64,000 nt of DNA from Nitrosopumilus sp. Its GTDB lineage: Archaea > Thermoproteota > Nitrososphaeria > Nitrososphaerales > Nitrosopumilaceae. Below the pieces are notes generated by a model, which saw only the letters and a list, made by a program, of their open reading frames with translations, ran no database searches and had not been told where the DNA came from. Within the stretch, counting starts at the first letter, position 1. Every line of letters starts with the position of its first letter. The position numbers and the translations under genes are program-made. Below are positions 1 to 64,000 of the stretch, piece by piece. The DNA is taken from assembly GCF_025699125.1 (NCBI RefSeq), contig NZ_JAILWC010000001.1:290884-354883 (forward strand), written 5' to 3'.

Positions 1-2
1 GA

Positions 3-137
3 TTTGATTGTAGTTTTGAAATAAATGGCAATACAAATGAAGTAATTGAAAAATATCAAAAGCATTCTATAGATGAACATGGAATAGAATATAGCACTGA
101 AGGGATTAATCAATTGCTTCTTAGAATGAAGAACTAA
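3..137 (+). CDS. DUF1059-like small protein, C-terminal part (5' end outside window)
   Basis: An open frame enters from the left edge and stops at TAA 135-137, giving about 44 residues. It begins FDCSFEINGNTNEVIEK and continues with a His-x3-Glu-His-Gly pattern. That resembles the small DUF1059 family (FDC-F-x-G at the start, then H...HG and a final helix), whose function is unknown. The family is usually 50-60 residues, so only about ten residues are probably missing upstream. The family call is from memory of the pattern and the fragment is short, so confidence is moderate. Confidence 0.6.
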   Translation, partial: FDCSFEINGNTNEVIEKYQKHSIDEHGIEYSTEGINQLLLRMKN

Positions 138-211
138 CATTGTTTATTCTGTTTAGAACATTCTATGAGTTGATTTTTTTGATAATATGAGAAATTTATG
201 AATATTAATTA

Positions 212-448
212 TTATTCATTAATCTCAATATCTTCTAAAATCTCTAAATGGTATAAGTATGACTCAAAAACCATTGGGGCATTTTGCTGCAGTGATTTTT
301 TAATACTTTTAGAAACTTCTGTGGTTTGCTTCATATCTGTAGTACTGTTTTCTAATATGAAAATACGTTGAACGAAATTTGGTTGACTAATACATGAATA
401 TGTTTTATTGATAAATATCTCATTATTTTCTCTAATGTGCTCTAGCAT
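212..448 (-). CDS. Hypothetical 78-aa protein
   Basis: A 78-codon frame lies on the minus strand in the gap between the DUF1059 gene and the histidine kinase, divergent from the kinase. The product is mixed charged and hydrophobic, with one Cys, no signal peptide and no membrane segment, and its composition looks like real coding sequence. It overlaps no other plausible gene. No family is recognised. The main doubt is its short length and the absence of a clear ribosome-binding site. Confidence 0.45.
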   Translation of the reverse strand: MLEHIRENNEIFINKTYSCISQPNFVQRIFILENSTTDMKQTTEVSKSIKKSLQQNAPMVFESYLYHLEILEDIEINE

Positions 449-507
449 TCATGAGTATGTTTGAAATAAACAAACTGTACGTAATATGGTGCTTAGAATA
501 ATTTCTT

Positions 508-1587
508 ATGATGTTGGTAGATAATCCTATGGAACGAGATCCAGTTCTACGTGATTTGACTGAAATTTCAGTTAATGCCCTAAAGGATTTAGAACTAGCT
601 AGAAAGGAACTTAAAGAAAACGATCTCCGAATGCAAGAAATGAACAAACTTGCAAATGAACGAGTAAATGAAATGTCTAGAGTTAATCAGCAACTTCAAG
701 ATAAAATATCTTTTGTAGAAACCATGACAAAATCAATCCAAGAAAAAAATGAACACCTTGAAAAAGAATTAAAAATTACTGAAACAGAAAAAATCAATTA
801 CAGCAAACTCAATTCATTATTAAAAGAAGATCTTACTAAAGTAATTAAAAAAGAAAAAGAACTCTCCATCAAACAAATTTTCCTTGAAAGAAAAGTAAAG
901 GAACAGGCCGAGAATTTAATGAAAGGCGAAAAAATGTCTATAATAGGAACATTTACGTCCAGATTGGCTCATGATATAAGAAATCCGTTATCAAAATTAA
1001 AAATGTCTCATGATATTTTATGTAATTCTCCAAACATGCCAGTACTTGAAAAAATAAAACATCAGCAAAGAATTGAGTCTGCTATTTCTAATATGACTCA
1101 TATTATTGAAGATGTTTTAGAATTTGTTCGAATGTCTGAACTTAACATGCATGAAACATCATTAAAAACAATCATAAAATCTAGTCTTGAAGGGATTCAT
1201 ATTCCGCCATCAGTGAAATTAGAAATTAAAGGGGATGATCGAATGACTTTATGTGATTCTAGAAAATTAGAAGCGGTGTTTATCAATCTTATTACAAATG
1301 CTATTGAATCCATCCGTGGAAAAGGATTTGTAACTATAATCATTAAGGATAACAAAGAAAATATCGAAATATGTTTTGAAGATTCAGGATCTGGTGTAAT
1401 TCCACGTTTGCAGGAGAAAATTTTTGAACCAATGTTTACAACAAAACAGCATGGTACTGGACTAGGATTGGCTATTTGTAAAATGATAGTTGAACAACAT
1501 GGGGGTAGATTAATTTACAAAAACACTCCCTCTACATTCTCAGTACTTATGCCAAAAGTTAACAATTCAACAATGGTGGCACAATAA
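508..1587 (+). CDS. Soluble sensor histidine kinase
   Basis: This 359-aa kinase autophosphorylates a His and passes phosphate to a response regulator. Residues about 20-140 are a long Lys/Glu-rich coiled coil. The HisKA H-box is SRLAHDIRNPLSKLK, with the phospho-acceptor at His155. The HATPase_c domain follows: N-box FINLITNAIESI, G1 DSGSG, an F-box (IFEPMFTT) and G2 GTGLGLAI. There is no membrane helix, PAS or GAF domain, so any signal must reach the coiled coil from a cytoplasmic partner. ATG 508 and 511 are both possible starts. A small Cys protein and a CheY-like regulator follow at once on the same strand, presumably the output side. Confidence 0.9.
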   Translation: MMLVDNPMERDPVLRDLTEISVNALKDLELARKELKENDLRMQEMNKLANERVNEMSRVNQQLQDKISFVETMTKSIQEKNEHLEKELKITETEKINYSKLNSLLKEDLTKVIKKEKELSIKQIFLERKVKEQAENLMKGEKMSIIGTFTSRLAHDIRNPLSKLKMSHDILCNSPNMPVLEKIKHQQRIESAISNMTHIIEDVLEFVRMSELNMHETSLKTIIKSSLEGIHIPPSVKLEIKGDDRMTLCDSRKLEAVFINLITNAIESIRGKGFVTIIIKDNKENIEICFEDSGSGVIPRLQEKIFEPMFTTKQHGTGLGLAICKMIVEQHGGRLIYKNTPSTFSVLMPKVNNSTMVAQ

Positions 1588-1590
1588 CTC

Positions 1591-1779
1591 ATGCAAACTT
1601 ATCGTAAAGAATTAATTGGAACCTTAGCTGAACAAATAACAAACTGTATGTATTGTTCATTGGATGGATATGTTTGTAAAATTCATGCACAAATTACAAC
1701 TAAAACCATATTTGAAAACACACAAAAAATTATGGATGAATTAAAATCTTGTACAAAGATTTATGGGAAGTGTGTTTGA
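1591..1779 (+). CDS. Small Cys-rich protein between kinase and regulator
   Basis: This 62-aa protein begins 3 nt after the kinase stop, so the two are very likely co-transcribed and translationally coupled. It contains six Cys, including C-x2-C (NCMYCSLDGYVC) and a C-terminal GKC. That suggests metal binding or a redox-sensitive element, but no family is recognised. Its place between the kinase and the response regulator suggests an accessory role in the same pathway, which is inference only. Confidence 0.65.
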   Translation: MQTYRKELIGTLAEQITNCMYCSLDGYVCKIHAQITTKTIFENTQKIMDELKSCTKIYGKCV

Positions 1780-1826
1780 AAAAATCACACTAGTCAATAT
1801 GTATCATAATTATACTTTGTTTAGGT

Positions 1827-2252
1827 ATGGCTAGAAAATTTCCTGTAATATTACTTGCTGATGATTCTCAGGCATTTAGGGTATTTTGTAGGGATGCAAT
1901 TAAAAATTCTATAAAATTTATTCAAATTATAGAGGCTTCAGATGGAATTGAAACCTTAAAACAGTATCAATTACATAGACCTGATGTAATTTTATTGGAT
2001 TTAAAAATGCCTAGATTGGAGGGTGATAAAGTCTTGGAAGTAATCAAAAAAAATGATCAAAATACAAAAATCATTGTCACTTCAGCTTATGGACGAGATC
2101 AAGAATTTATTAATAAATTACTGAAAATGGGCGCAATAAGTTTTGTACCAAAACCATCGAATCGTATTAGTTTGATGAAAGAGATTACTGATGTTTTGGC
2201 AAAAGGAAAAATGCCTGGCACAAATTTTACCAAATCTATTCCCGCCAGTTAA
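1827..2252 (+). CDS. CheY-like response regulator (receiver domain only)
   Basis: A 141-aa single-domain receiver. The acidic pair is ADDS (residues 11-14). The phospho-acceptor is Asp58 in ILLDLKMP, the switch Thr/Ser is in VTSAY (about 85-86) and the conserved Lys is K109 in VPKP. There is no DNA-binding output domain; after the receiver comes a tail of about 25 residues. It lies 47 nt after the small Cys protein and is the likely target of the kinase at 508-1587. Output must go through protein contacts, as with other stand-alone receivers. Confidence 0.9.
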   Translation: MARKFPVILLADDSQAFRVFCRDAIKNSIKFIQIIEASDGIETLKQYQLHRPDVILLDLKMPRLEGDKVLEVIKKNDQNTKIIVTSAYGRDQEFINKLLKMGAISFVPKPSNRISLMKEITDVLAKGKMPGTNFTKSIPAS

Positions 2253-2514
2253 ACTAAAAAATAATTTTATTTTAAAATTGTCCTATTTTTAGAATGGCAT
2301 GTATGATATGCTGAATTTTAACAATTCATAAATTTAGGCATAAAAGTTAGTATTTTTCACAAATCTGTGAGCCTATTTTTAACATTTCTCAGATTTTTTG
2401 ATTAAAACAAACATCTGGCACATTGTTCAAAATAAGCTGGCAGAAATTCAGTTTGATCATCTTGATCATACCATTACGCATTACTCACCTGTAACTTAAT
2501 TTATTGTGGACTAA

Positions 2515-5500
2515 ATGAAGTGGAATTCAAAAATAATCTGTATTTCTATGATGTTATTTGCAATTTTGTATGTCTCATCATTTGATCAAGTTTTAGGGGA
2601 TCATAAAATTGGTGATGATGTAATTCATAAAAATCTTTATGAATTAAAAGTCAAGTCTTCACCACCAGGATTACACATTGATGGATCCGGAATATATGAA
2701 GAAGACTCTTGGGTTGTAATTGGCACTGCCAAAGATAAATGGGGTGCATATGAATTTGTCAGTTGGACAGTAAATAATGAATTGGTAGATGGCAATCCAA
2801 TTAATGTTTTAATGGATGGAGATGTCACTGCGATTGCAACATATGCATTACATCCAGCTCAAAAACAAGATAGTGTGAACTTTTTACAAGGTTCAAGTAG
2901 TGGCACAACATATGATTTGAGAATTATTTCTCCGTATGGAAACACAATTGGAAGTGGCAGTTATGATTCTGGAGAAATTGTAAATTTTAGTGTGTTAGAA
3001 CCTTATGTTTATGATGAAAATGATCTTGGAATACGATATGCCTTTTCTGAATGGAGTGATGGGTTTACTCCAAATCTGAAGACTAATTTCATAAAAATGG
3101 ATGAGGATAAAACAATTGCTGCAAATTGGAATGTCCAATACAGATTGCAAATATTGGATTCGACTCAAAATATGAAGGTAATCAACACTAGTTGGCATAA
3201 TGTTAATTCAACTGCTCCATTAGTTATGAGTACAGTAAATTCAGAATCTGATGGAAAAATAAAAAGAACAATAAATGAATGGGTAAGTAGCGGTTCTAAT
3301 TTTGCTGCTATCAAAGATTCTACACAACCTATAACCAGTGTTAAAATGGAAAATCCTTATTCGATCTCTGTGGATTGGAAGGATCAATTTTATCTTGATG
3401 TTAAAAGCAAATATGGTCAAGTTCAGGGAAGTGGTTTTTATGATGAAAACGATGTGGTGGTTGCCTCTATTGATTCTACCACTCAAGATTCGGGCATTCC
3501 AGGAACAAGATTGATTTTTGATGGTTGGAGTGGAGATGTAAATTCTGATGGTAAAAATGTTCAGGTAATCATGAATTCTCCAAAATCTATTGAGGGAATA
3601 TGGAAAAAACAGTATTTACTTACTGTAAATTCTGGATACGGTACTGGAGGTGGAACATATTGGTATGATGAAGGAAGTGTGGCTAAATTTGGAACAAGTA
3701 TACCTAGAGATCCTGCAGGAATGTGGAAACAAACTACTTTTCAAGGTTGGGGTGGTGATTCACAGAGTACATCCCTTAGTGGAAGCTTGTTGATGAATGG
3801 TCCAAAAACTGTTACTGCACAATGGAATGAAGATTACACTATAGCATATTTGAATATCGGAATAATCTCTGCCGTTGCAATTGGAGGATTTATTGTATAT
3901 AATAAAATAAAACAAAATGAAAAACAGAAAAAATACCGCACCAAAGAAATAGTTGAATCAATAAAAGAAAAAAGACAAAAACCATCAGGATTAAATAAAT
4001 TATTTGGTGGAAAAATCAATTTTGGTAAAAATGTATTTGCAATAGAAAATAAAGACTATGAAATAGTTTTAGAGAATGCTGAATCTGAAAAGAAAGTTTT
4101 ACTGGAAAAGACACAGGAATTAAGAGAAAATATAGAAGAGGAAAAGAGAAATGTGCTTAAAAAATCAATGCAGTTAGATAAACGATTATCTGAAATAGAG
4201 CTTGAACAGAAAGAATCAGAAATTGAATTTGAAAAAAAGAAATTAGAAGAAAAAACAAAATTACTTGAAAAAAACCTATCTGACGTAGAAGAAGAAAAGC
4301 AAAATATCCTTAAAGAAAAAGAATTACTTGAAAAAAACCTAACTGATTCAAAATTTGAAAAGAAGAAAATAATGATAAAACTTGAAAACGCAATTGAAGA
4401 AGTAAATCTTCAAAAGAAGAATTTATCAGAAAAAACTGAAAAACTTGAAGAATCTCTATCCGAAGTTGAGCGTGAAAAGAAAAGAATCATTCAAGAAAAA
4501 ATTCAATTAGAAATAAAATTACAAGATGTGGAACAACAAAAGGATAGAATTATTGACAAACTTGAACAAAAAACACATGCGATTGAATTGGAAAGAAAAG
4601 AGTTGGAAATTGACCTTAAAAAGAAATATGCTGAAGTAGATATTCAAAAAAAGAAATTATCTCAAAAAACTGAACAATTAGAAAAAAATCTTTCTGAAGT
4701 AGAATTTCAAAAGCAGAGTCTGACTCAGAAAAAAGAGAATTTGGAAGATAGCATTACTGATATAATTCTACAAAAAAAGAAGATTTCTTCAGAATTTGAG
4801 AATAAGGCAGAACTATTTGAATTTGAACGACAGGCACGAATTAAAAGAATCAATCAATTAGAAAATCAACTCACTAAGGCTGAATCTGAGAAAAAACAAG
4901 CTGAAGTGGAACTTCAAAAAAATCTCTCTGCAATTGATCTTACCAAACAAAGAATTCAACAAAAAACTGAGCAATTAGACAAAAATCTATCCGAAGTTGA
5001 ATTACAAAAGAAAGCAGTCATTTTTGAAAAAGAAGAATTAGAGAAAAGCATAACTGCTGTAGAACTTGAGAGAAAAATTCTATCACAAAAAACTAATGAA
5101 TTAGAAAAAAGTCTTTTGGAAATTGAGCAAAAGAAAAAGATTCATGCTGATGAGATCCAGAAAAATTTTGCAGCTATAGAATTGCAGAAAAAGGGTGCTT
5201 CTCAGAGAATATTGGAACTTGAAAAAAGAATCAAAGAAGTAGAAATAGAAAAGAAAAAAGTAGCAGAAAATCTTGAACAAAAAGAATCTGAAATTCAATT
5301 AATTAAAAAGAATTATGATGAAAAATCAAAACAACTTGAAAATGATCTACAAACAGTTAATTTTCAAAAAACGAATCTCTTTGAAAAAACAAAGAAACTA
5401 GAAGAATCTTTACTTCAAGTAGAAAACGAAAAGAAAAACATGATTGATAAAAAAAGAAAATTAGATGCAAGTTTATCCGCAATTGAATTTGAAAAAATGA

Positions 5501-6720
5501 AATGCTCAGTAGAACTAGAGAAAAACATTGGGGATGTTGAACTTGAAAAAAAGAAATCGATCATCAAGCTTGAAAATGAAATTGCAGAAGTCAATCTTCA
5601 AAGACAAAGTTTAACTGAAAAAACTGAACAATTCGATAAAAATCTTGAAGAAATCAATCTACAAAAGAAAGAATTAGCTGAAAAAACAAAACAATTGAAC
5701 AAAGCTATAGAGGATATAGAGTATGAGAAGAGAGAAATATCTAATAAATTAAAAAATAAAGAGGCAGAATTTGAATTAGAAAATAAAAGCAAAACAATTG
5801 AACTTCAACGAAAAGAAAATGAGTTAAATTTTGTCAAACAAAATTTGGAGCATAAAGCAAAACAACTTGAAAGTAACCTCGCCGAAGTGGCAATTCAAAA
5901 GAAGAATCTATCTTCTCAAAGAATTGAACTTGAAGGTAAATTGTCAAAAATTGACCTTGAAAAGAAAAAACTTTCCTCCGAACTTGAAAGAAAGGAGTCT
6001 TTGATTGAAGTCGAAGAGAAAAGACTAGGGCAAAAAATATGGGATTTAGAAAAGAGAATTGCCAATTTCTCTCTTGAGAGAAAAATAGCCTCAATTGAGC
6101 TAGAAAAGAAGAAAATTAATGCTGAACTTGAAAGAAAACAAACTCTCATTGACCTTGAAAAGGAGCATCTTTCTCAAAGAAGGGAGGAATTAGATAAGAG
6201 CATTGCATCAATTGAAATTGAAAGAGACATCATTCCTACTGAAATTCAAACGAAAAACAATTCAAAATTATCCAAGAAAAACATTTCTTCAAAATCAAAG
6301 GATTTGGAAAATATCATTGCAGAAATTGAACTTGCAAGAAAAATTTCTGTAGTTGAACTTGAAAGAAAAGAATCTGTAATTAAACTACAAAAACAACGTC
6401 TGGATGAACAAACTGCAATGTTGGAAAAACGAATTTCAGGACTTGAAGTTGAGAGAAAAATTTCTGCAGTACAAATTGCACGAATAGAATCTGAAATAGA
6501 ACTTGAAAAGAAGAATTTAGAGCATCAAACACGTGAATTTGGAAAAAATAATTCAAAAAATAATGCTTTGACAAAGAAAGTTCTAGATTATTCTTATTCT
6601 GCAAACTTTGACAACAGTTCCTATGAAAAATTTAGAGAATGGTCAAATGTTCTAGAAGATGAATTATCCGTACAACAATCATCTGATGATGAACACACGA
6701 CATATTCTGGTGATAAATAA
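2515..6720 (+). CDS. Giant membrane-anchored InlB-repeat / coiled-coil protein (1401 aa)
   Basis: Residues 1-29 look like a signal peptide. About 33-440 hold five InlB-B-like beta repeats of roughly 75 residues, each with a Gly-rich turn, an F-x-x-W or FDGWSG core and an ending such as MNSPKSIEGIW or MNGPKTVTAQW. A single membrane helix follows at about 442-462 (LNIGIISAVAIGGFIVY), then a basic stretch. About 510-1360 is an uninterrupted Lys/Glu-rich coiled coil with a 21-residue (three-heptad) period of the type LEKNLSEVELQKK. Predicted topology is repeats outside and coiled coil in the cytoplasm. A parallel coiled coil of about 850 residues would reach about 125 nm. The last codon overlaps the ATG of the next gene by 1 nt. 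Function is unknown; a structural or cell-envelope anchoring role is inferred. Confidence 0.85.
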   Translation: MKWNSKIICISMMLFAILYVSSFDQVLGDHKIGDDVIHKNLYELKVKSSPPGLHIDGSGIYEEDSWVVIGTAKDKWGAYEFVSWTVNNELVDGNPINVLMDGDVTAIATYALHPAQKQDSVNFLQGSSSGTTYDLRIISPYGNTIGSGSYDSGEIVNFSVLEPYVYDENDLGIRYAFSEWSDGFTPNLKTNFIKMDEDKTIAANWNVQYRLQILDSTQNMKVINTSWHNVNSTAPLVMSTVNSESDGKIKRTINEWVSSGSNFAAIKDSTQPITSVKMENPYSISVDWKDQFYLDVKSKYGQVQGSGFYDENDVVVASIDSTTQDSGIPGTRLIFDGWSGDVNSDGKNVQVIMNSPKSIEGIWKKQYLLTVNSGYGTGGGTYWYDEGSVAKFGTSIPRDPAGMWKQTTFQGWGGDSQSTSLSGSLLMNGPKTVTAQWNEDYTIAYLNIGIISAVAIGGFIVYNKIKQNEKQKKYRTKEIVESIKEKRQKPSGLNKLFGGKINFGKNVFAIENKDYEIVLENAESEKKVLLEKTQELRENIEEEKRNVLKKSMQLDKRLSEIELEQKESEIEFEKKKLEEKTKLLEKNLSDVEEEKQNILKEKELLEKNLTDSKFEKKKIMIKLENAIEEVNLQKKNLSEKTEKLEESLSEVEREKKRIIQEKIQLEIKLQDVEQQKDRIIDKLEQKTHAIELERKELEIDLKKKYAEVDIQKKKLSQKTEQLEKNLSEVEFQKQSLTQKKENLEDSITDIILQKKKISSEFENKAELFEFERQARIKRINQLENQLTKAESEKKQAEVELQKNLSAIDLTKQRIQQKTEQLDKNLSEVELQKKAVIFEKEELEKSITAVELERKILSQKTNELEKSLLEIEQKKKIHADEIQKNFAAIELQKKGASQRILELEKRIKEVEIEKKKVAENLEQKESEIQLIKKNYDEKSKQLENDLQTVNFQKTNLFEKTKKLEESLLQVENEKKNMIDKKRKLDASLSAIEFEKMKCSVELEKNIGDVELEKKKSIIKLENEIAEVNLQRQSLTEKTEQFDKNLEEINLQKKELAEKTKQLNKAIEDIEYEKREISNKLKNKEAEFELENKSKTIELQRKENELNFVKQNLEHKAKQLESNLAEVAIQKKNLSSQRIELEGKLSKIDLEKKKLSSELERKESLIEVEEKRLGQKIWDLEKRIANFSLERKIASIELEKKKINAELERKQTLIDLEKEHLSQRREELDKSIASIEIERDIIPTEIQTKNNSKLSKKNISSKSKDLENIIAEIELARKISVVELERKESVIKLQKQRLDEQTAMLEKRISGLEVERKISAVQIARIESEIELEKKNLEHQTREFGKNNSKNNALTKKVLDYSYSANFDNSSYEKFREWSNVLEDELSVQQSSDDEHTTYSGDK
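4060..6530 (+). repeat. Degenerate 63-bp (21-residue) periodic repeat coding for coiled coil
   Basis: Inside the giant gene, segments of the form (Q/E)KTEQLEKNLSEVE recur every 21 codons or multiples of 21, with substitutions and occasional phase shifts. The DNA is extremely A-rich. The pattern suggests growth by internal tandem duplication followed by divergence. Confidence 0.65.
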
Positions 6721-7106
6721 TGAGTTTACTTTTACTTGCTCTGTTACTGTTCTCTACATTTGGGGTTGTATTGCTGAGCACTCAAGGTCTTGCAAACCCT
6801 TTAGATACACCATCTGATGTAAGTAAAATGGGGGCTCTGCAAGTTTTTGATTCTTCTGACAGTACTCTACTAGGATTGAATTTAGGAACTTCTGATGCTA
6901 TATCTTCTGTAACTCTTACCTTTGATTCTAATATTCCGGAAGATACTACTGTAACTATTTCACTCAAGGATACTAATGATGTTGAAATTGGAACTGGTTC
7001 TACAGTAACTGGAGGCCCAACTCAAACTGTAGTTATCAGTCTAAGTGATTCTATTACTGATCCAGAAAGACGTACTTTACAATATGCAAGTATTACGGTA
7101 GCCTAA
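6720..7106 (+). CDS. Small secreted beta-rich protein (128 aa)
   Basis: The ATG shares one base with the stop of the giant coiled-coil gene, so the two are translationally coupled. The N-terminus is a hydrophobic signal peptide (SLLLLALLLFSTFGVVLL). The mature part is Thr/Ser/Asp-rich, with alternating beta-strand patterns such as SSVTLTFDS and TVVISLSDS, and has no Cys. The end, LQYASITVA, sits where the neighbouring small proteins end in a V/A-DIS-type strand, so it may be a distant member of that group. No enzymatic motif is visible. It is probably an extracellular structural or filament-associated protein. Confidence 0.7.
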   Translation: MSLLLLALLLFSTFGVVLLSTQGLANPLDTPSDVSKMGALQVFDSSDSTLLGLNLGTSDAISSVTLTFDSNIPEDTTVTISLKDTNDVEIGTGSTVTGGPTQTVVISLSDSITDPERRTLQYASITVA

Positions 7107-7117
7107 AGGTGGTATAA

Positions 7118-7531
7118 TTGAGTCTCAAAATAATTTTCTTAGTAGGCGTGTTAATTATCACTGTATCTACAATAGGATTGGGTTCAAATCTAAATAGTTC
7201 AATTACGTTTAATTCCATTGGAAGTGATGATAATATTTCATCTCGTGCGTCTGAAGTAGATATTACAAATGTGGTGCATTCTACAAGTGGCAGTAATATT
7301 GATTCTTCCACAATCACTATTCGAAATACTGATAGTGTTTCTCACTCATATCGTATCTGTGTAATTACAAAAGCTGGATCTTCAATCAGTGATACTGTTG
7401 GCACTGTTCCTGACTGTGCAACTACTTCCATTTCTTCTAATGATATAGATTCTGTTGTAGTTACTTTTACAAACCCTCTGAATAAAACTACTGTGGATTT
7501 TGCTGATATTTCAATACAAGAAATCACTTAG
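7118..7531 (+). CDS. Small secreted protein, possible TasA/camelysin-like filament subunit
   Basis: A 137-aa protein with a TTG start at 7118, preceded by the ribosome-binding site AGGTGG about 6 nt upstream. The signal region is SLKIIFLVGVLIITVSTIGLGS. A Ser/Thr/Asn-rich beta domain follows with two Cys (YRICVITK and VPDCATT) and a terminal strand ADISIQEIT. The same order (signal, Cys pair about 25-30 residues apart, D-I-S ending) is seen in the proteins at 7595-8110 and 9110-9559, so these are paralogues grouped around the signal peptidase at 8240-9064. The link to TasA-like fibres is by context and topology, not alignment. Confidence 0.7.
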   Translation: MSLKIIFLVGVLIITVSTIGLGSNLNSSITFNSIGSDDNISSRASEVDITNVVHSTSGSNIDSSTITIRNTDSVSHSYRICVITKAGSSISDTVGTVPDCATTSISSNDIDSVVVTFTNPLNKTTVDFADISIQEIT

Positions 7532-7594
7532 AATATAATCTGTAAAACTTTAAAACAGAAATAAATTATTGATTTTCAGAAAAATATCTATTTT

Positions 7595-8110
7595 TTATTT
7601 ATCCAATTCTTGAATTGCTATGGATATGTCTACGAGTTCACTAACTTTGACTCCGCTAGAAAAATCAATAAATTGATTCACTATTTTTCCATAAGGTTCA
7701 ATTTTTTCTGTATTTGTACATGCAAGTGGACTATCTAACGATGGTGTGAATTTTTCTAATGGTCCTTGAACTATGGTGCAAATTTCAAAAGACTGTACTC
7801 TGTCATCATCATTGATAACTGAAAATCCGATGCCACTAATTTCAATAACTCCATCTGGTGAAACCCTTTTTGTCCATGAAAAATCTTCAATATGTCCACG
7901 AGGAGTAAATGCCGAATTTTCTATAACTTCCAAATTTGAGAATGATTGAGTTAGAATTGATTCATCTGCAATAGCCATTGTGGTGGTTGCAATGATTAGA
8001 ATTACTATGAAACTAGCATGAATAAAGAATTTTTGAAAACCGTTTCTTCCATCAAATTTTATTTTATTTGCAACCTTTTTCAGGCTTTTTCCAAAGTAAA
8101 CATGATTCAA
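7595..8110 (-). CDS. Secreted paralogue of the small beta-protein family (171 aa)
   Basis: Reads from a TTG at 8110. It has a longer, basic N-terminal region before the hydrophobic stretch FFIHASFIVILIIATTTMAIA (about residues 28-48). The mature part closely matches the protein at 9110-9559: SPDGVIEISGIGF against STEGVIETDEITF, FEICTIVQGPL against FQICAVIEGPI, and VDISIAIQEL against VDISFSIEEL. The two Cys are conserved. It converges with the operon at 2515-7531. The extended N-terminus differs from its sister and may mean a different start or sorting route. Confidence 0.7.
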   Translation of the reverse strand: MNHVYFGKSLKKVANKIKFDGRNGFQKFFIHASFIVILIIATTTMAIADESILTQSFSNLEVIENSAFTPRGHIEDFSWTKRVSPDGVIEISGIGFSVINDDDRVQSFEICTIVQGPLEKFTPSLDSPLACTNTEKIEPYGKIVNQFIDFSSGVKVSELVDISIAIQELDK

Positions 8111-8239
8111 TTTGATTCTTCTTAATTACGGGAATTGTGCATATTATCAGGTACGGAAAATATTCTAATTCTCGTATTCCATAATGGTATTTTACAGGAA
8201 TCTGTTATGCTTTTAAAAATCGCTTTAAATGACTTTCAT

Positions 8240-9064
8240 CTAAAAAATGGGAGGAATTAGTTGATTCTCACTGATGTTTGTAATTAGTATAGGAATGGTG
8301 TTAATTGCACTAATTATCTGAAGTACAAGAATCATTATTCCGCCTAATGCAAATATTAATTTCAAAGGTTTTATCTCGTCACTTTTATTATGTTGGATTT
8401 TTCGTGAAAAAAGATATAGCATAATGATTGCCATTGTTAGCATTCCGAATGATACTGAATTTGCAATAGTTGGCTCAAAAATATTTGAAAAAGGTATGTT
8501 CATTGTTTTAGATAGTCTGATGTCAAATCCCAAAGTAATCTGAGTTAATACATAATTTATTAATACAGAAATCAGTCCAATTTTAAAAATTATAAAACTT
8601 TCTGATGATTTCTTGTTATTAGTTTTGGATTTGTTTTTATTAAACATTATCAAAGCCCATATTCCAAAAATTGACATTCCTATAGGGGTTTGTAAAAATA
8701 ATGAAGTATATCCTACATATGGTATTACAAATATCGATCTTCCAACTACTTTGTCAACTGGAATTACTCCTGGATCATTTTTTCTATTGTTGTCTCCTTT
8801 TGTTATGAATCCTTTATCTGTTTGATCTACTATTCTGTGTACAACATTTTTGTTATCTTCATTAACAAATCCTATTATGTCTCCCAGAAAATATTGTTGT
8901 TCTTGTTTTAGTACGACAAACGTACCGCTTTCTATAACTGGGTACATACTGTTGCCTACAAGCATAATGTATGTTGTATCCCCATAAAGTTGAACAGGCC
9001 AAAAATATATCAAAATTGGAATAAATAAAAGTACTATGATAATTTTAATTTTTTTCTGAATCAT
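8240..9064 (-). CDS. Type I signal peptidase, ER/SipW (Sec11) type
   Basis: A 274-aa membrane peptidase that removes signal peptides on the outer face. After an N-terminal helix (IKIIIVLLFIPILIYFW), the catalytic Ser39 lies in LVGNSMYP. His76 (NVVHRIVD) replaces the Lys of bacterial enzymes, as in archaeal/ER-type enzymes, and Asp91 is in TKGDNN. Three or four more membrane helices follow, giving a C-terminal extension of about 130 residues not needed for catalysis. Flanking genes on both sides encode similar small secreted proteins, which points to a dedicated signal peptidase, as SipW is for TasA. That dedicated role is inferred from context. Confidence 0.88.
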   Translation of the reverse strand: MIQKKIKIIIVLLFIPILIYFWPVQLYGDTTYIMLVGNSMYPVIESGTFVVLKQEQQYFLGDIIGFVNEDNKNVVHRIVDQTDKGFITKGDNNRKNDPGVIPVDKVVGRSIFVIPYVGYTSLFLQTPIGMSIFGIWALIMFNKNKSKTNNKKSSESFIIFKIGLISVLINYVLTQITLGFDIRLSKTMNIPFSNIFEPTIANSVSFGMLTMAIIMLYLFSRKIQHNKSDEIKPLKLIFALGGIMILVLQIISAINTIPILITNISENQLIPPIF

Positions 9065-9109
9065 ATCTTTTCACATACGATATTTAGAAAATAAAAAAAT
9101 GATTGTTGA

Positions 9110-9559
9110 TCATTCTTGGTCTAGTTCTTCTATTGAGAAACTAATGTCAACTATGCTGGTTACATTTACAGGCGTTACAAAATCAATTGTGTGACCAGTT
9201 GAATTTGCATGTGCAGCAACACTTCCTGTAGTAGTGCATGCTGGAGGTGAACCTGCTGCAGGAGAGTATGTTCCAATTGGTCCTTCAATAACTGCACAGA
9301 TCTGGAAATCATGTGCCTCTGTTCCATCTTCATTACCCACTGCGAAAGTAATCTCATCAGTTTCAATTACTCCTTCTGTTGAAACCTCTTCAGTCCAAAC
9401 TAAGGCTGTAATATTTCCTCTTGCTGTTGTCACTGCATTATTGTCACTTGCTCCAATTAGGTTAAATGTTGGAGTGTTAGTAAGACTAGCTCCAAATCCT
9501 ATGGTAGATGTCACTAGAATTGCTACTCCTATTAGTGCAATAATGGGTAAACTGTTCAT
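9110..9559 (-). CDS. Small secreted beta-protein, probable filament/matrix subunit
   Basis: A 149-aa protein with ATG at 9559. The signal peptide is MNSLPIIALIGVAILVTSTI, ending GFGAS, followed directly by TPTFNLIG. The mature domain carries two Cys (FQICAVIEGP and PPACTTTG) and ends IVDISFSIEELDQE. It is the clearest sister of the 7595-8110 protein and lies 45 nt upstream of the signal peptidase on the same strand, so one transcript probably covers both. No metal-binding or catalytic signature is visible. A secreted structural subunit processed by its neighbour is the simplest reading. Confidence 0.75.
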   Translation of the reverse strand: MNSLPIIALIGVAILVTSTIGFGASLTNTPTFNLIGASDNNAVTTARGNITALVWTEEVSTEGVIETDEITFAVGNEDGTEAHDFQICAVIEGPIGTYSPAAGSPPACTTTGSVAAHANSTGHTIDFVTPVNVTSIVDISFSIEELDQE

Positions 9560-9827
9560 ATTAGAACAATCAAAATGTAATTATTATCATCTAGTTATTT
9601 CATAGTAAACAAGCTACACACATTCAAATCATTTAATTTCTAAAATGTGTTAATAGGTATTCTTATAGGTTTTTACTAAAACAAAATTTCCAAATCCATA
9701 TTTCTATTAATTTAGAAAAATATGTTACTTTGATCTAATTATTCTAACTGGTGTGCGCTTCGTTATAATTATTTTATAAAATTTTTGTTAAATTATGCTG
9801 CATTTTTATCGTTTTATAAATTCTATA

Positions 9828-10048
9828 AAGAATTAGACTCCTCAATTTCTTAAAGATTTTGACATGAGTCCAATTCTTTTCTCAACTTAAGACCAACCAC
9901 GGGAAGGTATGTTGGTGACAGTTACAGTACTACTAATTAATTAGTATGTATTTTTCTGTGTGTCCTAATTGATAAAACACTAGTAATTATTAGATGATTA
10001 TTGATATTTTCACGGAGAAATATCAACGCTCAAAAATTTTGATATCAA
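9828..10048. other. Gene-free stretch with a cluster of inverted repeats
   Basis: The interval 9560-10315 has no convincing gene. Within it are: a 13-bp inverted repeat with one mismatch (9828-9840 with 9866-9878); a 6-bp stem (9892-9897 with 9911-9916, ACCAAC/GTTGGT) around a GC-richer loop; a perfect 16-bp palindrome at 9931-9946; a perfect 9-bp stem with 8-nt loop (10001-10009 with 10018-10026); and a 10-bp palindrome TTGATATCAA at 10039-10048 that repeats the core of the previous stem. A TATA-like TTTATAAA lies at 9812-9819. Candidate structured RNA or protein-binding region; function unknown. Confidence 0.4.
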
Positions 10049-10265
10049 TCAATGCTTTCCTAATTGCTATTGCAAAAGAAAAAATAATTCTCACATAATT
10101 TTAACATCGTATTAAAATTACATCAAAATTATTTTGTTCAATATTTTTCTACAATGTACTTGCCCATAAATTAATTCATTTTTTATCCATGTGATTGTAA
10201 TTTCTAAACGGATATTTTATCATGTTTGGAACGGGTGAATTTTAAAAATAATGTGACTCTTTTGT

Positions 10266-10276
10266 CTATATAATTT
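10266..10276 (+). promoter_or_regulatory. TATA box of the 10316 gene
   Basis: CTATATAATTT lies about 45 nt upstream of ATG 10316, which would place the transcript start about 20-25 nt before the ATG. The ribosome-binding-like AAGGTG at 10305-10310 supports a short leader rather than a leaderless transcript. Confidence 0.5.
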
Positions 10277-10315
10277 GAATCCTTCACTTATGATCGTAGA
10301 TTTAAAGGTGTACAT

Positions 10316-10522
10316 ATGCTTGAATCTCACACTTTCTTCTCAAAGATGGTAGATGAACTAGTGGAATTCTCCGAACATGATCCTGAATTAGCTGACGGAA
10401 TAAAATGGCTTGATGATCAGGCTCAAAAAAAAGGAATTACATTTTATGATATGGTTTTTGAAGTATTGTATAAACATGATGTAAACTCTAAAGCAAAAGA
10501 GTGGCTTAGTACGAGAAATTAA
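10316..10522 (+). CDS. Small conserved-type protein (68 aa), paralogue of the 11805 gene
   Basis: A 68-aa acidic, helical protein, possibly cytoplasmic, with no Cys. Its segment LDDQAQKKGITFYDMVFE aligns position by position with IDHQTQLEGLSFFEVYVD in the protein at 11805-11996, on the other side of the citrate synthase gene. The stop directly abuts the citrate synthase stop (convergent, no spacer). A TATA box and ribosome-binding site precede it. No known family is recognised. Confidence 0.7.
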   Translation: MLESHTFFSKMVDELVEFSEHDPELADGIKWLDDQAQKKGITFYDMVFEVLYKHDVNSKAKEWLSTRN

Positions 10523-11686
10523 TTATTTTCTCAAATCTAGAGTTTTGTATTCACAACCTTCTGGCCCGCAATATTTTCCAACATATGTTGCCTTTGGTCT
10601 ATACAGTGCTGGCTTTGGTGCTGCCTCTGCAAATTTTTCCTCAATGATGTGTGCTGCCCATCCAACAACTCTTGAAATTGCAAAGATTGGGGTGTTCAAA
10701 TCCATTGGGATTTTTAACATATAGTATAATGATGCACTGTACAAGTCAACATTTGGATAGATGTCTTTGTTTTTCTGGGATTTCATTTCAGAAATAGTCA
10801 CAGTTTCAATTTTTTCTGTGATTGCAAACCATGGGTCTTTAGTTTTTTCTGCCAACTTCCTTGATAACTGCTTTAGTACTTGTGCTCTAGGATCATATGT
10901 TTTGTAAACTGCATGGCCCATACCCATAATTCTTTCTCCTTTGCTCATTTTTTCTTTAATCCATTCTTCAACTTTTTCTATGTCTCCAATTTCTAACAAC
11001 ATCTTCATTACTTCTGTATTTGCACCTCCGTGTAACTCGCCACTAAGTGCTCCAATTGCCGCACTACATGCTGAATACATGTGTGCTCTAGTTGATGCAA
11101 CCTGTCTTGCTGTAAATGTGGATGCATTGAAAGTATGGTCTGCATGAAGAATCAAGCATACATCAAAGATTTTTTCGACCTCTGAATCTGGTTTTTCCCC
11201 TGACATCATATATAGAAAATTTGCCGCATGACTTAATGTTGGATCTGGATCTACAATATCTAATCCGTTTCTAATTCTATTCCAACTTGCAATAATAGTA
11301 GGCACTTTTGCAATTAGGTTTATTGCCTTATCATAACTGGCCTCTTTATTTGCAAATTCTTCATCATAATATCCTGCAAGAGCTGCTACAAAAGCCTGAA
11401 GCATATCCATAGGATCTGCATCCTTTCTCCAGTTTCCCATGTTTTTTTGCATCTGTTTTGGAATGAATCTTGCATCAATTAATTTAGAATTAAACTCCTC
11501 TAACTGATTTCTGGTTGGCAGATCATCATAAAGTAGTAAATATGCTGTTTCCTCAAATGTTGAGTTTTTGGTAAGTTCTAAAATGTCATATCCTCTGTAA
11601 ATCAGCCTGCCCCTTTCACCATCAATATTCGAAATTTTGGTATCTGCTACTTCGATTCCTCTGAGGCCTATATTTTTAGTCTCCAT
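10523..11686 (-). CDS. gltA: Citrate synthase
   Basis: Condenses acetyl-CoA with oxaloacetate to citrate, the entry step of the (partly reductive or biosynthetic) citric acid cycle. The 387-residue length fits archaeal and type-I citrate synthases. Active-site elements are visible: GELHGGANTEV (first His), MGMGHAVYKTYDPRAQVLK (second His and substrate Arg) and NVDLYSASLYYML (catalytic Asp). I use ATG 11686 (METKNIGLRGIEV); an in-frame TTG at 11701 adds five residues that do not look conserved. It is transcribed divergently from the small gene at 11805. Confidence 0.95.
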   Translation of the reverse strand: METKNIGLRGIEVADTKISNIDGERGRLIYRGYDILELTKNSTFEETAYLLLYDDLPTRNQLEEFNSKLIDARFIPKQMQKNMGNWRKDADPMDMLQAFVAALAGYYDEEFANKEASYDKAINLIAKVPTIIASWNRIRNGLDIVDPDPTLSHAANFLYMMSGEKPDSEVEKIFDVCLILHADHTFNASTFTARQVASTRAHMYSACSAAIGALSGELHGGANTEVMKMLLEIGDIEKVEEWIKEKMSKGERIMGMGHAVYKTYDPRAQVLKQLSRKLAEKTKDPWFAITEKIETVTISEMKSQKNKDIYPNVDLYSASLYYMLKIPMDLNTPIFAISRVVGWAAHIIEEKFAEAAPKPALYRPKATYVGKYCGPEGCEYKTLDLRK

Positions 11687-11804
11687 GATGAGCCTATCCA
11701 AAATCTTTTATTATATTTTCTCCAACATTGTGTCTATAAAATTTAGTAATTAGTCTAATCAGCCAACTTTTGGTCATAAATGATAATTTTTAATCCAAAA
11801 TTAA

Positions 11805-11996
11805 TTGACTCCCAAAGAGCGTGAAGATTTGAAAAAACTAGATGATTTGGTGCTTAATGCATCTTCAGATGAATTAAAAAAAATCCAGGAAATCGATCAT
11901 CAGACCCAACTGGAAGGACTATCATTCTTTGAAGTATATGTGGATTCAAGTTCTTTAATTCATAAAAATATTAAAAAATCATCAAGACGATCCTGA
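11805..11996 (+). CDS. Small helical protein (63 aa), paralogue of the 10316 gene
   Basis: Starts at TTG 11805 with almost no leader, about 120 nt upstream of and divergent from citrate synthase. The product is charged and helical. The segment IDHQTQLEGLSFFEVYVD matches the 10316 product. The C-terminus is basic (IKKSSRRS). No domain is recognised. Two related small genes on either side of citrate synthase suggest an old local duplication or a regulatory pairing with that enzyme. Confidence 0.6.
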   Translation: MTPKEREDLKKLDDLVLNASSDELKKIQEIDHQTQLEGLSFFEVYVDSSSLIHKNIKKSSRRS

Positions 11997-12041
11997 TTTC
12001 ATTCTTCATTTAAATGAGGGTAATTAATTTTTCATTCTGTA

Positions 12042-13148
12042 TTGACAGTATCTAAAACTAAAAAACATACAACCAAAAAGATTGTTAAAAAAACAGCTAC
12101 AAAAAAAGTTTCTAAAAAAATCAATAAAAAACCTACAAAAAAAATCACTGCTACAAAAACTGTTAAACCACAACGCACCAAAGTAATTTGTATTTCGCAT
12201 AAAGAAGATTGTGATGGAATTAGTTCTGCCGCGTTGATTAGACAGGCATTTGGTGGTGATGCAATATTGGTTGATTACCCAGGCCAAATGGAGGCACTAA
12301 ATCAAGTAGTTTTAGATGAAAAATTAAAATCATTATTTATTTGTGATTTAGGTCTTAGCAAAAAAACCCAAGATGAATTTATTGATATTATGACCACTTT
12401 AAGAAAAAATAAAGTGTCAGTGACTTACATTGACCACCATGATATTGATCCTAATGTTCTAAAGGAATTAAATAAGATCAAAGTAAAAATAATTCATGAT
12501 ATCAATGAATGCACTGCAGTTTTAGTTTACAGTGCATTTAAATCAAAACTAAATGATCATGCATCATTTGTTGCAGCATGTGCTGCAATCACTGACTATA
12601 TGGAAACTCGACCAATTGGTGCAAAGTTATTACAAATCTATGATAGGCAATTTGCATTGATTAGCGCAACTGTTCTTACCTATAATATTGTGGGGCATCA
12701 AAAAGAACCTGACTATCTTTTGTATTTGGTTGAGGAGTTGGCCGATTCTAAATTTCCGCATGCTATACCAAATACTTTTGAGTTTGCACAAATTCAAGTT
12801 GAGAAACTATCTCAAATGATTGCCAAGGTCAAACAAGGTATGAAGACTATGAAGAATCTTGGATATATGGAAATTCTTGATGCTGGTGCAAGCGGTGCTG
12901 TTAATTTTGTTATGGGATTGTCTGGAAAAAATGTAGGTGTTGCATACAAAGAGCGTGTTGATCATGGAATTTATGCAGTATCTGTTCGTGGTTCTAAAGA
13001 CTGTAAAGTTCATTTGGGAAAAATTGTCAATATTTTGGCAACCAATCTTGGAGGATCTGGTGGAGGTCATGATAAGGCATGTGGTGCTGTAATACCAAAA
13101 CCCAAAATTAAAAAATTCATCACTGAATTAAACAAACAAATAAAATAA
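12042..13148 (+). CDS. DHH/DHHA1 phosphoesterase (RecJ/GAN-like nuclease) with Lys-rich tail
   Basis: A 368-aa predicted single-strand nuclease or phosphodiesterase. Motif I is HKEDCDGISSAA, motif II FICDLGLS, motif III YIDHHD and the DHHA1 substrate loop GGSGGGHDKACGA. All metal-binding Asp/His residues are present. Archaeal relatives include the GINS-associated nuclease (GAN) and oligoribonuclease-type DHH proteins; which one applies cannot be told from sequence alone. Residues 1-45 are an extra tail of KKT/KKI repeats, like histone-H1 tails, likely for nucleic-acid binding. The start is TTG 12042 with no clear ribosome-binding site. Confidence 0.85.
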   Translation: MTVSKTKKHTTKKIVKKTATKKVSKKINKKPTKKITATKTVKPQRTKVICISHKEDCDGISSAALIRQAFGGDAILVDYPGQMEALNQVVLDEKLKSLFICDLGLSKKTQDEFIDIMTTLRKNKVSVTYIDHHDIDPNVLKELNKIKVKIIHDINECTAVLVYSAFKSKLNDHASFVAACAAITDYMETRPIGAKLLQIYDRQFALISATVLTYNIVGHQKEPDYLLYLVEELADSKFPHAIPNTFEFAQIQVEKLSQMIAKVKQGMKTMKNLGYMEILDAGASGAVNFVMGLSGKNVGVAYKERVDHGIYAVSVRGSKDCKVHLGKIVNILATNLGGSGGGHDKACGAVIPKPKIKKFITELNKQIK

Positions 13149-13153
13149 TTCTT

Positions 13154-13522
13154 TTAATCTATCTTAATTGAAAATGCACAAAGTTCTCCCTTGTTTTTAC
13201 TCAAGAATTTTGCAATCTTAGCCATGAATCCGTATTTTTTATCTCTCATTTCTATTGTGTTTTTTGTTTGATTCTTATCTAACATTTTTACAGTTCCTGA
13301 AATCCATTCTCCTGTGACTTTTCCTTTTATGGTACATAGAGCAAATTTTACTTTAGGATTATTTTGAAGGCGTTTTACTTTACCTGTATGGCTTCTCGTT
13401 ACTACATACACAAAGTCATCATTGATTACAAACCATACTGGAGTTTTAACTGGTTTGCCATTTTTTCTATATGTTTCAAGTGCGATGTATTTCTTTGATT
13501 TTATTTTCTCTAAACTAATCAT
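13154..13522 (-). CDS. PPOX-fold (F420/flavin-binding) split-barrel protein
   Basis: A 122-aa protein, from ATG 13522 (MISLEKIKSKKYIALETY). The segments KNGKPVKTPVWFVIN, VYVVTRSHTGKVKRLQNNP and VKFALC match the pyridoxamine-oxidase-like split barrel, in particular the short F420-dependent PPOX class. These bind F420 or FMN and reduce small organic substrates. A start at 13567 is also open but would overlap the upstream gene by 23 bp, so the internal ATG is preferred. The substrate is unknown. Confidence 0.8.
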   Translation of the reverse strand: MISLEKIKSKKYIALETYRKNGKPVKTPVWFVINDDFVYVVTRSHTGKVKRLQNNPKVKFALCTIKGKVTGEWISGTVKMLDKNQTKNTIEMRDKKYGFMAKIAKFLSKNKGELCAFSIKID

Positions 13523-13544
13523 ATTGTTTTGATATATTCTCAGA

Positions 13545-14363
13545 TTAATATCTGAATGGTATGGCAAGTTTTAATTTTGTTGAAACAATAATCATTGAAA
13601 TAATTGATATTGCTAAAACCAATGATGCTACGACTCCAAATTCTGGAACTACCACCCCGTCTTTGATTTCAACTTTGATTGATTCTTTGTACTCTGATGA
13701 AGATCCGTGATTTGCAGTGATTGTGTACATGCCGTCTTCCTTCCACATTGGACCTCCTATTTTAATTTCTGTTTGAAAATCTCCATATATTCCAGGTGTG
13801 ACTTGATCAATTGTTATCATGTTCCCTACTGGTGATTTTACAATCAACGTGATGTCTGTTCCTCTAAAATTGGTGTTTCCTTTAATCATGATGACATCTG
13901 AACCGTTTTCTGCTTCAGCTTGTATGGTAATTTCCTTTGAACTTTCTTGTTCTTTTTCTACTATTACTTTTGATTCGCTTGTCTGGATATCTGAATTTCT
14001 TGGAATCTCTTGTGAAATAACTGTGAATTGAGTTTGTGCAACTGATTTTGTGTCATCGTGGCTTGCAGTGACAATGTATTCTCCTGGCTTAAAACTTGGA
14101 ATTGGCGGATTTAGTAATTTTCTAAATTCTCCATTATTGTCAATCGTAACTTGTGGTGCAAATACTATTTCTCCATCTGGACCGATGATCCTTAATTTTA
14201 CTGGCTTGTATTGTGCGACATCTGTAATTTTACCTGTAACCCAAATTGATTCTAATGCTTTGATCTTTGTTTCTGATGTTTGTACTTCTATGGTCGTGTC
14301 TGCAAAAGCTAAAGTTGAAACCAATGATATTGTACATAACATTAATAATGAAATCTTGAACAC
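13545..14363 (-). CDS. Secreted PEFG-CTERM protein
   Basis: A 272-aa surface protein. The signal peptide is MFKISLLMLCTISLVSTLAFA. Two Ig-like beta regions (about 20-115 and 140-235) follow, with phrases such as GEYIVTASHDD and GMYTITANHGSS. The C-terminus has VVPEFGVVASLVLAISIISM and then basic residues. That is the thaumarchaeal PEFG-CTERM sorting signal: the PEFG motif, a membrane helix and a positive tail, normally cut by an archaeosortase. No archaeosortase is in this window. Expected location: cell surface, covalently modified after sorting. Confidence 0.85.
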   Translation of the reverse strand: MFKISLLMLCTISLVSTLAFADTTIEVQTSETKIKALESIWVTGKITDVAQYKPVKLRIIGPDGEIVFAPQVTIDNNGEFRKLLNPPIPSFKPGEYIVTASHDDTKSVAQTQFTVISQEIPRNSDIQTSESKVIVEKEQESSKEITIQAEAENGSDVIMIKGNTNFRGTDITLIVKSPVGNMITIDQVTPGIYGDFQTEIKIGGPMWKEDGMYTITANHGSSSEYKESIKVEIKDGVVVPEFGVVASLVLAISIISMIIVSTKLKLAIPFRY

Positions 14364-14527
14364 TTTTTCAGTAAATTTTTAGAGTATATGAATTGTTTCT
14401 TAAAATCAATAGAAATATTCTTATCTTTGAATTTATTTTTTGTATTTTTCCTTTTTCTTAAATTTTTTTAATTAGTTTGTAGCCTAAAAGAATACCCTGA
14501 TGAATCCTGTTTGTGAAAATATGCAAA

Positions 14528-14983
14528 TCACTCCATAAATTCTACAATGGCGTCAATTTCCGTCATTGAATTTAGGGGCAAGCAAGATACTCCAACAGCA
14601 ATTCTTGAATGTTTACCCTTTTCACCAAAGATCTCAAAAAATAAATCCGATGCCGGATTGATTACTTTTGGTTGCTGAGAAAATTCTGGAACCGAATTCA
14701 CAAATCCTGAAAGTCTAACTATTTTTGAAACTTTGTTTAAATCTCCCAATTCTCTTTTTATTTGTGCTAAAATGTTAATTGCACACATTCTTGCTGATTT
14801 CTGTGCCGTCTCTAAATTCTCATCTGAAACTTTACCTGTAAATATCACCTTTCCGTCTTCCATGGGAATTTGTCCTGAAATGAATAATAAATTTCCCGTT
14901 CTAATTGCAGGTACATATGAGCCTGCTGGTGTTGGTGGGTTTGGAAGTTTTATTCCTAATTCATCCAATTTTTCTTCAATCAT
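14528..14983 (-). CDS. RidA/YjgF/UK114 family protein
   Basis: A 151-aa protein of the Rid family, whose best-known members hydrolyse reactive enamine/imine intermediates from PLP enzymes. Visible landmarks are LLFISGQIPMEDGK, VRLSGFVNSVPEF and the C-terminal block SRIAVGVSCLPLNSMTEID, with the conserved Arg and the Glu of the E-I/E-D-A strand. About 25 residues longer than bacterial RidA, so probably a Rid4-7-like or YjgH-like subgroup. It stands alone, flanked by short AT-rich gaps. Confidence 0.88.
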   Translation of the reverse strand: MIEEKLDELGIKLPNPPTPAGSYVPAIRTGNLLFISGQIPMEDGKVIFTGKVSDENLETAQKSARMCAINILAQIKRELGDLNKVSKIVRLSGFVNSVPEFSQQPKVINPASDLFFEIFGEKGKHSRIAVGVSCLPLNSMTEIDAIVEFME

Positions 14984-15046
14984 AAATTATTGCAATAAAT
15001 TGTTTGAATTTATTTTTACCTGAATCTCAAAATTTTCTTTTTATTT

Positions 15047-15403
15047 CTATAATTTTGCCAGTTCATTTTTTATCATAAAAGGATCTATTGGCTTTGTAAT
15101 GTATCCTAACTGAGGAATTTTCCCACTCTTGACTGCAATCATGTTTGACTTGATAGATGTGACAATTATCATCTTTACATTTTTATCAATTTCTCTAATC
15201 TTCATTGCTGTCTCAATCCCATTCATTCCAGGCATCTCATAATCTATGGTAACTAAAGACGGTCTGTATTTTCTAAATGCTCTAATTGCGTCCATGCCGT
15301 TTTTCGCCTCTATCACAGAATTGATTTTCATGTATCTGAATACATCTTTGATATTTTGTCTCATAAATGGTGAATCATCCACAACCAATACATTTAATCC
15401 CAT
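15047..15403 (-). CDS. CheY-like response regulator
   Basis: A 118-aa receiver-only protein: acidic pair VVDDSP (Asp9/10), phospho-acceptor Asp54 in TIDYEMPGMNG, switch IIVTS and Lys in ITKPID. There is no effector domain. No kinase is adjacent; the next gene upstream on the strand is a TrmB-type regulator 134 nt away. The partner kinase must be encoded elsewhere, possibly one of the two in this window. Its sequence is close to chemotaxis CheY, but there are no chemotaxis genes here. Confidence 0.9.
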   Translation of the reverse strand: MGLNVLVVDDSPFMRQNIKDVFRYMKINSVIEAKNGMDAIRAFRKYRPSLVTIDYEMPGMNGIETAMKIREIDKNVKMIIVTSIKSNMIAVKSGKIPQLGYITKPIDPFMIKNELAKL

Positions 15404-15536
15404 AAAACGGTATGAACATCATAATACATTAAACATTGTTTGTTTGAAAATAACACTTTTTTTGATATTGTTTTATTCTAAATTGAAAAAATGTTAAAAA
15501 TTCTGATATTTTGTTCCTGATTTGTCCTATGAAATT

Positions 15537-16697
15537 TTAACTTTTACTTATTTTGATGTGGACTTTTTCCCCTTTGTTTGCATTGTTTTGATAAATTGTT
15601 CTAGTCTTATATCCTTGTTTTTGAAGACATCCATCTAGAATTGACACCCATGGCAATGAATGTCCGCTGTTTAATTTTGATTCTACTGTAATGTTTTTTG
15701 TATTTGCCTCAAAATTCACATGTCCTGAACATGTAATTTGCATTATTGCATCCATTATTTCAATCACATCATCCAGCGATTTTGATTTGAATGATATCCC
15801 GTTGTTTTCTAATAGCTTGAACATGTCTGATTCAGATTTTTTTGATACCATTGTAGAATTTAGAATGTATGTTAAACCAATCTCGTTTACCGTTTTAATT
15901 ATTTTGTATATTTCTTGGGCTTCAGTTTTAGACATGTCTGCAAGTGCTTTTGTCTTTATTGAGTTTTTCCAGAGATTTGAAAATATTTTTTCTTGATTTG
16001 AACCAAGAATATCTGTCGATGAAAAAATTGCCCCTTTTCCGTTGTCATTGTTTATCAATAATAATTCTGTTTCATCAAATATGAAACAATTTTGAGTTAT
16101 TTCTGATGCTCTGATATCTATTCTATCTGGGATTTTTCTATGCGATTCTGAACAAATTTGAGTTGTTGGAACAATGATTTTGATATCTAAATTTCGTCGT
16201 ACAACCGAACTTAATTGATCTTTGCACTCTGCCAACAATCCAAATCCCCACTGATCAGTCATAATTTTGATGGATGATTTTGAACCCTCAATCATTGTTT
16301 GAAGTTGTAATAAGACGTTGTTCGCACTGATGTGGAAATATCTTTTTTCTTCTGATCCTCTGGTTTTTCTACTTTCTTCACTTGCTTTTTTTAAATTAGA
16401 TACCAATGAATTCATTGCGTTTACCTTGTTGATTTGTTCATGAATAATTCCATCAAATGCATCTTCAGGCGCAATCGCTGTGCACATGATTGGTTTGCTC
16501 TTTGAAATGATTGCTAGTTTCTTATTTTCTAATTTCAACAATGTTGGGTAAATTTTTGTCCGTGGGATCTCTGAATAATATGCTAGTTCACTAGCTGTAA
16601 TGGTACCTTTTGAAATGAGCGCCACATATGCCTGTGCTTCATACTTACTTAATCCAAATTCTTCTAAACTTACTGTTAACACATGTTCATCAACCAT
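15537..16697 (-). CDS. TrmB-family transcriptional regulator
   Basis: A 386-aa regulator. Residues 8-75 form a winged helix-turn-helix (LSKYEAQAYVALISKG, then ELAYYSEIPRTKIYPTLLKL). A short coiled linker follows (about 85-115), then a phospholipase-D-like/TrmB sensor region (about 120-250: VLLQLQTMIEGSKSSIKIMT). About 265-386 form another alpha/beta domain I do not recognise. It is divergent from the ESCRT-III-like/CdvC operon; starts are 159 nt apart, so it may regulate that promoter, which is inference. Confidence 0.82.
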   Translation of the reverse strand: MVDEHVLTVSLEEFGLSKYEAQAYVALISKGTITASELAYYSEIPRTKIYPTLLKLENKKLAIISKSKPIMCTAIAPEDAFDGIIHEQINKVNAMNSLVSNLKKASEESRKTRGSEEKRYFHISANNVLLQLQTMIEGSKSSIKIMTDQWGFGLLAECKDQLSSVVRRNLDIKIIVPTTQICSESHRKIPDRIDIRASEITQNCFIFDETELLLINNDNGKGAIFSSTDILGSNQEKIFSNLWKNSIKTKALADMSKTEAQEIYKIIKTVNEIGLTYILNSTMVSKKSESDMFKLLENNGISFKSKSLDDVIEIMDAIMQITCSGHVNFEANTKNITVESKLNSGHSLPWVSILDGCLQKQGYKTRTIYQNNANKGEKVHIKISKS

Positions 16698-16856
16698 GAT
16701 TTTTCTTGATTTGTTATTAGGTAAAATTGAGAGCTAAATTCCTTTACACAAATACTCAAAAAAAATCAAAATTGTATCCACAGGTAGATGTAACTGTGGT
16801 TACCAAAATTACTGTGACATCGTCCTCAAATACAAAATCTGAATGAAAATATTGGT

Positions 16857-17420
16857 ATGATGGTAAAGGCTAGTACTGAAACAGTGGAATGTGAAAACAT
16901 CTCTCATTCAGTGACATTGGTTCCTAGATTAGGATACTCTGCCCATTTATTGTCTGAGATAATTGATTTTATTGCCAAAAAACTTGATGATTTGAAACAA
17001 TCAAACTGTGATTTAGTTTTATTTTTTGATGAAACTGACAAAAATCATGTCTCTATAATAGAATTGGAGCGTGTTTTGCTTTTTTCATCAGATGTACTCT
17101 TACACATAAAAAAAAGAATTGCCAGTATTTCTGGTTTGAGTAGCATTCCTGAGATGCTTCCTTCTTCAATTCCTATGATTAGGACTGTTAGTGCTCAATT
17201 GTTTAGTGTTATTCCAAATTGCAGCCAAAGATTATCTGAATTGTCTGTCCATCTGGGCAGTATTGTTTTAGATTCAGCTGCTCTTACAAAGGCTAGATTT
17301 GATTTCAGTCAATCAAATAATGAGGCTTCGATATTTCTTGATGAAGTAAAATTGATGGTGGACTCTAAATTAAGTAAGCAGTATCCTAATGTTGATTTTT
17401 TCAAATTATGTGATACTTGA
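16857..17420 (+). CDS. CdvB/ESCRT-III-like protein
   Basis: A 187-aa helical protein. The region SSIPMIRTVSAQLFSVIPNC followed by RLSELSVHLGSIVLDS matches the ESCRT-III core of archaeal CdvB proteins (IRxVRxxL...P...L.EI...L..I). The C-terminal segment SIFLDEVKLMVDSKL with a following KQYPNV matches the CdvB tail (EAEKIL.EA...AE.K....FP). The N-terminal helical hairpin seems shorter than usual. It begins an operon with CdvC two genes on. Expected role: polymer that CdvC remodels in cell division or another membrane-scission event. Divergent from canonical CdvB, so a specialised paralogue is likely. Confidence 0.7.
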   Translation: MMVKASTETVECENISHSVTLVPRLGYSAHLLSEIIDFIAKKLDDLKQSNCDLVLFFDETDKNHVSIIELERVLLFSSDVLLHIKKRIASISGLSSIPEMLPSSIPMIRTVSAQLFSVIPNCSQRLSELSVHLGSIVLDSAALTKARFDFSQSNNEASIFLDEVKLMVDSKLSKQYPNVDFFKLCDT

Positions 17421-17908
17421 TTACTATATCGTCAAAACATGATTTTTCAAAAGATTTTCAGCGAATTAAAGAAATTTCAGCAAAAATTGATAAAAAACTC
17501 TCTGAAGTAAAACCTTCCGATGATGAAAAAATTGATAAATTAACTTTGGAGGAATTACAGGATTTGGATAAGATTGTTAAAATTGCTGATTTTATGATGT
17601 GCAAATATTCTGATAAAAAAGAGATGAGTTCAATTTTGAGGCATTTTACCTCTGTTATATCTGAAACTGCAGTATCTCTTGAAGACTTGGATGATGAAAT
17701 ATCTGAATTGATTATTTCAGCTGAAGATTCTATCAACAAAGTAAAAGACATTCATACCCATATTTCTGATAAATCTGATTTTAAAAAGAATTATCATGAT
17801 GGCCCTGATTTTAACGAGGAAGAAACAAGTGGAATTAATTTAACCAATTTTGTGACAGAGATTAACACCGTAGAATACCAACAAAATTCTCAAAGACATA
17901 CTGCGTAG
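17417..17908 (+). CDS. Acidic helical protein in the cdv operon
   Basis: A 163-aa protein whose TTG start overlaps the preceding stop by 4 nt (TTGA), so translation is coupled. It is almost entirely predicted helix, acidic, with repeated Leu/Ile spacing (LTLEELQDLDKIVKIAD and LEDLDDEISELIISAEDS). The last 45 residues look disordered. No Pro-rich MIM motif for a CdvC MIT domain is visible. Not recognised. Between an ESCRT-III-like gene and cdvC it is probably a second filament or adaptor component. Confidence 0.7.
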   Translation: MITISSKHDFSKDFQRIKEISAKIDKKLSEVKPSDDEKIDKLTLEELQDLDKIVKIADFMMCKYSDKKEMSSILRHFTSVISETAVSLEDLDDEISELIISAEDSINKVKDIHTHISDKSDFKKNYHDGPDFNEEETSGINLTNFVTEINTVEYQQNSQRHTA

Positions 17909-17917
17909 GTAAATGAA

Positions 17918-19111
17918 ATGAGTTTAGCCCCACAAGAATTAGAAAACACTGCAAGCAAATATGCTTCAGAAGCTATAAAATTTGATTCTCAAGGAGCCAG
18001 AGGGATGGCGATAACTCATTATCAGCATGCCATTGACTCTTTGGTAAAATTGTTACAATTGTATCCTGCTAGTAAACTAAACCAAATCTACAAAGACAGA
18101 TGTAACTCTTACCATAACAGAATTAACGCACTACAACAGGCTCATGGTGTTGAACCTGCAGTAGATCCAAAGGCTTCTGAAGAAGAACAGAAAAAATCTG
18201 TCCAAAGACAAGAAGATGAAAATGATTTTGAAGATCTTTTGATGAAAGAAAAACCCAATGTAACTTGGGACCAAGTGATTGGATTAGATGATGCAAAAAG
18301 TGCTTTACGTGAATCTATTGTATATCCAACTAAAAGACCTGATCTATTTCCATTAGGATGGCCAAAAGGTATGTTACTTTATGGTCCTCCTGGTACTGGA
18401 AAAACTATGCTGGCTGCAGCAACTGCAAATGAGATGGACGGATATTTTATCAACGTTGACGCATCTTCAATGATGAGTAAATGGTTAGGTGAAGCAGAAA
18501 AAAATGTTTCAAAATTATTTGCGATGGCAAGACAATATGCTGAAAAAGAAGGGAAACCTGTTATTTTGTTTGTGGATGAGGTGGATTCATTGTTAGGTTC
18601 TAGAAACAGCGAAGTTGGTGGCGAAGTGAGAACTAAAAATCAATTTTTAACTGAAATGGATGGTGTAAATGGAAAAGGAAAAGATTTAATGCTTTATGTA
18701 ATTGGCGCAACAAACAAACCCTGGAGTCTTGATTGGCCTTTCCTTAGAAGATTCCAAAAGAGAATTTATGTATCTTTACCAACTCAAGAAGCAAGAGAAA
18801 ATCTATTTGAACAATACACTGCACCTCTTAGCAAAAATTATAAAGTGAATAATTCTGAATTGGCAAAACTATTTGATGGCTACAGTGCTAGTGATATCAA
18901 AGATGTATGTCAAGCAGCTCAGATTAAAACTGTACATGAAATCTTTAATGCTCCGGATTATCATGAACCTGTTGAAGGCGAAGAACCTGTACAGCCAAGA
19001 GAATTGACCACCTCTGATTTTAAAGATATAATGGCTAGAAGAAAACCCAGCGTTTCCCTTGAAATGATTCGTGCATATCACAAATGGAGTGAAGAGTTCC
19101 AAGCACTTTAG
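17918..19111 (+). CDS. cdvC: CdvC, Vps4-type AAA ATPase
   Basis: A 397-aa ATPase that disassembles ESCRT-III polymers during archaeal cell division. Residues 1-75 form the MIT domain (three helices). After a charged linker comes the AAA core: Walker A GPPGTGKT (156-163), Walker B PVILFVDEVDSLLG (Glu221 catalytic), sensor GATNKPWSLDWPFLRRF with the arginine-finger region. The Vps4-type C-terminal helix region ends EMIRAYHKWSEEF. It starts 9 nt after the previous gene. Length and order match thaumarchaeal and crenarchaeal CdvC. Confidence 0.95.
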   Translation: MSLAPQELENTASKYASEAIKFDSQGARGMAITHYQHAIDSLVKLLQLYPASKLNQIYKDRCNSYHNRINALQQAHGVEPAVDPKASEEEQKKSVQRQEDENDFEDLLMKEKPNVTWDQVIGLDDAKSALRESIVYPTKRPDLFPLGWPKGMLLYGPPGTGKTMLAAATANEMDGYFINVDASSMMSKWLGEAEKNVSKLFAMARQYAEKEGKPVILFVDEVDSLLGSRNSEVGGEVRTKNQFLTEMDGVNGKGKDLMLYVIGATNKPWSLDWPFLRRFQKRIYVSLPTQEARENLFEQYTAPLSKNYKVNNSELAKLFDGYSASDIKDVCQAAQIKTVHEIFNAPDYHEPVEGEEPVQPRELTTSDFKDIMARRKPSVSLEMIRAYHKWSEEFQAL

Positions 19112-19231
19112 ATTGCTGATTACTAACTAATTTCTAAAATTATCTGCTCTAAAATCTTGGTTTTGCGATCAATTTTTTTATTTTATTTTTCTCATAAAAC
19201 TTAAATTCGCTTTCTAGCGGACTTATCGAGG

Positions 19232-20395
19232 GTCACAATTACTATAAAGAAATCACACCACGCAAAAAAGTTTGGAAAACTGATTTTTGATGATGGTACT
19301 GTTCTTGATGGGGAAGGTTTTGGCTACTCTACTACTACTTTTGGTGAAATTGTCTTTAATACGGGTATGGTAGGTTATACTGAGGCACTTACAGATCCCT
19401 CATATAGCGGTCAAATTCTTACCCTGACATACCCATTAGTTGGGAATTATGGAGTTCCAGACTCCTCAATTAAAGATAATGATGGAATCCCAAAATTCTT
19501 TGAATCTGAGAAAATTCAAGTTAGGGGTCTTGTGGTTCATGAATTATCTCTTACTGCAAGTCATTGGAATCTTGCTATGACTCTTGATGAGTGGCTTTAC
19601 AACGAAAAAATTCCTGGAATTTCTGGTATTGATACTCGTGAATTAACAAAAAAGATTAGAACTGGTGGAGTCATGATGGCAGCACTAGTTGTGTCTGATT
19701 CCGAAATTAATACTGAGGATATCAAAAAACAACTTGCGTCTGCACCACGTTATGATTCTGAACAATTTATGGATGATGTATCTACAAAACAAGAAAAAGT
19801 GTATGGTAATGAAAATCGTTCTGTTGTAGTTGTTGATACTGGTGCAAAAAATGCCATTATCCGAAATATTCGAGAGATTGGTTACAAAGTGATACGCCTT
19901 CCTTGGGACACTTCATATGAAAAGATCATGTCCTATCATCCAAAAGGAGTTGTACTTAGTAGTGGCCCAGGTGATCCACAAAAATGTCCTGACACCATAA
20001 ACACAGCTAAAAAATTAATTGAAAACAATGTTCCGACATTAGGAATTTGTTTAGGTGCACAAATAATTGGTATTGCCGGAAATACTGAAACATACAAACT
20101 AAAGTATGGCCATCGTGGCCAAAACAAATCTTGTGTCAATTTAGAAAACAATCAAGTTTATGTTACTAGTCAGAATCATGGATATGGAATCACTCCAGAA
20201 TCCCTTCAAAAATCTGAATTTAATTTATGGTTTACTAATGCAGACGACAAGACAGTTGAAGGAATAAAACACAAAAAACAAAAGTGTATTGCAGTACAGT
20301 TTCATCCAGAAGCTGCGCCAGGTCCTTATGATTGCAAGTTCGTCTTTGAAGAGCTACAACACCTTATGGAGGAAGGAACATCTGCCAAAGAATGA
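19232..20395 (+). CDS. carA: Carbamoyl-phosphate synthase small (glutaminase) subunit, start codon unclear
   Basis: Splits glutamine to feed ammonia to CarB for pyrimidine and arginine synthesis. The conserved N-terminus (FGKLIFDDGTVLDGEGFGYS, then FGEIVFNTGMVGYTEALTDP) lies upstream of the first in-frame ATG (19367). The upstream frame, open from 19205, has no ATG, GTG or TTG. I place the start near GTC 19232 because the ORF gets CarA-like there and a TATA-like CTTAAAT lies about 27 nt before. The class-I glutamine amidotransferase domain shows GICLGAQIIGIAG (nucleophile Cys), SQNHGY and VQFHPEAAPGP. It overlaps carB by 14 bp. Identity is sure; the start is not. Confidence 0.9.
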   Translation, partial: VTITIKKSHHAKKFGKLIFDDGTVLDGEGFGYSTTTFGEIVFNTGMVGYTEALTDPSYSGQILTLTYPLVGNYGVPDSSIKDNDGIPKFFESEKIQVRGLVVHELSLTASHWNLAMTLDEWLYNEKIPGISGIDTRELTKKIRTGGVMMAALVVSDSEINTEDIKKQLASAPRYDSEQFMDDVSTKQEKVYGNENRSVVVVDTGAKNAIIRNIREIGYKVIRLPWDTSYEKIMSYHPKGVVLSSGPGDPQKCPDTINTAKKLIENNVPTLGICLGAQIIGIAGNTETYKLKYGHRGQNKSCVNLENNQVYVTSQNHGYGITPESLQKSEFNLWFTNADDKTVEGIKHKKQKCIAVQFHPEAAPGPYDCKFVFEELQHLMEEGTSAKE

Positions 20396-23300
20396 AACGT
20401 TAAAGAAAATTCTTGTACTTGGTAGTGGGGCAATTAAAATCGGAGAAGCCGGCGAGAGTCGCTAAAACGACCGTCAATTTGACTACTCCGGAAGCCAATG
20501 CCTTAAAGCCATACGGGAAGATGGACTAAGCAGTGTTTTAATCAATCCAAACATTGCAACGATTCAGACTGACACTAGATTTGCAGATCAAGTGTATCTT
20601 CTTCCTGTAAACCAAGAGTATGTGGAATCAATTATCGAAAAAGAAAGACCAGATGGAATTATGCTGGCATATGGTGGACAAACTGCTCTAAATTGCGGGG
20701 TTGGACTAGAAGAATCTGGGATTCTGCAAAAATATAATGTCCAAGTTCTTGGTACTCAAATAAAAGGAATCCAGAAAACTGAGGATAGACAACTCTTCAA
20801 AGATTCTATGAATGAATGTAACGTGCCTGTGCTCAAAAGCAAGACTGTAACCAACTTTGATGATGCTAAAAAAATAGCTGAAGAGCTCGAATACCCTGTA
20901 ATTGTTAGAGTCGCATATACATTGGGTGGCCGTGGAGGTGGGGTTGCCTATAACGAAATTGAATTACATGAAATTGTTGAACGTGGTTTCAAAGCAAGTC
21001 TTGTGGGTCAGGTTCTAATAGAAGAGTACATTGGACATTGGAAACAAATTGAATATGAGGTTATGCAAGATTATGGTGGCAATAACGTAATTGTTTGTAA
21101 TATGGAAAATGTTCTTTCTATGAAAGCTCACACCGGTGATAATATTGTGGTTGCACCATCACAAACAATTGACAATCATGAATATCATATGTTGCGTTCT
21201 GCAGCACTGCGTGCAACAAAACATGTTGGAATTGTAGGTGAATGTAATATCCAATACGCACTGGAACCAAAATCAGACAGATACGTTGCAATTGAAATCA
21301 ATCCTAGGCTTTCTCGATCTTCTGCCCTTGCAAGTAAAGCAACTGGATATCCATTAGCATACATGTCTGCAAAAATTGGATTAGGTTACAATTTATCTGA
21401 ACTTGTAAACCGAATTACAAAAAATACTACTGCATGTTTTGAACCCTCTCTTGATTATATTGTGTGCAAACATCCTAGATGGGATTTTGAAAAATTTGAA
21501 CTCGTTAACAGAAGACTTGGACCTACAATGAAATCCGTTGGAGAAGTTATGGCTGTAGGAAGAACATTTGAGGAATCATTCCAAAAAGCAATACGAATGC
21601 TAGATATTGGAAATGATGGACTTGTCCTAAACCGCACAAACGGAAAAACATACTCTGAAGAAGAAATTGAAGATAAACTAACTCATCATGATGATCATAT
21701 TTTGTACAATGTTGCCATTGCACTAAAAATGGGGATCTCCGTTGAGCGCATCTACAAACTTTCTACAATTGATCCTTGGTTTATTGAAAAAATTAAAAAT
21801 ATTGTCGATGTTGAATCAAAACTAAAAACTTCTGAACTTAACACCTCTCTCCTTTGGGAAGCCAAAAAAATGGGATTTTCAGACAAGCAAATAGCAAGAG
21901 CTAAAGGGTTTATTCCTGATGATATACGAAATTTACGTAAGAAATTAGGCGTACTGCCTTCTGTAAAACAAATTGACACACTTGCAGCAGAATGGCCTGC
22001 AGTGACCAATTATCTCTATCTTACATATGGCGGGCATGCCCATGATATTCAAATTCCATCTGATGAAAAAGGAATTGTAGTCCTTGGGGCTGGTCCTTAT
22101 AGAATTGGTAGTAGTGTTGAATTTGATTGGGGCACAGTCAACATGGTTTGGGGATTACAGGAAAATGGTGAGAAAAGTGTTTCAGTTGTTAATTGTAATC
22201 CTGAAACAGTATCGACAGACTATGATATCTGCACTAGACTATACTTTGAAGAGTTAACTCAAGAAAGGATTTTAGATATTGTAGAATTTGAACATCCAAG
22301 AGGTGTAATCACATGTGTAGGGGGACAAACTGCAAATAATTTGACTCCTGGCCTTGCACAACATGGTGTAAATATTTTGGGAACTAGCGCATATGATGTA
22401 GATAGAGCAGAAAACCGTTCAAAGTTTAGTGCAGAACTTGATAAACTTCACATTAAACAACCTCGTTGGCAAGCATTCTCAAATCTTACTGAAGCCAAAA
22501 ACTTTGCACAAGAAGTTGAATTTCCAGTAATTGTAAGACCTTCTTACGTTCTTTCTGGTGCTGCAATGAAAGTTGTTTGGTCTCAAGATGAATTAAAAAC
22601 ATATGTTAAAGAAGCCACCGATGTTTCCCCTGATCATCCAGTCGTAATCTCAAAATTCATGTTAAATTCTCTTGAAGTAGATGTAGATGGAATAAGCAAT
22701 GGAAAAGAAGTAGTCATTGGTGCAATTGTTGAACATATTGACAGTGCAGGTGTTCATTCTGGAGATGCAATGATGTGTATTCCGCCATGGCGATTAAGCA
22801 ATAAAATTATTGAAACAATAAGTGAATATACTAAAAAAATAGCATTAACCTTTAATGTCAAAGGACCATTCAATCTACAATTTTTGGTTCATGATGATCA
22901 TGTCTATGTAATTGAACTAAACATTAGAGCTTCACGCTCTATGCCATTTGTGTCAAAATTAGTAAAAACAAATCTCATATCACTTGCAGCAAAGGCAATT
23001 CTAGACAAACCTCTTCCTAAAATCCCTGAAAATAAATGGCAAAAGATTCACAACTATGGAATCAAGGTTCCCCAATTCTCATTTATGCAATTAGAAGGTG
23101 CTGATATTGCTTTGGGTGTTGAAATGCAATCCACTGGGGAAGCTGCATGTTTTGGAAACAGTTTCTATGACGCATTATCAAAAGGATTGACTTCTGTTGG
23201 GTATAATCTTCCCGATAGAGGAACTGCGCTTGTTACAGTAGGCGGTGCTCAAAACAAAGAAAAACTTGTTTCAAGTATTGCAAAACTAAAACACTTGGGA

Positions 23301-23645
23301 TTTAAAATTTTGGCAACAGAACATACTGCCGAATACTTTGAAGAAAAAGTAGGTCAAGTTGAAATTGTTCATAAAATTTCTGAACCTGAAAGAAAACCAA
23401 ACATTGCTGATCTTCTTTATGAACGAAAGATCGATTTTATCATAAACATTCCAAGTACTTCTACATTGGAAAAATACGTTGGAATGCTTGATGATGAATA
23501 TCAAATAAGACGGAAATCTTTGGAACTGGGAATTCCTGTTCTTACTACTATTGAATTAGCAGATTCTTTCGTTAAAACTTTGGAGTGGCTTAAAACAAAT
23601 CAAACTACCAAAGAACCAATTGAACCCTATGACAAGTATGATTAA
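20382..23645 (+). CDS. carB: Carbamoyl-phosphate synthase large subunit, interrupted by an in-frame stop near the 5' end
   Basis: Makes carbamoyl phosphate from ammonia, bicarbonate and two ATP. Both synthetase halves are present: ATP-grasp 1 (VRVAYTLGGRGGGVAYN), second half from about GIVVLGAGPYRIGSSVEFDW, ATP-grasp 2 (VRPSYVLSGAAMKVV), and the C-terminal MGS-like domain. The natural N-terminus is readable from CTG 20382 (PKNETLKKILVLGSGAIKIG), after a ribosome-binding GGAGGAAGG. A 21-nt insertion at 20457-20477 splits the conserved GEAGE/FDYSG and carries an in-frame TAA at 20463-20465. The first standard start after it is GTG 20592, which would delete about 60 conserved residues. The remaining 1017 codons are intact, so the gene is probably still used. 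Confidence 0.88.
20457..20477 (+). other. 21-nt insertion with stop codon inside carB
   Basis: Removing these 21 nt restores the invariant GEAGEFDYSG reading. The insert holds TAA at 20463-20465 and a short GTCG/CGAC stem (458-461 with 468-471 in the last three digits). AGTC at its left end can also pair with GACT at 20481-20484. I tried to fit an archaeal bulge-helix-bulge intron motif at the possible splice positions and none fits well. Confidence 0.7.
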
Positions 23646-23657
23646 TGATATTTTAAA

Positions 23658-24404
23658 TCACAAAACTTGTTTAATGATTGTTTCATCTCCTAGTATTACT
23701 CCTTCTAGCGAAACAATTTTTGCTGACAAAATTTCCAATCTTTCTATTATCGGGGAAATGGATTTTTTATAATATTTTTTGTGTGTGGCATAAAAATACC
23801 TGTTAAACGATGGTACAATAATAATTTCTAATTCACCTGACTTTGATGGGAATATTTTTTGTTTTTCTGTTTTTAGTGAAACCCACACTCTCTGTCCGTT
23901 CATTATCGAGTCTTCTTGGAAAAATACTGGATGAATGTGTCCCATAATGATTTTGTCAATATGGGAAAAATTTTCTGATGGCATTGTATGCCCATGTGTT
24001 AGTAAAACATTCTCTTCAACCATCCCTGTTGAACTAATCATGGAAATATTGTTTGGAATTAATTTTTGAATATTTGCATCATGGTTTCCTGGAATCAATA
24101 TGATATCGCATTTTTTCCCGATCTCTTCAAAAAATAATGGGACTTCCTCCCATTCATTTCTTGATATGTTTTTTATGCTTGATTTTATGTCTCCTAGTAG
24201 AATTACTGAATCAGGATTCTCTGAATCAATAATTTCTGATAACTCTTGAATTGTTTCATTAATTGTTGAATTTTTTCCAATGAATATCTCATTTGATTTT
24301 AGTGTATTTTCAAATCCCAAATGAATGTCAGTAACAATAAGATTCTTTTTCTCTCCTTCTAAAACCAATGCAGGTTTGGATGGAATAATTCTTGTTTGCA
24401 ACAT
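23658..24404 (-). CDS. Calcineurin-like metallophosphoesterase (archaeal SbcD/YfcE-like)
   Basis: A 248-aa protein with the full two-metal phosphoesterase motif series: VTDIHLGFE, LLGDIKSS, PGNHD, THGH and MGHIHPVF. These enzymes cleave phosphodiesters or monoesters; the archaeal group resembles the Mre11/SbcD core without the capping domain. I use the ATG at 24404; an ATG at 24422 is also in frame but would leave only 16 nt to the divergent SWIM gene. That divergence from a zinc SWIM protein suggests nucleic-acid work, which is inference. Confidence 0.85.
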   Translation of the reverse strand: MLQTRIIPSKPALVLEGEKKNLIVTDIHLGFENTLKSNEIFIGKNSTINETIQELSEIIDSENPDSVILLGDIKSSIKNISRNEWEEVPLFFEEIGKKCDIILIPGNHDANIQKLIPNNISMISSTGMVEENVLLTHGHTMPSENFSHIDKIIMGHIHPVFFQEDSIMNGQRVWVSLKTEKQKIFPSKSGELEIIIVPSFNRYFYATHKKYYKKSISPIIERLEILSAKIVSLEGVILGDETIIKQVL

Positions 24405-24438
24405 CAAAGTTATACTGTACATATCTGATTAAATCCTT

Positions 24439-24741
24439 ATGAACAAAGACTTTGATAGAGTTGAAGTTCTAGTTTCTGAAAAACGTGTAAAATTACATGT
24501 TTTTCAACCCAGTCAAAGAAAAATTTGGACTGTAGTTGGAAAAGGTGAAGAGCACTGGATTGATCCAAATGGGAGTTATTGCTCTTGTCCTGGATTCTAT
24601 TTTGGCCAACTAAATGGAAAAAGCACTTGTTATCATCTTGACTCTGTAAAATTAGCTCAAAAAGAAAATAAAATTGAAAAAATCATTTTTTCTGATGATG
24701 AATTTGATGATTTTCTTTTTGGATTAATTTCTGATTTGTAA
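24439..24741 (+). CDS. SWIM zinc-finger protein (100 aa)
   Basis: The SWIM signature C-x-C...C-x-H is present: YCSCPGFYFGQL followed by KSTCYHLDSVKLA (about residues 47-70). N-terminal beta strands precede it and an acidic tail follows (FSDDEFDDFLFGL). SWIM domains bind DNA or proteins; small archaeal forms are seen near recombination and repair genes. It is divergent from the metallophosphoesterase with a very short shared promoter. Confidence 0.82.
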   Translation: MNKDFDRVEVLVSEKRVKLHVFQPSQRKIWTVVGKGEEHWIDPNGSYCSCPGFYFGQLNGKSTCYHLDSVKLAQKENKIEKIIFSDDEFDDFLFGLISDL

Positions 24742-24789
24742 CTATTTTTTATTCGAATGTATTAATAACTAGAAATTATATCACACACT

Positions 24790-25041
24790 ATGAATGACGA
24801 ACAACAGAATTCTGAAATTGAGAAAATTGCAAATTTAATGGTTCATGATGGGATTTCCCCTGATGAACAAGATGAAACAAAATTAGAAAAATACAAAAAT
24901 ATGATCAAAGAAGATTGCAATCTTGATGATGAGTCATCTATGAAATTAGTTTATGAAACATTACTTTACCGAAAATTAAAAAATTCTGATTCTGGTGATA
25001 TTTTAGAAAAAGGCAATGATTTTGGTGCGGGATTCAGTTAG
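24790..25041 (+). CDS. Hypothetical acidic protein (83 aa)
   Basis: A soluble, strongly acidic, helical protein of 83 residues with one Cys and a Gly-rich end (GNDFGAGFS). It follows the SWIM gene by 48 nt on the same strand, with a TATA-like AATAACTAGAAATTATA stretch between, so it may have its own promoter. The stop abuts that of the next, convergent gene. No family is recognised. Confidence 0.6.
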   Translation: MNDEQQNSEIEKIANLMVHDGISPDEQDETKLEKYKNMIKEDCNLDDESSMKLVYETLLYRKLKNSDSGDILEKGNDFGAGFS

Positions 25042-25341
25042 TTATTCTAACTGAATGGTGTCTATATCTTCTTTCGAAACACCTTTCCAGAGTCCAATCA
25101 TTCCTTCTGGTTTCACTTCTTCGACTTTGGTAATTTCTTGAATTTTTACATGATCTGGGTTTGGTGGCATCCATAACATTGCCATATAATCTCCAACATT
25201 TCCAACTTTATTTGGTAATGCCATCACGACTTTATCGCTAGAAAACCCTTTTGTTGTGAGTGCATTCATTGCTTTTTCTTTAAGATCCATTCTTCCGTGT
25301 AGGAATAGGTACACATCCTTCTGAGTATTAATTTCTGTCAT
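25042..25341 (-). CDS. Hypothetical protein (99 aa)
   Basis: A soluble alpha/beta protein with no Cys and no signal sequence. Features are YLFLHGRMDLKEKAMNAL and a Pro-rich MLWMPPNPDHVK. It converges with the 24790 gene with no spacer and is divergent from the ATPase subunit F gene. Not recognised; the composition is typical of a real coding sequence. Confidence 0.6.
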   Translation of the reverse strand: MTEINTQKDVYLFLHGRMDLKEKAMNALTTKGFSSDKVVMALPNKVGNVGDYMAMLWMPPNPDHVKIQEITKVEEVKPEGMIGLWKGVSKEDIDTIQLE

Positions 25342-25430
25342 AAATTAACTGGTTTTCTAAACTAAATCAATCTTTCTTGATCTAATTACTACCATAAAGG
25401 GTTAAATTAGAATGGACAAAAATTTTAACT

Positions 25431-25724
25431 GTGAAAATCTTTACTGTTGGTAGCAAATCTTTTGTTACCAGTTTCCAATTAGCTGGAGTTCCAGGTATTA
25501 TTTCTGAAACTCCTCAAAAGGCTTTGGATGAAATTAAGAGATTGACAGATGATTCTGATGTCGGACTAGTTTTGGTTAGTGATGATATCACTGAACCAAT
25601 TAATGATGAATTAACAGCATTGAGAGCAGAGAAATCTACTTTAGTTTTTGCATTACCTGCAACTGGAAGTGAAAAAACCGAAGTCGATTACAGAGTAATG
25701 TTGAAAAAGATTCTAGGCGTATGA
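25431..25724 (+). CDS. atpF: A/V-type ATP synthase subunit F
   Basis: A 97-aa Rossmann-like protein, the regulatory central-stalk subunit F of the archaeal ATP synthase. MKIFTVGSKSFVTSFQLAGV and VGLVLVSDDITEPI followed by STLVFALPATGSEK match the family, and length is typical. It begins at GTG 25431. The other ATP synthase subunits are not in this window, so the gene is detached from the main operon. Confidence 0.85.
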   Translation: MKIFTVGSKSFVTSFQLAGVPGIISETPQKALDEIKRLTDDSDVGLVLVSDDITEPINDELTALRAEKSTLVFALPATGSEKTEVDYRVMLKKILGV

Positions 25725-25764
25725 TTGTTTAATCTACTTATATTCAATTTTTTAATGATTTATC

Positions 25765-26793
25765 ATGAAAACTGCATCAGTTAAAGAACCATCTGTTATT
25801 ATTGTTGATGAAACTAAAAGACCCTCATTAGGTGATGGTGATGTTTTGGTACAAATGAATGCGTGTGGGATATGTGGCTCTGATTTGGAAAAAGTCTTTG
25901 GCCAATACGGGCAACCTTCAATGCGATTAGGTCATGAACCATCTGGTGTTATTTTAGATGTGGGCTCTAATGTTATTGAATTTAAAAAAGGCGATCGTGT
26001 TTTTACACATCATCATGTTCCTTGTTATGATTGTCATTTATGTAATCATGGAAATGAAACGATGTGTCCAAAATACTATGAAACAAATCTCTTTCCATGT
26101 GGTTTGTCTGAAGAATATGTTGTTCCTGAATGGAATGTTTCTCATGGTGGTATTTTGAAAATCTCTGATTCTATAAGTTTTGAAGAAGCAGCCATGATAG
26201 AACCCCTTGCTTGTTGTGTGAGAGCGTGGAGTAAATTTCATTATCATGAACATGATTCAATTGCAATTTTTGGTGTAGGTCCTACTGGTATGATGCACGT
26301 AATGCTTGCACATGTGAAAAAATTCTCAAAAATCTTCTGCTTTGATGTAAATAGATTTAGATTAGATTTTGCAAAAAAATTTAACATTACCGATTCCATT
26401 AACTCTATGGATGAAAATAGAAAGCAAAAAATTTTGGATGGTACTGAAGGAAGAGGAGTCGACGTGGCAATTGTTGCTACAAGTAGTCTCAAAGCACTTG
26501 AAGATGCTATAGATATGGTTCGAAAAGGGGGAACTGTTATGATGTTTGGTGTTCCTTCAAAGGATTCCCAACTAAATTTGGATATGAGCAAAATTTATTC
26601 TAAAGAAATCACACTAGTAACTAGCTATGCTGCTTCAGACAAAGACACAAAAGAAGCCCTTGAGTTAATCGAATCTTCAAAAATTGATGTTAAACAACTA
26701 ATCACTCATACTTATTCTATCGTTGATTCACAAAAGGCATTTGACCATGCGCATACTGGTGAAAACGCAATGAAGATAATTATTACAAAATAA
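25765..26793 (+). CDS. Zinc-dependent medium-chain alcohol/polyol dehydrogenase
   Basis: A 342-aa MDR oxidoreductase. Catalytic zinc site: CGICGSD, GHEPSG and the E of MIEPLACCV. Structural zinc site: four Cys within about residues 91-106 (CYDCHLCNHGNETMC). Rossmann NAD(P) site GVGPTGMM, with Asp (FDVNRF) favouring NAD. Closest to sorbitol/threonine dehydrogenase-like enzymes; the substrate cannot be named. It is followed after about 46 nt by the aldolase gene, so the two may share a sugar or shikimate-type pathway. Confidence 0.88.
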   Translation: MKTASVKEPSVIIVDETKRPSLGDGDVLVQMNACGICGSDLEKVFGQYGQPSMRLGHEPSGVILDVGSNVIEFKKGDRVFTHHHVPCYDCHLCNHGNETMCPKYYETNLFPCGLSEEYVVPEWNVSHGGILKISDSISFEEAAMIEPLACCVRAWSKFHYHEHDSIAIFGVGPTGMMHVMLAHVKKFSKIFCFDVNRFRLDFAKKFNITDSINSMDENRKQKILDGTEGRGVDVAIVATSSLKALEDAIDMVRKGGTVMMFGVPSKDSQLNLDMSKIYSKEITLVTSYAASDKDTKEALELIESSKIDVKQLITHTYSIVDSQKAFDHAHTGENAMKIIITK

Positions 26794-26839
26794 GAAAGGC
26801 TTAAGAAAGGTATTTCGATTATTTCAAATTCGATGAGAT

Positions 26840-27790
26840 ATGGATTGGGGATTAAAAAACAGAATTTCTAGTATTATTAAACCACAAAATAATCGTGCTT
26901 TGATGTTAGCTGTAGATCATGGCTATTTTCTTGGTCCAACTGAAAAATTAGAGGATCCAAAAAAGGTAATTGCGCCTCTCTTGAAGCATTGTGATTCATT
27001 GATGCTTACAAGAGGTGTTCAAAGAGCATGTGTTCCGGCAACAACTAACACACCTATGGTGTTGAGAGTTTCTGGTGGATCTAGCATCATTGGTGAGGAT
27101 CTATCTCAAGAAGATATCACAGTATCCATTGAGGATGCAATTAGACTAAATGCTAGTGCGCTTGCAATGTCTATCTTTGTTGGTTCAAAATATGAATATC
27201 AAACTATTGTCAATCTTGGAAAATTAGTCAATGAGGCTGCAAAATATGGACTTCCAGTTTTAGCTGTAACTGCAGTAGGAAAAGAACTTGGAAAAGATGC
27301 TAGATATCTGTCACTTGCTTGCAGAGTTGCAGCTGAACAAGGTGCACATATTGTCAAAACTTACTATTGTGATGATTTCGAAAAAGTTGTTCAATCCTGC
27401 CCTGTACCAATAATTGTTGCAGGGGGAAAGAAAATCCCGGAACGTGATGCATTACAATTAACATACAATGCAATCAAAGGTGGTGCAGTTGGTGTTGATA
27501 TGGGGAGGAACATCTGGCAATCTGAACATCCAGTTTCAATGATTAAAGCAGTTAGAGCAATTGTACATGGAAATCAAAATGTGGATCAGGCATTCAAACT
27601 TTATAAAAAACTAGTAAGCGAAGAACCAAAACAAAAATCAAACACACCAAAGAAACCATTCAATCCTAATCAAAAGAAATCAAACACACCAAAGAAACCA
27701 TTCAATCCTAATCAAAAGAAATCAAACACACCAAAGAAACCATTCAATCCTAATCAAAAGAAATCAAACCTTCCTAATCAAACTAAATAA
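26840..27790 (+). CDS. DhnA/LsrF-family class I aldolase with tandem-repeat tail
   Basis: A 316-aa protein. Residues 1-255 form a TIM barrel of the DhnA family: AVDHGYFLGPTEKL near the start, Schiff-base Lys in HIVKTYYCDDF, phosphate site IIVAGGKK and GVDMGRNIWQ. Family members include archaeal fructose-bisphosphate aldolase, ADTH synthase of the alternative shikimate route, and LsrF; the sequence here reads closest to LsrF. From about residue 265 a Lys/Pro/Asn tail repeats KSNTPKKPFNPNQK three times plus a partial copy. The tail is not part of the fold and looks basic and disordered. Confidence 0.85.
   Translation: MDWGLKNRISSIIKPQNNRALMLAVDHGYFLGPTEKLEDPKKVIAPLLKHCDSLMLTRGVQRACVPATTNTPMVLRVSGGSSIIGEDLSQEDITVSIEDAIRLNASALAMSIFVGSKYEYQTIVNLGKLVNEAAKYGLPVLAVTAVGKELGKDARYLSLACRVAAEQGAHIVKTYYCDDFEKVVQSCPVPIIVAGGKKIPERDALQLTYNAIKGGAVGVDMGRNIWQSEHPVSMIKAVRAIVHGNQNVDQAFKLYKKLVSEEPKQKSNTPKKPFNPNQKKSNTPKKPFNPNQKKSNTPKKPFNPNQKKSNLPNQTK
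27635..27760 (+). repeat. Three perfect 42-bp tandem repeats in the aldolase gene
   Basis: Units at 27635-27676, 27677-27718 and 27719-27760 are identical, and a degenerate fourth unit follows. Each encodes 14 residues (KSNTPKKPFNPNQK). Perfect identity implies recent expansion, and copy number probably varies between strains. It lies in frame inside a gene and has no spacers, so it is not a CRISPR array. Confidence 0.95.
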
Positions 27791-27794
27791 TATT

Positions 27795-28211
27795 TCATCC
27801 AATTTTTGATAGATGAATATGTGCAATTTTCCACGTTGGTTGTTTTACTAGTACAAATGTCGCACGTCCAGTAATTATCATATGTTCTCCTGTGTATGCT
27901 TTAGTATCAACTAGCATCCCTTTCTGAATCAATCCCATTGCTACAACTGCTGTATCTCCAAAGATGCTGATTTTCGGACTCTTAATTTCATAACTGTAAT
28001 CCGATATACTTACAAATTTTAGTTCTTCAAGCTCAATTGTGTTTTGATAATCTTTTAGATCATATGGTGGCAAATCACTGAAACTAGAAAATTTTGAATC
28101 ATTCAGATGAATTTCTTTTAATACTGACAAATCTTTTGTAATTCCAGCTTGAAATAATGTTTCAATAACATTGATGATTTCTTCATTATCGGACAAAACA
28201 ACCAATATCAA
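27795..28211 (-). CDS. SnoaL/NTF2-like (DUF4440-type) protein
   Basis: A 138-aa cone-shaped alpha+beta fold: helix NEEIINVIETLFQAGITKDLSVLKEIH, then the strand set VSISDYSYEIKSPKISIFGDTAVVAMG, ITGRATFVLVKQP and WKIAHIHLSKIG. The ending RATFVLVK...W+IAHIHxS is typical of the calcium/calmodulin kinase-association/DUF4440 group, often with no known substrate. A TTG start at 28211 is used; TTG 28196 would also work. It converges with the aldolase gene. Confidence 0.75.
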   Translation of the reverse strand: MILVVLSDNEEIINVIETLFQAGITKDLSVLKEIHLNDSKFSSFSDLPPYDLKDYQNTIELEELKFVSISDYSYEIKSPKISIFGDTAVVAMGLIQKGMLVDTKAYTGEHMIITGRATFVLVKQPTWKIAHIHLSKIG

Positions 28212-28405
28212 ATATGAAAATTCTCAGTTTAAGTCTTCTGTGTAATTGAGCACAAAAAAACAATCATTTTCAGAGAATCTTTATTAATTATCAAATGAGT
28301 GATTTTATGATTTCAATGTGTGTGCAATTAACAGGAACCTTTGACAAAAAATTGTCTGTTGTTTTTCTACTGTAAAACACACTCAAAATTTACTAGGTTA
28401 AAATT

Positions 28406-30118
28406 ATGGCGAATGATTTAATGAATAAAATGGAAAATATGAAGGGTGCAAAAGCCTTGATGATGGCTATGGAAAAAGAAGGTGTTAAACAAGTATTTGG
28501 TTTACCTGGCGGGGCTAATCTTCCAATGTATGATGAATTTGCTAGATGTAATATCAGGCATATTTTGGTTAGACATGAGCAATCGGCAGCTCATATGGCT
28601 GATGGCTTTGGTAGAGTTAGTAGAAAGGCCGGTGTTTGTTTTGCAACATCTGGACCTGGCGCTACCAATATCTTAACAGGCATTGCAACAGCTCAAGCTG
28701 ATTCTGCACCCATGATTGCAGTAACTGGTCAAGTACCTGTTGCCATGATTGGAAGAGATGCATTTCAAGAAAGTGATATTATTGGCATGGCAAATCCTGT
28801 TGTAAAATATGCATTCCAACCTAGAACAGCTGCCGAAATTCCAGAAGTTGTAAAAAAAGGATTTTTCATTGCAGAAACTGGAAGACCTGGGCCTGTGTTA
28901 ATTGACATCCCAAAAGATGTTCAAACAAATGAAGCAGAAATGGTATTTCCAGAAGAATTTAAAATTCAAGGATATCATCCATGGGCTGATCCTGATATTG
29001 TTAATGTTGAAAAAGCAATTGATATGTTGCTTCATTCTGAAAAACCGATTATTTTAGCTGGTGGTGGAACAATCATCTCATCAGCTTTTGCTGAATTACA
29101 AGCTATTGCAGAAGCCTTGATGCTTCCTGTAGTAACCACATTCAAAGGCAAGGGAGCATTTCCTGAAAACCATCCTTTATCATTAGGTCCAATTGGAATG
29201 CATGGTCATGCTGAGGCAAATAAAATGATGGCAGAAGCTGATTGTGTGTTGGCAATTGGAACAAGATTTTCTGATAGATCTGTTGGGACATTTGAGGCCT
29301 TTGAAAAGAGATTAAAAATTATTCATATGGATGTAGACCCAGCAGAAATTGGAAAGAATCAAACTGCACAAATAGCTGTAGTTGGAGATGTTAGAGCATC
29401 ACTTAGAATAATGGTCAAGTTGCTTTTACAACGTGCAATTAAAAAAACAGAAGAAACTCCTTGGATTAAACATGTTAAAGAAACCAAAGCATACTGGAAA
29501 GAAAACTTGAAGCTTCATCCAGGTGAATTAGGTGCAGCAAAAATATTGCGTAAACTTCGTGAATTATTGCCAAAAGAATCTATTGTAACTACGGAAGTTG
29601 GACAACACCAAATGTGGGCCTCCTTGTTCTATGATGTGATTCAACCTGGAACTTTCTTTAGTTCTACTGGTCTTGGTACTATGGGTTGGGGATTTCCTGC
29701 AGCAATTGGTGCTAAAGTTGCAAAACCTGATGTTCCAGTAGTTGACATTGCAGGGGATGGAAGTTTTAGTATGACTGAAAATTCTCTTGCAACTGCTGTG
29801 TTAGAAGATATTCCTGTAATCGTGTTTATTTTAAACAATTCCTCATTGGGAATGGTTGCGCAATGGCAAAGAACTTTCTATGACAGAAGAATGAACGGTG
29901 TTGACCAAGGTCATTGCCCTGATTATGTTAAATTAGCAGAATCTTATGGTGCACAAGGAATACGCGCACAATCGATGGATGAACTTGACAAGGCAATCAA
30001 AACTGCATTAAGCAGTGATATTGCAACTGTAATTGACATTCCAATTGATCCTGAAGAGGACGTATTGCCATTTGTAGCTCCCGGAACTTCACTTTCGGAT
30101 ATGATTTTACCTTCATAG
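28406..30118 (+). CDS. ilvB: Acetolactate synthase, large (catalytic) subunit
   Basis: A 570-aa ThDP enzyme that condenses pyruvate to acetolactate (or acetohydroxybutyrate), the first shared step of valine, leucine and isoleucine synthesis. The catalytic Glu58 is in VRHEQSAAHMADGF. The FAD/central domain includes KGKGAFPENHP. The ThDP-Mg motif is GDGSFSMTENSLATAV. It begins the operon ilvB-ilvN-leuA, with the regulatory subunit 9 nt downstream. Length is normal. The 190-nt upstream gap holds the likely promoter; I saw no clear leader peptide or attenuator. Confidence 0.96.
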   Translation: MANDLMNKMENMKGAKALMMAMEKEGVKQVFGLPGGANLPMYDEFARCNIRHILVRHEQSAAHMADGFGRVSRKAGVCFATSGPGATNILTGIATAQADSAPMIAVTGQVPVAMIGRDAFQESDIIGMANPVVKYAFQPRTAAEIPEVVKKGFFIAETGRPGPVLIDIPKDVQTNEAEMVFPEEFKIQGYHPWADPDIVNVEKAIDMLLHSEKPIILAGGGTIISSAFAELQAIAEALMLPVVTTFKGKGAFPENHPLSLGPIGMHGHAEANKMMAEADCVLAIGTRFSDRSVGTFEAFEKRLKIIHMDVDPAEIGKNQTAQIAVVGDVRASLRIMVKLLLQRAIKKTEETPWIKHVKETKAYWKENLKLHPGELGAAKILRKLRELLPKESIVTTEVGQHQMWASLFYDVIQPGTFFSSTGLGTMGWGFPAAIGAKVAKPDVPVVDIAGDGSFSMTENSLATAVLEDIPVIVFILNNSSLGMVAQWQRTFYDRRMNGVDQGHCPDYVKLAESYGAQGIRAQSMDELDKAIKTALSSDIATVIDIPIDPEEDVLPFVAPGTSLSDMILPS

Positions 30119-30127
30119 TGATTTATC

Positions 30128-30610
30128 ATGTGGGCGATTCTTTCTATTTTAGTTGAAAACAAACCTGGGATCTTGTTTAAAGTGACACATCTTTTCAGGT
30201 CCAGAAATTTCAATATTGATAGCATTTCAGTAGGCGTTACTGAAAATCCTGAATTCTCAAAAATGACTATTACCACATATGGTGATGAAAAACAAGTAGA
30301 ACAAATTGTAAAACAACTTGATAAAATGATCGATACTGTAAAAGTTGAACATTTGGATGAGCATAAAACAGTATATCGCGAACTGAGTCTTTTTAAGATA
30401 AAACTCAGTAATGCTAATGACAGTATGGAAATTAACAAATTGGCAAATGCATATGGGGGCAAAGTCCACGATGTAAAAAGAGATTCAATTATGGTTGAAT
30501 TAACTGCAACTCCTGATCAAATTCAAGCATTTGAAGAATTAGCAAAACCGTTTGGAATTATAGATGTGGCCAGAACTGGTGTTGCTGCTTTGCAAAGGAG
30601 TGGAGCATGA
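30128..30610 (+). CDS. ilvN: Acetolactate synthase, small regulatory subunit
   Basis: A 160-aa ACT-domain protein that binds the large subunit and gives valine feedback. The N-terminal ACT domain shows ILVENKPGILFKVTHLF and RNFNIDSISVGVTE; the C-terminal half (about 80-158) ends FGIIDVARTGVAALQRS as in IlvH/IlvN. It starts 9 nt after ilvB and overlaps leuA by 4 nt (ATGA), so expression is coupled. Confidence 0.95.
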   Translation: MWAILSILVENKPGILFKVTHLFRSRNFNIDSISVGVTENPEFSKMTITTYGDEKQVEQIVKQLDKMIDTVKVEHLDEHKTVYRELSLFKIKLSNANDSMEINKLANAYGGKVHDVKRDSIMVELTATPDQIQAFEELAKPFGIIDVARTGVAALQRSGA

Positions 30611-32121
30611 AAGTTAGAATATTTGATACCACATTAAGGGATGGTGAACAAACTATTGGCGTATCGTTATCTCCTGATCAAAAACTATCCATTGCCAAAA
30701 AACTTGATGAACTCGGTGTTGATGCAATCGAAGCTGGCTTTCCAGTAATTTCTGATGGTGAATTAAAAGCAGTCAAAATGATCACATCTGAAGGCTTGTC
30801 ATGTGAAATAGCAGGTTTGACAAGAACCATCAAGAACGATATTGATGCTGCAGTTAATGCGGGTCTAAATTATATTCACACATTCATTGCAACGTCCGAT
30901 ATTCACTTAGAATACAAACTAAAGATGACCCGTGATCAAGCACTTGAAAAAGCTATTGAAGCAGTTGAATATGGAAAATCACTTGGACTTCAAGTTGAGT
31001 TTTCAGCTGAAGATGCAACAAGAACTGATAGAGAGTTTTTGAAAAAAGTATTTGGTGAAGTAGCAAAAGCAGGAGCAGACCGTGTTAATATTCCCGACAC
31101 TGTGGGATATTCAACTCCTGAATATATTGCAGAGATAACTCGAGATACCGTTGAAGCTACACATCTTCCAGTAAGTGTTCACTGTCACAATGACTTTGGG
31201 TTGGCAGTAGCAAATTCTTTGTCGGGCATTCATGCGGGGGCATCTTGTGCACATGTGACAATTAACGGAATTGGGGAACGTGCTGGAAATGCATCCTTGG
31301 AAGAATTTTCCATGGCACTCAAATGTTTGCCCTATAAACAAAAATACGAAACCAATATCAAATCTGAATTAATTTATGACACATCACGATTTATTTCAAA
31401 AACCGTGGGTATTATGGTTCAGCCAAACAAGGCAATTGTTGGCGCAAATGCATTCGGTCATGAATCCGGCATTCACACACATGGTGTATTAAGTAATCCG
31501 CTTACTTATGAGCCAATTAGTCCTGAATTAGTTGGAAGAAAGAGATGGCTTCAAGTTGGAAAACATGCAGGAGTCCATGGAATGAATGCGATGCTTGCAG
31601 AATATGGAGTAAAACCTACAGGGGAACAATCAAAACAAATCTTAGATAAAGTAAAAATATTAGGTGACGCTGGAAAGCAGATCACTGATGTTGAATTATT
31701 GTCAATTGCAAGTGATGTCTTGGGAGAAAAAGAACTCAAAAGAATCGTTCAATTAACTGGGTTTTCCGTTTCAACAGGGATTGGAACAATGCCTTATGCA
31801 TTTGTAAAATTAAACATTGATGGCCATGATCACATAGGTACTGATTATGGGGTTGGTCCAGTAGATGCAGCATTGAATGCAATCCAAAAAATTACTGGAA
31901 AAATTTCTGAAATTAGAATTAAAGACTATGGATTAGCATCCATTTCTGGCGGTTCTAGTGCATTATGTGAGGTTACTGTAAAAGTAGAGGATGCATTAGG
32001 AAACAAGGTTTCCGCAAAATCAGTAGGCGAAGACATTGTGACTACATCTGTTAAGGCAGTGATTGATGCGATTAATAGAATAATGCTCAAAAAGATGCTA
32101 CAAGAGAAGCAGGTCAACTAA
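30607..32121 (+). CDS. leuA: 2-isopropylmalate synthase (LeuA family)
   Basis: A 504-aa acyltransferase, first step of leucine synthesis from 2-oxoisovalerate and acetyl-CoA. Metal/substrate motifs: DTTLRDGEQT (residues 7-16), HCHNDFGLAVAN (about 197-208), GIGERAGNASLEE. The C-terminal LeuA-dimer regulatory domain (about 380-500) has GTDYGVGPVDAALNAI, the leucine-feedback region. Citramalate and homocitrate synthases are close relatives. Position after ilvBN and before leuB, with a full regulatory domain, supports isopropylmalate synthase. Confidence 0.92.
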   Translation: MKVRIFDTTLRDGEQTIGVSLSPDQKLSIAKKLDELGVDAIEAGFPVISDGELKAVKMITSEGLSCEIAGLTRTIKNDIDAAVNAGLNYIHTFIATSDIHLEYKLKMTRDQALEKAIEAVEYGKSLGLQVEFSAEDATRTDREFLKKVFGEVAKAGADRVNIPDTVGYSTPEYIAEITRDTVEATHLPVSVHCHNDFGLAVANSLSGIHAGASCAHVTINGIGERAGNASLEEFSMALKCLPYKQKYETNIKSELIYDTSRFISKTVGIMVQPNKAIVGANAFGHESGIHTHGVLSNPLTYEPISPELVGRKRWLQVGKHAGVHGMNAMLAEYGVKPTGEQSKQILDKVKILGDAGKQITDVELLSIASDVLGEKELKRIVQLTGFSVSTGIGTMPYAFVKLNIDGHDHIGTDYGVGPVDAALNAIQKITGKISEIRIKDYGLASISGGSSALCEVTVKVEDALGNKVSAKSVGEDIVTTSVKAVIDAINRIMLKKMLQEKQVN

Positions 32122-32153
32122 ATCCTAAAATTCTCTTTCTGTGATGCGTTATT

Positions 32154-33173
32154 ATGTATAAAATCTCATTAATAACTGGCGACGGAATTGGTCCTGAATT
32201 ATCTGATTCTGCAATTTCTGTATTTGATACCATAAACGACAAACTTGGATTAAAATTCGATGTTACAGAATTATCTGCTGGTGATAAAACCCTCAAAGAA
32301 ACTGGTGAAGCACTACCTGATGATACAGTTAAGACAATAAAACAATCTGATGCTTGCATGAAGGCACCAGTTGGAGAATCAGCCGCTGATGTCATTGTAG
32401 TTTTGAGACGAATACTTGATCTTTATGCAAACATTAGGCCTGCAAAATCATATCCTCACATGCCTGCATTACGTGATGATATTGATATGGTAATTGTTCG
32501 AGAAAATACTGAGGATCTTTATACTGGAAAAGAATTCAGTTTAGGAAATGCAGCAGTTGCTCTGAGAATAATTTCTGAGGATGCATCAAAACGAATTGCA
32601 AAATATGCATTTGAAACAGCTGTACATAGAAATTCTATGAAAAAAGTAACATGTGTTCATAAATCAAATGTTATGAGGGTCACTGATGGATTATTTGCAA
32701 AGGCTTGTGCTGAAATTTCAAAAAATTACCCTGATGTTGCATTTGAGGAAATGTATGTTGATGCATGCGCCATGAATTTGATCCGCCAACCGGAAAAATT
32801 CGATGTAATAGTAACTACGAATTTGTTTGGTGATATTCTCTCTGATGAATCATCTCAAGTTGTTGGTGGATTGGGGATGGCACCAGCTGCAAACGTTGGA
32901 GATAATTTTGCATTGTTTGAACCTGTTCATGGGGCCGCATTTGATATTGCAGGGAAAAACATTGCAAACCCCTCATCATTTTTGTTATCTATGAAGATGA
33001 TGTTGGATTGGTTAGGTAACAAACACAACGATTCAAAATGCATCGAAGTTGGAACAAAGTTGGAATCTACAATTTTTGATTTGGTTAAATCTGGCGTTAA
33101 AACTAAAGATATTGGAGGCGACATGTCCACTTTAGATTTTACTAAACACATTACAGATAATATGCAAAAATAG
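32154..33173 (+). CDS. leuB: 3-isopropylmalate dehydrogenase (beta-decarboxylating dehydrogenase)
   Basis: A 339-aa NAD-dependent oxidative decarboxylase. GDGIGPELSDSAISVF opens the protein. The Arg-rich substrate loop is LRRILDLYANIRPAKSYP, the ENTEDLYTG loop follows, the Lys/metal site is VHKSNVMRVTDGLF and NLFGDILSDESSQVVGGLG, and NAD binding is FEPVHGAAFDIAGKNIANP. The family includes isocitrate and homoisocitrate dehydrogenases, and the ENTEDLY loop is somewhat isocitrate-like. Being last in the ilv-leu run favours LeuB. It starts 32 nt after leuA. Confidence 0.88.
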   Translation: MYKISLITGDGIGPELSDSAISVFDTINDKLGLKFDVTELSAGDKTLKETGEALPDDTVKTIKQSDACMKAPVGESAADVIVVLRRILDLYANIRPAKSYPHMPALRDDIDMVIVRENTEDLYTGKEFSLGNAAVALRIISEDASKRIAKYAFETAVHRNSMKKVTCVHKSNVMRVTDGLFAKACAEISKNYPDVAFEEMYVDACAMNLIRQPEKFDVIVTTNLFGDILSDESSQVVGGLGMAPAANVGDNFALFEPVHGAAFDIAGKNIANPSSFLLSMKMMLDWLGNKHNDSKCIEVGTKLESTIFDLVKSGVKTKDIGGDMSTLDFTKHITDNMQK

Positions 33174-33184
33174 TTTCTTTAACA

Positions 33185-34030
33185 ATGAATACTAAATTTT
33201 TTATTTTAATAATTTTCATTGCAATAGTTGCCTCTTTTGCAGGGTTTCAATTCTTTTTAGATGAAACTTACGTGTCTGTTCAAACTCAAGATGAAATAAA
33301 GAAAACAAAATTGGATATTAAATCACTTTTCAACATTTATGGGTATGAGGATAATTTTAGAATCCAAGATGGAAAGAAAATTTGGAATGATCCAAAATTT
33401 GAATTAAATCCTGAAAATAATGATCTTTATTCGGAACTCAACTATTCTCCTATAGAAAATGCTGTGGTGATTTATCCTATTTTTACTGCATCTGCATACA
33501 GCGAGCCTGGGTTTTACACCTTTTTTAGAGGTGAATGTGGACAAGAATGCCTTACCGATGAAATCGATTCTGAATATTCTTTAGATTTTGTTGCAAGTGG
33601 TAATGGATATCAAGTATTGAATCTGTTAGGTTATCCAATAATTACTGATATTGATGTAGATCAAAATCCTGAAATTCTTGAAAAATATGACAAAGTAATA
33701 TTACTTCATAATGAATATGTGACAAAAAAAGAATTTGATGCTATTACTAATCATCCCAAAGTTCTTTATCTTTATCCTAATGCTCTTTATGCTGAAGTAG
33801 AGGTAGATTATGAGAAAAATACTATTTCTCTAATAAGAGGTCACAATTTCCCTGAACCCGAAATTGTCAATGGGTTTGATTGGGAATTTGATAATAGTAA
33901 TTTAGAATATGATATGGATTGTAAGGATATGGGGTTTTATAGAATTGTAAATGGGTGGATGTTGAATTGTTATCCTGAAAATCCAATTCATCAAAGTAAA
34001 GTTTTACTTCAAATGATCAAAGATTTTTAG
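33185..34030 (+). CDS. Membrane-anchored extracellular protein (281 aa)
   Basis: The N-terminal hydrophobic segment (FFILIIFIAIVASFAGFQFF) is a signal anchor. The rest is an extracellular alpha/beta domain with phrases VIYPIFTASAYSEPGFYTFF, VILLHNEYVTKKEFDAI and LYLYPNALYAEVEVDY, and four or more Cys, probably paired. It starts 12 nt after leuB but has no obvious link to leucine synthesis. I do not recognise a named family. Confidence 0.75.
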   Translation: MNTKFFILIIFIAIVASFAGFQFFLDETYVSVQTQDEIKKTKLDIKSLFNIYGYEDNFRIQDGKKIWNDPKFELNPENNDLYSELNYSPIENAVVIYPIFTASAYSEPGFYTFFRGECGQECLTDEIDSEYSLDFVASGNGYQVLNLLGYPIITDIDVDQNPEILEKYDKVILLHNEYVTKKEFDAITNHPKVLYLYPNALYAEVEVDYEKNTISLIRGHNFPEPEIVNGFDWEFDNSNLEYDMDCKDMGFYRIVNGWMLNCYPENPIHQSKVLLQMIKDF

Positions 34031-34098
34031 AATATGTCTCTAATTAAATCCAATTTTTTGAAGATAATAATGGGGAAAATGTAATTCAAGGAAACAAA

Positions 34099-34240
34099 AT
34101 GAACACTCATTTAGCATTTTTTTTAATTGATGAACTTGATGGTAAATCTGTTGAGAAGATACTGTTTTTTTGAACTTTCTGCAGGTGATTGCCTCTTTAT
34201 GTACAATTCATCTATCGGGATGATTTGGCGGTTGTGGTGA
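34099..34240 (+). pseudogene. Possible small gene broken by a T7 homopolymer frameshift
   Basis: ATG 34099 opens a 24-codon frame (MNTHLAFFLIDELDGKSVEK...) that stops at TGA 34171-34173 right after a run of seven T. Dropping one T continues a plausible frame (ELSAGDCLFMYNSS, then IGMIWRLW) to TGA at 34238-34240, about 46 residues. It may be a sequencing slip, a pseudogene or chance. The rest of the gap 34031-34279 shows nothing else. Confidence 0.25.
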
Positions 34241-34279
34241 TCTCTCTAGTTTGGAAGTCTTAGTTTTCCCTGATAACTG

Positions 34280-34636
34280 TCAGTCCTTTCTTTTCTTTAC
34301 ATCTGATTTTGGTGGATTCAATGACCAAAAGAATAATGCCAATCCAATAGGAATCATGATTAGTAAAGCAGCTACTAATGAAATTGTATAAAATGTTTGA
34401 TCCAATCCTGGTATGAATGGACCTGGAAATACTGCGTATACCCACAAAATTGCAACAAATATTAGCACAACCTTGTTCTTCTTGATTAGTTTTTTCCATC
34501 CTAGATGGCGTTTTTTAATGTAGCACTCCTTGCAACGGGTTCTGTCATCTACCATACATGATGTACAACAAGTCTTTTCACAAAAATAACATATTCTGTC
34601 CCCAAACACGGATCCGCAGCAATCACACTTGTGCAC
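34280..34636 (-). CDS. Zinc-ribbon membrane protein with two helices (118 aa)
   Basis: The N-terminus has ordered Cys pairs (CDCCGSVFGDRICYFCEKTCC, then CMVDDRTRCKEC), eleven Cys in the first 40 residues, forming probably two zinc ribbons or a RING/B-box-like unit. Two membrane helices follow (VVLIFVAILWVYAVFPGPF and ISLVAALLIMIPIGLALFFW) and a short basic tail. The zinc part should be cytoplasmic. Role unknown. Confidence 0.75.
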   Translation of the reverse strand: MHKCDCCGSVFGDRICYFCEKTCCTSCMVDDRTRCKECYIKKRHLGWKKLIKKNKVVLIFVAILWVYAVFPGPFIPGLDQTFYTISLVAALLIMIPIGLALFFWSLNPPKSDVKKRKD

Positions 34637-34716
34637 TAATTAAGATCCATTCCTTTGAATTTATCTCTTTTTCAAAAATTACCAATTTTTATTAATCACA
34701 TTTTTCTCAAAATGAT

Positions 34717-34848
34717 ATGGTTAAATGCTGTATTTGTAAAATAGTTGAAGGTACACTTAAAATTTCTGACGGTAATCCAAAATACAAAGGTAAACCAATC
34801 TGCAAAGAATGCCAAGGTTACAGAAAACTTCTAAAAGAAACCAAATAG
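34717..34848 (+). CDS. Small zinc-finger protein (43 aa)
   Basis: ATG 34717 to TAG 34846-34848 encodes 43 residues with two C-x2-C pairs: VKCCICKIVEG and KPICKECQGYRK, about 24 residues apart, in a basic background. That is the layout of a single treble-clef or zinc ribbon. Position between two genes, a TATA-like AATTTTTATTAATC upstream and clean Cys spacing argue that it is real despite its size. Confidence 0.7.
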   Translation: MVKCCICKIVEGTLKISDGNPKYKGKPICKECQGYRKLLKETK

Positions 34849-34849
34849 A

Positions 34850-35095
34850 TTATTCTGTTTTAGTTTTATTTTTCTCCGCCCATTTCTCGTACATGGAAAT
34901 CAATTCATCGACATCTTTTCCCTCTTCTGAATATGTCACGATCACCCCAAACGTTCCTTTTTTGTCATGACCTCTTGCAAAATATCCCCAAAAAGAATCA
35001 GGCAGCTTTGCAAAACTGTTTGAATCATGAGATACTCCTATCAAATTATTTCCTATTACTTCTACTATTTTTTTAGCATCTTGAGTTTCAATCAT
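34850..35095 (-). CDS. Hypothetical protein (81 aa)
   Basis: A soluble alpha/beta protein with no Cys, convergent with the small zinc-finger gene (1-nt gap). Features are KKIVEVIGNNLIGVSHDS, FWGYFARGHDKKGTFGVIVTY and an acidic-basic helical end. It lies just upstream of aspS on the same strand but in the downstream position, separated from the aspS stop by 35 nt. Unrecognised. Confidence 0.6.
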   Translation of the reverse strand: MIETQDAKKIVEVIGNNLIGVSHDSNSFAKLPDSFWGYFARGHDKKGTFGVIVTYSEEGKDVDELISMYEKWAEKNKTKTE

Positions 35096-35130
35096 GAATT
35101 CTAATTATTACAATGCAATAAAAATCTGAA

Positions 35131-36417
35131 TCATGGGGTTAGCCTATCTGGATCCCTGGGATACAAAACAACCTCTCGAACATTATCTATTCCAATTAGG
35201 GTAGTCATCAGTCTGTCTAATCCCATTCCCCAACCAGAATGCGGAGGCATTCCCCAATCAAATGTTTTCAGATGGTCTTGGAATTGTGCTGGATCCAAAC
35301 CTTGTTCTTTTAATCGTGCCTTTAACATGTCTGGATTGTGTAATCTAGTTCCACCCGAAGACAATTCTAGATAACCAAACTGTAAATCAAATGAGCGCGA
35401 TAAAGTGGGATCTTCATCTTTTTCTCTAATGTAAAATGGTTTTAGCTTCATTGGCCAATCAGTCAGGAAGAAAAATCCTGGATGATTGTTTCCAATTGTT
35501 CTAAGATGTGAATCAAGCAAATCATCCCCGAACTCTATTTTTTCTCCGTCCTTTTGTAATTCCTCAACACATTGTGAATATGTAATTCTCTCAAATGGTG
35601 ATTTTGGAACTTCTATTGTGTGACCAATAACCTCTTGTTCTTTTTTACACCTCTCTGAAGTGAATTTATAAACTTCCAATACAAGTGATTCTAGTACATC
35701 CATAACGTCATTGTAATCCATAAATGCTGCTTCAATGTCGATACTTGTAAATTCTGATAGATGCCTCCCTGTATGGGAGTTTTCTGCACGATAAAAATTG
35801 GAAATCTCAAACACTCGCTCTAATCCAATAGTCATCTGTTCTTTGTATAATTGTGGACTCTGAGCTAAATATGCGGTCTTTCCAAAATAATCTAGAGAAA
35901 ATAAGTTTGCACCTCCTTCGCTTGCACTGCCAATTATTTTGGGAGTTGTGATTTCAATGAATTTTTTTTCAGACAATGTTTTTCGTAATGATTGCAAAAC
36001 ATAATGTCGAAGCTTGAAAATCGAAGCTGTTTTTTGATTTCTCATGTCTAGTGCTCGATGATTTAATCTTGTATCGATATTGCTCTCTACTCTGCCAATA
36101 GGATCAACTGGTAATGGATGAACTGCTTTGCCTAGCACTTCGATCTCTTCAGCTTTAATTTCAAATGCAAAGTCTCGAGCTTTAGTCTCTTGCACAATTC
36201 CTTTTACAGAAACCACGCTTTGACGATTAATCTCTCCTAAATTGTCATTTAATTCTCCTTTGACAATTATCTGGGATATTCCTGTAACATCACGTAATGT
36301 AATAAATGACATTTTGCCTAATTTTCTAAAATCTTCTACCCATCCACCAAGGATTACTTGATTTCCAATTAATTCAGAAGTTAATTCGTCAATATCGTGT
36401 GTTTTTACAAAACCCAT
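35131..36417 (-). CDS. aspS: Aspartyl-tRNA synthetase, archaeal type
   Basis: A 428-aa class IIb synthetase. N-terminal OB-fold anticodon-binding domain (VILGGWVEDFRKLGKMSFIT). Class II core: motif 2 with FRAENSHTGRHLSEFTSID, motif 3 GWGMGLDRLMTTLIG. No bacterial insertion domain, as in archaeal/eukaryotic AspRS. It may also charge tRNA-Asn (non-discriminating) in lineages using GatCAB, but I cannot tell from this window. It starts 2 nt after the stop of the zinc/KH gene, so the two form an operon. Confidence 0.95.
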   Translation of the reverse strand: MGFVKTHDIDELTSELIGNQVILGGWVEDFRKLGKMSFITLRDVTGISQIIVKGELNDNLGEINRQSVVSVKGIVQETKARDFAFEIKAEEIEVLGKAVHPLPVDPIGRVESNIDTRLNHRALDMRNQKTASIFKLRHYVLQSLRKTLSEKKFIEITTPKIIGSASEGGANLFSLDYFGKTAYLAQSPQLYKEQMTIGLERVFEISNFYRAENSHTGRHLSEFTSIDIEAAFMDYNDVMDVLESLVLEVYKFTSERCKKEQEVIGHTIEVPKSPFERITYSQCVEELQKDGEKIEFGDDLLDSHLRTIGNNHPGFFFLTDWPMKLKPFYIREKDEDPTLSRSFDLQFGYLELSSGGTRLHNPDMLKARLKEQGLDPAQFQDHLKTFDWGMPPHSGWGMGLDRLMTTLIGIDNVREVVLYPRDPDRLTP

Positions 36418-36419
36418 GC

Positions 36420-36932
36420 CTATCTTTTATCCTCAAATTCTATCTCAATGTCAAGGTTTCGGGCATTTCTTACAATTTGTACTACTTTTTCGGTGTCTAT
36501 GGGAAACTTTGGTGTCCATTTCCCTGACACTACTGCTTTAGTTTTTTGTACTCCTCCTGGTGCCCATACTGCATTGATTGATAATATTTTAGTAGGAAAG
36601 AATAGGTCTTCGATGAATCTTTTATCGTTTTCGTCTGCCTCAACCAACCAAATTTTTCCCTTGAATTGGTCTTGAAGAAGTCTGTACAGTGTACGGCTTT
36701 GCCTGATGATCATAATGTCATTTTTAGCTAACGATAAAACAAAATTTCCATCAAACTCCTTACATGAATACAATGTGAAATTTTCAATCGCTTTATTCAA
36801 TTTTGCAGTTTTTGCAAGAATAATTGATGCATCTATATCTGCTTGTGTAAGTTCTCCTGCATCCACTTTACCTTCACACTTTGGACAAAGAACTGAATTT
36901 TTTGCATCAAAACCACAAATTGGAAGAATCAT
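36420..36932 (-). CDS. Zinc-ribbon and KH/NusA-like protein upstream of aspS
   Basis: A 170-aa protein. The N-terminus has a Cys cluster (PICGFDAKNSVLCPKCEGKV). The middle is alpha/beta. The end, about 110-165, reads as a KH-type RNA-binding domain (TKILSINAVWAPGGVQKTKA, then IVRNARNLDIEIEF). It pairs with aspS, with a 2-nt gap. A role in RNA or translation is likely by context and fold. Close to the archaeal small NusA-like proteins but not certain. Confidence 0.65.
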   Translation of the reverse strand: MILPICGFDAKNSVLCPKCEGKVDAGELTQADIDASIILAKTAKLNKAIENFTLYSCKEFDGNFVLSLAKNDIMIIRQSRTLYRLLQDQFKGKIWLVEADENDKRFIEDLFFPTKILSINAVWAPGGVQKTKAVVSGKWTPKFPIDTEKVVQIVRNARNLDIEIEFEDKR

Positions 36933-37016
36933 TTCGATCGACTTTTTTTCATTTCAATAATGTTGTTTATATCCCTTAGTGCAAAACAAAAATTCTAGTT
37001 TGGATCAAATAGAGGT

Positions 37017-37952
37017 ATGGTTTTCTTAGATATTCGTGGATTATCTGTAAAATATCCTTCATCATCTGGTCCAGTTTATGCCGTGGATGATGTGGATATT
37101 CAATTAGAAGATGGACAATCAATTGGAATTGCAGGTGAGAGTGCATGTGGAAAAAGTACACTGGGACTGTCAATAATTCGAATGCTTTCTAGTAGAAATA
37201 TCCAAGGCAAAATTTTCTTTGAAAATAATTCTATTTTGGATATGAGCGAATCTGATTTTAATGAAAATTACAGATGGAAAAAAATATCCATGATTTTTCA
37301 AGGTGCAATGAATGCGCTAGATCCTGTTTTCACCATAAATGAACAATTCCATGAAATTCTCAAACAACACCACTTTGAGGGGAATTCCAAACAATTAATT
37401 TTGGATGCAATTAATTCTGTTAGTCTTGATGAAAATGTTTTGAAAAAATATCCTCATGAACTAAGTGGTGGTATGAAACAAAGAGTGGTCATTGCAATGG
37501 CATTGCTCTTAAAGCCAAAATTTGTTATTGCTGATGAGCCTACAACAGCACTTGACATGCTAATTCAAGCACAAATTATCGCATTGCTAAAAACCCTAAA
37601 AAAAGAAGGAATGTCATTTTTACTAATCACACATGATTTGGCAGTGTTATCTGAAATTGCAGATAAGATTGGAATAATGTATGGTGGACAGATTGTTGAA
37701 TTTGGAACTGCTGAAGAAATTTACAAAAATCCTCAACATCCATACACACAAGGTCTACTAGAATCCATTCCAACATTAAAGGGTGGCTCGCCAAAATACA
37801 TCAAGGGAAATCCTCCAAGTTTACTTGATGCTCCAACTGCATGTCGGTTTTTAGAAAGATGTCCTTTAGCAATTGAAAAATGCAAAAAACTTCCACCAAA
37901 ACTTAAAACTAAAACAGGGTATGTAAGATGCTGGCTTTATGAAGATAAATGA
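37017..37952 (+). CDS. Peptide/nickel-type ABC transporter ATP-binding protein (DppD/OppD-like)
   Basis: A 311-aa ATPase with Walker A GESACGKST, Q-loop MIFQGAMNALDP, signature LSGGMKQR, Walker B FVIADEPTTALD and H-loop THD. The C-terminal oligopeptide extension (HPYTQGLLESIPTLKGG) carries the Cys set CRFLERCPLAIEKC plus a later Cys. No permease, binding protein or second ATPase is nearby, so the transporter is incomplete at this site. Confidence 0.88.
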   Translation: MVFLDIRGLSVKYPSSSGPVYAVDDVDIQLEDGQSIGIAGESACGKSTLGLSIIRMLSSRNIQGKIFFENNSILDMSESDFNENYRWKKISMIFQGAMNALDPVFTINEQFHEILKQHHFEGNSKQLILDAINSVSLDENVLKKYPHELSGGMKQRVVIAMALLLKPKFVIADEPTTALDMLIQAQIIALLKTLKKEGMSFLLITHDLAVLSEIADKIGIMYGGQIVEFGTAEEIYKNPQHPYTQGLLESIPTLKGGSPKYIKGNPPSLLDAPTACRFLERCPLAIEKCKKLPPKLKTKTGYVRCWLYEDK

Positions 37953-37957
37953 GGTTT

Positions 37958-38242
37958 TTATTTTGAATTTAGATATTCTTTGTCAATTTTCTTTAGATAA
38001 ATTTCTTGAATCTCTGTGATTTCTCGCTGTGTTGTATTTTTAGAAATCATTCTTAGATAATTTGCCAAATCTTGATTTTTTTGCATGTTTTCAAACTCTT
38101 CAATTTTTTTCAATGATTCTTGCTCAAACTTCATAATGTCTTGTAATTCTTTACTGATGTCTTCGATCTTCATCGTCTCGTAATCTTTGCATTTTGCTTT
38201 TCTAAAACTGATTTCATCTATTATTTTTTCAATTTCATCCAT
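37958..38242 (-). CDS. Small coiled-coil protein (94 aa)
   Basis: A soluble, charged, almost fully helical protein (KIIDEISFRKAKCKDYE, ISKELQDIMKFEQESLKK). It converges with the ABC ATPase gene (5-nt gap). No conserved domain is recognised; composition fits a small dimeric coiled-coil protein. Confidence 0.6.
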   Translation of the reverse strand: MDEIEKIIDEISFRKAKCKDYETMKIEDISKELQDIMKFEQESLKKIEEFENMQKNQDLANYLRMISKNTTQREITEIQEIYLKKIDKEYLNSK

Positions 38243-38283
38243 CTTTGGTATGTTTTTTACTTTATAATATTAATTTTAAATTC

Positions 38284-38379
38284 TCATTTTTGGTTTTCTT
38301 TTTTATGTTCTAAAATATGTTTTAATCCATTCGTCATGCTTAATGAATCTAAATCGATGCTACAGTAAGGACACTTCAA
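38284..38379 (-). CDS. 31-aa C2H2 zinc-finger micro-protein
   Basis: TTG 38379 to TGA 38284-38286 encodes 31 residues, beginning 6 nt after the stop of the 126-aa gene upstream and so probably coupled to it. The pattern is C-P-Y-C, 14 residues, H-ILE-H (C-x2-C-x14-H-x3-H), then a basic end. That is one complete zinc-finger unit, too regular to be chance. It is likely missed by standard gene calling because of length. Confidence 0.6.
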   Translation of the reverse strand: MKCPYCSIDLDSLSMTNGLKHILEHKKENQK

Positions 38380-38385
38380 AGTGAT

Positions 38386-38766
38386 TCATGTGTTTGAATA
38401 TTTTTTTACAATTGGTAGACATGAATCTATAATTCGTAATACTTCTGATCTGATTACTTTTTTATCAATTGATATCCACACTCTGATTTTTTTTATGGCA
38501 AAAGAAATTGTCTGGACTTTTTTTCTTTCTTCCCACGAAAATTCAATTTCTCCCAAATTCTTATCAAAAAATCCTTCAAGGTCAGTTTTCATGGCAATAT
38601 GTGAAAATTGATACTGTGTGTTCTTTTCGTCTAAAAGCGGAATTAAATCTGGCCTTCTTTTATAAGCCAATAACTCTCCACTCTCTCCAATCACACCTAC
38701 GAATCGTATGTATGGACTTATTGTGGCTATTGTGTTGCATATTGTTTCAAAGTCTTTTTTTGACAA
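38386..38766 (-). CDS. DUF6659-like conserved protein (126 aa)
   Basis: A soluble alpha/beta protein. FVGVIGESGELLAYKRRP in the N-terminal half recalls the roadblock/longin-type sensor fold (V-x-D/E-x-x-G-x-L). Later parts are LEGFFDKNLGEIEFSWEERK and ISIDKKVIRSEVLRIIDSC. It matches the thaumarchaeal DUF6659 pattern as I remember it, function unknown. The zinc-finger micro-protein follows directly. Confidence 0.65.
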   Translation of the reverse strand: MSKKDFETICNTIATISPYIRFVGVIGESGELLAYKRRPDLIPLLDEKNTQYQFSHIAMKTDLEGFFDKNLGEIEFSWEERKKVQTISFAIKKIRVWISIDKKVIRSEVLRIIDSCLPIVKKYSNT

Positions 38767-38857
38767 TTTACTCCTCTTTGAAAAGATGATATTTTAATGA
38801 TTGTTGTGAGCGACTCTTCTAGTTTTAATTAAATAAAGCCCAAAAACAGTTTGATTT

Positions 38858-39490
38858 GTGGATTTTGTTGATCTATTTCCATTTGCACCGGAAGTAGGTT
38901 ATCTGAGCTTATCTTTAGTTAACTTCTTTGGTTCGCTTATTCCGTTTGTTCCATTACCTGGATTCTTGCTTTTAGCTACTATGGCAGTAGGTGATCAATT
39001 TGATCTTCATATTCTGGCACTCTTATCTGCAATTACTGCAACAGTTGCAAAACAAATAATCTTCTACATCAGTTATGGTGGGCGAAAAATTATCAATGAA
39101 AAAACCAGAAAAAGAATGCGCCCCTTTGAAAGATTAGTTAAGAGATACGGTGCTGGTGCTGCCTTTTTTGCTGCAGCTACTCCGATTCCTGATGATTTGG
39201 TGTATGTACCTTTAGGATTGGCAAAATATAATCCAAAACGATTTTTCATAGCAACTCTTACTGGAAAAATAGTTCTTAGTTATTCCATTGTTTTCATTTC
39301 TCATTATCTGGGATTGTCTTTAGTGGAGCCTCTAATTGAAAACATTGATGATGCGACTCCTATCTACATCGGAATTATTATTTTTGGTATTATGATGACT
39401 TCTGTTGTAATCTTACTGTTAAGGTTGGATTGGGAAAGAATTCTTGGTAAATTTGCACCATGGACTTTGGATGAAAACAATAAAGAATAG
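38858..39490 (+). CDS. VTT/DedA-family membrane protein
   Basis: A 210-aa membrane protein starting at GTG 38858. It has the VTT-domain layout: re-entrant region (GSLIPFVPLPGFLLLATMAV), a basic loop (KTRKRMRPFERLVKRYG), the second re-entrant AAFFAAATPIPDDLVYVPLG, then two membrane helices. Such proteins act as lipid scramblases or flippases (TMEM41/VMP1/DedA group). Probable lipid-carrier or phospholipid transport in the archaeal membrane. Confidence 0.82.
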   Translation: MDFVDLFPFAPEVGYLSLSLVNFFGSLIPFVPLPGFLLLATMAVGDQFDLHILALLSAITATVAKQIIFYISYGGRKIINEKTRKRMRPFERLVKRYGAGAAFFAAATPIPDDLVYVPLGLAKYNPKRFFIATLTGKIVLSYSIVFISHYLGLSLVEPLIENIDDATPIYIGIIIFGIMMTSVVILLLRLDWERILGKFAPWTLDENNKE

Positions 39491-39495
39491 TTTTT

Positions 39496-40047
39496 TTAAA
39501 TATCTATTTTAAAATTCCATAATTTGTCTGTCGCATTTTTTATTCCTATTCTCGGCGATGCTGTTATTTTTTTTGGTTGAATTCCTTCTGCAATGTATAG
39601 CCTTGAATCTTTGGTTAAATCTATTCCATAATGCTCTTTTGTAATTTCTAAGGCCTGAGTTAGTTTTGCTGGTCCATTTGTGAGATTTTTCAGATTTACA
39701 ATCTTTCTATTTTTCTGCATTTTCTCAATTCCCTTTTCAGGCTTAATTGCTCGAATGAGAACTGCACCTGCTTTGGTTTTTGGATGTCTTGCTACTACAT
39801 TAAAGCAATAATGCATTCCATAGGTAAAATAGACATAAGCATGCCCCACATCCTCAAACATCACTTTGTTTCTATCTGTCTTTTTGCCAAATGCATGACT
39901 TGCAGGATCATCGGTATGCCTGTATGCTTCAGTTTCAGTAATGATTCCTGATAACTCCATTCTTCCAATTTTCCTAATGATTCTTTTTCCCAGAATGTTT
40001 CTTGCAACTGTAATAGTGTCTTTGGAATAGAATTCTCTAGGAATCAT
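39496..40047 (-). CDS. 3-methyladenine DNA glycosylase (AAG/MPG family)
   Basis: A 183-aa base-excision repair enzyme that removes alkylated purines and hypoxanthine. Catalytic Glu in ITETEAYRHTDDPASHA; DNA-intercalating/recognition block VYFTYGMHYCFNVVA; AVLIRAIKPEKG; GPAKLTQALEIT; the ending SPRIGIKNATDKLW. Length is typical. It overlaps the end of the uracil-DNA glycosylase gene by 11 bp on the same strand, forming a small repair operon. Confidence 0.92.
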   Translation of the reverse strand: MIPREFYSKDTITVARNILGKRIIRKIGRMELSGIITETEAYRHTDDPASHAFGKKTDRNKVMFEDVGHAYVYFTYGMHYCFNVVARHPKTKAGAVLIRAIKPEKGIEKMQKNRKIVNLKNLTNGPAKLTQALEITKEHYGIDLTKDSRLYIAEGIQPKKITASPRIGIKNATDKLWNFKIDI

Positions 40048-40630
40048 ATTCTATATCTACTTTGATTTCTTTTCCATTTTTTAATTCTCTTATGTTTTCA
40101 AATAATTTTACAATGTCGTTCTTTAGTACATCAATTAGCCCTTGATTGTATATCGTTGCTGCTGGATGAATGGTGAGAAAATACAGTTGATTGTCTTTTC
40201 TTACGATTTTTCCTCTAAATTTTGTTATTTCTGAACCTCCTAAAATCGAACTAAATGCAGTATTTCCCAAAATACAAATAATTTTTGGTTTTATTATTGA
40301 AATTTCCTGCTTTAGGTATTCTTGACAAGTGTTTCTTTCATCTGTATTTGGAACTCTGTTTTGTGGCGGTCTGCACTTTACAATATTTGTAATGTATACT
40401 GATTCTCTTGAAACTCCTGCTTCATCTAGTGCAATTGAGAGTTTCTGTCCTGCAATCCCTACAAATGGTTCTCCGCTTTTATCCTCATTTCTTCCAGGTG
40501 CTTCTCCGACAAAAATTACTTCTGCTTGAGAATTTCCTTTCCCTGGAACTGAGTTTGTCCTAGTCTTACAAAGATCGCACTTTGTACAATTTATGACATT
40601 TTGTTTTATTGACTCTAATTCTTGCTCCAT
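40037..40630 (-). CDS. Family 4 uracil-DNA glycosylase (4Fe-4S)
   Basis: A 197-aa archaeal-type UDG. Fe-S cluster Cys: C15 and C18 (NCTKCDLC) and the later pair in VKCRPPQNRVPNTDE and NTCQEYL. Motif A is GEAPGRNEDKSGEPFVG; motif B is HPAATIY. It excises uracil from deaminated cytosine. Co-oriented with MPG downstream and TldD upstream (2-nt gap), with 11 bp overlapping MPG. Confidence 0.93.
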   Translation of the reverse strand: MEQELESIKQNVINCTKCDLCKTRTNSVPGKGNSQAEVIFVGEAPGRNEDKSGEPFVGIAGQKLSIALDEAGVSRESVYITNIVKCRPPQNRVPNTDERNTCQEYLKQEISIIKPKIICILGNTAFSSILGGSEITKFRGKIVRKDNQLYFLTIHPAATIYNQGLIDVLKNDIVKLFENIRELKNGKEIKVDIEYDS

Positions 40631-40632
40631 TT

Positions 40633-42045
40633 TTAATTAACACTCTTTACAGTTGCTATTCCACGAATTGTTGGTCCCCCGTTTCCCATGATCATTGATT
40701 GCATAGGATCCCCTTTGCCACAATTAGTTATTGGTCTTACTGTAAAGTCATTCCCACAAGCATTAATTGATGCAAAAAATTCTGGTGCAGTGCCCATCAC
40801 TATCACATCTCTTAGCAAGTCTGTAATTTCTCCGTTTTCTATTTTTTGAGCGTACTGGCATGAAATGCTCCAATTATATCGTTTCATATCTATTGAAGGG
40901 ATTTTCATATTTGAAATGAGAATTCCGTTTTTTACTTCTTTTATTATTTCATCTGGATTTCTATCGCCGTTTCCAATACATGTACATGCCATACGAATTA
41001 AAGGCATGAATCTATAGTTGGTGGCTCTCATGTTTCCTGTTGGCTTTGTGTTAAAAATTTGGGCAGTTTCCCTGTTTTGCAGATGTTTTTTTAAAATTCC
41101 ATTTTCAACAAGTGTCGTTTTTTGAGTTTTTATTCCTTCATCATCAAAAAAATACCACCCTAAACTCTCTTTGATGGTTGGATCATCAAAGACATTAAGA
41201 TTCTCAGAGCCTATCTTTTCTCCAATCTTTCCTTTCCACCATGCACCCCCTGCCCATGCCATTTCTTTTCCTAAAACTCTGTCTGCTTCTGATGGGTGAC
41301 CTAGTATTTCATGTGTTAGTAATGAAACAAAATCTGGATTCATGACAACTGTTGTTTGTTCTTCTTTTGCAAATTTTGCAATAATTAATTCCGATGCTTT
41401 TTGGGATATTTCTTTGGCTTTTTGTTGAATTTTTTCTTTATCTGTAATTTGTTCTAATCCGCCCCTCCCACCTTCTGTAATGTTAATTGATTGTGTAATT
41501 CCAGAATCATGAGCTACTGCATTCATGTCTATTACCACATCTGTAAAATTTTGTTCAATTTTTGAGCCTTCGCTATTTGTAAAATATTTCGAATTCTCTG
41601 TATACCATGGATTGATAACTGATTTGATAATTTTTGGTGTATCTAAAATAATTTGACTACAATCTAGACCTATTTTTATTAATTCCTGTATTGATGGTTT
41701 TTTCAAAACTGGGAAATCTATTTTTGCATTATTAACTGTGTTAGAATATGTCTCTATTTTCTTTTTTCTGTGGTGTGATGAATTTTTAACGGCGTGATCA
41801 ATCTTGTCTTTTATCTCTTCAAATGATTTGGGATCTGTAACTGAACAAAAACCCCATGCTCCATTTTTAATTAATCTAATTCCTAGTCCCGAATCTGTAG
41901 ATGTTTTGATGTTTTCTATATCTTTATTTTCTATTAACACTGATTTTTTATCTTGTATCTCAGCTCGTACATCACAGTAATGTGCTCCCAATTCCATTGC
42001 GTACTTGATTCCCTTGTCTGCTAATTCGCGTAGATCTGAATTCAT
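40633..42045 (-). CDS. tldD: TldD-family metalloprotease
   Basis: A 470-aa member of the TldD/PmbA (U62) family. The zinc motif is THEILGHPSEAD (HExxGH-like) in the middle of the protein. Glycine-rich C-terminal elements include GNGDRNPDE, NCGKGDPMQSMIMGNGGP. In bacteria TldD/TldE process microcin precursors and labile proteins; archaeal members are single peptidases. ATG 42045 is used; TTG 42060 would add five residues. It is first in the TldD-UDG-MPG run. Confidence 0.87.
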   Translation of the reverse strand: MNSDLRELADKGIKYAMELGAHYCDVRAEIQDKKSVLIENKDIENIKTSTDSGLGIRLIKNGAWGFCSVTDPKSFEEIKDKIDHAVKNSSHHRKKKIETYSNTVNNAKIDFPVLKKPSIQELIKIGLDCSQIILDTPKIIKSVINPWYTENSKYFTNSEGSKIEQNFTDVVIDMNAVAHDSGITQSINITEGGRGGLEQITDKEKIQQKAKEISQKASELIIAKFAKEEQTTVVMNPDFVSLLTHEILGHPSEADRVLGKEMAWAGGAWWKGKIGEKIGSENLNVFDDPTIKESLGWYFFDDEGIKTQKTTLVENGILKKHLQNRETAQIFNTKPTGNMRATNYRFMPLIRMACTCIGNGDRNPDEIIKEVKNGILISNMKIPSIDMKRYNWSISCQYAQKIENGEITDLLRDVIVMGTAPEFFASINACGNDFTVRPITNCGKGDPMQSMIMGNGGPTIRGIATVKSVN

Positions 42046-42083
42046 AATTACTTGATTCAAAGGACTAGTAAATCTTCTACTAT

Positions 42084-42221
42084 TCAGTGATTTGAAATTG
42101 CGGGCATGGTGAAATAATACTCGTCCTCAAATTCATAGTCTGCTGTACCTTTCTTACGTAAAAATTCAAAATATTTGGTACAATTTTCATAAAATTCATT
42201 ATTTTTTTGCCCTTGTTTCAT
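42084..42221 (-). CDS. Possible small protein (45 aa)
   Basis: ATG 42221 to TGA 42084-42086 encodes 45 residues (MKQGQKNNEFYENCTKYFEF and an acidic ending YEFEDEYYFTMPAISNH). The open frame extends about 10 codons further upstream without a start codon (ADFEKAV), so this may be a truncated fragment of a longer gene. Codon use looks coding. It lies in the 244-nt gap between tldD and the sensor kinase. Confidence 0.35.
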   Translation of the reverse strand: MKQGQKNNEFYENCTKYFEFLRKKGTADYEFEDEYYFTMPAISNH

Positions 42222-42289
42222 GACTGCTTTTTCAAAATCTGCATTTTTTTAGGAGAGTGAGTAATTTTAGCTCTGAAAGTTTGTTTTCT

Positions 42290-44188
42290 TTAAGTAGGAT
42301 TAACTGCTGATTTTACGTGGCTAGTTAATTTTGGAAGTGTAAATGTAAATGTTGCTCCTTGATTGATCTCGCTTTGTACAGATATTTTTCCCATATGATT
42401 ATCTATTATTCCTTTACAAATGGCTAATCCTAATCCACTCCCTCCTCTTTCCCTAGTTAATGTAGCATCAACTTGATAGAATTTCTTGAAGAGTTCTTTT
42501 TGATGACTCTTTGGAATGCCGACTCCGTTATCTTTGATGACAATTTTGACTTCTTTTGGAAGTTCTTCCATGCTAACTTGAATTTTTCCTGTGTTTGGTT
42601 GCACTGCATTCAAACTGTTTTTAATTAAATTTGTAATTACTTGCATGATTCTATCTGGATCGTGTTCTATTTCTAAATCTAACAAATTTGAACTTAATTC
42701 AATTTTATTTTTTTGGGCTTCAGGTAATAACGAATTGATTGCTTTGTTGATTGTTTCTTTGATGTTTTTGATTTCTTTTTTCATTCTTAACTGACCTAAA
42801 TCTAATTTTTGTGCATCTAACAAGTCTGAAATAATTCCTAACAATGTCTCAGAACTTGATTTGATAATCTCGATTCTTTCTTTTTGTTTGTCTGTTAATT
42901 TTCCCAAATGTTCTCCAAGTAAAATATCTGAATATCCTTGAATTGGGACTAACGGTGTCTTTAATTCGTGAGTAATCATTGCTAAAAATTCATCTTTTGC
43001 AATGTCTGTTTTTTTAGCTTCTTCTTCTTTTTCTTTAATTGTATCAGACATTATGTTGAAATTCGTTACAAGCTGTCCTACTTCATCTGTGCCTGTATAT
43101 TCAATTTTTTCACCATATACTCCTTCTTTTACCTTTGATAGTGCTTTACTGATTATCTCCAGAGGTAAAAGTGATTTTCTAATTATTGTTAGAACTAAAA
43201 TGAATGCAGCGATGTCTACAATTAATAAAATTTGAATAATTATTTGACCTTCGGAACCTTCTTTTGTGATTTCATTATTCCAAGAATTTATCAATCTGTC
43301 TGTGTCTTCAAATAAAATTAACTTCTGTTCCTGCATTTTATTTTTCGCAATATTGAATTCTGGAGATAATAGTGCTCTATCTTCAAGGATGCTTATTCTT
43401 AATTGAATTGCTTCCCAAAGAGGGTCTATTTTTCTTAGAGATTCAGAATTTTCCCTTGGAATTGCTTCCAACTCTTCATGTGTCATACCTACACTTTCGA
43501 CTTCCAAATCTTCAGTTGAAATTTGTAATAATTTTCTGATTCCAATTTCGAATTGTAGTTTTTTCTCTCCAAGTATTTCTTGAGCGTTTTCTCCCTCTCC
43601 TATTGAAATTAGCAAGCTTTGTTGTCCGATAATCTTTGCACATTCTGCTAAATCTTTTGCAATTTGTTTGTGAGTGTTGTAATTTCTATCCAAAGTGTCC
43701 AAATCTCTTACTAGATTATCTGTAAGCAGAACTAGATCTTGGTTTTTTTGTAAAACATAGTTCATTGCATTTGTAGCTTCTGGATCAAATACTGATGTTA
43801 CTTCTACGTCTAATGCTCGTGATTTGTAATTTTCCCATGATGAGTAAACCTTGTTATAATCTAAAATAAGTGCTGGGGGAATAACGGATATCTCTTGCCC
43901 ATTAATGTTTCCCCCGTTTTTAATTTTCAATAATGTTGATTGAACTTCATCAATTTCTTTTTGTAATTCATTTTTATCTTCTGCATTTCCATTTGCAACA
44001 GATGTTGCGAGTGCTGAAATTGATTCAGCTTTAACTTTCACATCCCCGATTCTAATTATGGAGTGTGATTGTGATATTCCAGATTTGTCATCTTGATATA
44101 GCAAAAACAGATTGAACACAGCTGCTGCGATTAAAATTATTATCAAAAGATATGCTTTACTTACTATTTTCACAACTATGATTTTCAT
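42290..44188 (-). CDS. Membrane sensor histidine kinase
   Basis: A 632-aa kinase with ATG at 44188. N-terminal membrane helix (AYLLIIILIAAAVFNLFLLY), a mostly helical extracellular sensor of about 280 residues, a second helix (IIIQILLIVDIAAFILVLTI), then HAMP (SKALSKVKEGVYGEKIEYTG). HisKA: FLAMITHELKTPLVPIQGY (His about residue 407). HATPase_c: VITNLIKNSLNAV, DNGVGIPKS, GGSGLGLAICKGI. Sensor unknown, with a type-IV pili/nitrate-sensor-like helical bundle look. It is divergent from an HPt gene and a receiver gene; with them it can make a complete phosphorelay. Confidence 0.92.
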   Translation of the reverse strand: MKIIVVKIVSKAYLLIIILIAAAVFNLFLLYQDDKSGISQSHSIIRIGDVKVKAESISALATSVANGNAEDKNELQKEIDEVQSTLLKIKNGGNINGQEISVIPPALILDYNKVYSSWENYKSRALDVEVTSVFDPEATNAMNYVLQKNQDLVLLTDNLVRDLDTLDRNYNTHKQIAKDLAECAKIIGQQSLLISIGEGENAQEILGEKKLQFEIGIRKLLQISTEDLEVESVGMTHEELEAIPRENSESLRKIDPLWEAIQLRISILEDRALLSPEFNIAKNKMQEQKLILFEDTDRLINSWNNEITKEGSEGQIIIQILLIVDIAAFILVLTIIRKSLLPLEIISKALSKVKEGVYGEKIEYTGTDEVGQLVTNFNIMSDTIKEKEEEAKKTDIAKDEFLAMITHELKTPLVPIQGYSDILLGEHLGKLTDKQKERIEIIKSSSETLLGIISDLLDAQKLDLGQLRMKKEIKNIKETINKAINSLLPEAQKNKIELSSNLLDLEIEHDPDRIMQVITNLIKNSLNAVQPNTGKIQVSMEELPKEVKIVIKDNGVGIPKSHQKELFKKFYQVDATLTRERGGSGLGLAICKGIIDNHMGKISVQSEINQGATFTFTLPKLTSHVKSAVNPT

Positions 44189-44228
44189 ACAAAGAGTATA
44201 AAAACATCCAGATACACTATTTTGCATA

Positions 44229-44588
44229 ATGTCTGATGAATTTATCAAAATTGCTACAACCGAAATCAATGAGGAGATTTCTGCAATTTCATCGATTTTA
44301 AATTCATGTGCGACCAATGAGGATGTTTTTCAAAATTCTAAAGAATTACAAAGTCATACTCATAAAATCAAAGGATTGGCACCAATGATGGGTCAAGAAG
44401 AATTGGGTTCCATATGTTCTATGTTGGACGCAGTGTTAAAGCAAATCAACGATGGCAAAAAAATTGAGGGCATTTATGATATTTTTACTGAATCCTTGCC
44501 TTTCATGAAACATTCAATGAGTGAACCTGGATATGACATGACGTCTATCATAGATAAAGTGACTAGTTTTTCTTCTAATGTGAAATGA
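44229..44588 (+). CDS. HPt (histidine phosphotransfer) domain protein
   Basis: A 119-aa helical protein. The phospho-site block is LQSHTHKIKGLAPMMGQEE, with His45 in H-x-x-K-G as in HPt/CheA P1 domains, followed by the usual LGSICSMLDAVLK helix. Its start is 40 nt from the divergent kinase start, and a receiver gene follows 36 nt downstream. Stand-alone HPt proteins are uncommon in archaea. Confidence 0.8.
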   Translation: MSDEFIKIATTEINEEISAISSILNSCATNEDVFQNSKELQSHTHKIKGLAPMMGQEELGSICSMLDAVLKQINDGKKIEGIYDIFTESLPFMKHSMSEPGYDMTSIIDKVTSFSSNVK

Positions 44589-44624
44589 TGAATATTTTTT
44601 ATATTCATGCTTTCACAGTTCTGT

Positions 44625-45014
44625 ATGGCCAATATTTTGATTGCTGATGATTCTAATGCCATTCGTCTGGTTTTAAAAGATATTTTGTCAATTGGCGAGC
44701 ATGATGTTATTGCTGAAGCGTGTGATGGCTCTGAGGCAGTTGAATTTTATAAAAAATATAATCCTGACTTGATGTTACTTGATCTTGCTATGCCAAAAAA
44801 AGATGGTTATGCTGTAACAAAAGAAATTATCTCATATGATCCTAATGCAAAAATAATTTTAATTACGGCAAGTGATGATCAAAAAACAATTCAGAAATGT
44901 TTGAATGAAGGTGCATTCTCCTATGTTTCAAAACCTTTTGATTTTAATGCAGTTTTGGATACCATAAAAGAAATTCTAAAAAGTAATTTAGGTACTATTG
45001 GAACTAATAAGTAA
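44625..45014 (+). CDS. CheY-like response regulator
   Basis: A 129-aa receiver-only protein from ATG 44625 (MANILIADDS); an upstream ATG (44607) would add six residues. Acidic pair D8/D9, phospho-acceptor Asp53 (LLDLAMPKKDG), switch LITAS, Lys in VSKPFD. Next to the HPt and kinase genes, it is their likely partner. No output domain. The PIN-ATPase gene follows at once. Confidence 0.92.
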   Translation: MANILIADDSNAIRLVLKDILSIGEHDVIAEACDGSEAVEFYKKYNPDLMLLDLAMPKKDGYAVTKEIISYDPNAKIILITASDDQKTIQKCLNEGAFSYVSKPFDFNAVLDTIKEILKSNLGTIGTNK

Positions 45015-45018
45015 TAAC

Positions 45019-46836
45019 TTGTCAAAAATAGTCCCTGATACTAGCGTTATAATTAACGGTGAACTAATTTCTCAAATAGAAACAGGTTCAATTAGAAATG
45101 CCCAAATCATCATTCCGCAAGCTGTGTTTGACGAATTACGATCTCAAGCATCAAATAAAAAAGAACAAGGGTTTGTTGGTTTGGAAAAAATTAGAAAACT
45201 TAATGAATTATCTGGAAGTTTTGGTTTAGAAATTGTAATGAAAGGTTCACATCCTTCTTCTGATGATATCAAGTTTGCTTCTAGTGGCAGGATTGATGCG
45301 CTTATTGTTGATATGGCAAAACAAAATGATGCAACTCTTTACACTTCTGATAAAATTCAAAATCTAGTTGCGCAAGCTGAAGGAATAAAAACTGTATTTC
45401 TTAAAACTAAGATCAAGCCTGAAAAATTAGAATTTTTGAAATTTTTTGATGCTGAAACAATGAGTATTCATCTTAAAGAAAATCAATTTCCTTTAGCTAA
45501 GAAAGGAAAACCTGGTGCTTTTATTTTAACTCAAATTAACGATGATGTTCTCACAAAATCTTATTTGAAAATGATTGCATCACAAATCTTTGATATTGCA
45601 AATGTGTCTGATTCCAGTACTATCGAAATTTCAAAGACTGGCGCCTCTGTAATCCAACATGATGATTACCGAATAGCAATAACTTATCCACCCTTTTCTG
45701 AATCATATGAAATCACAATTGTCCATCCCATCATAAAATTGTCGTTGGAAGATTATGACATCTCTGATGCGCTCATGGAGAGACTATCTGATAGAGCCGA
45801 AGGAATTGTCATTTCGGGTGCGCCTGGTTCTGGGAAAAGCACTCTTGCATCAGGACTTGCAAATTTTTATCACAAAAAAGGGAAAATTGTTAAAACTTTT
45901 GAATCGCCTCGAGATTTACAAGTTGATCCTGGTATAACACAATATGGTAAATTAGATGGAAGTTTTGATAATACTGCAGACATTTTACTTTTGGTTCGTC
46001 CTGATTATACTATTTTTGATGAAGTAAGAAGACGGGAAGATTTTAGGACTTTTGCTGATTTGCGACTAACTGGAGTTGGAATGGTTGGTGTTGTTCATGC
46101 AAACTCTCCATTAGATGCAATTCAGCGTTTTATTGGGAAAATTGAATTGGGAATCATACCAAATATTTTGGATACTGTTGTATTTGTAAATGATGGGCGG
46201 ATAGAGAAAGTTTATGATCTTGAATTAAAAGTTAAAGTTCCTTCTGGTATGACTGAATCTGATCTTGCCAGGCCTGTTATTGAAGTAAGGAATTTTCAAG
46301 ATAATGTTTTGGAACATGAAATATACACATTTGGAGAGGAAAATGTCATTGTTCCTGTTGCAAAACGTGTTCAAAAAATAGGGATTGAAAAACTTGCTGA
46401 AGATAAAATAAGAGATTCCTTCAAGAGATACGATCCTAATGTTCAAGTTGAGATTTTATCTGATAATAGAGTCAAAGTTCTTGTAAATGAACAATACATT
46501 CCATCAATAATTGGAAGAGGTGGATCCAACATTAACGAAATTGAAAAATCCCTTCAAGTACATATTGATGTTGTAGCAAAAGACTCCAAAAATTTGTCCT
46601 TGACCTCAAATGATCTCCCGTTTTCATTTTCAGAATCAAAAACTGCATTACTTCTTACTGTGAGTAGAGAATATACTTCAATGCATGCTGATATTTATGC
46701 AAATGATAAATTTTTGACCTCTGTTAGAATTGGCAAAAAAGGGCAAATCAAAATTCCAAAACGTTCTGACATTGCAAGAGATCTTATGAATTCCACTTCA
46801 CACAATGAAATAAAATTATATCTTAAAGATTTTTAA
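45019..46836 (+). CDS. PIN - ATPase - KH protein (archaeal PINc/VapC-type ATPase)
   Basis: A 605-aa protein from TTG 45019, 4 nt after the receiver gene stop. N-terminal PIN domain (KIVPDTSVIINGELIS..., LYTSDKIQNLVAQ, with acidic nuclease residues). Middle: PilT/VirB11-like ATPase with Walker A GAPGSGKSTLAS and Walker B region VRPDYTIFDEVRR. Near the C-terminus: KH domain (IPSIIGRGGSNINEIEKS). The order PIN-ATPase-KH is a recognised archaeal family thought to act on RNA. Its role is not proven experimentally as far as I know. Confidence 0.88.
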   Translation: MSKIVPDTSVIINGELISQIETGSIRNAQIIIPQAVFDELRSQASNKKEQGFVGLEKIRKLNELSGSFGLEIVMKGSHPSSDDIKFASSGRIDALIVDMAKQNDATLYTSDKIQNLVAQAEGIKTVFLKTKIKPEKLEFLKFFDAETMSIHLKENQFPLAKKGKPGAFILTQINDDVLTKSYLKMIASQIFDIANVSDSSTIEISKTGASVIQHDDYRIAITYPPFSESYEITIVHPIIKLSLEDYDISDALMERLSDRAEGIVISGAPGSGKSTLASGLANFYHKKGKIVKTFESPRDLQVDPGITQYGKLDGSFDNTADILLLVRPDYTIFDEVRRREDFRTFADLRLTGVGMVGVVHANSPLDAIQRFIGKIELGIIPNILDTVVFVNDGRIEKVYDLELKVKVPSGMTESDLARPVIEVRNFQDNVLEHEIYTFGEENVIVPVAKRVQKIGIEKLAEDKIRDSFKRYDPNVQVEILSDNRVKVLVNEQYIPSIIGRGGSNINEIEKSLQVHIDVVAKDSKNLSLTSNDLPFSFSESKTALLLTVSREYTSMHADIYANDKFLTSVRIGKKGQIKIPKRSDIARDLMNSTSHNEIKLYLKDF

Positions 46837-47287
46837 AATTTTCAATGATTTTGGGATTTGCTTTTAGAAAAGTAATAAATTTTCTTAACTGTCTAATTGT
46901 TTTTGGATTTAAGTGATGCTCTATTCCTTCTGTGTCCTGATTTGCAGTGTCATATCCTACACCTAAAATTTCAAAAAATTCTAACAAAATTCCATGGTTT
47001 TGTCTTATTCCCTCGGCTATTTGTGAACCTTTTGCTGTAAGATTAATTCCATGATACTTTTCATATTCTAAAAATCCTCCCTCGTCTAATCTTTGAAGCA
47101 TTTTAGTTACACTTGGTGCACTTACATTCATGTATCTTGAAATGTCTAATGTTGTGGCATATCCCTTTAATTCTACAAGTTCTGAAATAATTTCTAAATA
47201 ATCTTCCATTCTGGCACTGGAACGGGTTCTTTCTGTTTGATGGGCTGCTTTAATTGAATCTAATCTCTTGGAATTTTTAGATTTCAT
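46823..47287 (-). CDS. DtxR/MntR-family metal-dependent repressor
   Basis: A 154-aa regulator. Winged HTH: EDYLEIISELVELKGYATT, SRYMNVSAPSVTKMLQRLDEGG. The metal-binding/dimer domain includes GIRQNHGILLEFFEILGV and EGIEHHLNPKTIRQL with the Glu/His ligands. In archaea it regulates Fe or Mn uptake. It overlaps the 3' end of the PIN-ATPase gene by 14 bp (convergent). The Met/His-rich secreted protein lies about 500 nt further on. Confidence 0.88.
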   Translation of the reverse strand: MKSKNSKRLDSIKAAHQTERTRSSARMEDYLEIISELVELKGYATTLDISRYMNVSAPSVTKMLQRLDEGGFLEYEKYHGINLTAKGSQIAEGIRQNHGILLEFFEILGVGYDTANQDTEGIEHHLNPKTIRQLRKFITFLKANPKIIENFKNL

Positions 47288-47421
47288 GCGTTCGTTGTAA
47301 TTACGTTAAATCTAGTATAATTGAGTGTCTTTTCAATAAACCGTGGTTACTCTTTGTTGACTTGAGTGTGATGGTAGTTGATCTTAGAATGTTAACTATT
47401 TTTTTATAAATCATAATTGGT

Positions 47422-47772
47422 ATGGTAGACCCCCTAAAGGAACGACTAGCTAATTTAAAAAAAATATCTGATTCAGCTAAACGTAGAGCCAATTTATATA
47501 CTGACATTGCTAAAATTGATAGCAAACATACCAATTCCTCATTGGGCGCACTTCAGAAAGCTCCTGCACCAGGCAAAAAACTCCAAAAAATCGGATTTTT
47601 GATGTTGTGGATTCCCGAACCTACTGGCGTCACTTGTGCTGTTGGTGGTCCGATGATTGTTGCAGGAAGATATCTTGACAAAAAATACAATGGTTCTACT
47701 ATTCACGATATTGGTCATGAAACAAAAAATACCCTTTCATCAATTAGTGACTTTAAGAATTCCATAATGTGA
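47422..47772 (+). CDS. Conserved-type protein with hydrophobic segment (116 aa)
   Basis: The N-terminal half is helical and charged (MVDPLKERLANLKKISDS). The middle has a hydrophobic/Gly-rich segment (IGFLMLWIPEPTGVTCAVGG, then PMIVAGRYLDKKY) that may be membrane-associated. The C-terminus is helical. No named family is recognised. The leader is short with TATA-like TTTTTTATAAATC upstream. Confidence 0.6.
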   Translation: MVDPLKERLANLKKISDSAKRRANLYTDIAKIDSKHTNSSLGALQKAPAPGKKLQKIGFLMLWIPEPTGVTCAVGGPMIVAGRYLDKKYNGSTIHDIGHETKNTLSSISDFKNSIM

Positions 47773-47801
47773 TAGTTTTTAAAAGATAAAAAAGAATTTC
47801 C

Positions 47802-48356
47802 TCAACCATTGGTTATCGGAAATATGTGAACAGGCATGCTGTTATGATTGTAAATATGTCCCATTCCTTTCAAAGGGATATCTACAGTTGTAGTACCTGA
47901 CCAACCTCCGTTGATAATTGCAGTTCCTACCAAGTCTCCTGTACCTGCAGAAACTGAAATCTTTTGATTTATTCCAGGAGATGCAACACTAATTTCTTTT
48001 AGTGTGACTCTTAGAGTTCTTTCATCCACAGGATCAACATTGGAAATCTTTACGCCCACAACAGATGACATTCCTTTGTAATATGGTTCGCAATAGTGTG
48101 GAGGCATATCGCCACTCATGTTGCATTGTTCATGTATGGTCCCTGGAGCATACCAAACACCATGTTTGCTTGGATTTCCTCCCATCATTCCACCCATACT
48201 GGAACCCGAGCTTGAATCATGCCCCATACCTCCTCCTGAACTTCCGCCCATACTCATTTGAGCATCAGCTTGAGAAAAATCATGAGAGAATGCTAGCGCT
48301 CCAGAAGTTAAAACTCCTGCAACTATTCCGATTAACAGTCCTTTACTGATATTCAT
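47802..48356 (-). CDS. Secreted Met/Gly/His-rich protein (184 aa)
   Basis: Signal region ISKGLLIGIVAGVLTSGALA. Then a low-complexity stretch (about 30-60) of Met, Gly, Ser and His (MSMGGSSGGGMGHDSS and SSMGGMMGG) like metal-binding or copper-handling segments. After it come a Cys pair (EQCNMSGDMPPHYCEPYY) and a beta-sandwich domain with an ending (GHIYNHNSMPVHIFPI) rich in His and Met. Could bind copper at the cell surface, which is inference from composition only. Confidence 0.68.
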   Translation of the reverse strand: MNISKGLLIGIVAGVLTSGALAFSHDFSQADAQMSMGGSSGGGMGHDSSSGSSMGGMMGGNPSKHGVWYAPGTIHEQCNMSGDMPPHYCEPYYKGMSSVVGVKISNVDPVDERTLRVTLKEISVASPGINQKISVSAGTGDLVGTAIINGGWSGTTTVDIPLKGMGHIYNHNSMPVHIFPITNG

Positions 48357-48631
48357 TGAGTATTTTAGGGAATGATTATGTTATAACTTGAAAATTTGAT
48401 TCCCAGAATTGATTTTCAGAATTGATTTCATTATGAAATGTATCATAATGCCAAATACTTTCAAAATAGACGTATCAGAAATACCCTGAATGATAAGATA
48501 GGCCATAGCTTTTGAACTTTGTTATAGAAGGGAGATTTTTTGGAAATGATCCTATTATGATTTGTAAGTGTGTGTCCGAGGCGATAGTTGACAAATTAAC
48601 GTATTTTAAAAGGATTGAGATTAGTTACCTC

Positions 48632-49123
48632 ATGACAACTAGGTCTCAAGTACTAATTCCTATTTTTATTGCAGCTGTCATAATCGGTGTTGTTGGATTA
48701 ATGTCGATTCCAAGTGAAAGTAAATTGGAATCTGTTGAATTTCCTAGGGGGACAATAAAGGTTGATGATGTTCCCTTGCAGGTACAGATTGCTGACACTG
48801 AACCCAGACGTGTTCGTGGTTTAATGTTTCAAGATGAACTTCCATATGATCAAGGTATGATTTTTGTATTTGAACAATCTGGATTATACTCTCTTTGGAT
48901 GCTTAACATGCAATTTTCGCTTGACATGATTTGGTTTGATGAAGACGGTAAAGTAGTTCATATCGAAAAAAATATCCCTCCATGTAAAAGTCCGTTAGAA
49001 ATAACTACATGTCAAAGTGTTGTACCTGGTGATGAAGCAATATATGTTCTTGAAGTAACATCTGGTTTTGTTGAACAAAATAATATTACAAAAGATTCTG
49101 TATTGACTATTATCTCTATCTGA
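48632..49123 (+). CDS. DUF192-family secreted/anchored protein
   Basis: A 163-aa protein from ATG 48632 (MTTRSQVLIPIFIAAVIIGV, a signal anchor); an earlier in-frame TTG at 48512 would add 40 poorly conserved residues. The DUF192 domain is clear: VQIADTEPRRVRGLMFQDEL, GMIFVFEQSGLYSLWMLNM, LDMIWFDEDGKVVHIE and YVLEVTSGF. Function unknown; DUF192 proteins are small extracytoplasmic beta proteins. Confidence 0.85.
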   Translation: MTTRSQVLIPIFIAAVIIGVVGLMSIPSESKLESVEFPRGTIKVDDVPLQVQIADTEPRRVRGLMFQDELPYDQGMIFVFEQSGLYSLWMLNMQFSLDMIWFDEDGKVVHIEKNIPPCKSPLEITTCQSVVPGDEAIYVLEVTSGFVEQNNITKDSVLTIISI

Positions 49124-49155
49124 TTTTAAAAAAGCTTATCTGAGATGTGCATAAA

Positions 49156-49806
49156 ATGATTCTAATGAAGAAAATAGTTTTAATTTCAGTAATTATAGGA
49201 TTTGTAATTGTTGGTCTTATTTCTTCTCTATTAATTTCTCCAAATTTATTGGATGCTAAAACTTCGACACCTGTTTATGACATTGATTTTACTTTTTATG
49301 ATGTCGAAAAAATTCAAAAATCTCTTAATGAGCATGATATTTTCGTGTCTACTCCAAGTGCAATCACTGATCATACAATAGACCAGTATTGCACTTTTTT
49401 TGATTCTACAAACACAAAAAGAACTGTAGAGTATTGTACTACTACAGCACTCTTGAACTCTGATGGAAAAACTATTGGAAATCTAAACATGGGTGGAACC
49501 ACTGACAACCCTATCATGGCACTTGCTATTGTGGATGCATCACCATTTTTGAATTCAAAAGCAGACGAGATTGACATTATTTTTCAAACTATGATTGAAA
49601 CATTGGTCTGTACTTGCTGGGAAGACCGTCAGCCTGGGGGGTTTGAATCTATATCAGAATGGATTGATACTACACAAGAGAAATATGTTGAATCCTCTCA
49701 AACCACCATCAAATCTGAGATTAATGGTTTAGATAACAAGAGGTTGATTTTGGAGATTACATCCACAGGTGAATCATATCTGTGGACATTAATTGTACTA
49801 AAGTAG
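49156..49806 (+). CDS. Signal-anchored extracellular protein (216 aa)
   Basis: ATG at 49156 (GTG 49147 and ATG 49165 are alternatives). Hydrophobic anchor KKIVLISVIIGFVIVGLISS, then an extracellular alpha/beta domain with Cys (IDQYCTFFDS, VEYCTTTALL, LVCTCWEDRQ) and IFQTMIETLVC. It follows the DUF192 gene by 32 nt and may share its transcript. No family is recognised. Confidence 0.68.
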   Translation: MILMKKIVLISVIIGFVIVGLISSLLISPNLLDAKTSTPVYDIDFTFYDVEKIQKSLNEHDIFVSTPSAITDHTIDQYCTFFDSTNTKRTVEYCTTTALLNSDGKTIGNLNMGGTTDNPIMALAIVDASPFLNSKADEIDIIFQTMIETLVCTCWEDRQPGGFESISEWIDTTQEKYVESSQTTIKSEINGLDNKRLILEITSTGESYLWTLIVLK

Positions 49807-49846
49807 TCTGATTATATACTGCAAAATTCTTTGATTGACAATTACA

Positions 49847-50611
49847 ATGATTGATCAATTTTGGTTAATTCTTTTGGGATTTGCAGCAGGACTTCTAGGA
49901 TCTATGATTGGTCTTGGTGGAGGAATTATCGTAGTTCCTGTATTGACATTTCTAGGATTTCCACCTACGACTGCTGCAAGTAACAGTCTTTTTGCTGCAT
50001 TAAGCAATGCGATTGCTTCTACAATTTCATATTCTAAACAAAAAAGAATAGAAATTTCTTTAGGATTAAAACTTGGATTGCTCTCAATTCCTGGAACTGT
50101 TTTGGGTGCAATGATCTCAACTGATGTGGCACCAGATATTTTTAAAATATTATTTGGCTTTGTTTTGATAGCGTCTGCAGCTTATATTTTTTTAAGGAAA
50201 CAAATTGAACCTAAAGAAAAAGCAATATCAAAACAAATAATGATCTTTGCAGTGGGTGCAAGTTTTTTTGCAGGAATTGTCTCTTCATTTTTTGGGATAG
50301 GTGGTGGTATCATCTTTGTGCCATTGATGGTTGTTGGAATGGGAATGGCAATGAAAAGAGCGGCCCCTACATCTCAACTGATATTGTTGTTCTCTTCATT
50401 TTCTGGAGTAGTCTCTCATAGTCTTTTAGGCCATCCTGATTTTACACAGGCAGGATTTTTGGCAGTTGGTTCTTTTGTTGGTGGATTAGTTGGCGCACGC
50501 TTGTCTATTGATATACGTGAAAGATATTTACAAATAATTGTCTCTGTTGTAGTTCTGATAGCTGCAGGAAAACTTATTCTAGATTCACTTTCTGGTAATT
50601 TTGGTTTTTAG
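49847..50611 (+). CDS. TauE/SafE-family membrane exporter
   Basis: A 254-aa protein with about eight membrane helices. The family's internal duplication is visible: LLGSMIGLGGGIIVVPVL in the first half and FFGIGGGIIFVPLMVVG in the second. Both contain the G-x-G-G-G-I-I-x-V-P motif. TauE/SafE proteins move sulfite or other sulfur-organic anions. ATG 49847 is used; TTG 49835 would add four residues. It stands before the surface-protein array. Confidence 0.9.
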   Translation: MIDQFWLILLGFAAGLLGSMIGLGGGIIVVPVLTFLGFPPTTAASNSLFAALSNAIASTISYSKQKRIEISLGLKLGLLSIPGTVLGAMISTDVAPDIFKILFGFVLIASAAYIFLRKQIEPKEKAISKQIMIFAVGASFFAGIVSSFFGIGGGIIFVPLMVVGMGMAMKRAAPTSQLILLFSSFSGVVSHSLLGHPDFTQAGFLAVGSFVGGLVGARLSIDIRERYLQIIVSVVVLIAAGKLILDSLSGNFGF

Positions 50612-50720
50612 TCTTGTTGTGCTTTTATACTTTTTTTGTAATTATAAAATGTTCTTCAGGTCTTTTGATCTGAGAGCTGGGGAGACTGGTTGGTCAGCAC
50701 ATATTTTATAAAAAATATTC

Positions 50721-50747
50721 ATGGATACAAAACATCAGAAGAATTAA
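50721..50747 (+). repeat. Degenerate copy of the array's leader cassette
   Basis: ATGGATACAAAACATCAGAAG is read here as an ATG followed by the GATACAAAACATCAGAAG tail also seen at 58278, but the AAAACTA part of the cassette is missing. It encodes only eight residues before TAA and lies about 30 nt upstream of the 50775 gene. It is probably an eroded or leader version. Confidence 0.55.
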
Positions 50748-50774
50748 TCAGTGATAAAATAATCCATACTTTTG

Positions 50775-51947
50775 ATGGATGCTGTTCTCATTCTCATATC
50801 TTGGTTAATACTACTAGTTCCAGGATTTGATGACTCTGTTCCTGTTACTTCTGACAAAGTTTTCAAAATCGAGACTAGTCCGGATATGATTCAGTCCATT
50901 ACAACACGTTCTGATGAATCTCTGGATTTTTTGGGTTTTGATGTTAAATTAAACCAAAATTCTACTGGAATTCTTGAGATCAAAATTCCAAAAAACTTGT
51001 CAACTCCTGCAAGCTTTACTAATTCATGGCATTATGACGCAAATCCAATCATACTAGCAGATGGTGCTGAAATTGGTTATGACATAATCCCAGATCCATG
51101 CTATTCTCATTACAAGATTCCTGTTGATGAGAAGACAAACTTGGAGATTCTCTATACAGTTATCTTGACAGGTTCGTGGCAACTTTACAGTCCCATACAA
51201 TTTGATGAAAACCACCAATGCTACAACAAGGTGTTTTATGAAAAATTTCCGAAGTCTGCTCTAAACCAATTTCAAACCGCTATAATACAATGGAATTCTC
51301 GATGTTACTCTACTCATGATGTTGCAACTGTTACTGTGATTGATCAAGACATGAACGTTGATCCTAATGTTCCAGACCAGTTTCAAATTACTGTATGGTC
51401 TGATTGGATAGAAGAAGAAACAGGAGAAAGCAAGATTTTACCTGTAAATGTAATTGAGACTGGAAATTCTACTGGTGTTTTTGAGAGCCTTGTGTTTCTT
51501 GGAAGTGCATATGATGAGACATCCGGGCACAGAATTCCAGTTGGAATTGAAAATACTATCTTTGCAAAATATGTAGACTATACAGTATCGTCTTCTAATG
51601 AACTAAAAATAATAGAGACTACCTCTGCAAAAATTCTTTCAATTGGAGGTTCTTGGGAGAGATGGGAAGAATTTTCATCTCTTTATGACATCCCTCTGGT
51701 CTATGATCCGTGTTTAAAAAAACAAATGGATCTTGTTGGCACTGGAGATGAATTTGCACAACTTGACATATTTTATCCTGCACCTCTCAAACAAATTGAA
51801 TCTGGATTGTTTGTTGATGAGATAATATGCAAAGACGGACTTACAATGCTGTTGTCTCCTAAAGACTCTAGACCTGTTTGCGTAACTGAAGACACTTTTA
51901 ACAAACTAATTCAAAGGCATTGGGGAATTTTAGTTTCAAGGGGATGA
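50775..51947 (+). CDS. Secreted protein with S-layer Ig-like domain and module A (390 aa)
   Basis: The signal peptide is MDAVLILISWLILLVPG. The region about 185-290 (ATVTVIDQDMNVDPN, then STGVFESLVFLG and IFAKYVDYT) is the Ig-like domain found in thaumarchaeal S-layer-type proteins and again in the 58340 product. The C-terminus is module A: CKDGLTMLL, later PVCVTEDTFNKLI and a terminal HWG in place of RGW. Stop and next start overlap as ATGA. It is extracellular by its signal peptide; function unknown, a surface component. Confidence 0.75.
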   Translation: MDAVLILISWLILLVPGFDDSVPVTSDKVFKIETSPDMIQSITTRSDESLDFLGFDVKLNQNSTGILEIKIPKNLSTPASFTNSWHYDANPIILADGAEIGYDIIPDPCYSHYKIPVDEKTNLEILYTVILTGSWQLYSPIQFDENHQCYNKVFYEKFPKSALNQFQTAIIQWNSRCYSTHDVATVTVIDQDMNVDPNVPDQFQITVWSDWIEEETGESKILPVNVIETGNSTGVFESLVFLGSAYDETSGHRIPVGIENTIFAKYVDYTVSSSNELKIIETTSAKILSIGGSWERWEEFSSLYDIPLVYDPCLKKQMDLVGTGDEFAQLDIFYPAPLKQIESGLFVDEIICKDGLTMLLSPKDSRPVCVTEDTFNKLIQRHWGILVSRG

Positions 51948-54178
51948 AAAGTAGACTATTGATAATTGTTGTAATGCTGATGATGGTAATCACAATTACA
52001 ACAAATCATGTGTTTGCAATGTGTGCATATGATCCTACTAATCCCCACAAACCATGCGATGATCTTCGTGCTATGCTGATTATTGAATCACATGAAACTC
52101 AACTTAAAAATATTGATGGAAAATTATATCATGTTATTGGTCCGTTTACTCTACAAAGTCAATCGGAAGATGCAATTCGTTTAGGGGATACTGAATTCAC
52201 ATATCCCTATTATCCTGTACCTATACCTCCTGGGGGAGTAATGACAGTCGAAATTACCTTTTCTGATGGGATCAAAGAATCAATTGGGAGAGTTGGACCG
52301 CCTACTCCATTTATTGAATTCACAGACCACGATGATCCCAAGGCAGGAGTTAAACACAATTCAGATGGCACGTTTAATTTTCTACTAAGCGTTGAAACCA
52401 ATTCTATTTTACCATTAAAACAACTCAAGTTAGCAATTCCATTTGATGAAATACAGTGCAAAGACGAATTAATTTTAATCCAAAAGTATGATGGCTCCCC
52501 TGCATGTGTAACAGAGTCAACCAAACAAAAACTAGTTGAGAGAGGGTGGATAAAAATAGAAATCAAAGACTCGAATAATTCATTACTACAGAAATGGACA
52601 TACGATACAAAGGGCGAAATATCCAGTATTGATATTTCAAAGGATGACTCCATTATTGTAGTAGGTACCGCAATCAGAGACACCCAGAAGGGAATGTTGT
52701 ATCTTTTAGACAATGATGGGATGCTTTTGTGGGAAGAGGAGTTTGATAGTATGATCAATCATGTAGATATATCAAACAATACAATTTTGGTGAACGGATT
52801 TCATATTTGTGGAGGAGGTGGAGGAGCGAGAACACATTGCAACTATACTGTAGATATTTTTGACATTCAAGGCAATAATATACAAAGCTACGCTCATGAT
52901 GACAATACTTCTTTTGGAGCATCGCTTTCGCCAAACGGAAGTCAGATAATCACTCATACCTATGATGTGCTAGAATACTTCGATATCCAAGAAAATGATT
53001 CTTGGATGTATGATCCAGATGAATCAATCAGACATGCGACATTTCTTACAGATTCAACATTGCTAGTAAATACAGACAACGCAGGAGAAATAATCGCACT
53101 AGACAATACTGGAGATGAATTGTGGAATTTTGCCACAAACTATCCAGACAACTATTCCTATGCAACTTCAAGCAATGGAAAATATTTCGCTGTATCTGAT
53201 TATACAAGTCCAGACGATGGAAATATCTACTTGTTAGATTCCAATGGAAATCTTTTGTGGCAAGCCAATACAGGAAACACAGTATTGCATCTGGAATTTT
53301 CAGGTGATGATTCCCGCATCTTAGCTGAATTAAACGGTGCATTCATGGTGTATGACATGCAGGGAAATCTGCTGTGGAAGAACAACATTCCATCTAATCT
53401 GACAATGTCTTCATTTGGCTCATTTCTGCTAGGAACCATATTCAATCAGGGTTCTGGTGCCAGCATTACATTGTTTGACGGTAAGGGGAACATACTTTCC
53501 AACTATCCTGCTGACAAAGAAAGTCTAGGTGCTGTTTTTGCGCTTGCAAACAGCGATGAATACTTTGTAATGGCAAATGACACAAATCAACTCGTAATGT
53601 TTGAAGTGATTCCTGATTTTGATAAAGTGTACTATGATCTTACAGATATTCGTGATTCTGAGGATCTTCATGTCAAAATTGTGCCAAAAATTCCGGGATT
53701 ATTTGATGTTGCAATTGCAAAAGGTGATTCCGTAGAAATTCCATGGGACATAAAATTTGAGCAAGGATACGCTAGATCAAACTTTGATGTATCGATTGCA
53801 TCTGATTCTGATATAGAATCTCAAATAACTCCTACCAGTCCTTACACTCCAATCAACGGGGTGCCTCCAGGCGAAAAAATAATTATCATTCATCCTAAAC
53901 CTGATGCAACCACAGAAAACTATACCGTACAAATTCTTGGAAGGGGAGACACAGTACACAACCAAACGGGATGGATGACAAACCTTGATGGAAAAATACT
54001 GGGAACAATCAATGTCAACGTGATTCCAAAACCGTTGGGTCTTCAAAGAGTTTTAGACAGTTGCAATTCTACTGGAATTCAACCTAGTGTTGGATATAGA
54101 TATTCAAATGACACTCATACCATTGCCAACAATTCTTGTGAATGGCAGACTATTGAAGAATATGAAAATGAAAACTAG
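51944..54178 (+). CDS. Secreted beta-propeller protein with modules A and B (744 aa)
   Basis: It starts at the cassette ATG 51944 (MKSRLLIIVVMLMMVITI) overlapping the previous stop by 4 nt. After an Ig-like region comes module A (FDEIQCKDELILIQKYDG, ACVTESTKQKLVERGW at about 166-207). From about 218 to 550 a PQQ/WD40-like propeller repeats units such as GMLYLLDNDGMLLW and GNIYLLDSNGNLLW, five or more blades. The C-terminus is module B (about 700-741: NDTHTIANNSCEWQTI) and ends ENEN because those codons are the next cassette. Surface protein; partner unknown. Confidence 0.8.
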   Translation: MKSRLLIIVVMLMMVITITTNHVFAMCAYDPTNPHKPCDDLRAMLIIESHETQLKNIDGKLYHVIGPFTLQSQSEDAIRLGDTEFTYPYYPVPIPPGGVMTVEITFSDGIKESIGRVGPPTPFIEFTDHDDPKAGVKHNSDGTFNFLLSVETNSILPLKQLKLAIPFDEIQCKDELILIQKYDGSPACVTESTKQKLVERGWIKIEIKDSNNSLLQKWTYDTKGEISSIDISKDDSIIVVGTAIRDTQKGMLYLLDNDGMLLWEEEFDSMINHVDISNNTILVNGFHICGGGGGARTHCNYTVDIFDIQGNNIQSYAHDDNTSFGASLSPNGSQIITHTYDVLEYFDIQENDSWMYDPDESIRHATFLTDSTLLVNTDNAGEIIALDNTGDELWNFATNYPDNYSYATSSNGKYFAVSDYTSPDDGNIYLLDSNGNLLWQANTGNTVLHLEFSGDDSRILAELNGAFMVYDMQGNLLWKNNIPSNLTMSSFGSFLLGTIFNQGSGASITLFDGKGNILSNYPADKESLGAVFALANSDEYFVMANDTNQLVMFEVIPDFDKVYYDLTDIRDSEDLHVKIVPKIPGLFDVAIAKGDSVEIPWDIKFEQGYARSNFDVSIASDSDIESQITPTSPYTPINGVPPGEKIIIIHPKPDATTENYTVQILGRGDTVHNQTGWMTNLDGKILGTINVNVIPKPLGLQRVLDSCNSTGIQPSVGYRYSNDTHTIANNSCEWQTIEEYENEN

Positions 54179-54938
54179 GCTCTTGATAATAATCTGCATC
54201 GCCGTTTTTGTTGCAGTCATGATTCTATTGAATTTCTCAATAGTAAAAGATGACCAGTCATACGTTTTATTTTGTACTCATTATGTATTCTCAAATTCTA
54301 GAACTTGCACAGTTCTCTGGCATGAAACAGAACCACTTGATGATATTAGTTATGATTCAGAATCAAGCTTCTCACAGAAATACCAAATATCTATACTCCA
54401 AAACACAAAAACAATGAGGCAATACGTATCTCCTGATTTTATAACAATCGGTCCTGGCAGTAAAGTACTTTGGTATAATTCTGATAAAACTCCAGTTACG
54501 ATAAACTCCAACGATCCTGACAATCCTTGGAGTACTGGAGTAATCTTGCCTGATGAGTATGCTACTGTGACGTTTGATGAGCCTGGAATTTACGAGTATC
54601 ATGGAAGACCTGGAATCAATGGAATCATTGTTGTTATGGATGATGATGGGACCCCGCTTACATCAGAATTTAGCGAAGTGTTTGGTAATGGAAGTCCACT
54701 AGTATACAATGATGGAATGAGGCCCGTTTTTCTTTATGATAATTGTAATCGATATGCATATTGGTTAAACGCGCATGGTAAAGAGAAAATAGATTTGCCT
54801 GAAGACTATCCACGATATCCGCCATGGGGAAACCAGATTTTCCCACTTGTTGAGTTTTGTACTAGTAATGGGGAACTGGTAAAAACCATATCAGGCAATA
54901 ACATTCGTTGGGAGTTTAGAATAGAAAATGAAAACTAA
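54168..54938 (+). CDS. Membrane-anchored cupredoxin-fold protein lacking copper ligands (256 aa)
   Basis: It starts at cassette ATG 54168, inside the previous gene (11-bp overlap). Signal/anchor: MKTRLLIIICIAVFVAVMI. The region about 85-165 has cupredoxin order (FITIGPGSKVLWYNSD, then ATVTFDEPGIYEYHG and INGIIVVMD). However, the usual first His (after the PVT strand) and the Cys are absent and only one His remains, so copper binding is unlikely. A second extracellular part follows with Cys (YDNCNRYAYWL, EFCTSNG). It ends ENEN at the next cassette. Confidence 0.75.
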   Translation: MKTRLLIIICIAVFVAVMILLNFSIVKDDQSYVLFCTHYVFSNSRTCTVLWHETEPLDDISYDSESSFSQKYQISILQNTKTMRQYVSPDFITIGPGSKVLWYNSDKTPVTINSNDPDNPWSTGVILPDEYATVTFDEPGIYEYHGRPGINGIIVVMDDDGTPLTSEFSEVFGNGSPLVYNDGMRPVFLYDNCNRYAYWLNAHGKEKIDLPEDYPRYPPWGNQIFPLVEFCTSNGELVKTISGNNIRWEFRIENEN

Positions 54939-55437
54939 GATTTTGATAATCATTGGAATTGTTTTGACAATTTCTATTACAAGCGCATTTATCTTAAATT
55001 ATTATGTTGATGAGAAAATAAAAACTCAAAAGTTTAACGAAGTACAAATAGATAGAATTTTCAAACGATGTGATTATCAAAAAATGATGGATGAAAGAGG
55101 CTGGATCGGCCTTGATGGAAACAAAATTCTTGATCATCAACCGTTGTATGTGTGGAGCAACTCTACTCATCATCTTGATAATAATATCTGCAATTGGCAA
55201 ACCATTGAAAAATACGAATCTGATGCTAATCTTAGAAATGCTTTAGCCAGATGCTGGACTGGAAACAGTGAATTCCTCGCTGATGATTTTGTATTATGGA
55301 ATAATGTGACACATTACATAGATACTGATACTTGTTTAATCACTGAGACAATTCATTCTGAATCCGAATCTGTCAAAATTAAAGTCTGTCGGGGTGAGTA
55401 TGACCCTGAATGGTGTGGAGAAGGTACTGATCCTTGA
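54928..55437 (+). CDS. Anchored protein with two module B copies (169 aa)
   Basis: Cassette start ATG 54928, 11-bp overlap with the previous gene. Anchor MKTKILIIIGIVLTISITSA. It consists of two module B copies: about 41-90 (CDYQKMMDERGWIGLDG, NSTHHLDNNICNWQTI) and about 97-140 (LARCWTG, NNVTHYIDTDTCLI). Each contains an N-x-T-H glycosylation-type sequon and a Cys pair. The TGA overlaps the next TTG by 3 nt. Function unknown. Confidence 0.72.
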   Translation: MKTKILIIIGIVLTISITSAFILNYYVDEKIKTQKFNEVQIDRIFKRCDYQKMMDERGWIGLDGNKILDHQPLYVWSNSTHHLDNNICNWQTIEKYESDANLRNALARCWTGNSEFLADDFVLWNNVTHYIDTDTCLITETIHSESESVKIKVCRGEYDPEWCGEGTDP

Positions 55438-56408
55438 AAACTAGGCTCTTGATAACTATCTTGTTGACCGTATCAATCCTTATCCCTATGACATCATTTG
55501 CACAAAAACCCGTCAACTGCTATTTTGGAGATGATTCTGTATCACTTGATGACATCTTTGAAAAAGACATGGCAGTCAAGGCATTTACTGAAAAACATCC
55601 CAATGCGATACGGCAAGTTGTAATTGAGCAAACAGATCCTCTGCAAGGAAAAATCAGTTTCACAACAGATGACAATGGCAAAGAAGAAATCCTTTTGATA
55701 AAATTCAATCAAAATGAAAACGGATGCTATAGACCATACCCGTATATCTATTCCTATGATGATGGAATAATTGATGGTACAGTACAATACTCTGTACTCG
55801 ACATCACTGAGATAATCAATCTGATAAAACTAGAAGACAAGAAAATAGAGCACTTTTACGCCAAAAACTGCAATACTATCCAATTAGATGCTGTATTGGA
55901 CGGCAACTCAAAACCGTACTTTTGCAAATCTGATGTTAATGGTTCCATAGAGATGCACCTTCAAAAACATGTTGGTGGAACAGTTGAGGTTCACATCAAA
56001 GACAAAGCAATGGATGCTTTGTTTTACAACTGTGTTATTGATGGTTTTATGGTGTTAAACAATAATGAAGAAATATCGTATGAGTTGGTTGTTGAGGAAG
56101 ACAAGAAAATATTCAAGTTCGAGTTTTTGCCAGGATACAACGAGGCAGAGATTGCAGGATTTTCCTATGGTGGAGGCAGTGGATTTTGCGGTTCAATATG
56201 GGGTGATGACTCTAGATATATCTCTCCGCTACTGCAAACAAAGATTGGCGTTGAACCTTGGATGGTCAAATGTAATGATGATATGACTTTGTTGCTAAAA
56301 CCTACAGAATTCACAACATCTGCTTGCGTCACTGGTGAAACTGCTGATAAATTGTCTCATAGGGGATGGAGCATCGTCTTGTCTCAAGATGAATATTCTG
56401 ACTGGTGA
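55434..56408 (+). CDS. Secreted protein with C-terminal module A (324 aa)
   Basis: The cassette begins with TTG here (TTGAAAACTAGGCTCTTG). Signal peptide MKTRLLITILLTVSILIPM with an AQ-type cleavage site (MTSFAQKP). The middle is beta-rich with several Cys. Module A is at the end (CNDDMTLLL, then SACVTGETADKLSHRGW). 56409-56491 separates it from the next gene. Extracellular; function unknown. Confidence 0.75.
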   Translation: MKTRLLITILLTVSILIPMTSFAQKPVNCYFGDDSVSLDDIFEKDMAVKAFTEKHPNAIRQVVIEQTDPLQGKISFTTDDNGKEEILLIKFNQNENGCYRPYPYIYSYDDGIIDGTVQYSVLDITEIINLIKLEDKKIEHFYAKNCNTIQLDAVLDGNSKPYFCKSDVNGSIEMHLQKHVGGTVEVHIKDKAMDALFYNCVIDGFMVLNNNEEISYELVVEEDKKIFKFEFLPGYNEAEIAGFSYGGGSGFCGSIWGDDSRYISPLLQTKIGVEPWMVKCNDDMTLLLKPTEFTTSACVTGETADKLSHRGWSIVLSQDEYSDW

Positions 56409-56462
56409 TCTGATTTTATCCTCTTATTTCTAGAATAAAAAAATCTCATAGATTAGAACAAC

Positions 56463-56483
56463 TTATGAGTATAATGTACTGAG
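56463..56483 (+). promoter_or_regulatory. Promoter element shared with 57994-58014
   Basis: TTATGAGTATAAT (56463-56475) followed three bases later by CTGAG. The same 13-mer and CTGAG occur at 57994-58014. The TATA-like part is 21-22 nt before the ATG at both sites, suggesting leaderless or near-leaderless transcription. Confidence 0.6.
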
Positions 56484-56491
56484 TTTGATTA

Positions 56492-56725
56492 ATGCAAGTG
56501 TATGTTCGCAAAGAGGTTCAGGCATTTGAGTATGTCTCTTTTACTGAATTTAAAAATGAGGATGAGTTAGATTTTTGCTGTGAGAGATTAAAGAAATATG
56601 TTTCAGTTGTAAAATCTTGGAGTGGCAAAATTGGGAAATTCTGTATTGTGGAAAAAGATGTTCTTACTCCGATTGATTACTGTCCTTTTTGCGGTGAAAA
56701 AATAGAGTGTGTTTCGGTTGAATGA
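56492..56725 (+). CDS. Small zinc-ribbon protein (77 aa)
   Basis: A soluble protein without signal peptide, unlike the surface genes around it. C-terminal YCPFCGEKIEC is a zinc-ribbon (C-x2-C-x4-C); an N-terminal Cys pair (DFCCERLKKY) may complete the site. It begins about 20 nt after the TATA element at 56463. Four nt separate it from the next cassette start. Function unknown. Confidence 0.65.
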   Translation: MQVYVRKEVQAFEYVSFTEFKNEDELDFCCERLKKYVSVVKSWSGKIGKFCIVEKDVLTPIDYCPFCGEKIECVSVE

Positions 56726-56729
56726 GAAT

Positions 56730-56864
56730 ATGAAAACTAGATTTTTGATACTTGTTGGAATTGTTATTCTTGTAAGAATTATTCTATTGTCAATCTTCTC
56801 AATAGTAAAAAGATACAATAATTTATCAAAACAAATAGAGTATGACAAGTATGAATCGATTTAG
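56730..56864 (+). CDS. Cassette-derived single-helix membrane peptide (44 aa)
   Basis: ATG 56730 to TAG 56862-56864. It starts with the cassette (ATGAAAACTAGATTTTTG) and encodes an anchor (MKTRFLILVGIVILVRIILL, then SIFSIVKRYNN) and about 15 further residues. The stretch ATTCTATTG...TTCTCAATAGTAAAA matches the 5' part of the 54168 gene, so this is probably a truncated paralogue. It overlaps the start of the 56842 gene by 23 bp. Confidence 0.55.
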   Translation: MKTRFLILVGIVILVRIILLSIFSIVKRYNNLSKQIEYDKYESI

Positions 56865-57903
56865 ACTGCTTCCTCCAACTGTGGATGATTTTGATACAAC
56901 AATAGTGCGCATTGGAAAAAGTCAAATGGAAAAGATGGGATTGCACGACGGTGACACAGTAAAGGTTACTGGGATGAAATCCTCAGGTGCATTGTGTTAT
57001 TCTATAGATGATGATTTTAAACTGCCAAATGATTCAGATATCACATATCTGTCAGAGAATCCTACAATTTTGCCCTCTTTGAGAGCAGGCAACTTTGTTG
57101 GATACAACATCAACCGTCATGGTTCAGGGCTAATTCCAGTAAGTGTGGAAAAAGTGTATGAGGGTACACGTCCTGCAAGCAAAGTTTGCCTAATGTCTCT
57201 TAACTCTGGCTCGGATGATGAAAGTTTTGCCAGGAGCAAGCTTGATGCATTGATTGTATGTGAGAATGATCGACTAAATTTTCGAGATGCCGTGCCGCAA
57301 AACAACTTTGGGTATCACATTACATGTGTTGAGCCTTCAGATTATGCCCAAATCACCAAAGATACTGTAATAGAATTTGTAAAGATAAAACCAGACAAGA
57401 TAAGTTCCTTCTTTAGCGGTCCCAAACTAGAAAGACTGCAAGATGTGATTCCTATCGTATATCAGGAAACTCTGAATGATGTGAATGTAACAATACCTTC
57501 ACTTGAAATCTTTGATACTGGGATTCGATTTGCCTTATACATAAAAAGTGATTTTGAACCTAGTCAGACCATTCAAAACGGAGCAACATCTGTAGTTGTT
57601 ACTCTGGAGGATGACCTTGGAAATTTGCATGAACTGACCAACCACGGTGGTGGAGGTTCAAGTTCCCAGAATGGGTTTGAATACAAACACGAGTTTCTTG
57701 GAAAACCTTTGCATCATGATGCAAAGCAAATTACCATTACGCTGCATGAGATCCTCATTCAAGAACGTTTTCCAAGAGAAAGTCCAGGTTCTGTGTCACG
57801 CAAACCAATGAGGGGAACAAAAGAGGAATATGCAAAAATTGACAAGTTTCCTGCATTTGTTGTTATTTCAGGTCCTTGGACATCTACAGTTCAATTAAAT
57901 TAA
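56842..57903 (+). CDS. CDC48-N-like double-psi barrel protein without AAA domain (353 aa)
   Basis: No signal peptide, so cytoplasmic. Residues about 5-100 match the N-terminal double-psi barrel of CDC48/VAT (DTTIVRIGKSQMEKMGLHDG, then DTVKVTGMKSSG and LRAGNFVGYNIN). A following stretch resembles the second N-domain (ASKVCLMSLN). The rest (about 200-350) is a beta-sandwich (NVTIPSLEIFDTGIRFALYI, QITITLHEILI). No Walker motifs. ATG 56842 or 56851 may be the start. An odd cytoplasmic protein in a surface-protein array. Confidence 0.65.
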   Translation: MTSMNRFRLLPPTVDDFDTTIVRIGKSQMEKMGLHDGDTVKVTGMKSSGALCYSIDDDFKLPNDSDITYLSENPTILPSLRAGNFVGYNINRHGSGLIPVSVEKVYEGTRPASKVCLMSLNSGSDDESFARSKLDALIVCENDRLNFRDAVPQNNFGYHITCVEPSDYAQITKDTVIEFVKIKPDKISSFFSGPKLERLQDVIPIVYQETLNDVNVTIPSLEIFDTGIRFALYIKSDFEPSQTIQNGATSVVVTLEDDLGNLHELTNHGGGGSSSQNGFEYKHEFLGKPLHHDAKQITITLHEILIQERFPRESPGSVSRKPMRGTKEEYAKIDKFPAFVVISGPWTSTVQLN

Positions 57904-57993
57904 TGATTAGAAAACAAATCAAAAATAAATGTGCACATCTTGACAGATTCAACAGTTCAAACCTGTATGGATTTGCATATTCAATAGAATGTT

Positions 57994-58014
57994 TTATGAG
58001 TATAATCATCTGAG
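57994..58014 (+). promoter_or_regulatory. Promoter element repeated from 56463-56483
   Basis: TTATGAGTATAAT at 57994-58006, then CTGAG at 58010-58014, the same arrangement as at 56463. The ATG at 58024 lies 22 nt after the TATA core. Copies of this block suggest promoter and leader were duplicated together. Confidence 0.6.
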
Positions 58015-58023
58015 AAAAAGAAA

Positions 58024-58257
58024 ATGAAAAGTAGATACAAAATAATGTCAATTTTAGTTATTGTTGGTGGTATTTTATTGACTGCTAATTTTACCGTGTA
58101 TCAAGAAGGGAATTTTGATTCACTACAAGACGAAGTAGTGATAGTTTGTGATATTAACTGGTTACAAAAACCAATTAATTGTAAACCCGTATTTCCTGAT
58201 GGATTTGATTTTAGTGCAGGAACTGACTCCATTACTAGAGAATCAACTTGGCCATAG
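58024..58257 (+). CDS. Small secreted protein from a cassette start (77 aa)
   Basis: Cassette variant ATGAAAAGTAGATACAAAATA. Signal MKSRYKIMSILVIVGGILLT, then a short mature part with two Cys (VIVCDINWLQKPINCKP), 11 residues apart. Ends STWP. No family. It may be a degraded module-B/A type protein or a small secreted peptide. Confidence 0.6.
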   Translation: MKSRYKIMSILVIVGGILLTANFTVYQEGNFDSLQDEVVIVCDINWLQKPINCKPVFPDGFDFSAGTDSITRESTWP

Positions 58258-58277
58258 GGAATTACTATGATTAGAAA

Positions 58278-58343
58278 ATGAAAACTAGATACAAAACATC
58301 AGAAGCACTTTTCAATGATGGGATGAATTTTCATACGGTATGA
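58278..58343 (+). CDS. Cassette micro-ORF (21 aa) overlapping the next gene
   Basis: ATG 58278 opens with the cassette (ATGAAAACTAGATACAAAAC), runs 21 residues without a hydrophobic signal, and its TGA overlaps the ATG of the 58340 gene as ATGA. The peptide is probably not functional. Reading it could deliver ribosomes to the next start, so it may be a translational leader. Confidence 0.4.
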   Translation: MKTRYKTSEALFNDGMNFHTV

Positions 58344-59170
58344 AGTATTTTGTAATTCTTCTTTTATTGATAGTATTTGTTTTACCTGACGTTTTTGCAG
58401 AATCTAGCGATTCTGCATTGGCTGATATTCAATGGAAAGAGGCTTCTTTCCCAAGTCATGCGGGTACAAAAGCCACAATAACTGTAACTGACAGTGACAT
58501 GAACAAACATTCTGAAGTAATTGATTACATATGGATTGACGTTCGTTCTGACTCTGATGGTGTAGGTTTTAGAATGAATCTATTTGAGACTGATTTTGAT
58601 TCTGGAGTATTTGAGAATGATGTGATATTTACAGGAACTGCTCCTTCTGGAGGTGGTTTTTTGCATACTGTGGACGGTGACACCATAACTGCAAAATACG
58701 TTGACAGAAATTTTCCTTCAGATTATGAATCTGAGCGTAGAAACATTGTTGTGACAGAAGACAAAATAGAGATGTTTGCAACTGCAATTGTTGGAAGCAC
58801 TGGTCCTCCAATGGAAAGAGCACCTGCATCAAACTTTATGGTACTTGATATAAGAAAAACCCCGATAGAAAACAATCTGATTGCAGTTGATCAACAAATA
58901 AGACTAGTTTCTGATCTGGAAAATCAAATGAGTCGTATTCAACCATTTGCATATCTAGTTCAAATACATAATGAGCAAAATCAAGTAGAGTCTTTGTCTT
59001 GGTTAACTGGAAATTTAACTGCATATCAAAAAATAAACTTGGGTACAACTTGGATTCCAATCAAAGAAGGAAAATATTTTGCAACAGTCTTTGTTTGGGA
59101 GTCCATTGACAACCCTACTGCTTTGTCCCCTCCACTACCACTGGAAATTTTTGTGAAAAATGAGAACTAG
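58340..59170 (+). CDS. Secreted protein with S-layer-type Ig domain (276 aa)
   Basis: Signal peptide MKYFVILLLLIVFVLPDVFA. The Ig-like domain (about 40-130: TKATITVTDSDMNKHSEVID, GVFENDVIFTG, GDTITAKYVDRNF) matches the S-layer-type domain of the 50775 product. A second beta domain follows (about 175-272). It ends FVKNEN because the next cassette begins inside it. Expected at the cell surface; may be an S-layer accessory or adhesin. Confidence 0.75.
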   Translation: MKYFVILLLLIVFVLPDVFAESSDSALADIQWKEASFPSHAGTKATITVTDSDMNKHSEVIDYIWIDVRSDSDGVGFRMNLFETDFDSGVFENDVIFTGTAPSGGGFLHTVDGDTITAKYVDRNFPSDYESERRNIVVTEDKIEMFATAIVGSTGPPMERAPASNFMVLDIRKTPIENNLIAVDQQIRLVSDLENQMSRIQPFAYLVQIHNEQNQVESLSWLTGNLTAYQKINLGTTWIPIKEGKYFATVFVWESIDNPTALSPPLPLEIFVKNEN

Positions 59171-59216
59171 ATACATTATTTTTGCATTAATTGGAGAAAA
59201 AGAAAATGAAAACTAG
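59160..59216 (+). CDS. Cassette micro-ORF (18 aa) joining two genes
   Basis: ATG 59160 is within the last codons of the 58340 gene (11-bp overlap). The micro-ORF reads MRTRYIIFALIGEKENEN and stops at TAG 59214-59216, overlapping the next cassette ATG 59206 by 11 bp. It is essentially cassette followed by cassette, so a naked duplication. Its RNA may be read by ribosomes passing between the two genes. Confidence 0.45.
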   Translation: MRTRYIIFALIGEKENEN

Positions 59217-59245
59217 GCTTTTGATAATTATTGGAATAATTGTGC
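59193..59245 (+). repeat. Leader cassette, best-preserved copy
   Basis: GGAGAAAAAGAAA, then ATGAAAACTAGGCTTTTG, then ATAATTATTGGAAT. The same order occurs at 62344-62395; partial copies start at 51944, 54168, 54928, 55434, 56730, 58024, 58278, 59160, 59861 and 61785. It includes ribosome-binding site, ATG and the basic plus hydrophobic start of a signal peptide. Confidence 0.8.
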
Positions 59246-59871
59246 TTGTTTCAGTTTCATTTTTTTCTTATCTTCAATGGGGAACTGGAACCCCCTCTCA
59301 ATTACATTGCATGTTTAACAAATGCGGTATTGAATTAGGGGGAAGAGTTGTGTATCCTACACTAGATCCCACCATGTCTAGAAATTCTGTAGGCATTTCA
59401 TCTGAACCTAGAATTACAGGAAAGATGGCGCAAGAAATTTGCTCCATCACTGGGGGTGAATGTCCTCCAAATTATCCTGCAAATATTCAGGAGGATGGTT
59501 CTAAAATGACAATAGTAACAACTTGGGATGCAGATACAAACACGGAAAAATCATTTGTTTTTATCATCAAAAACAATACTCTGAGTTATGATGTCCATGT
59601 AATAGACAAAGACGTACATCCACATCCATTTGATACAACAACAGAAAAGAAACAACACACTGTAGATCCGATATACATAGAGAATCCCCACAATTCTGGT
59701 GAATTAGTGTTAGATCTTGATTCCATGCAACAAGTTCAAAAAATTTTAGATTGGTGTCATCGAGAATCATTAGGATTTGGAGTTCTTGATATAGGTCTGT
59801 CTTTTAAAAATGAAACTCACTATATTGATAATAATGATTGTAAATGGAAAAAAATTGATAATGAAAACTAG
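59206..59871 (+). CDS. Anchored protein with C-terminal module B (221 aa)
   Basis: ATG 59206 (TTG 59191 would add five residues). Anchor MKTRLLIIIGIIVLVSVSFF. The middle has Cys (HCMFNKCGIEL, EICSITGGECPP) and a beta domain (KTMIVTTW-like strands ending NNTLSYDVHV). Module B closes it (ILDWCHRESLGFGVL, NETHYIDNNDCKWKKI) and it ends NEN at the next cassette. Function unknown. Confidence 0.72.
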   Translation: MKTRLLIIIGIIVLVSVSFFSYLQWGTGTPSQLHCMFNKCGIELGGRVVYPTLDPTMSRNSVGISSEPRITGKMAQEICSITGGECPPNYPANIQEDGSKMTIVTTWDADTNTEKSFVFIIKNNTLSYDVHVIDKDVHPHPFDTTTEKKQHTVDPIYIENPHNSGELVLDLDSMQQVQKILDWCHRESLGFGVLDIGLSFKNETHYIDNNDCKWKKIDNEN

Positions 59872-59884
59872 ATACAAAAGATAA
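59861..59884 (+). repeat. Cassette remnant (7-codon ORF)
   Basis: ATGAAAACTAGATACAAAAG followed by TAA: the cassette start without a gene behind it. Its ATG lies inside the last codons of the 59206 gene. The following GATAAGAAGG resembles the tail at 58278. A relic or leader for the 59925 gene. Confidence 0.5.
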
Positions 59885-59924
59885 GAAGGGTTTATCAACA
59901 TCAAAATTTCAAAATTACCATATC

Positions 59925-60260
59925 ATGAAATCTCTGCTTGTCGTGATGTCTGTTGCTATTCTGGGCTTGTTTGGCACTGCATATGCTCAACCATTAGATG
60001 ACATTAGTGCAACTGTGCTTGAATATGATGATTCCCTAGCATCAGTACACTTGGCATGGAATCATGATGATTCCATATCCAGCTATGATATAGGATGTGT
60101 AAGTTGTATTCCTAATTTCTCAGAAAACACCACTTATGATGAAATAGTCTTGTCTGACATTACTTCACTTGAAAATGGCATTGCTATTCTCTATGTCATT
60201 GCATATCATGATGATGGTGACATGATTACTGCAAAGCAGGTAATGTTGGAGTTATCTTGA
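59925..60260 (+). CDS. Small secreted fibronectin-like protein (111 aa)
   Basis: Signal peptide MKSLLVVMSVAILGLFGTAY with AQ-P cleavage region. The mature part is about 90 residues with fibronectin-III-like strands (SVHLAWNHDDSISSYDIG, AILYVIAYHDDG) and two close Cys (GCVSCIPN). It does not use the leader cassette consensus. Extracellular, function unknown. Confidence 0.68.
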   Translation: MKSLLVVMSVAILGLFGTAYAQPLDDISATVLEYDDSLASVHLAWNHDDSISSYDIGCVSCIPNFSENTTYDEIVLSDITSLENGIAILYVIAYHDDGDMITAKQVMLELS

Positions 60261-60336
60261 CATTTTTCTAAAAAAAACCCTGTTCATCTGTGCGTAAACT
60301 CCAAAATTTTACTAATAATTCATCAGTGTTTATTAT

Positions 60337-61788
60337 ATGGAAAAACTCAGTCGATTTTTCATGGTTGGCGTGACAATTCTTGGAATTTGTGTTGTTTTTG
60401 CATTTTTTATCACAAGTCCTGCTTTTGCCCAAGAACCAGTTGAGACAAGCAACCAGACCACACTGTCAGGTGATCTCTCAAACAATCCAGTAGCACAAGA
60501 CATTCTAAAAAAGATAGAGCAGACAAAAAAATGGATCAAAGACCTAGAACAAAAAGATTATGAAAGACTAGAGGCGCAAAAGGAACTGGAGGCAAAAAGA
60601 GCACAATCTCTCCAAATACTGAATCAGGATCTGGCAGACTGGGAAAAACTGTGGGATTATTATTCCTCTTACAACGCTTTTGAGAGGTTTGTAGACAAGA
60701 TTCCTGACTCTCAAGTGCAAGATGTTTTCTGGGACCAGTTTGAATTCAAGGAACAAAAAGTAGAGGCAGGACGAGATGCATTCAAACAAGTGATTGCTGA
60801 TGGCGGTTCCAGGCGTGATGCACTTCAGGCATATCTTGCAGCAGCTGAGACCAAACGAATTGAGCTTATTGAAACAAATTCACAGTTTAATGTGAACCAT
60901 AACTTGGCATATTACTCGCAGCAAATCCTTTTTGATAAAGAAGGACAGTTCATTGATTCTCCGATTACTGGTGAGCAGCTACGAAAATACTATGAGGATT
61001 ACAGGACAAACCCTGCATATCTTCAGGCAAATCCTGACGATGCTGTTTCATGGGAGGATCTTGGCAAAACTACTCCTGACACCGAATGCCGGGAGGGAAA
61101 TGTTGTAGTGTATAGATTTCATGCAGAAGATTATGTCTGTGTGAGCGTGTCTACTGCAGAGATGTGGGTGCGACATGGGATGGGTGAGATTACAGGTGAC
61201 GCACAAAATAGATTTGCACAAGAACCAATCACACCACTTACAAAATGCAATGACGGATTCAGCGTGATATTTAATCTTGAAACCCAGAAATATTCCTGCG
61301 TACCTGATGATACTGCAAAAGAATGGACAGAACAAGGGCTGGCAGAGTTTCATAATGTAGATGACTATGTTGCAACCAGCATTGAGAATAAAGACAAATC
61401 TGTAAGAGTCGAGGAAGTGAATTTGCAAATACGAGAAATGAAAAAAGAACTTGAGGAAAAACAAATCGAGCTAAAAAAAGAATACGACAAAAAATACGAT
61501 GATGCCATATCCCAATCAAAAATAGATGAAAAGAATGCAACTGTTGACTATAACCAGCGCACCGGCATGTCAAAAGAAGAATTGAGCATAAAGATTGGCG
61601 AGATTAGGGAAAATCTTGAATCAGAAAAAGAATCCATTCTTGAGAACAAGATTGACGACTTGAAGAACCTTGAAAAAGAATTCCAAGACCGCATGAAAGA
61701 ACTGGTTTCTCTTTATGAGAGTGATCCATATGTCGAGGTCAGATTGAACATGGGTCATACCGGATATGAAGCAGTTTCCAGACAATGA
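60337..61788 (+). CDS. Secreted coiled-coil protein with two module A copies (483 aa)
   Basis: Signal region MEKLSRFFMVGVTILGICVV. About 50-110 are coiled coil (KKIEQTKKWIKDLEQKDYE). Two module A-like copies lie at about 247-285 (CREGNVVVYRFHAEDYVCV, STAEMWVRHG) and about 302-338 (CNDGFSVIFNLETQKYSCV, DTAKEWTEQG), with RHG/EQG in place of RGW. A second long coiled coil covers about 345-465. It ends SRQ with TGA overlapping ATG 61785. Likely a surface rod or stalk. Confidence 0.75.
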   Translation: MEKLSRFFMVGVTILGICVVFAFFITSPAFAQEPVETSNQTTLSGDLSNNPVAQDILKKIEQTKKWIKDLEQKDYERLEAQKELEAKRAQSLQILNQDLADWEKLWDYYSSYNAFERFVDKIPDSQVQDVFWDQFEFKEQKVEAGRDAFKQVIADGGSRRDALQAYLAAAETKRIELIETNSQFNVNHNLAYYSQQILFDKEGQFIDSPITGEQLRKYYEDYRTNPAYLQANPDDAVSWEDLGKTTPDTECREGNVVVYRFHAEDYVCVSVSTAEMWVRHGMGEITGDAQNRFAQEPITPLTKCNDGFSVIFNLETQKYSCVPDDTAKEWTEQGLAEFHNVDDYVATSIENKDKSVRVEEVNLQIREMKKELEEKQIELKKEYDKKYDDAISQSKIDEKNATVDYNQRTGMSKEELSIKIGEIRENLESEKESILENKIDDLKNLEKEFQDRMKELVSLYESDPYVEVRLNMGHTGYEAVSRQ

Positions 61789-62360
61789 AAACTATATTCT
61801 TGATAATTGTTACATTTGTAATGGCTATACCAATAACTGAATCCTTTGCCGAACCAATTGAAATAAAACTTGGCGAAACTATTCTCTATGAAAATTTGAA
61901 TTTATCTTTTTATGATATAAGGGATTCTAGGTGTCCTTTGGATGTGACATGCATTTGGGAAGGAAAAGTTACAGCCATGATTAGCACTAGCAACCAAACT
62001 CACAAAATTGGAGGGCTTTTTGAAATTGGCTATCCTCTTACCTACATGACACCATATACAATTACTCTAATTGATGTAAAGCCACATCCAATCAGCACTG
62101 AAAAATCAGACTATGTTGCAATCCTTGACGTATCAAAAACAGAAAAAAATATTGATGCAAACTATGTTGACTTTCGTAATGCGTCCGGTGAAATCATTGA
62201 AGTTGGATGCAGTACTGGTTTGAGGGCATTCCCTAATGACTCTTTTGACAATGATGTTTTATTTTTTTTTAAATGTAATCCAAGTTTAACATTGATTCTA
62301 GTGCTAGTCGTTGGAGTTATTGTTGGAATTATTTTTATTGTCTGGAGAAAAAGAAAATGA
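61785..62360 (+). CDS. Secreted protein with C-terminal membrane helix (191 aa)
   Basis: Cassette variant start ATGAAAACTATATTCTTG. Signal peptide MKTIFLIIVTFVMAIPITES. A Cys motif DSRCPLDVTCIWEGKV matches a small extracytoplasmic domain seen in many bacteria (CPxxVxCxWxG). The C-terminus has a membrane helix (SLTLILVLVVGVIVGIIFIV) with basic tail RKRK, so it is anchored at both ends or at the end only. The stop overlaps the next ATG by 3 nt. Confidence 0.72.
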   Translation: MKTIFLIIVTFVMAIPITESFAEPIEIKLGETILYENLNLSFYDIRDSRCPLDVTCIWEGKVTAMISTSNQTHKIGGLFEIGYPLTYMTPYTITLIDVKPHPISTEKSDYVAILDVSKTEKNIDANYVDFRNASGEIIEVGCSTGLRAFPNDSFDNDVLFFFKCNPSLTLILVLVVGVIVGIIFIVWRKRK

Positions 62361-64000
62361 AAACTATGCTTTTGATAATTGTTGGAATTATAGTTTCAAT
62401 TAGCATTGTTTCAATTCTAATGAATGCAGATCAAGCATTTGCATTTTGTGATGCACATTCTGAACCTTGTTTTCAAAGAATTAAAACATATGATAAAATT
62501 GATGAACATTTTGTAAGAAATTACATTTTTGATTATGCTGATGATGTTTTTGTCCATTATGATTGGCCAAACAAATCAGTTAATGTGGCAAATAACTTTG
62601 ATGGGTTTCCTGCAGTTTATTGTTTTGAAATAATTGCTGATGGTGAGCCACATTTTCTCATGACCAATTGGATAGATCACAAAAGCATTTCTAACATAGT
62701 GGATATGTATGTGCCAGAATTGTGTGAACAATCACTCAACCCAATTAATTCTGAAAACAGACCTGATTCTTTGTATGTAAACAAGTCTATGAACACTCTG
62801 ACTCCTGAACCTGATATGTTGATGCTTTCCACTCCTCCTCTGCACCCTGACGATCTGAAAAGTTGTCTACTTGGAGATTTTGATGATAAAAATTACAAAT
62901 GGTGTAACAATTACAAAGAGAAGATAAAATTACTGCCTCCACTAAAGCAATTCAAGTCCGGAGTTCCAATTGATGATATACAATGTAAAGACAATCTGCA
63001 TCTTATTCAGAAACATGACGGTGCTCTTGCATGTGTAAAACCAAAATCAATAAACGCTCTTGTTTTTAGAGGGTGGACTGATGATAAATTCCGAACTCTG
63101 CCAATAATCGACTTTCAAAACCCAGATAGGATTTTTCGTGAGGTTGGGTATTTGGGGCTGATGATGCTTCTTCCACACATAGAAAACCAGACTGTAGCAA
63201 TATCGCTTGAAGGTAAACCAAACATGGTTTTACCGATTATTCAATATTATGAGATAGAAATTTTATCAGAAAAAACCAATACAAACGAATCTTTTTCAAG
63301 CGTTTTTGGAAAAATTACCAAACCCCACCTTCAAAAATTCTTTGAGGAAAATCCGATGAATCTTTTTGTCAAACGTGGGGTGCTATTGACATCATTGGGG
63401 GGATATCACGATAATACGGGAACCAATGGACCATTCAACCAATTTCTTACCGACAAAGAGTCTCAGATAATTGGGGATGCTTTGAATTATTATGAAAACA
63501 AGAGAACAAATGGAGAGAACGTACACTTTAATGATTTTGTCAAATGGCCAACCGGCAAAATCAATGAGTCATTTCTTCAAAAATCAAAACTTCTGGATAT
63601 TGCAAGTATAGAAGACAATCGCATTACATTGAATCCAACAGACACATGTGCACATATATCACTTAGACTACTTTCTGCAGACAATCTAGAGCAATACCAG
63701 TCCAGAGATAAAGAGATTCGATTTTTTGAAATTACCAAAACTGATTTGGAAAAGTTACCTGTTTTAGATGAATTAATTCAGGCAACCCATCATCTGGAAT
63801 TTACAACAAATGATGATGCACGTGCGGAAATGGGTTTACGAGAACTTGTAGACTATGAGTTTTTCATTATGGGAAAAGCAATTGACAAATATGATGATTC
63901 TCAAGATGACTATTTTGTCAAACTTGATGGTAATCTAGATGAGAAACTTGCAGATCCGAAACCACAGGGATTCTCAAATGAATTTTTATCTCCTCAGCTA
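62357..64000 (+). CDS. Large secreted protein with module A, 3' end outside window
   Basis: Cassette start ATG 62357 (MKTMLLIIVGIIVSISIVSI). The frame stays open for 548 codons to the end. Signal peptide, then Cys-containing domain (FCDAHSEPCFQRI), then module A at about 195-235 (PPLKQFKSGVPIDDIQCKDN, ACVKPKSINALVFRGW). The rest has no recognised domain and no membrane helix so far. It continues past the window, so its full nature is unknown. Confidence 0.75.
   Translation, partial: MKTMLLIIVGIIVSISIVSILMNADQAFAFCDAHSEPCFQRIKTYDKIDEHFVRNYIFDYADDVFVHYDWPNKSVNVANNFDGFPAVYCFEIIADGEPHFLMTNWIDHKSISNIVDMYVPELCEQSLNPINSENRPDSLYVNKSMNTLTPEPDMLMLSTPPLHPDDLKSCLLGDFDDKNYKWCNNYKEKIKLLPPLKQFKSGVPIDDIQCKDNLHLIQKHDGALACVKPKSINALVFRGWTDDKFRTLPIIDFQNPDRIFREVGYLGLMMLLPHIENQTVAISLEGKPNMVLPIIQYYEIEILSEKTNTNESFSSVFGKITKPHLQKFFEENPMNLFVKRGVLLTSLGGYHDNTGTNGPFNQFLTDKESQIIGDALNYYENKRTNGENVHFNDFVKWPTGKINESFLQKSKLLDIASIEDNRITLNPTDTCAHISLRLLSADNLEQYQSRDKEIRFFEITKTDLEKLPVLDELIQATHHLEFTTNDDARAEMGLRELVDYEFFIMGKAIDKYDDSQDDYFVKLDGNLDEKLADPKPQGFSNEFLSPQL

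Follow-up and report, generated by a model that had tools for sequence, protein, structure and literature searches.

A start sequence repeated through a gene array

The stretch of DNA analysed here (the window; 64 kb, C1:290884-354883 of a Nitrosopumilus genome of 1.85 Mb) contains an array of genes in which an 11-bp core, ATGAAAACTAG, recurs. With up to one mismatch the core was found at 12 sites within 51944-62367, every one on the + strand (Table 1), which bears out the count of at least eleven shared start sites made in an earlier note on this DNA; the whole window holds 15 such matches, against 2.9 expected from shuffles of the window. The flanks described in that note proved less regular: of the sites, 59206 and 62357 alone have an intact GGAGAAAAAGAAA before the core, with a nearly intact one at 58024, and ATAATTATTGGAAT after it has its single exact copy at 59206, with near matches at 54928, 56730 and 62357. 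Its statement that such a cassette starts most genes holds with exceptions, as four of the 12 copies start no real gene (58278, 59160, 59861, and 56730 with its short ORF). The extent of about 10.5 kb was drawn too narrowly: the array runs on to about C1:383 kb, and a second cluster lies at 740-778 kb. An 18-mer taken from the earlier note gave seven sites at up to three mismatches (0.22 expected), and 33 places in the genome against four for the reversed pattern, concentrated at C1:342-382 kb and 740-777 kb.

Table 1. Core copies and associated features in the array, in window positions.
Feature	Position	Strand	Remarks
Core copy 1 (ATGAAAAGTAG)	51944..51954	+	Start of beta-propeller gene 51944-54178 (PQQ_2-like)
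Core copy 2, exact	54168..54178	+	Overlaps ENEN-stop of the propeller gene; starts gene 54168-54938
Core copy 3 (ATGAAAACTAA)	54928..54938	+	Overlaps ENEN end of preceding gene; starts gene 54928-55437
Core copy 4 (TTGAAAACTAG)	55434..55444	+	TTGA overlap with preceding stop; starts gene 55434-56408
CPFCGEK gene, 77-aa zinc-ribbon-like product	56492..56725	+	Ends just before a core
Core copy 5, exact	56730..56740	+	Leader present; ORF of only 44 aa
Core-to-core unit (77-aa leader gene)	58024..58288	+	Core at 58024; 84% identical counterpart in the G118 array
Core copy 7, exact, leaderless	58278..58288	+	Followed by promoter-like repeat upstream of MKYF-leader gene 58340-59170
Core copy 8 (ATGAGAACTAG)	59160..59170	+	Forms KNEN-stop of gene 58340-59170
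Core copy 9, exact (59206-59216), with fullest flanks	59193..59242	+	Starts gene 59206-59871
Two-gene unit (111 aa; 483-aa coiled coil)	59861..61795	+	Between leaderless core 59861 and core 61785
Core copy 11 (ATGAAAACTAT)	61785..61795	+	Starts gene 61785-62360
Core copy 12 (ATGAAAACTAT)	62357..62367	+	ATGA overlap with WRKRK-stop of gene 61785-62360

The products behind the core differ, as the earlier note had also read them: 27 clusters were obtained from this genome's 31 leader proteins, and the full-length homology of bodies that simple tandem duplication would leave is not seen. Most proteins of the window are without a Pfam match; the first contains a PQQ_2-like propeller. A cupredoxin fold had been proposed for the 54168 protein and was set aside, since the plastocyanin/amicyanin matches are marginal (best E 0.016) and a single-sequence model was unusable (pLDDT 39). 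Among 203 leader genes the median length is 207 aa, and about 60 of them, by a rough filter in which some false positives are visible, encode a C-terminal hydrophobic stretch with a basic tail (e.g. WRKRK). A module of the form ...CKD.L.L....DG.PACV...T..KL..RGW recurs in otherwise unlike array proteins (14 of the 203), with places in the window at 52500-52620 (in gene 51944-54178), 56260-56380, 61220-61330 and 62980-63080.

The families common near cores are secreted proteins, the 483-aa coiled coil, zinc-ribbon-like proteins of 77-94 aa, CDC48_N/DUF5643 proteins and an HTH protein. The zinc-ribbon-like CPFCGEK family, which has no Pfam match, lies near cores in 8 of 12 genomes; the protein encoded at 56842-57903 has a weak CDC48_N match and a DUF5643 match, with relatives near the arrays of six genomes. 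Two further repeats accompany the genes. The hairpin-like AGTTCAAACCTGTATGGATTTG(AAC) is present at 57954-57975 and in many other array places, often with TATA-like AGAACACTTTATGA after it. Several genomes have it immediately behind the core (ACTAG followed by AGTTCAAACC), so that promoter or terminator pieces seem to be units too. A second repeated start region, TACAAAACATCAGAAGCACTTTTCAATGAC...TTTCATAC.GTATGAAGTATTTTGT, at 58290-58350 and many array places, precedes the MKYF genes and is a promoter with a different leader.

For the comparison with relatives, array loci were picked by DNA pattern, genes were called as simple ORFs and homology was taken from blastn, with one genome per species in the sample. 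Exact ATGAAAACTAG occurs 141 times in 862 kb of array regions, where shuffled letters predict 0.7 copies. The 11-bp core is a genus-wide feature of Nitrosopumilus; beyond the window's own genome, the search among relatives that the earlier note had proposed found the motif (up to one mismatch) in 12 of 37 same-genus genomes and in none of 24 genomes from the wider order. The stretch 59193..59242 gives blastn matches of 35-50 bp in dozens of same-genus genomes, where the bodies are not homologous. In public genomes a 25-mer was found only in records named Nitrosopumilus, Nitrosarchaeum, Thaumarchaeota or Nitrososphaerota and in two bacterial-binned contigs; a contig of N. salaria has the cassette. 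These two, L152 (binned Planctomycetaceae) and L157 (Saprospiraceae), are short and AT-rich (GC 0.35-0.39), and their low GC and a study prefix shared with a Nitrosopumilus MAG suggest that they are misbinned. Carriage by a virus or as proviral cargo was rejected, as a 22-mer is absent from the 2.9 million contigs of IMG/VR.

Anatomy and codon use of the joint

The fixed stretch is ATGAA(A/G)ACTAG (11 bp), within a non-redundant consensus, AGAAA-ATGAAAACTAG, that is the same for leader and leaderless copies. In the frame of the next gene the joint GAGAAAAAGAAAATGAAAACTAG reads ATG AAA ACT AGR, or M K T R, and in the other two frames it gives the upstream gene an end in ...RKRK-stop (the TGA of ATGA) or ...ENEN-stop (TAG). 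The core is therefore the start codon of the downstream gene together with a stop in each other frame (TGA at +1, TAG at +8), so that almost any upstream gene could be closed by it and any downstream gene opened. The ENEN endings had been correctly taken for last codons lying in the next cassette: GAAAATGAAAACTAG reads E-N-E-N-stop, and the next gene reads ATG AAA ACT AG. Genes of the window end in ...NEN at 54178, 54938, 59170 and 59871, and for other upstream genes the stop is the TGA within ATGA (...WRKRK-stop at 62360); an 18-aa stub ORF at core 59160 reads the next core in the third frame (GEKENEN-stop).

Across the 862 kb there are 294 cores, which overlap the upstream stop at TAG in 54 cases and at TGA in 88; in 107 the upstream stop precedes the ATG. 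No leader gene follows 32 of 140 exact cores, and 24 of these 32 do not serve as an upstream TAG stop either. Leaderless cores serve as unit boundaries too and, since they act as joints, the start function is not required of a joint.

The core and its surroundings are also far more uniform in synonymous codons than a signal peptide needs, in line with the comparison that the earlier note had suggested. Among MKTR leader genes of 12 genomes, Thr3 is ACT in 132 of 138 (41% in bodies) and Arg4 is AGR in 136 of 138 (66% in bodies); further into the leader, Leu6 is TTG in 85 of 98 genes (28% in bodies), Ile7 is ATA in 73 of 98 and Ile9 is ATT in 54 of 66. Adjacent Leu or Ile residues in the leaders keep unlike codons, so the uniformity is not due to codon preference. 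At Lys2 (AAA/AAG) and at the third base of Arg4 there is as much variation as in bodies. When all spellings of M-K-T-R-L-L were collected, the 18 places in this genome had ACT for Thr in 17 and AGA/AGG for Arg in all 18; 14 other genomes had ACT in 103 of 114 places, and two array-poor genomes had one place each, both with ACA. Signal-peptide constraint alone was rejected on these codon data.

Ends of homology and moved units

Pairwise alignment of array regions, which covers the search for breakpoints in the flanks proposed earlier, gave blocks with 86-97% identity whose ends fall inside the core and whose flanks are unrelated. At the level of sequence these blocks show homologous units in unrelated contexts, both within and between genomes, with homology stopping in the core on one or both sides. 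In the window's own genome, 54164..54963 (+) recurs at C1:378986-379785 with 96% identity; this copy begins and ends in cores, its flanks are unrelated, and its left joint may be at about +13, inside the leader; for the core at 54168 the upstream homology (in G063) and the downstream homology (the second own copy) fall at different loci. The unit upstream of core 55434 is 88% identical to its match in G013, with homology that stops at +10. The unit 59861..61795 is present in G118 at 92.7% identity, inverted, with the same bounding cores and other neighbours, and one body occurs in three contexts, twice in G066 and once in G095, at 95-96%. Two units abut at 61785 in the window; their homologues in G061 lie 5.6 kb apart, with four other leader units between them, and on either side the insert is joined at a core. 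At one chromosomal site with flanks 93-96% identical, G118 has an array of about 27 kb and G000 one of 4.4 kb; several units of the 27-kb array are dispersed in a G000 array 400 kb away, and in both genomes the array end at the conserved flank has a core. The order of about seven units hints that it is perhaps reversed between these two genomes.

The same pattern is seen in counts. Of 139 core pairs with homologous neighbours, 22 of them within one genome, 68 are homologous downstream only, 70 upstream only and one on both sides. Control gene starts more than 2.5 kb from a core were homologous downstream only in 14 cases, upstream only in two and on both sides in 21 of 37; core-free gene starts within 2.5 kb of a core gave 55, 12 and 4 (4 of 71). 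Core-free starts near arrays are thus also often broken, and general instability explains part of the effect. The ends are sharper at the core itself: homology ended within 30 bp at 57 of 59 touched core starts, compared with 49 of 141 other starts (Fisher p 8e-18). Between G000 and G118, which are about 92% identical, none of 13 joints is kept, the sole kept joint being within one genome.

In clear high-identity cases the left ends lie at or before about 0 and the right ends at +9 or later, which places the crossovers within the core; the earlier suggestion that short identical starts help recombination agrees with this, as recombination joints do fall at those starts. The idea that a ribosome-binding site and signal-peptide start form a portable piece was rejected on the profile of identity around the joints. 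Downstream-only pairs are 0.28 identical at -30 to -12 and 0.92 identical in the core; over +11 to +36 the values are 0.81/0.84/0.75, and the leader there is as similar as the body. For upstream-only pairs the values past the core drop to 0.52/0.54/0.39, which is what random leader pairs give (0.54/0.58/0.40), and bases -6 to -1 go with the upstream gene. The leader is thus part of the downstream unit: it travels with the body from codon 4 on, and the joint is the 11 bp ATG..ACTAG and not the leader. Units also appear to have passed between species. Matches of G066 with G095 that are not core-bounded have a median identity of 77%, while core-bounded units reach 95-96% and one block with an end in a core (G066 L100:7327-8321, G095 L105:15924-16916) reaches 97.4%, which suggests horizontal exchange.

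Origin of the array and comparison with known systems

We think it probable that this is a shuffling gene array, whose units are joined at the 11-bp core and moved by recombination, likely of the host's short-homology kind, with selection for a frame-safe joint. A unit would be a promoter piece, a few genes in a row or a single gene, which usually encodes a signal peptide and a unique body that is secreted or anchored in the membrane. Units would be joined head to tail by a single ATGAAAACTAG with AGAAA in front. Recombination at the core, most likely a host short-homology process acting on chromosomal or taken-up DNA, may move them, and selection may retain only joints that leave both frames intact, so that the core stays standard. 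The benefit could be rapid renewal of the secreted and surface protein set, with translation coupled across the overlap; the signal peptides and anchors suggest that it is the cell surface that the arrays renew. In Sulfolobus acidocaldarius, marker cassettes with arms of 50-10 bp were tested and efficiency rises with length (PMC5684531), which indicates that very short homology is usable by archaea in principle. Against the shuffling array stand the exact leaderless cores that serve neither gene, which must be read as relics.

The same cores are the chief reason why we regard a dedicated site-specific recombinase as a serious rival, unlikely as we hold it to be, for they mark unit ends. This enzyme would cut the core (about AGAAAATGAAAACTAG), and units would be excised as circles and inserted at other cores, in a true cassette system that is not an integron. 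Confinement of crossovers to 11 bp, boundaries at leaderless exact cores, the kept polarity of relocated units and the insertion between cores seen at 61785 against G061 all fit such an enzyme, as does a weak clustering of tyrosine recombinases, 10 of 25 of which lie within 20 kb of a core (4.2 expected, p 0.006), a clustering that could reflect site-specific recombination or only the position of arrays in genomic islands. The array-near tyrosine recombinases are, however, mutually divergent (below 37% identity except for one pair), and PF00589, present in most other genomes, has no match in array-bearing G022 and G036, on which grounds one array-linked tyrosine recombinase was rejected. Resolvase-type serine recombinases (PF00239) were rejected likewise, with none in 13 genomes, and among the scanned families common near cores no recombinase or nuclease was recognised. 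An integron was rejected on two tests: no TIGR02249 integrase passed the cutoff in 10 genomes (best 39 bits, cutoff 265), and eight 101-nt stretches round four cores, on both strands, folded no better than shuffles (z -2.2 to +1.4), the core having no attC-like inverted-repeat hairpin. With no recombinase tied to the arrays, short-homology host recombination is favoured. That ammonia-oxidising archaea have a gene-cassette system of their own kind, in which a recombinase acts on an 11-16 bp site made of a start codon and a two-frame stop and moves secreted-protein genes and promoter pieces between loci and species, is an idea we offer tentatively and consider doubtful.

The core could instead be kept for translation, as a site of coupled termination-reinitiation or an mRNA signal, with ordinary illegitimate recombination tolerated solely at the junctions of a packed operon. 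The start and both out-of-frame stops held in the core, the frequent overlap with upstream stops noted above and the freedom of position +5, where AAA/AAG is synonymous in both overlapping frames, agree with this. Yet the 107 cores that stay intact though a stop precedes the ATG, the 32 exact leaderless cores with no start to couple, the less exact breaks at other gene starts near arrays and the G118 joint of the 59861 unit, which has no upstream gene and only a 7-aa ORF downstream, make it quite improbable. Simple tandem duplication, with bodies diverging fast and leaders conserved, has in its favour a single clear duplicate pair in the window's own genome, besides three that are weak; the diversity of the 31 bodies, the small share of homologous core pairs within one genome and the restriction of synonymous conservation to the core surroundings make it barely credible, and as the main process it is refuted by the joint counts (68/70/1) and the 27 clusters.

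Few marine microbes are as abundant as Nitrosopumilus and its relatives, which carry out much of the ocean's ammonia oxidation; to our knowledge, little is known of variation in their surfaces. A standard joint able to close whatever frame lies upstream and to open the gene that follows would be a natural counterpart of the standard parts of synthetic biology. It would explain the large, species-unique sets of secreted proteins in Nitrosopumilus genomes, and the core offers a signature for tracking the exchange of units in metagenomes. With an enzyme involved, this would be a new recombination system; with none, it would show that short homology together with selection is able to produce an integron-like array where there is no integrase.

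In the open-access literature no account of a joint of this type was found; the closest known systems compare with it as follows. Integron arrays, archaeal ones included, are alike in being long and of one orientation, with mostly unique units and a short repeated site, and in having units that are gained, lost, reordered and exchanged between species, as is seen here (PMC9668308). The present arrays differ from them in having no integrase over the family cutoff and no folded attC-like site; their joint also supplies the next gene with its start codon and first residues, and promoters form part of some units. Archaeal MAGs are reported to contain integrons; the words Nitroso- and Thaumarchaeota are absent from the main text of that report (PMC9668308). 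The Mycoplasma vpma/vsp/vsa loci, with their Xer1-type recombinase, also form a multigene surface-protein locus, in which recombination near gene 5′ ends changes what follows a shared start region (PMC2268961). The sites of vpma-type loci are located in the 5′ untranslated region (-1 to -72), the locus has a tyrosine recombinase gene next to it and DNA inversion switches one promoter (PMC2268961), whereas here the joint falls within the coding start, units move as a whole and none of the recombinases found is specific to the locus.

The integrated mobile elements of Thaumarchaeota are likewise variable islands of the same archaeal group, often with tyrosine recombinases, and have been sorted as proviruses, casposons, ICEs, cryptic elements and IS-like transposons; 'signal peptide' and 'secreted' are absent from the main text of that survey, and its few mentions of cassettes concern other things (PMC6563490). 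Dark matter islands share many small, fast-changing secreted or membrane proteins and are most abundant in Thaumarchaeota, and the passages found there describe neither a conserved joint nor unit shuffling (PMC4158269). Conotoxin families, in which cysteine codon conservation has been discussed (PMC3823881), resemble the arrays in that codons are conserved beyond the need of the residues beside hypervariable sequence; those are eukaryotic venom genes, whereas here there are direct breakpoints, which show recombination at the conserved stretch.
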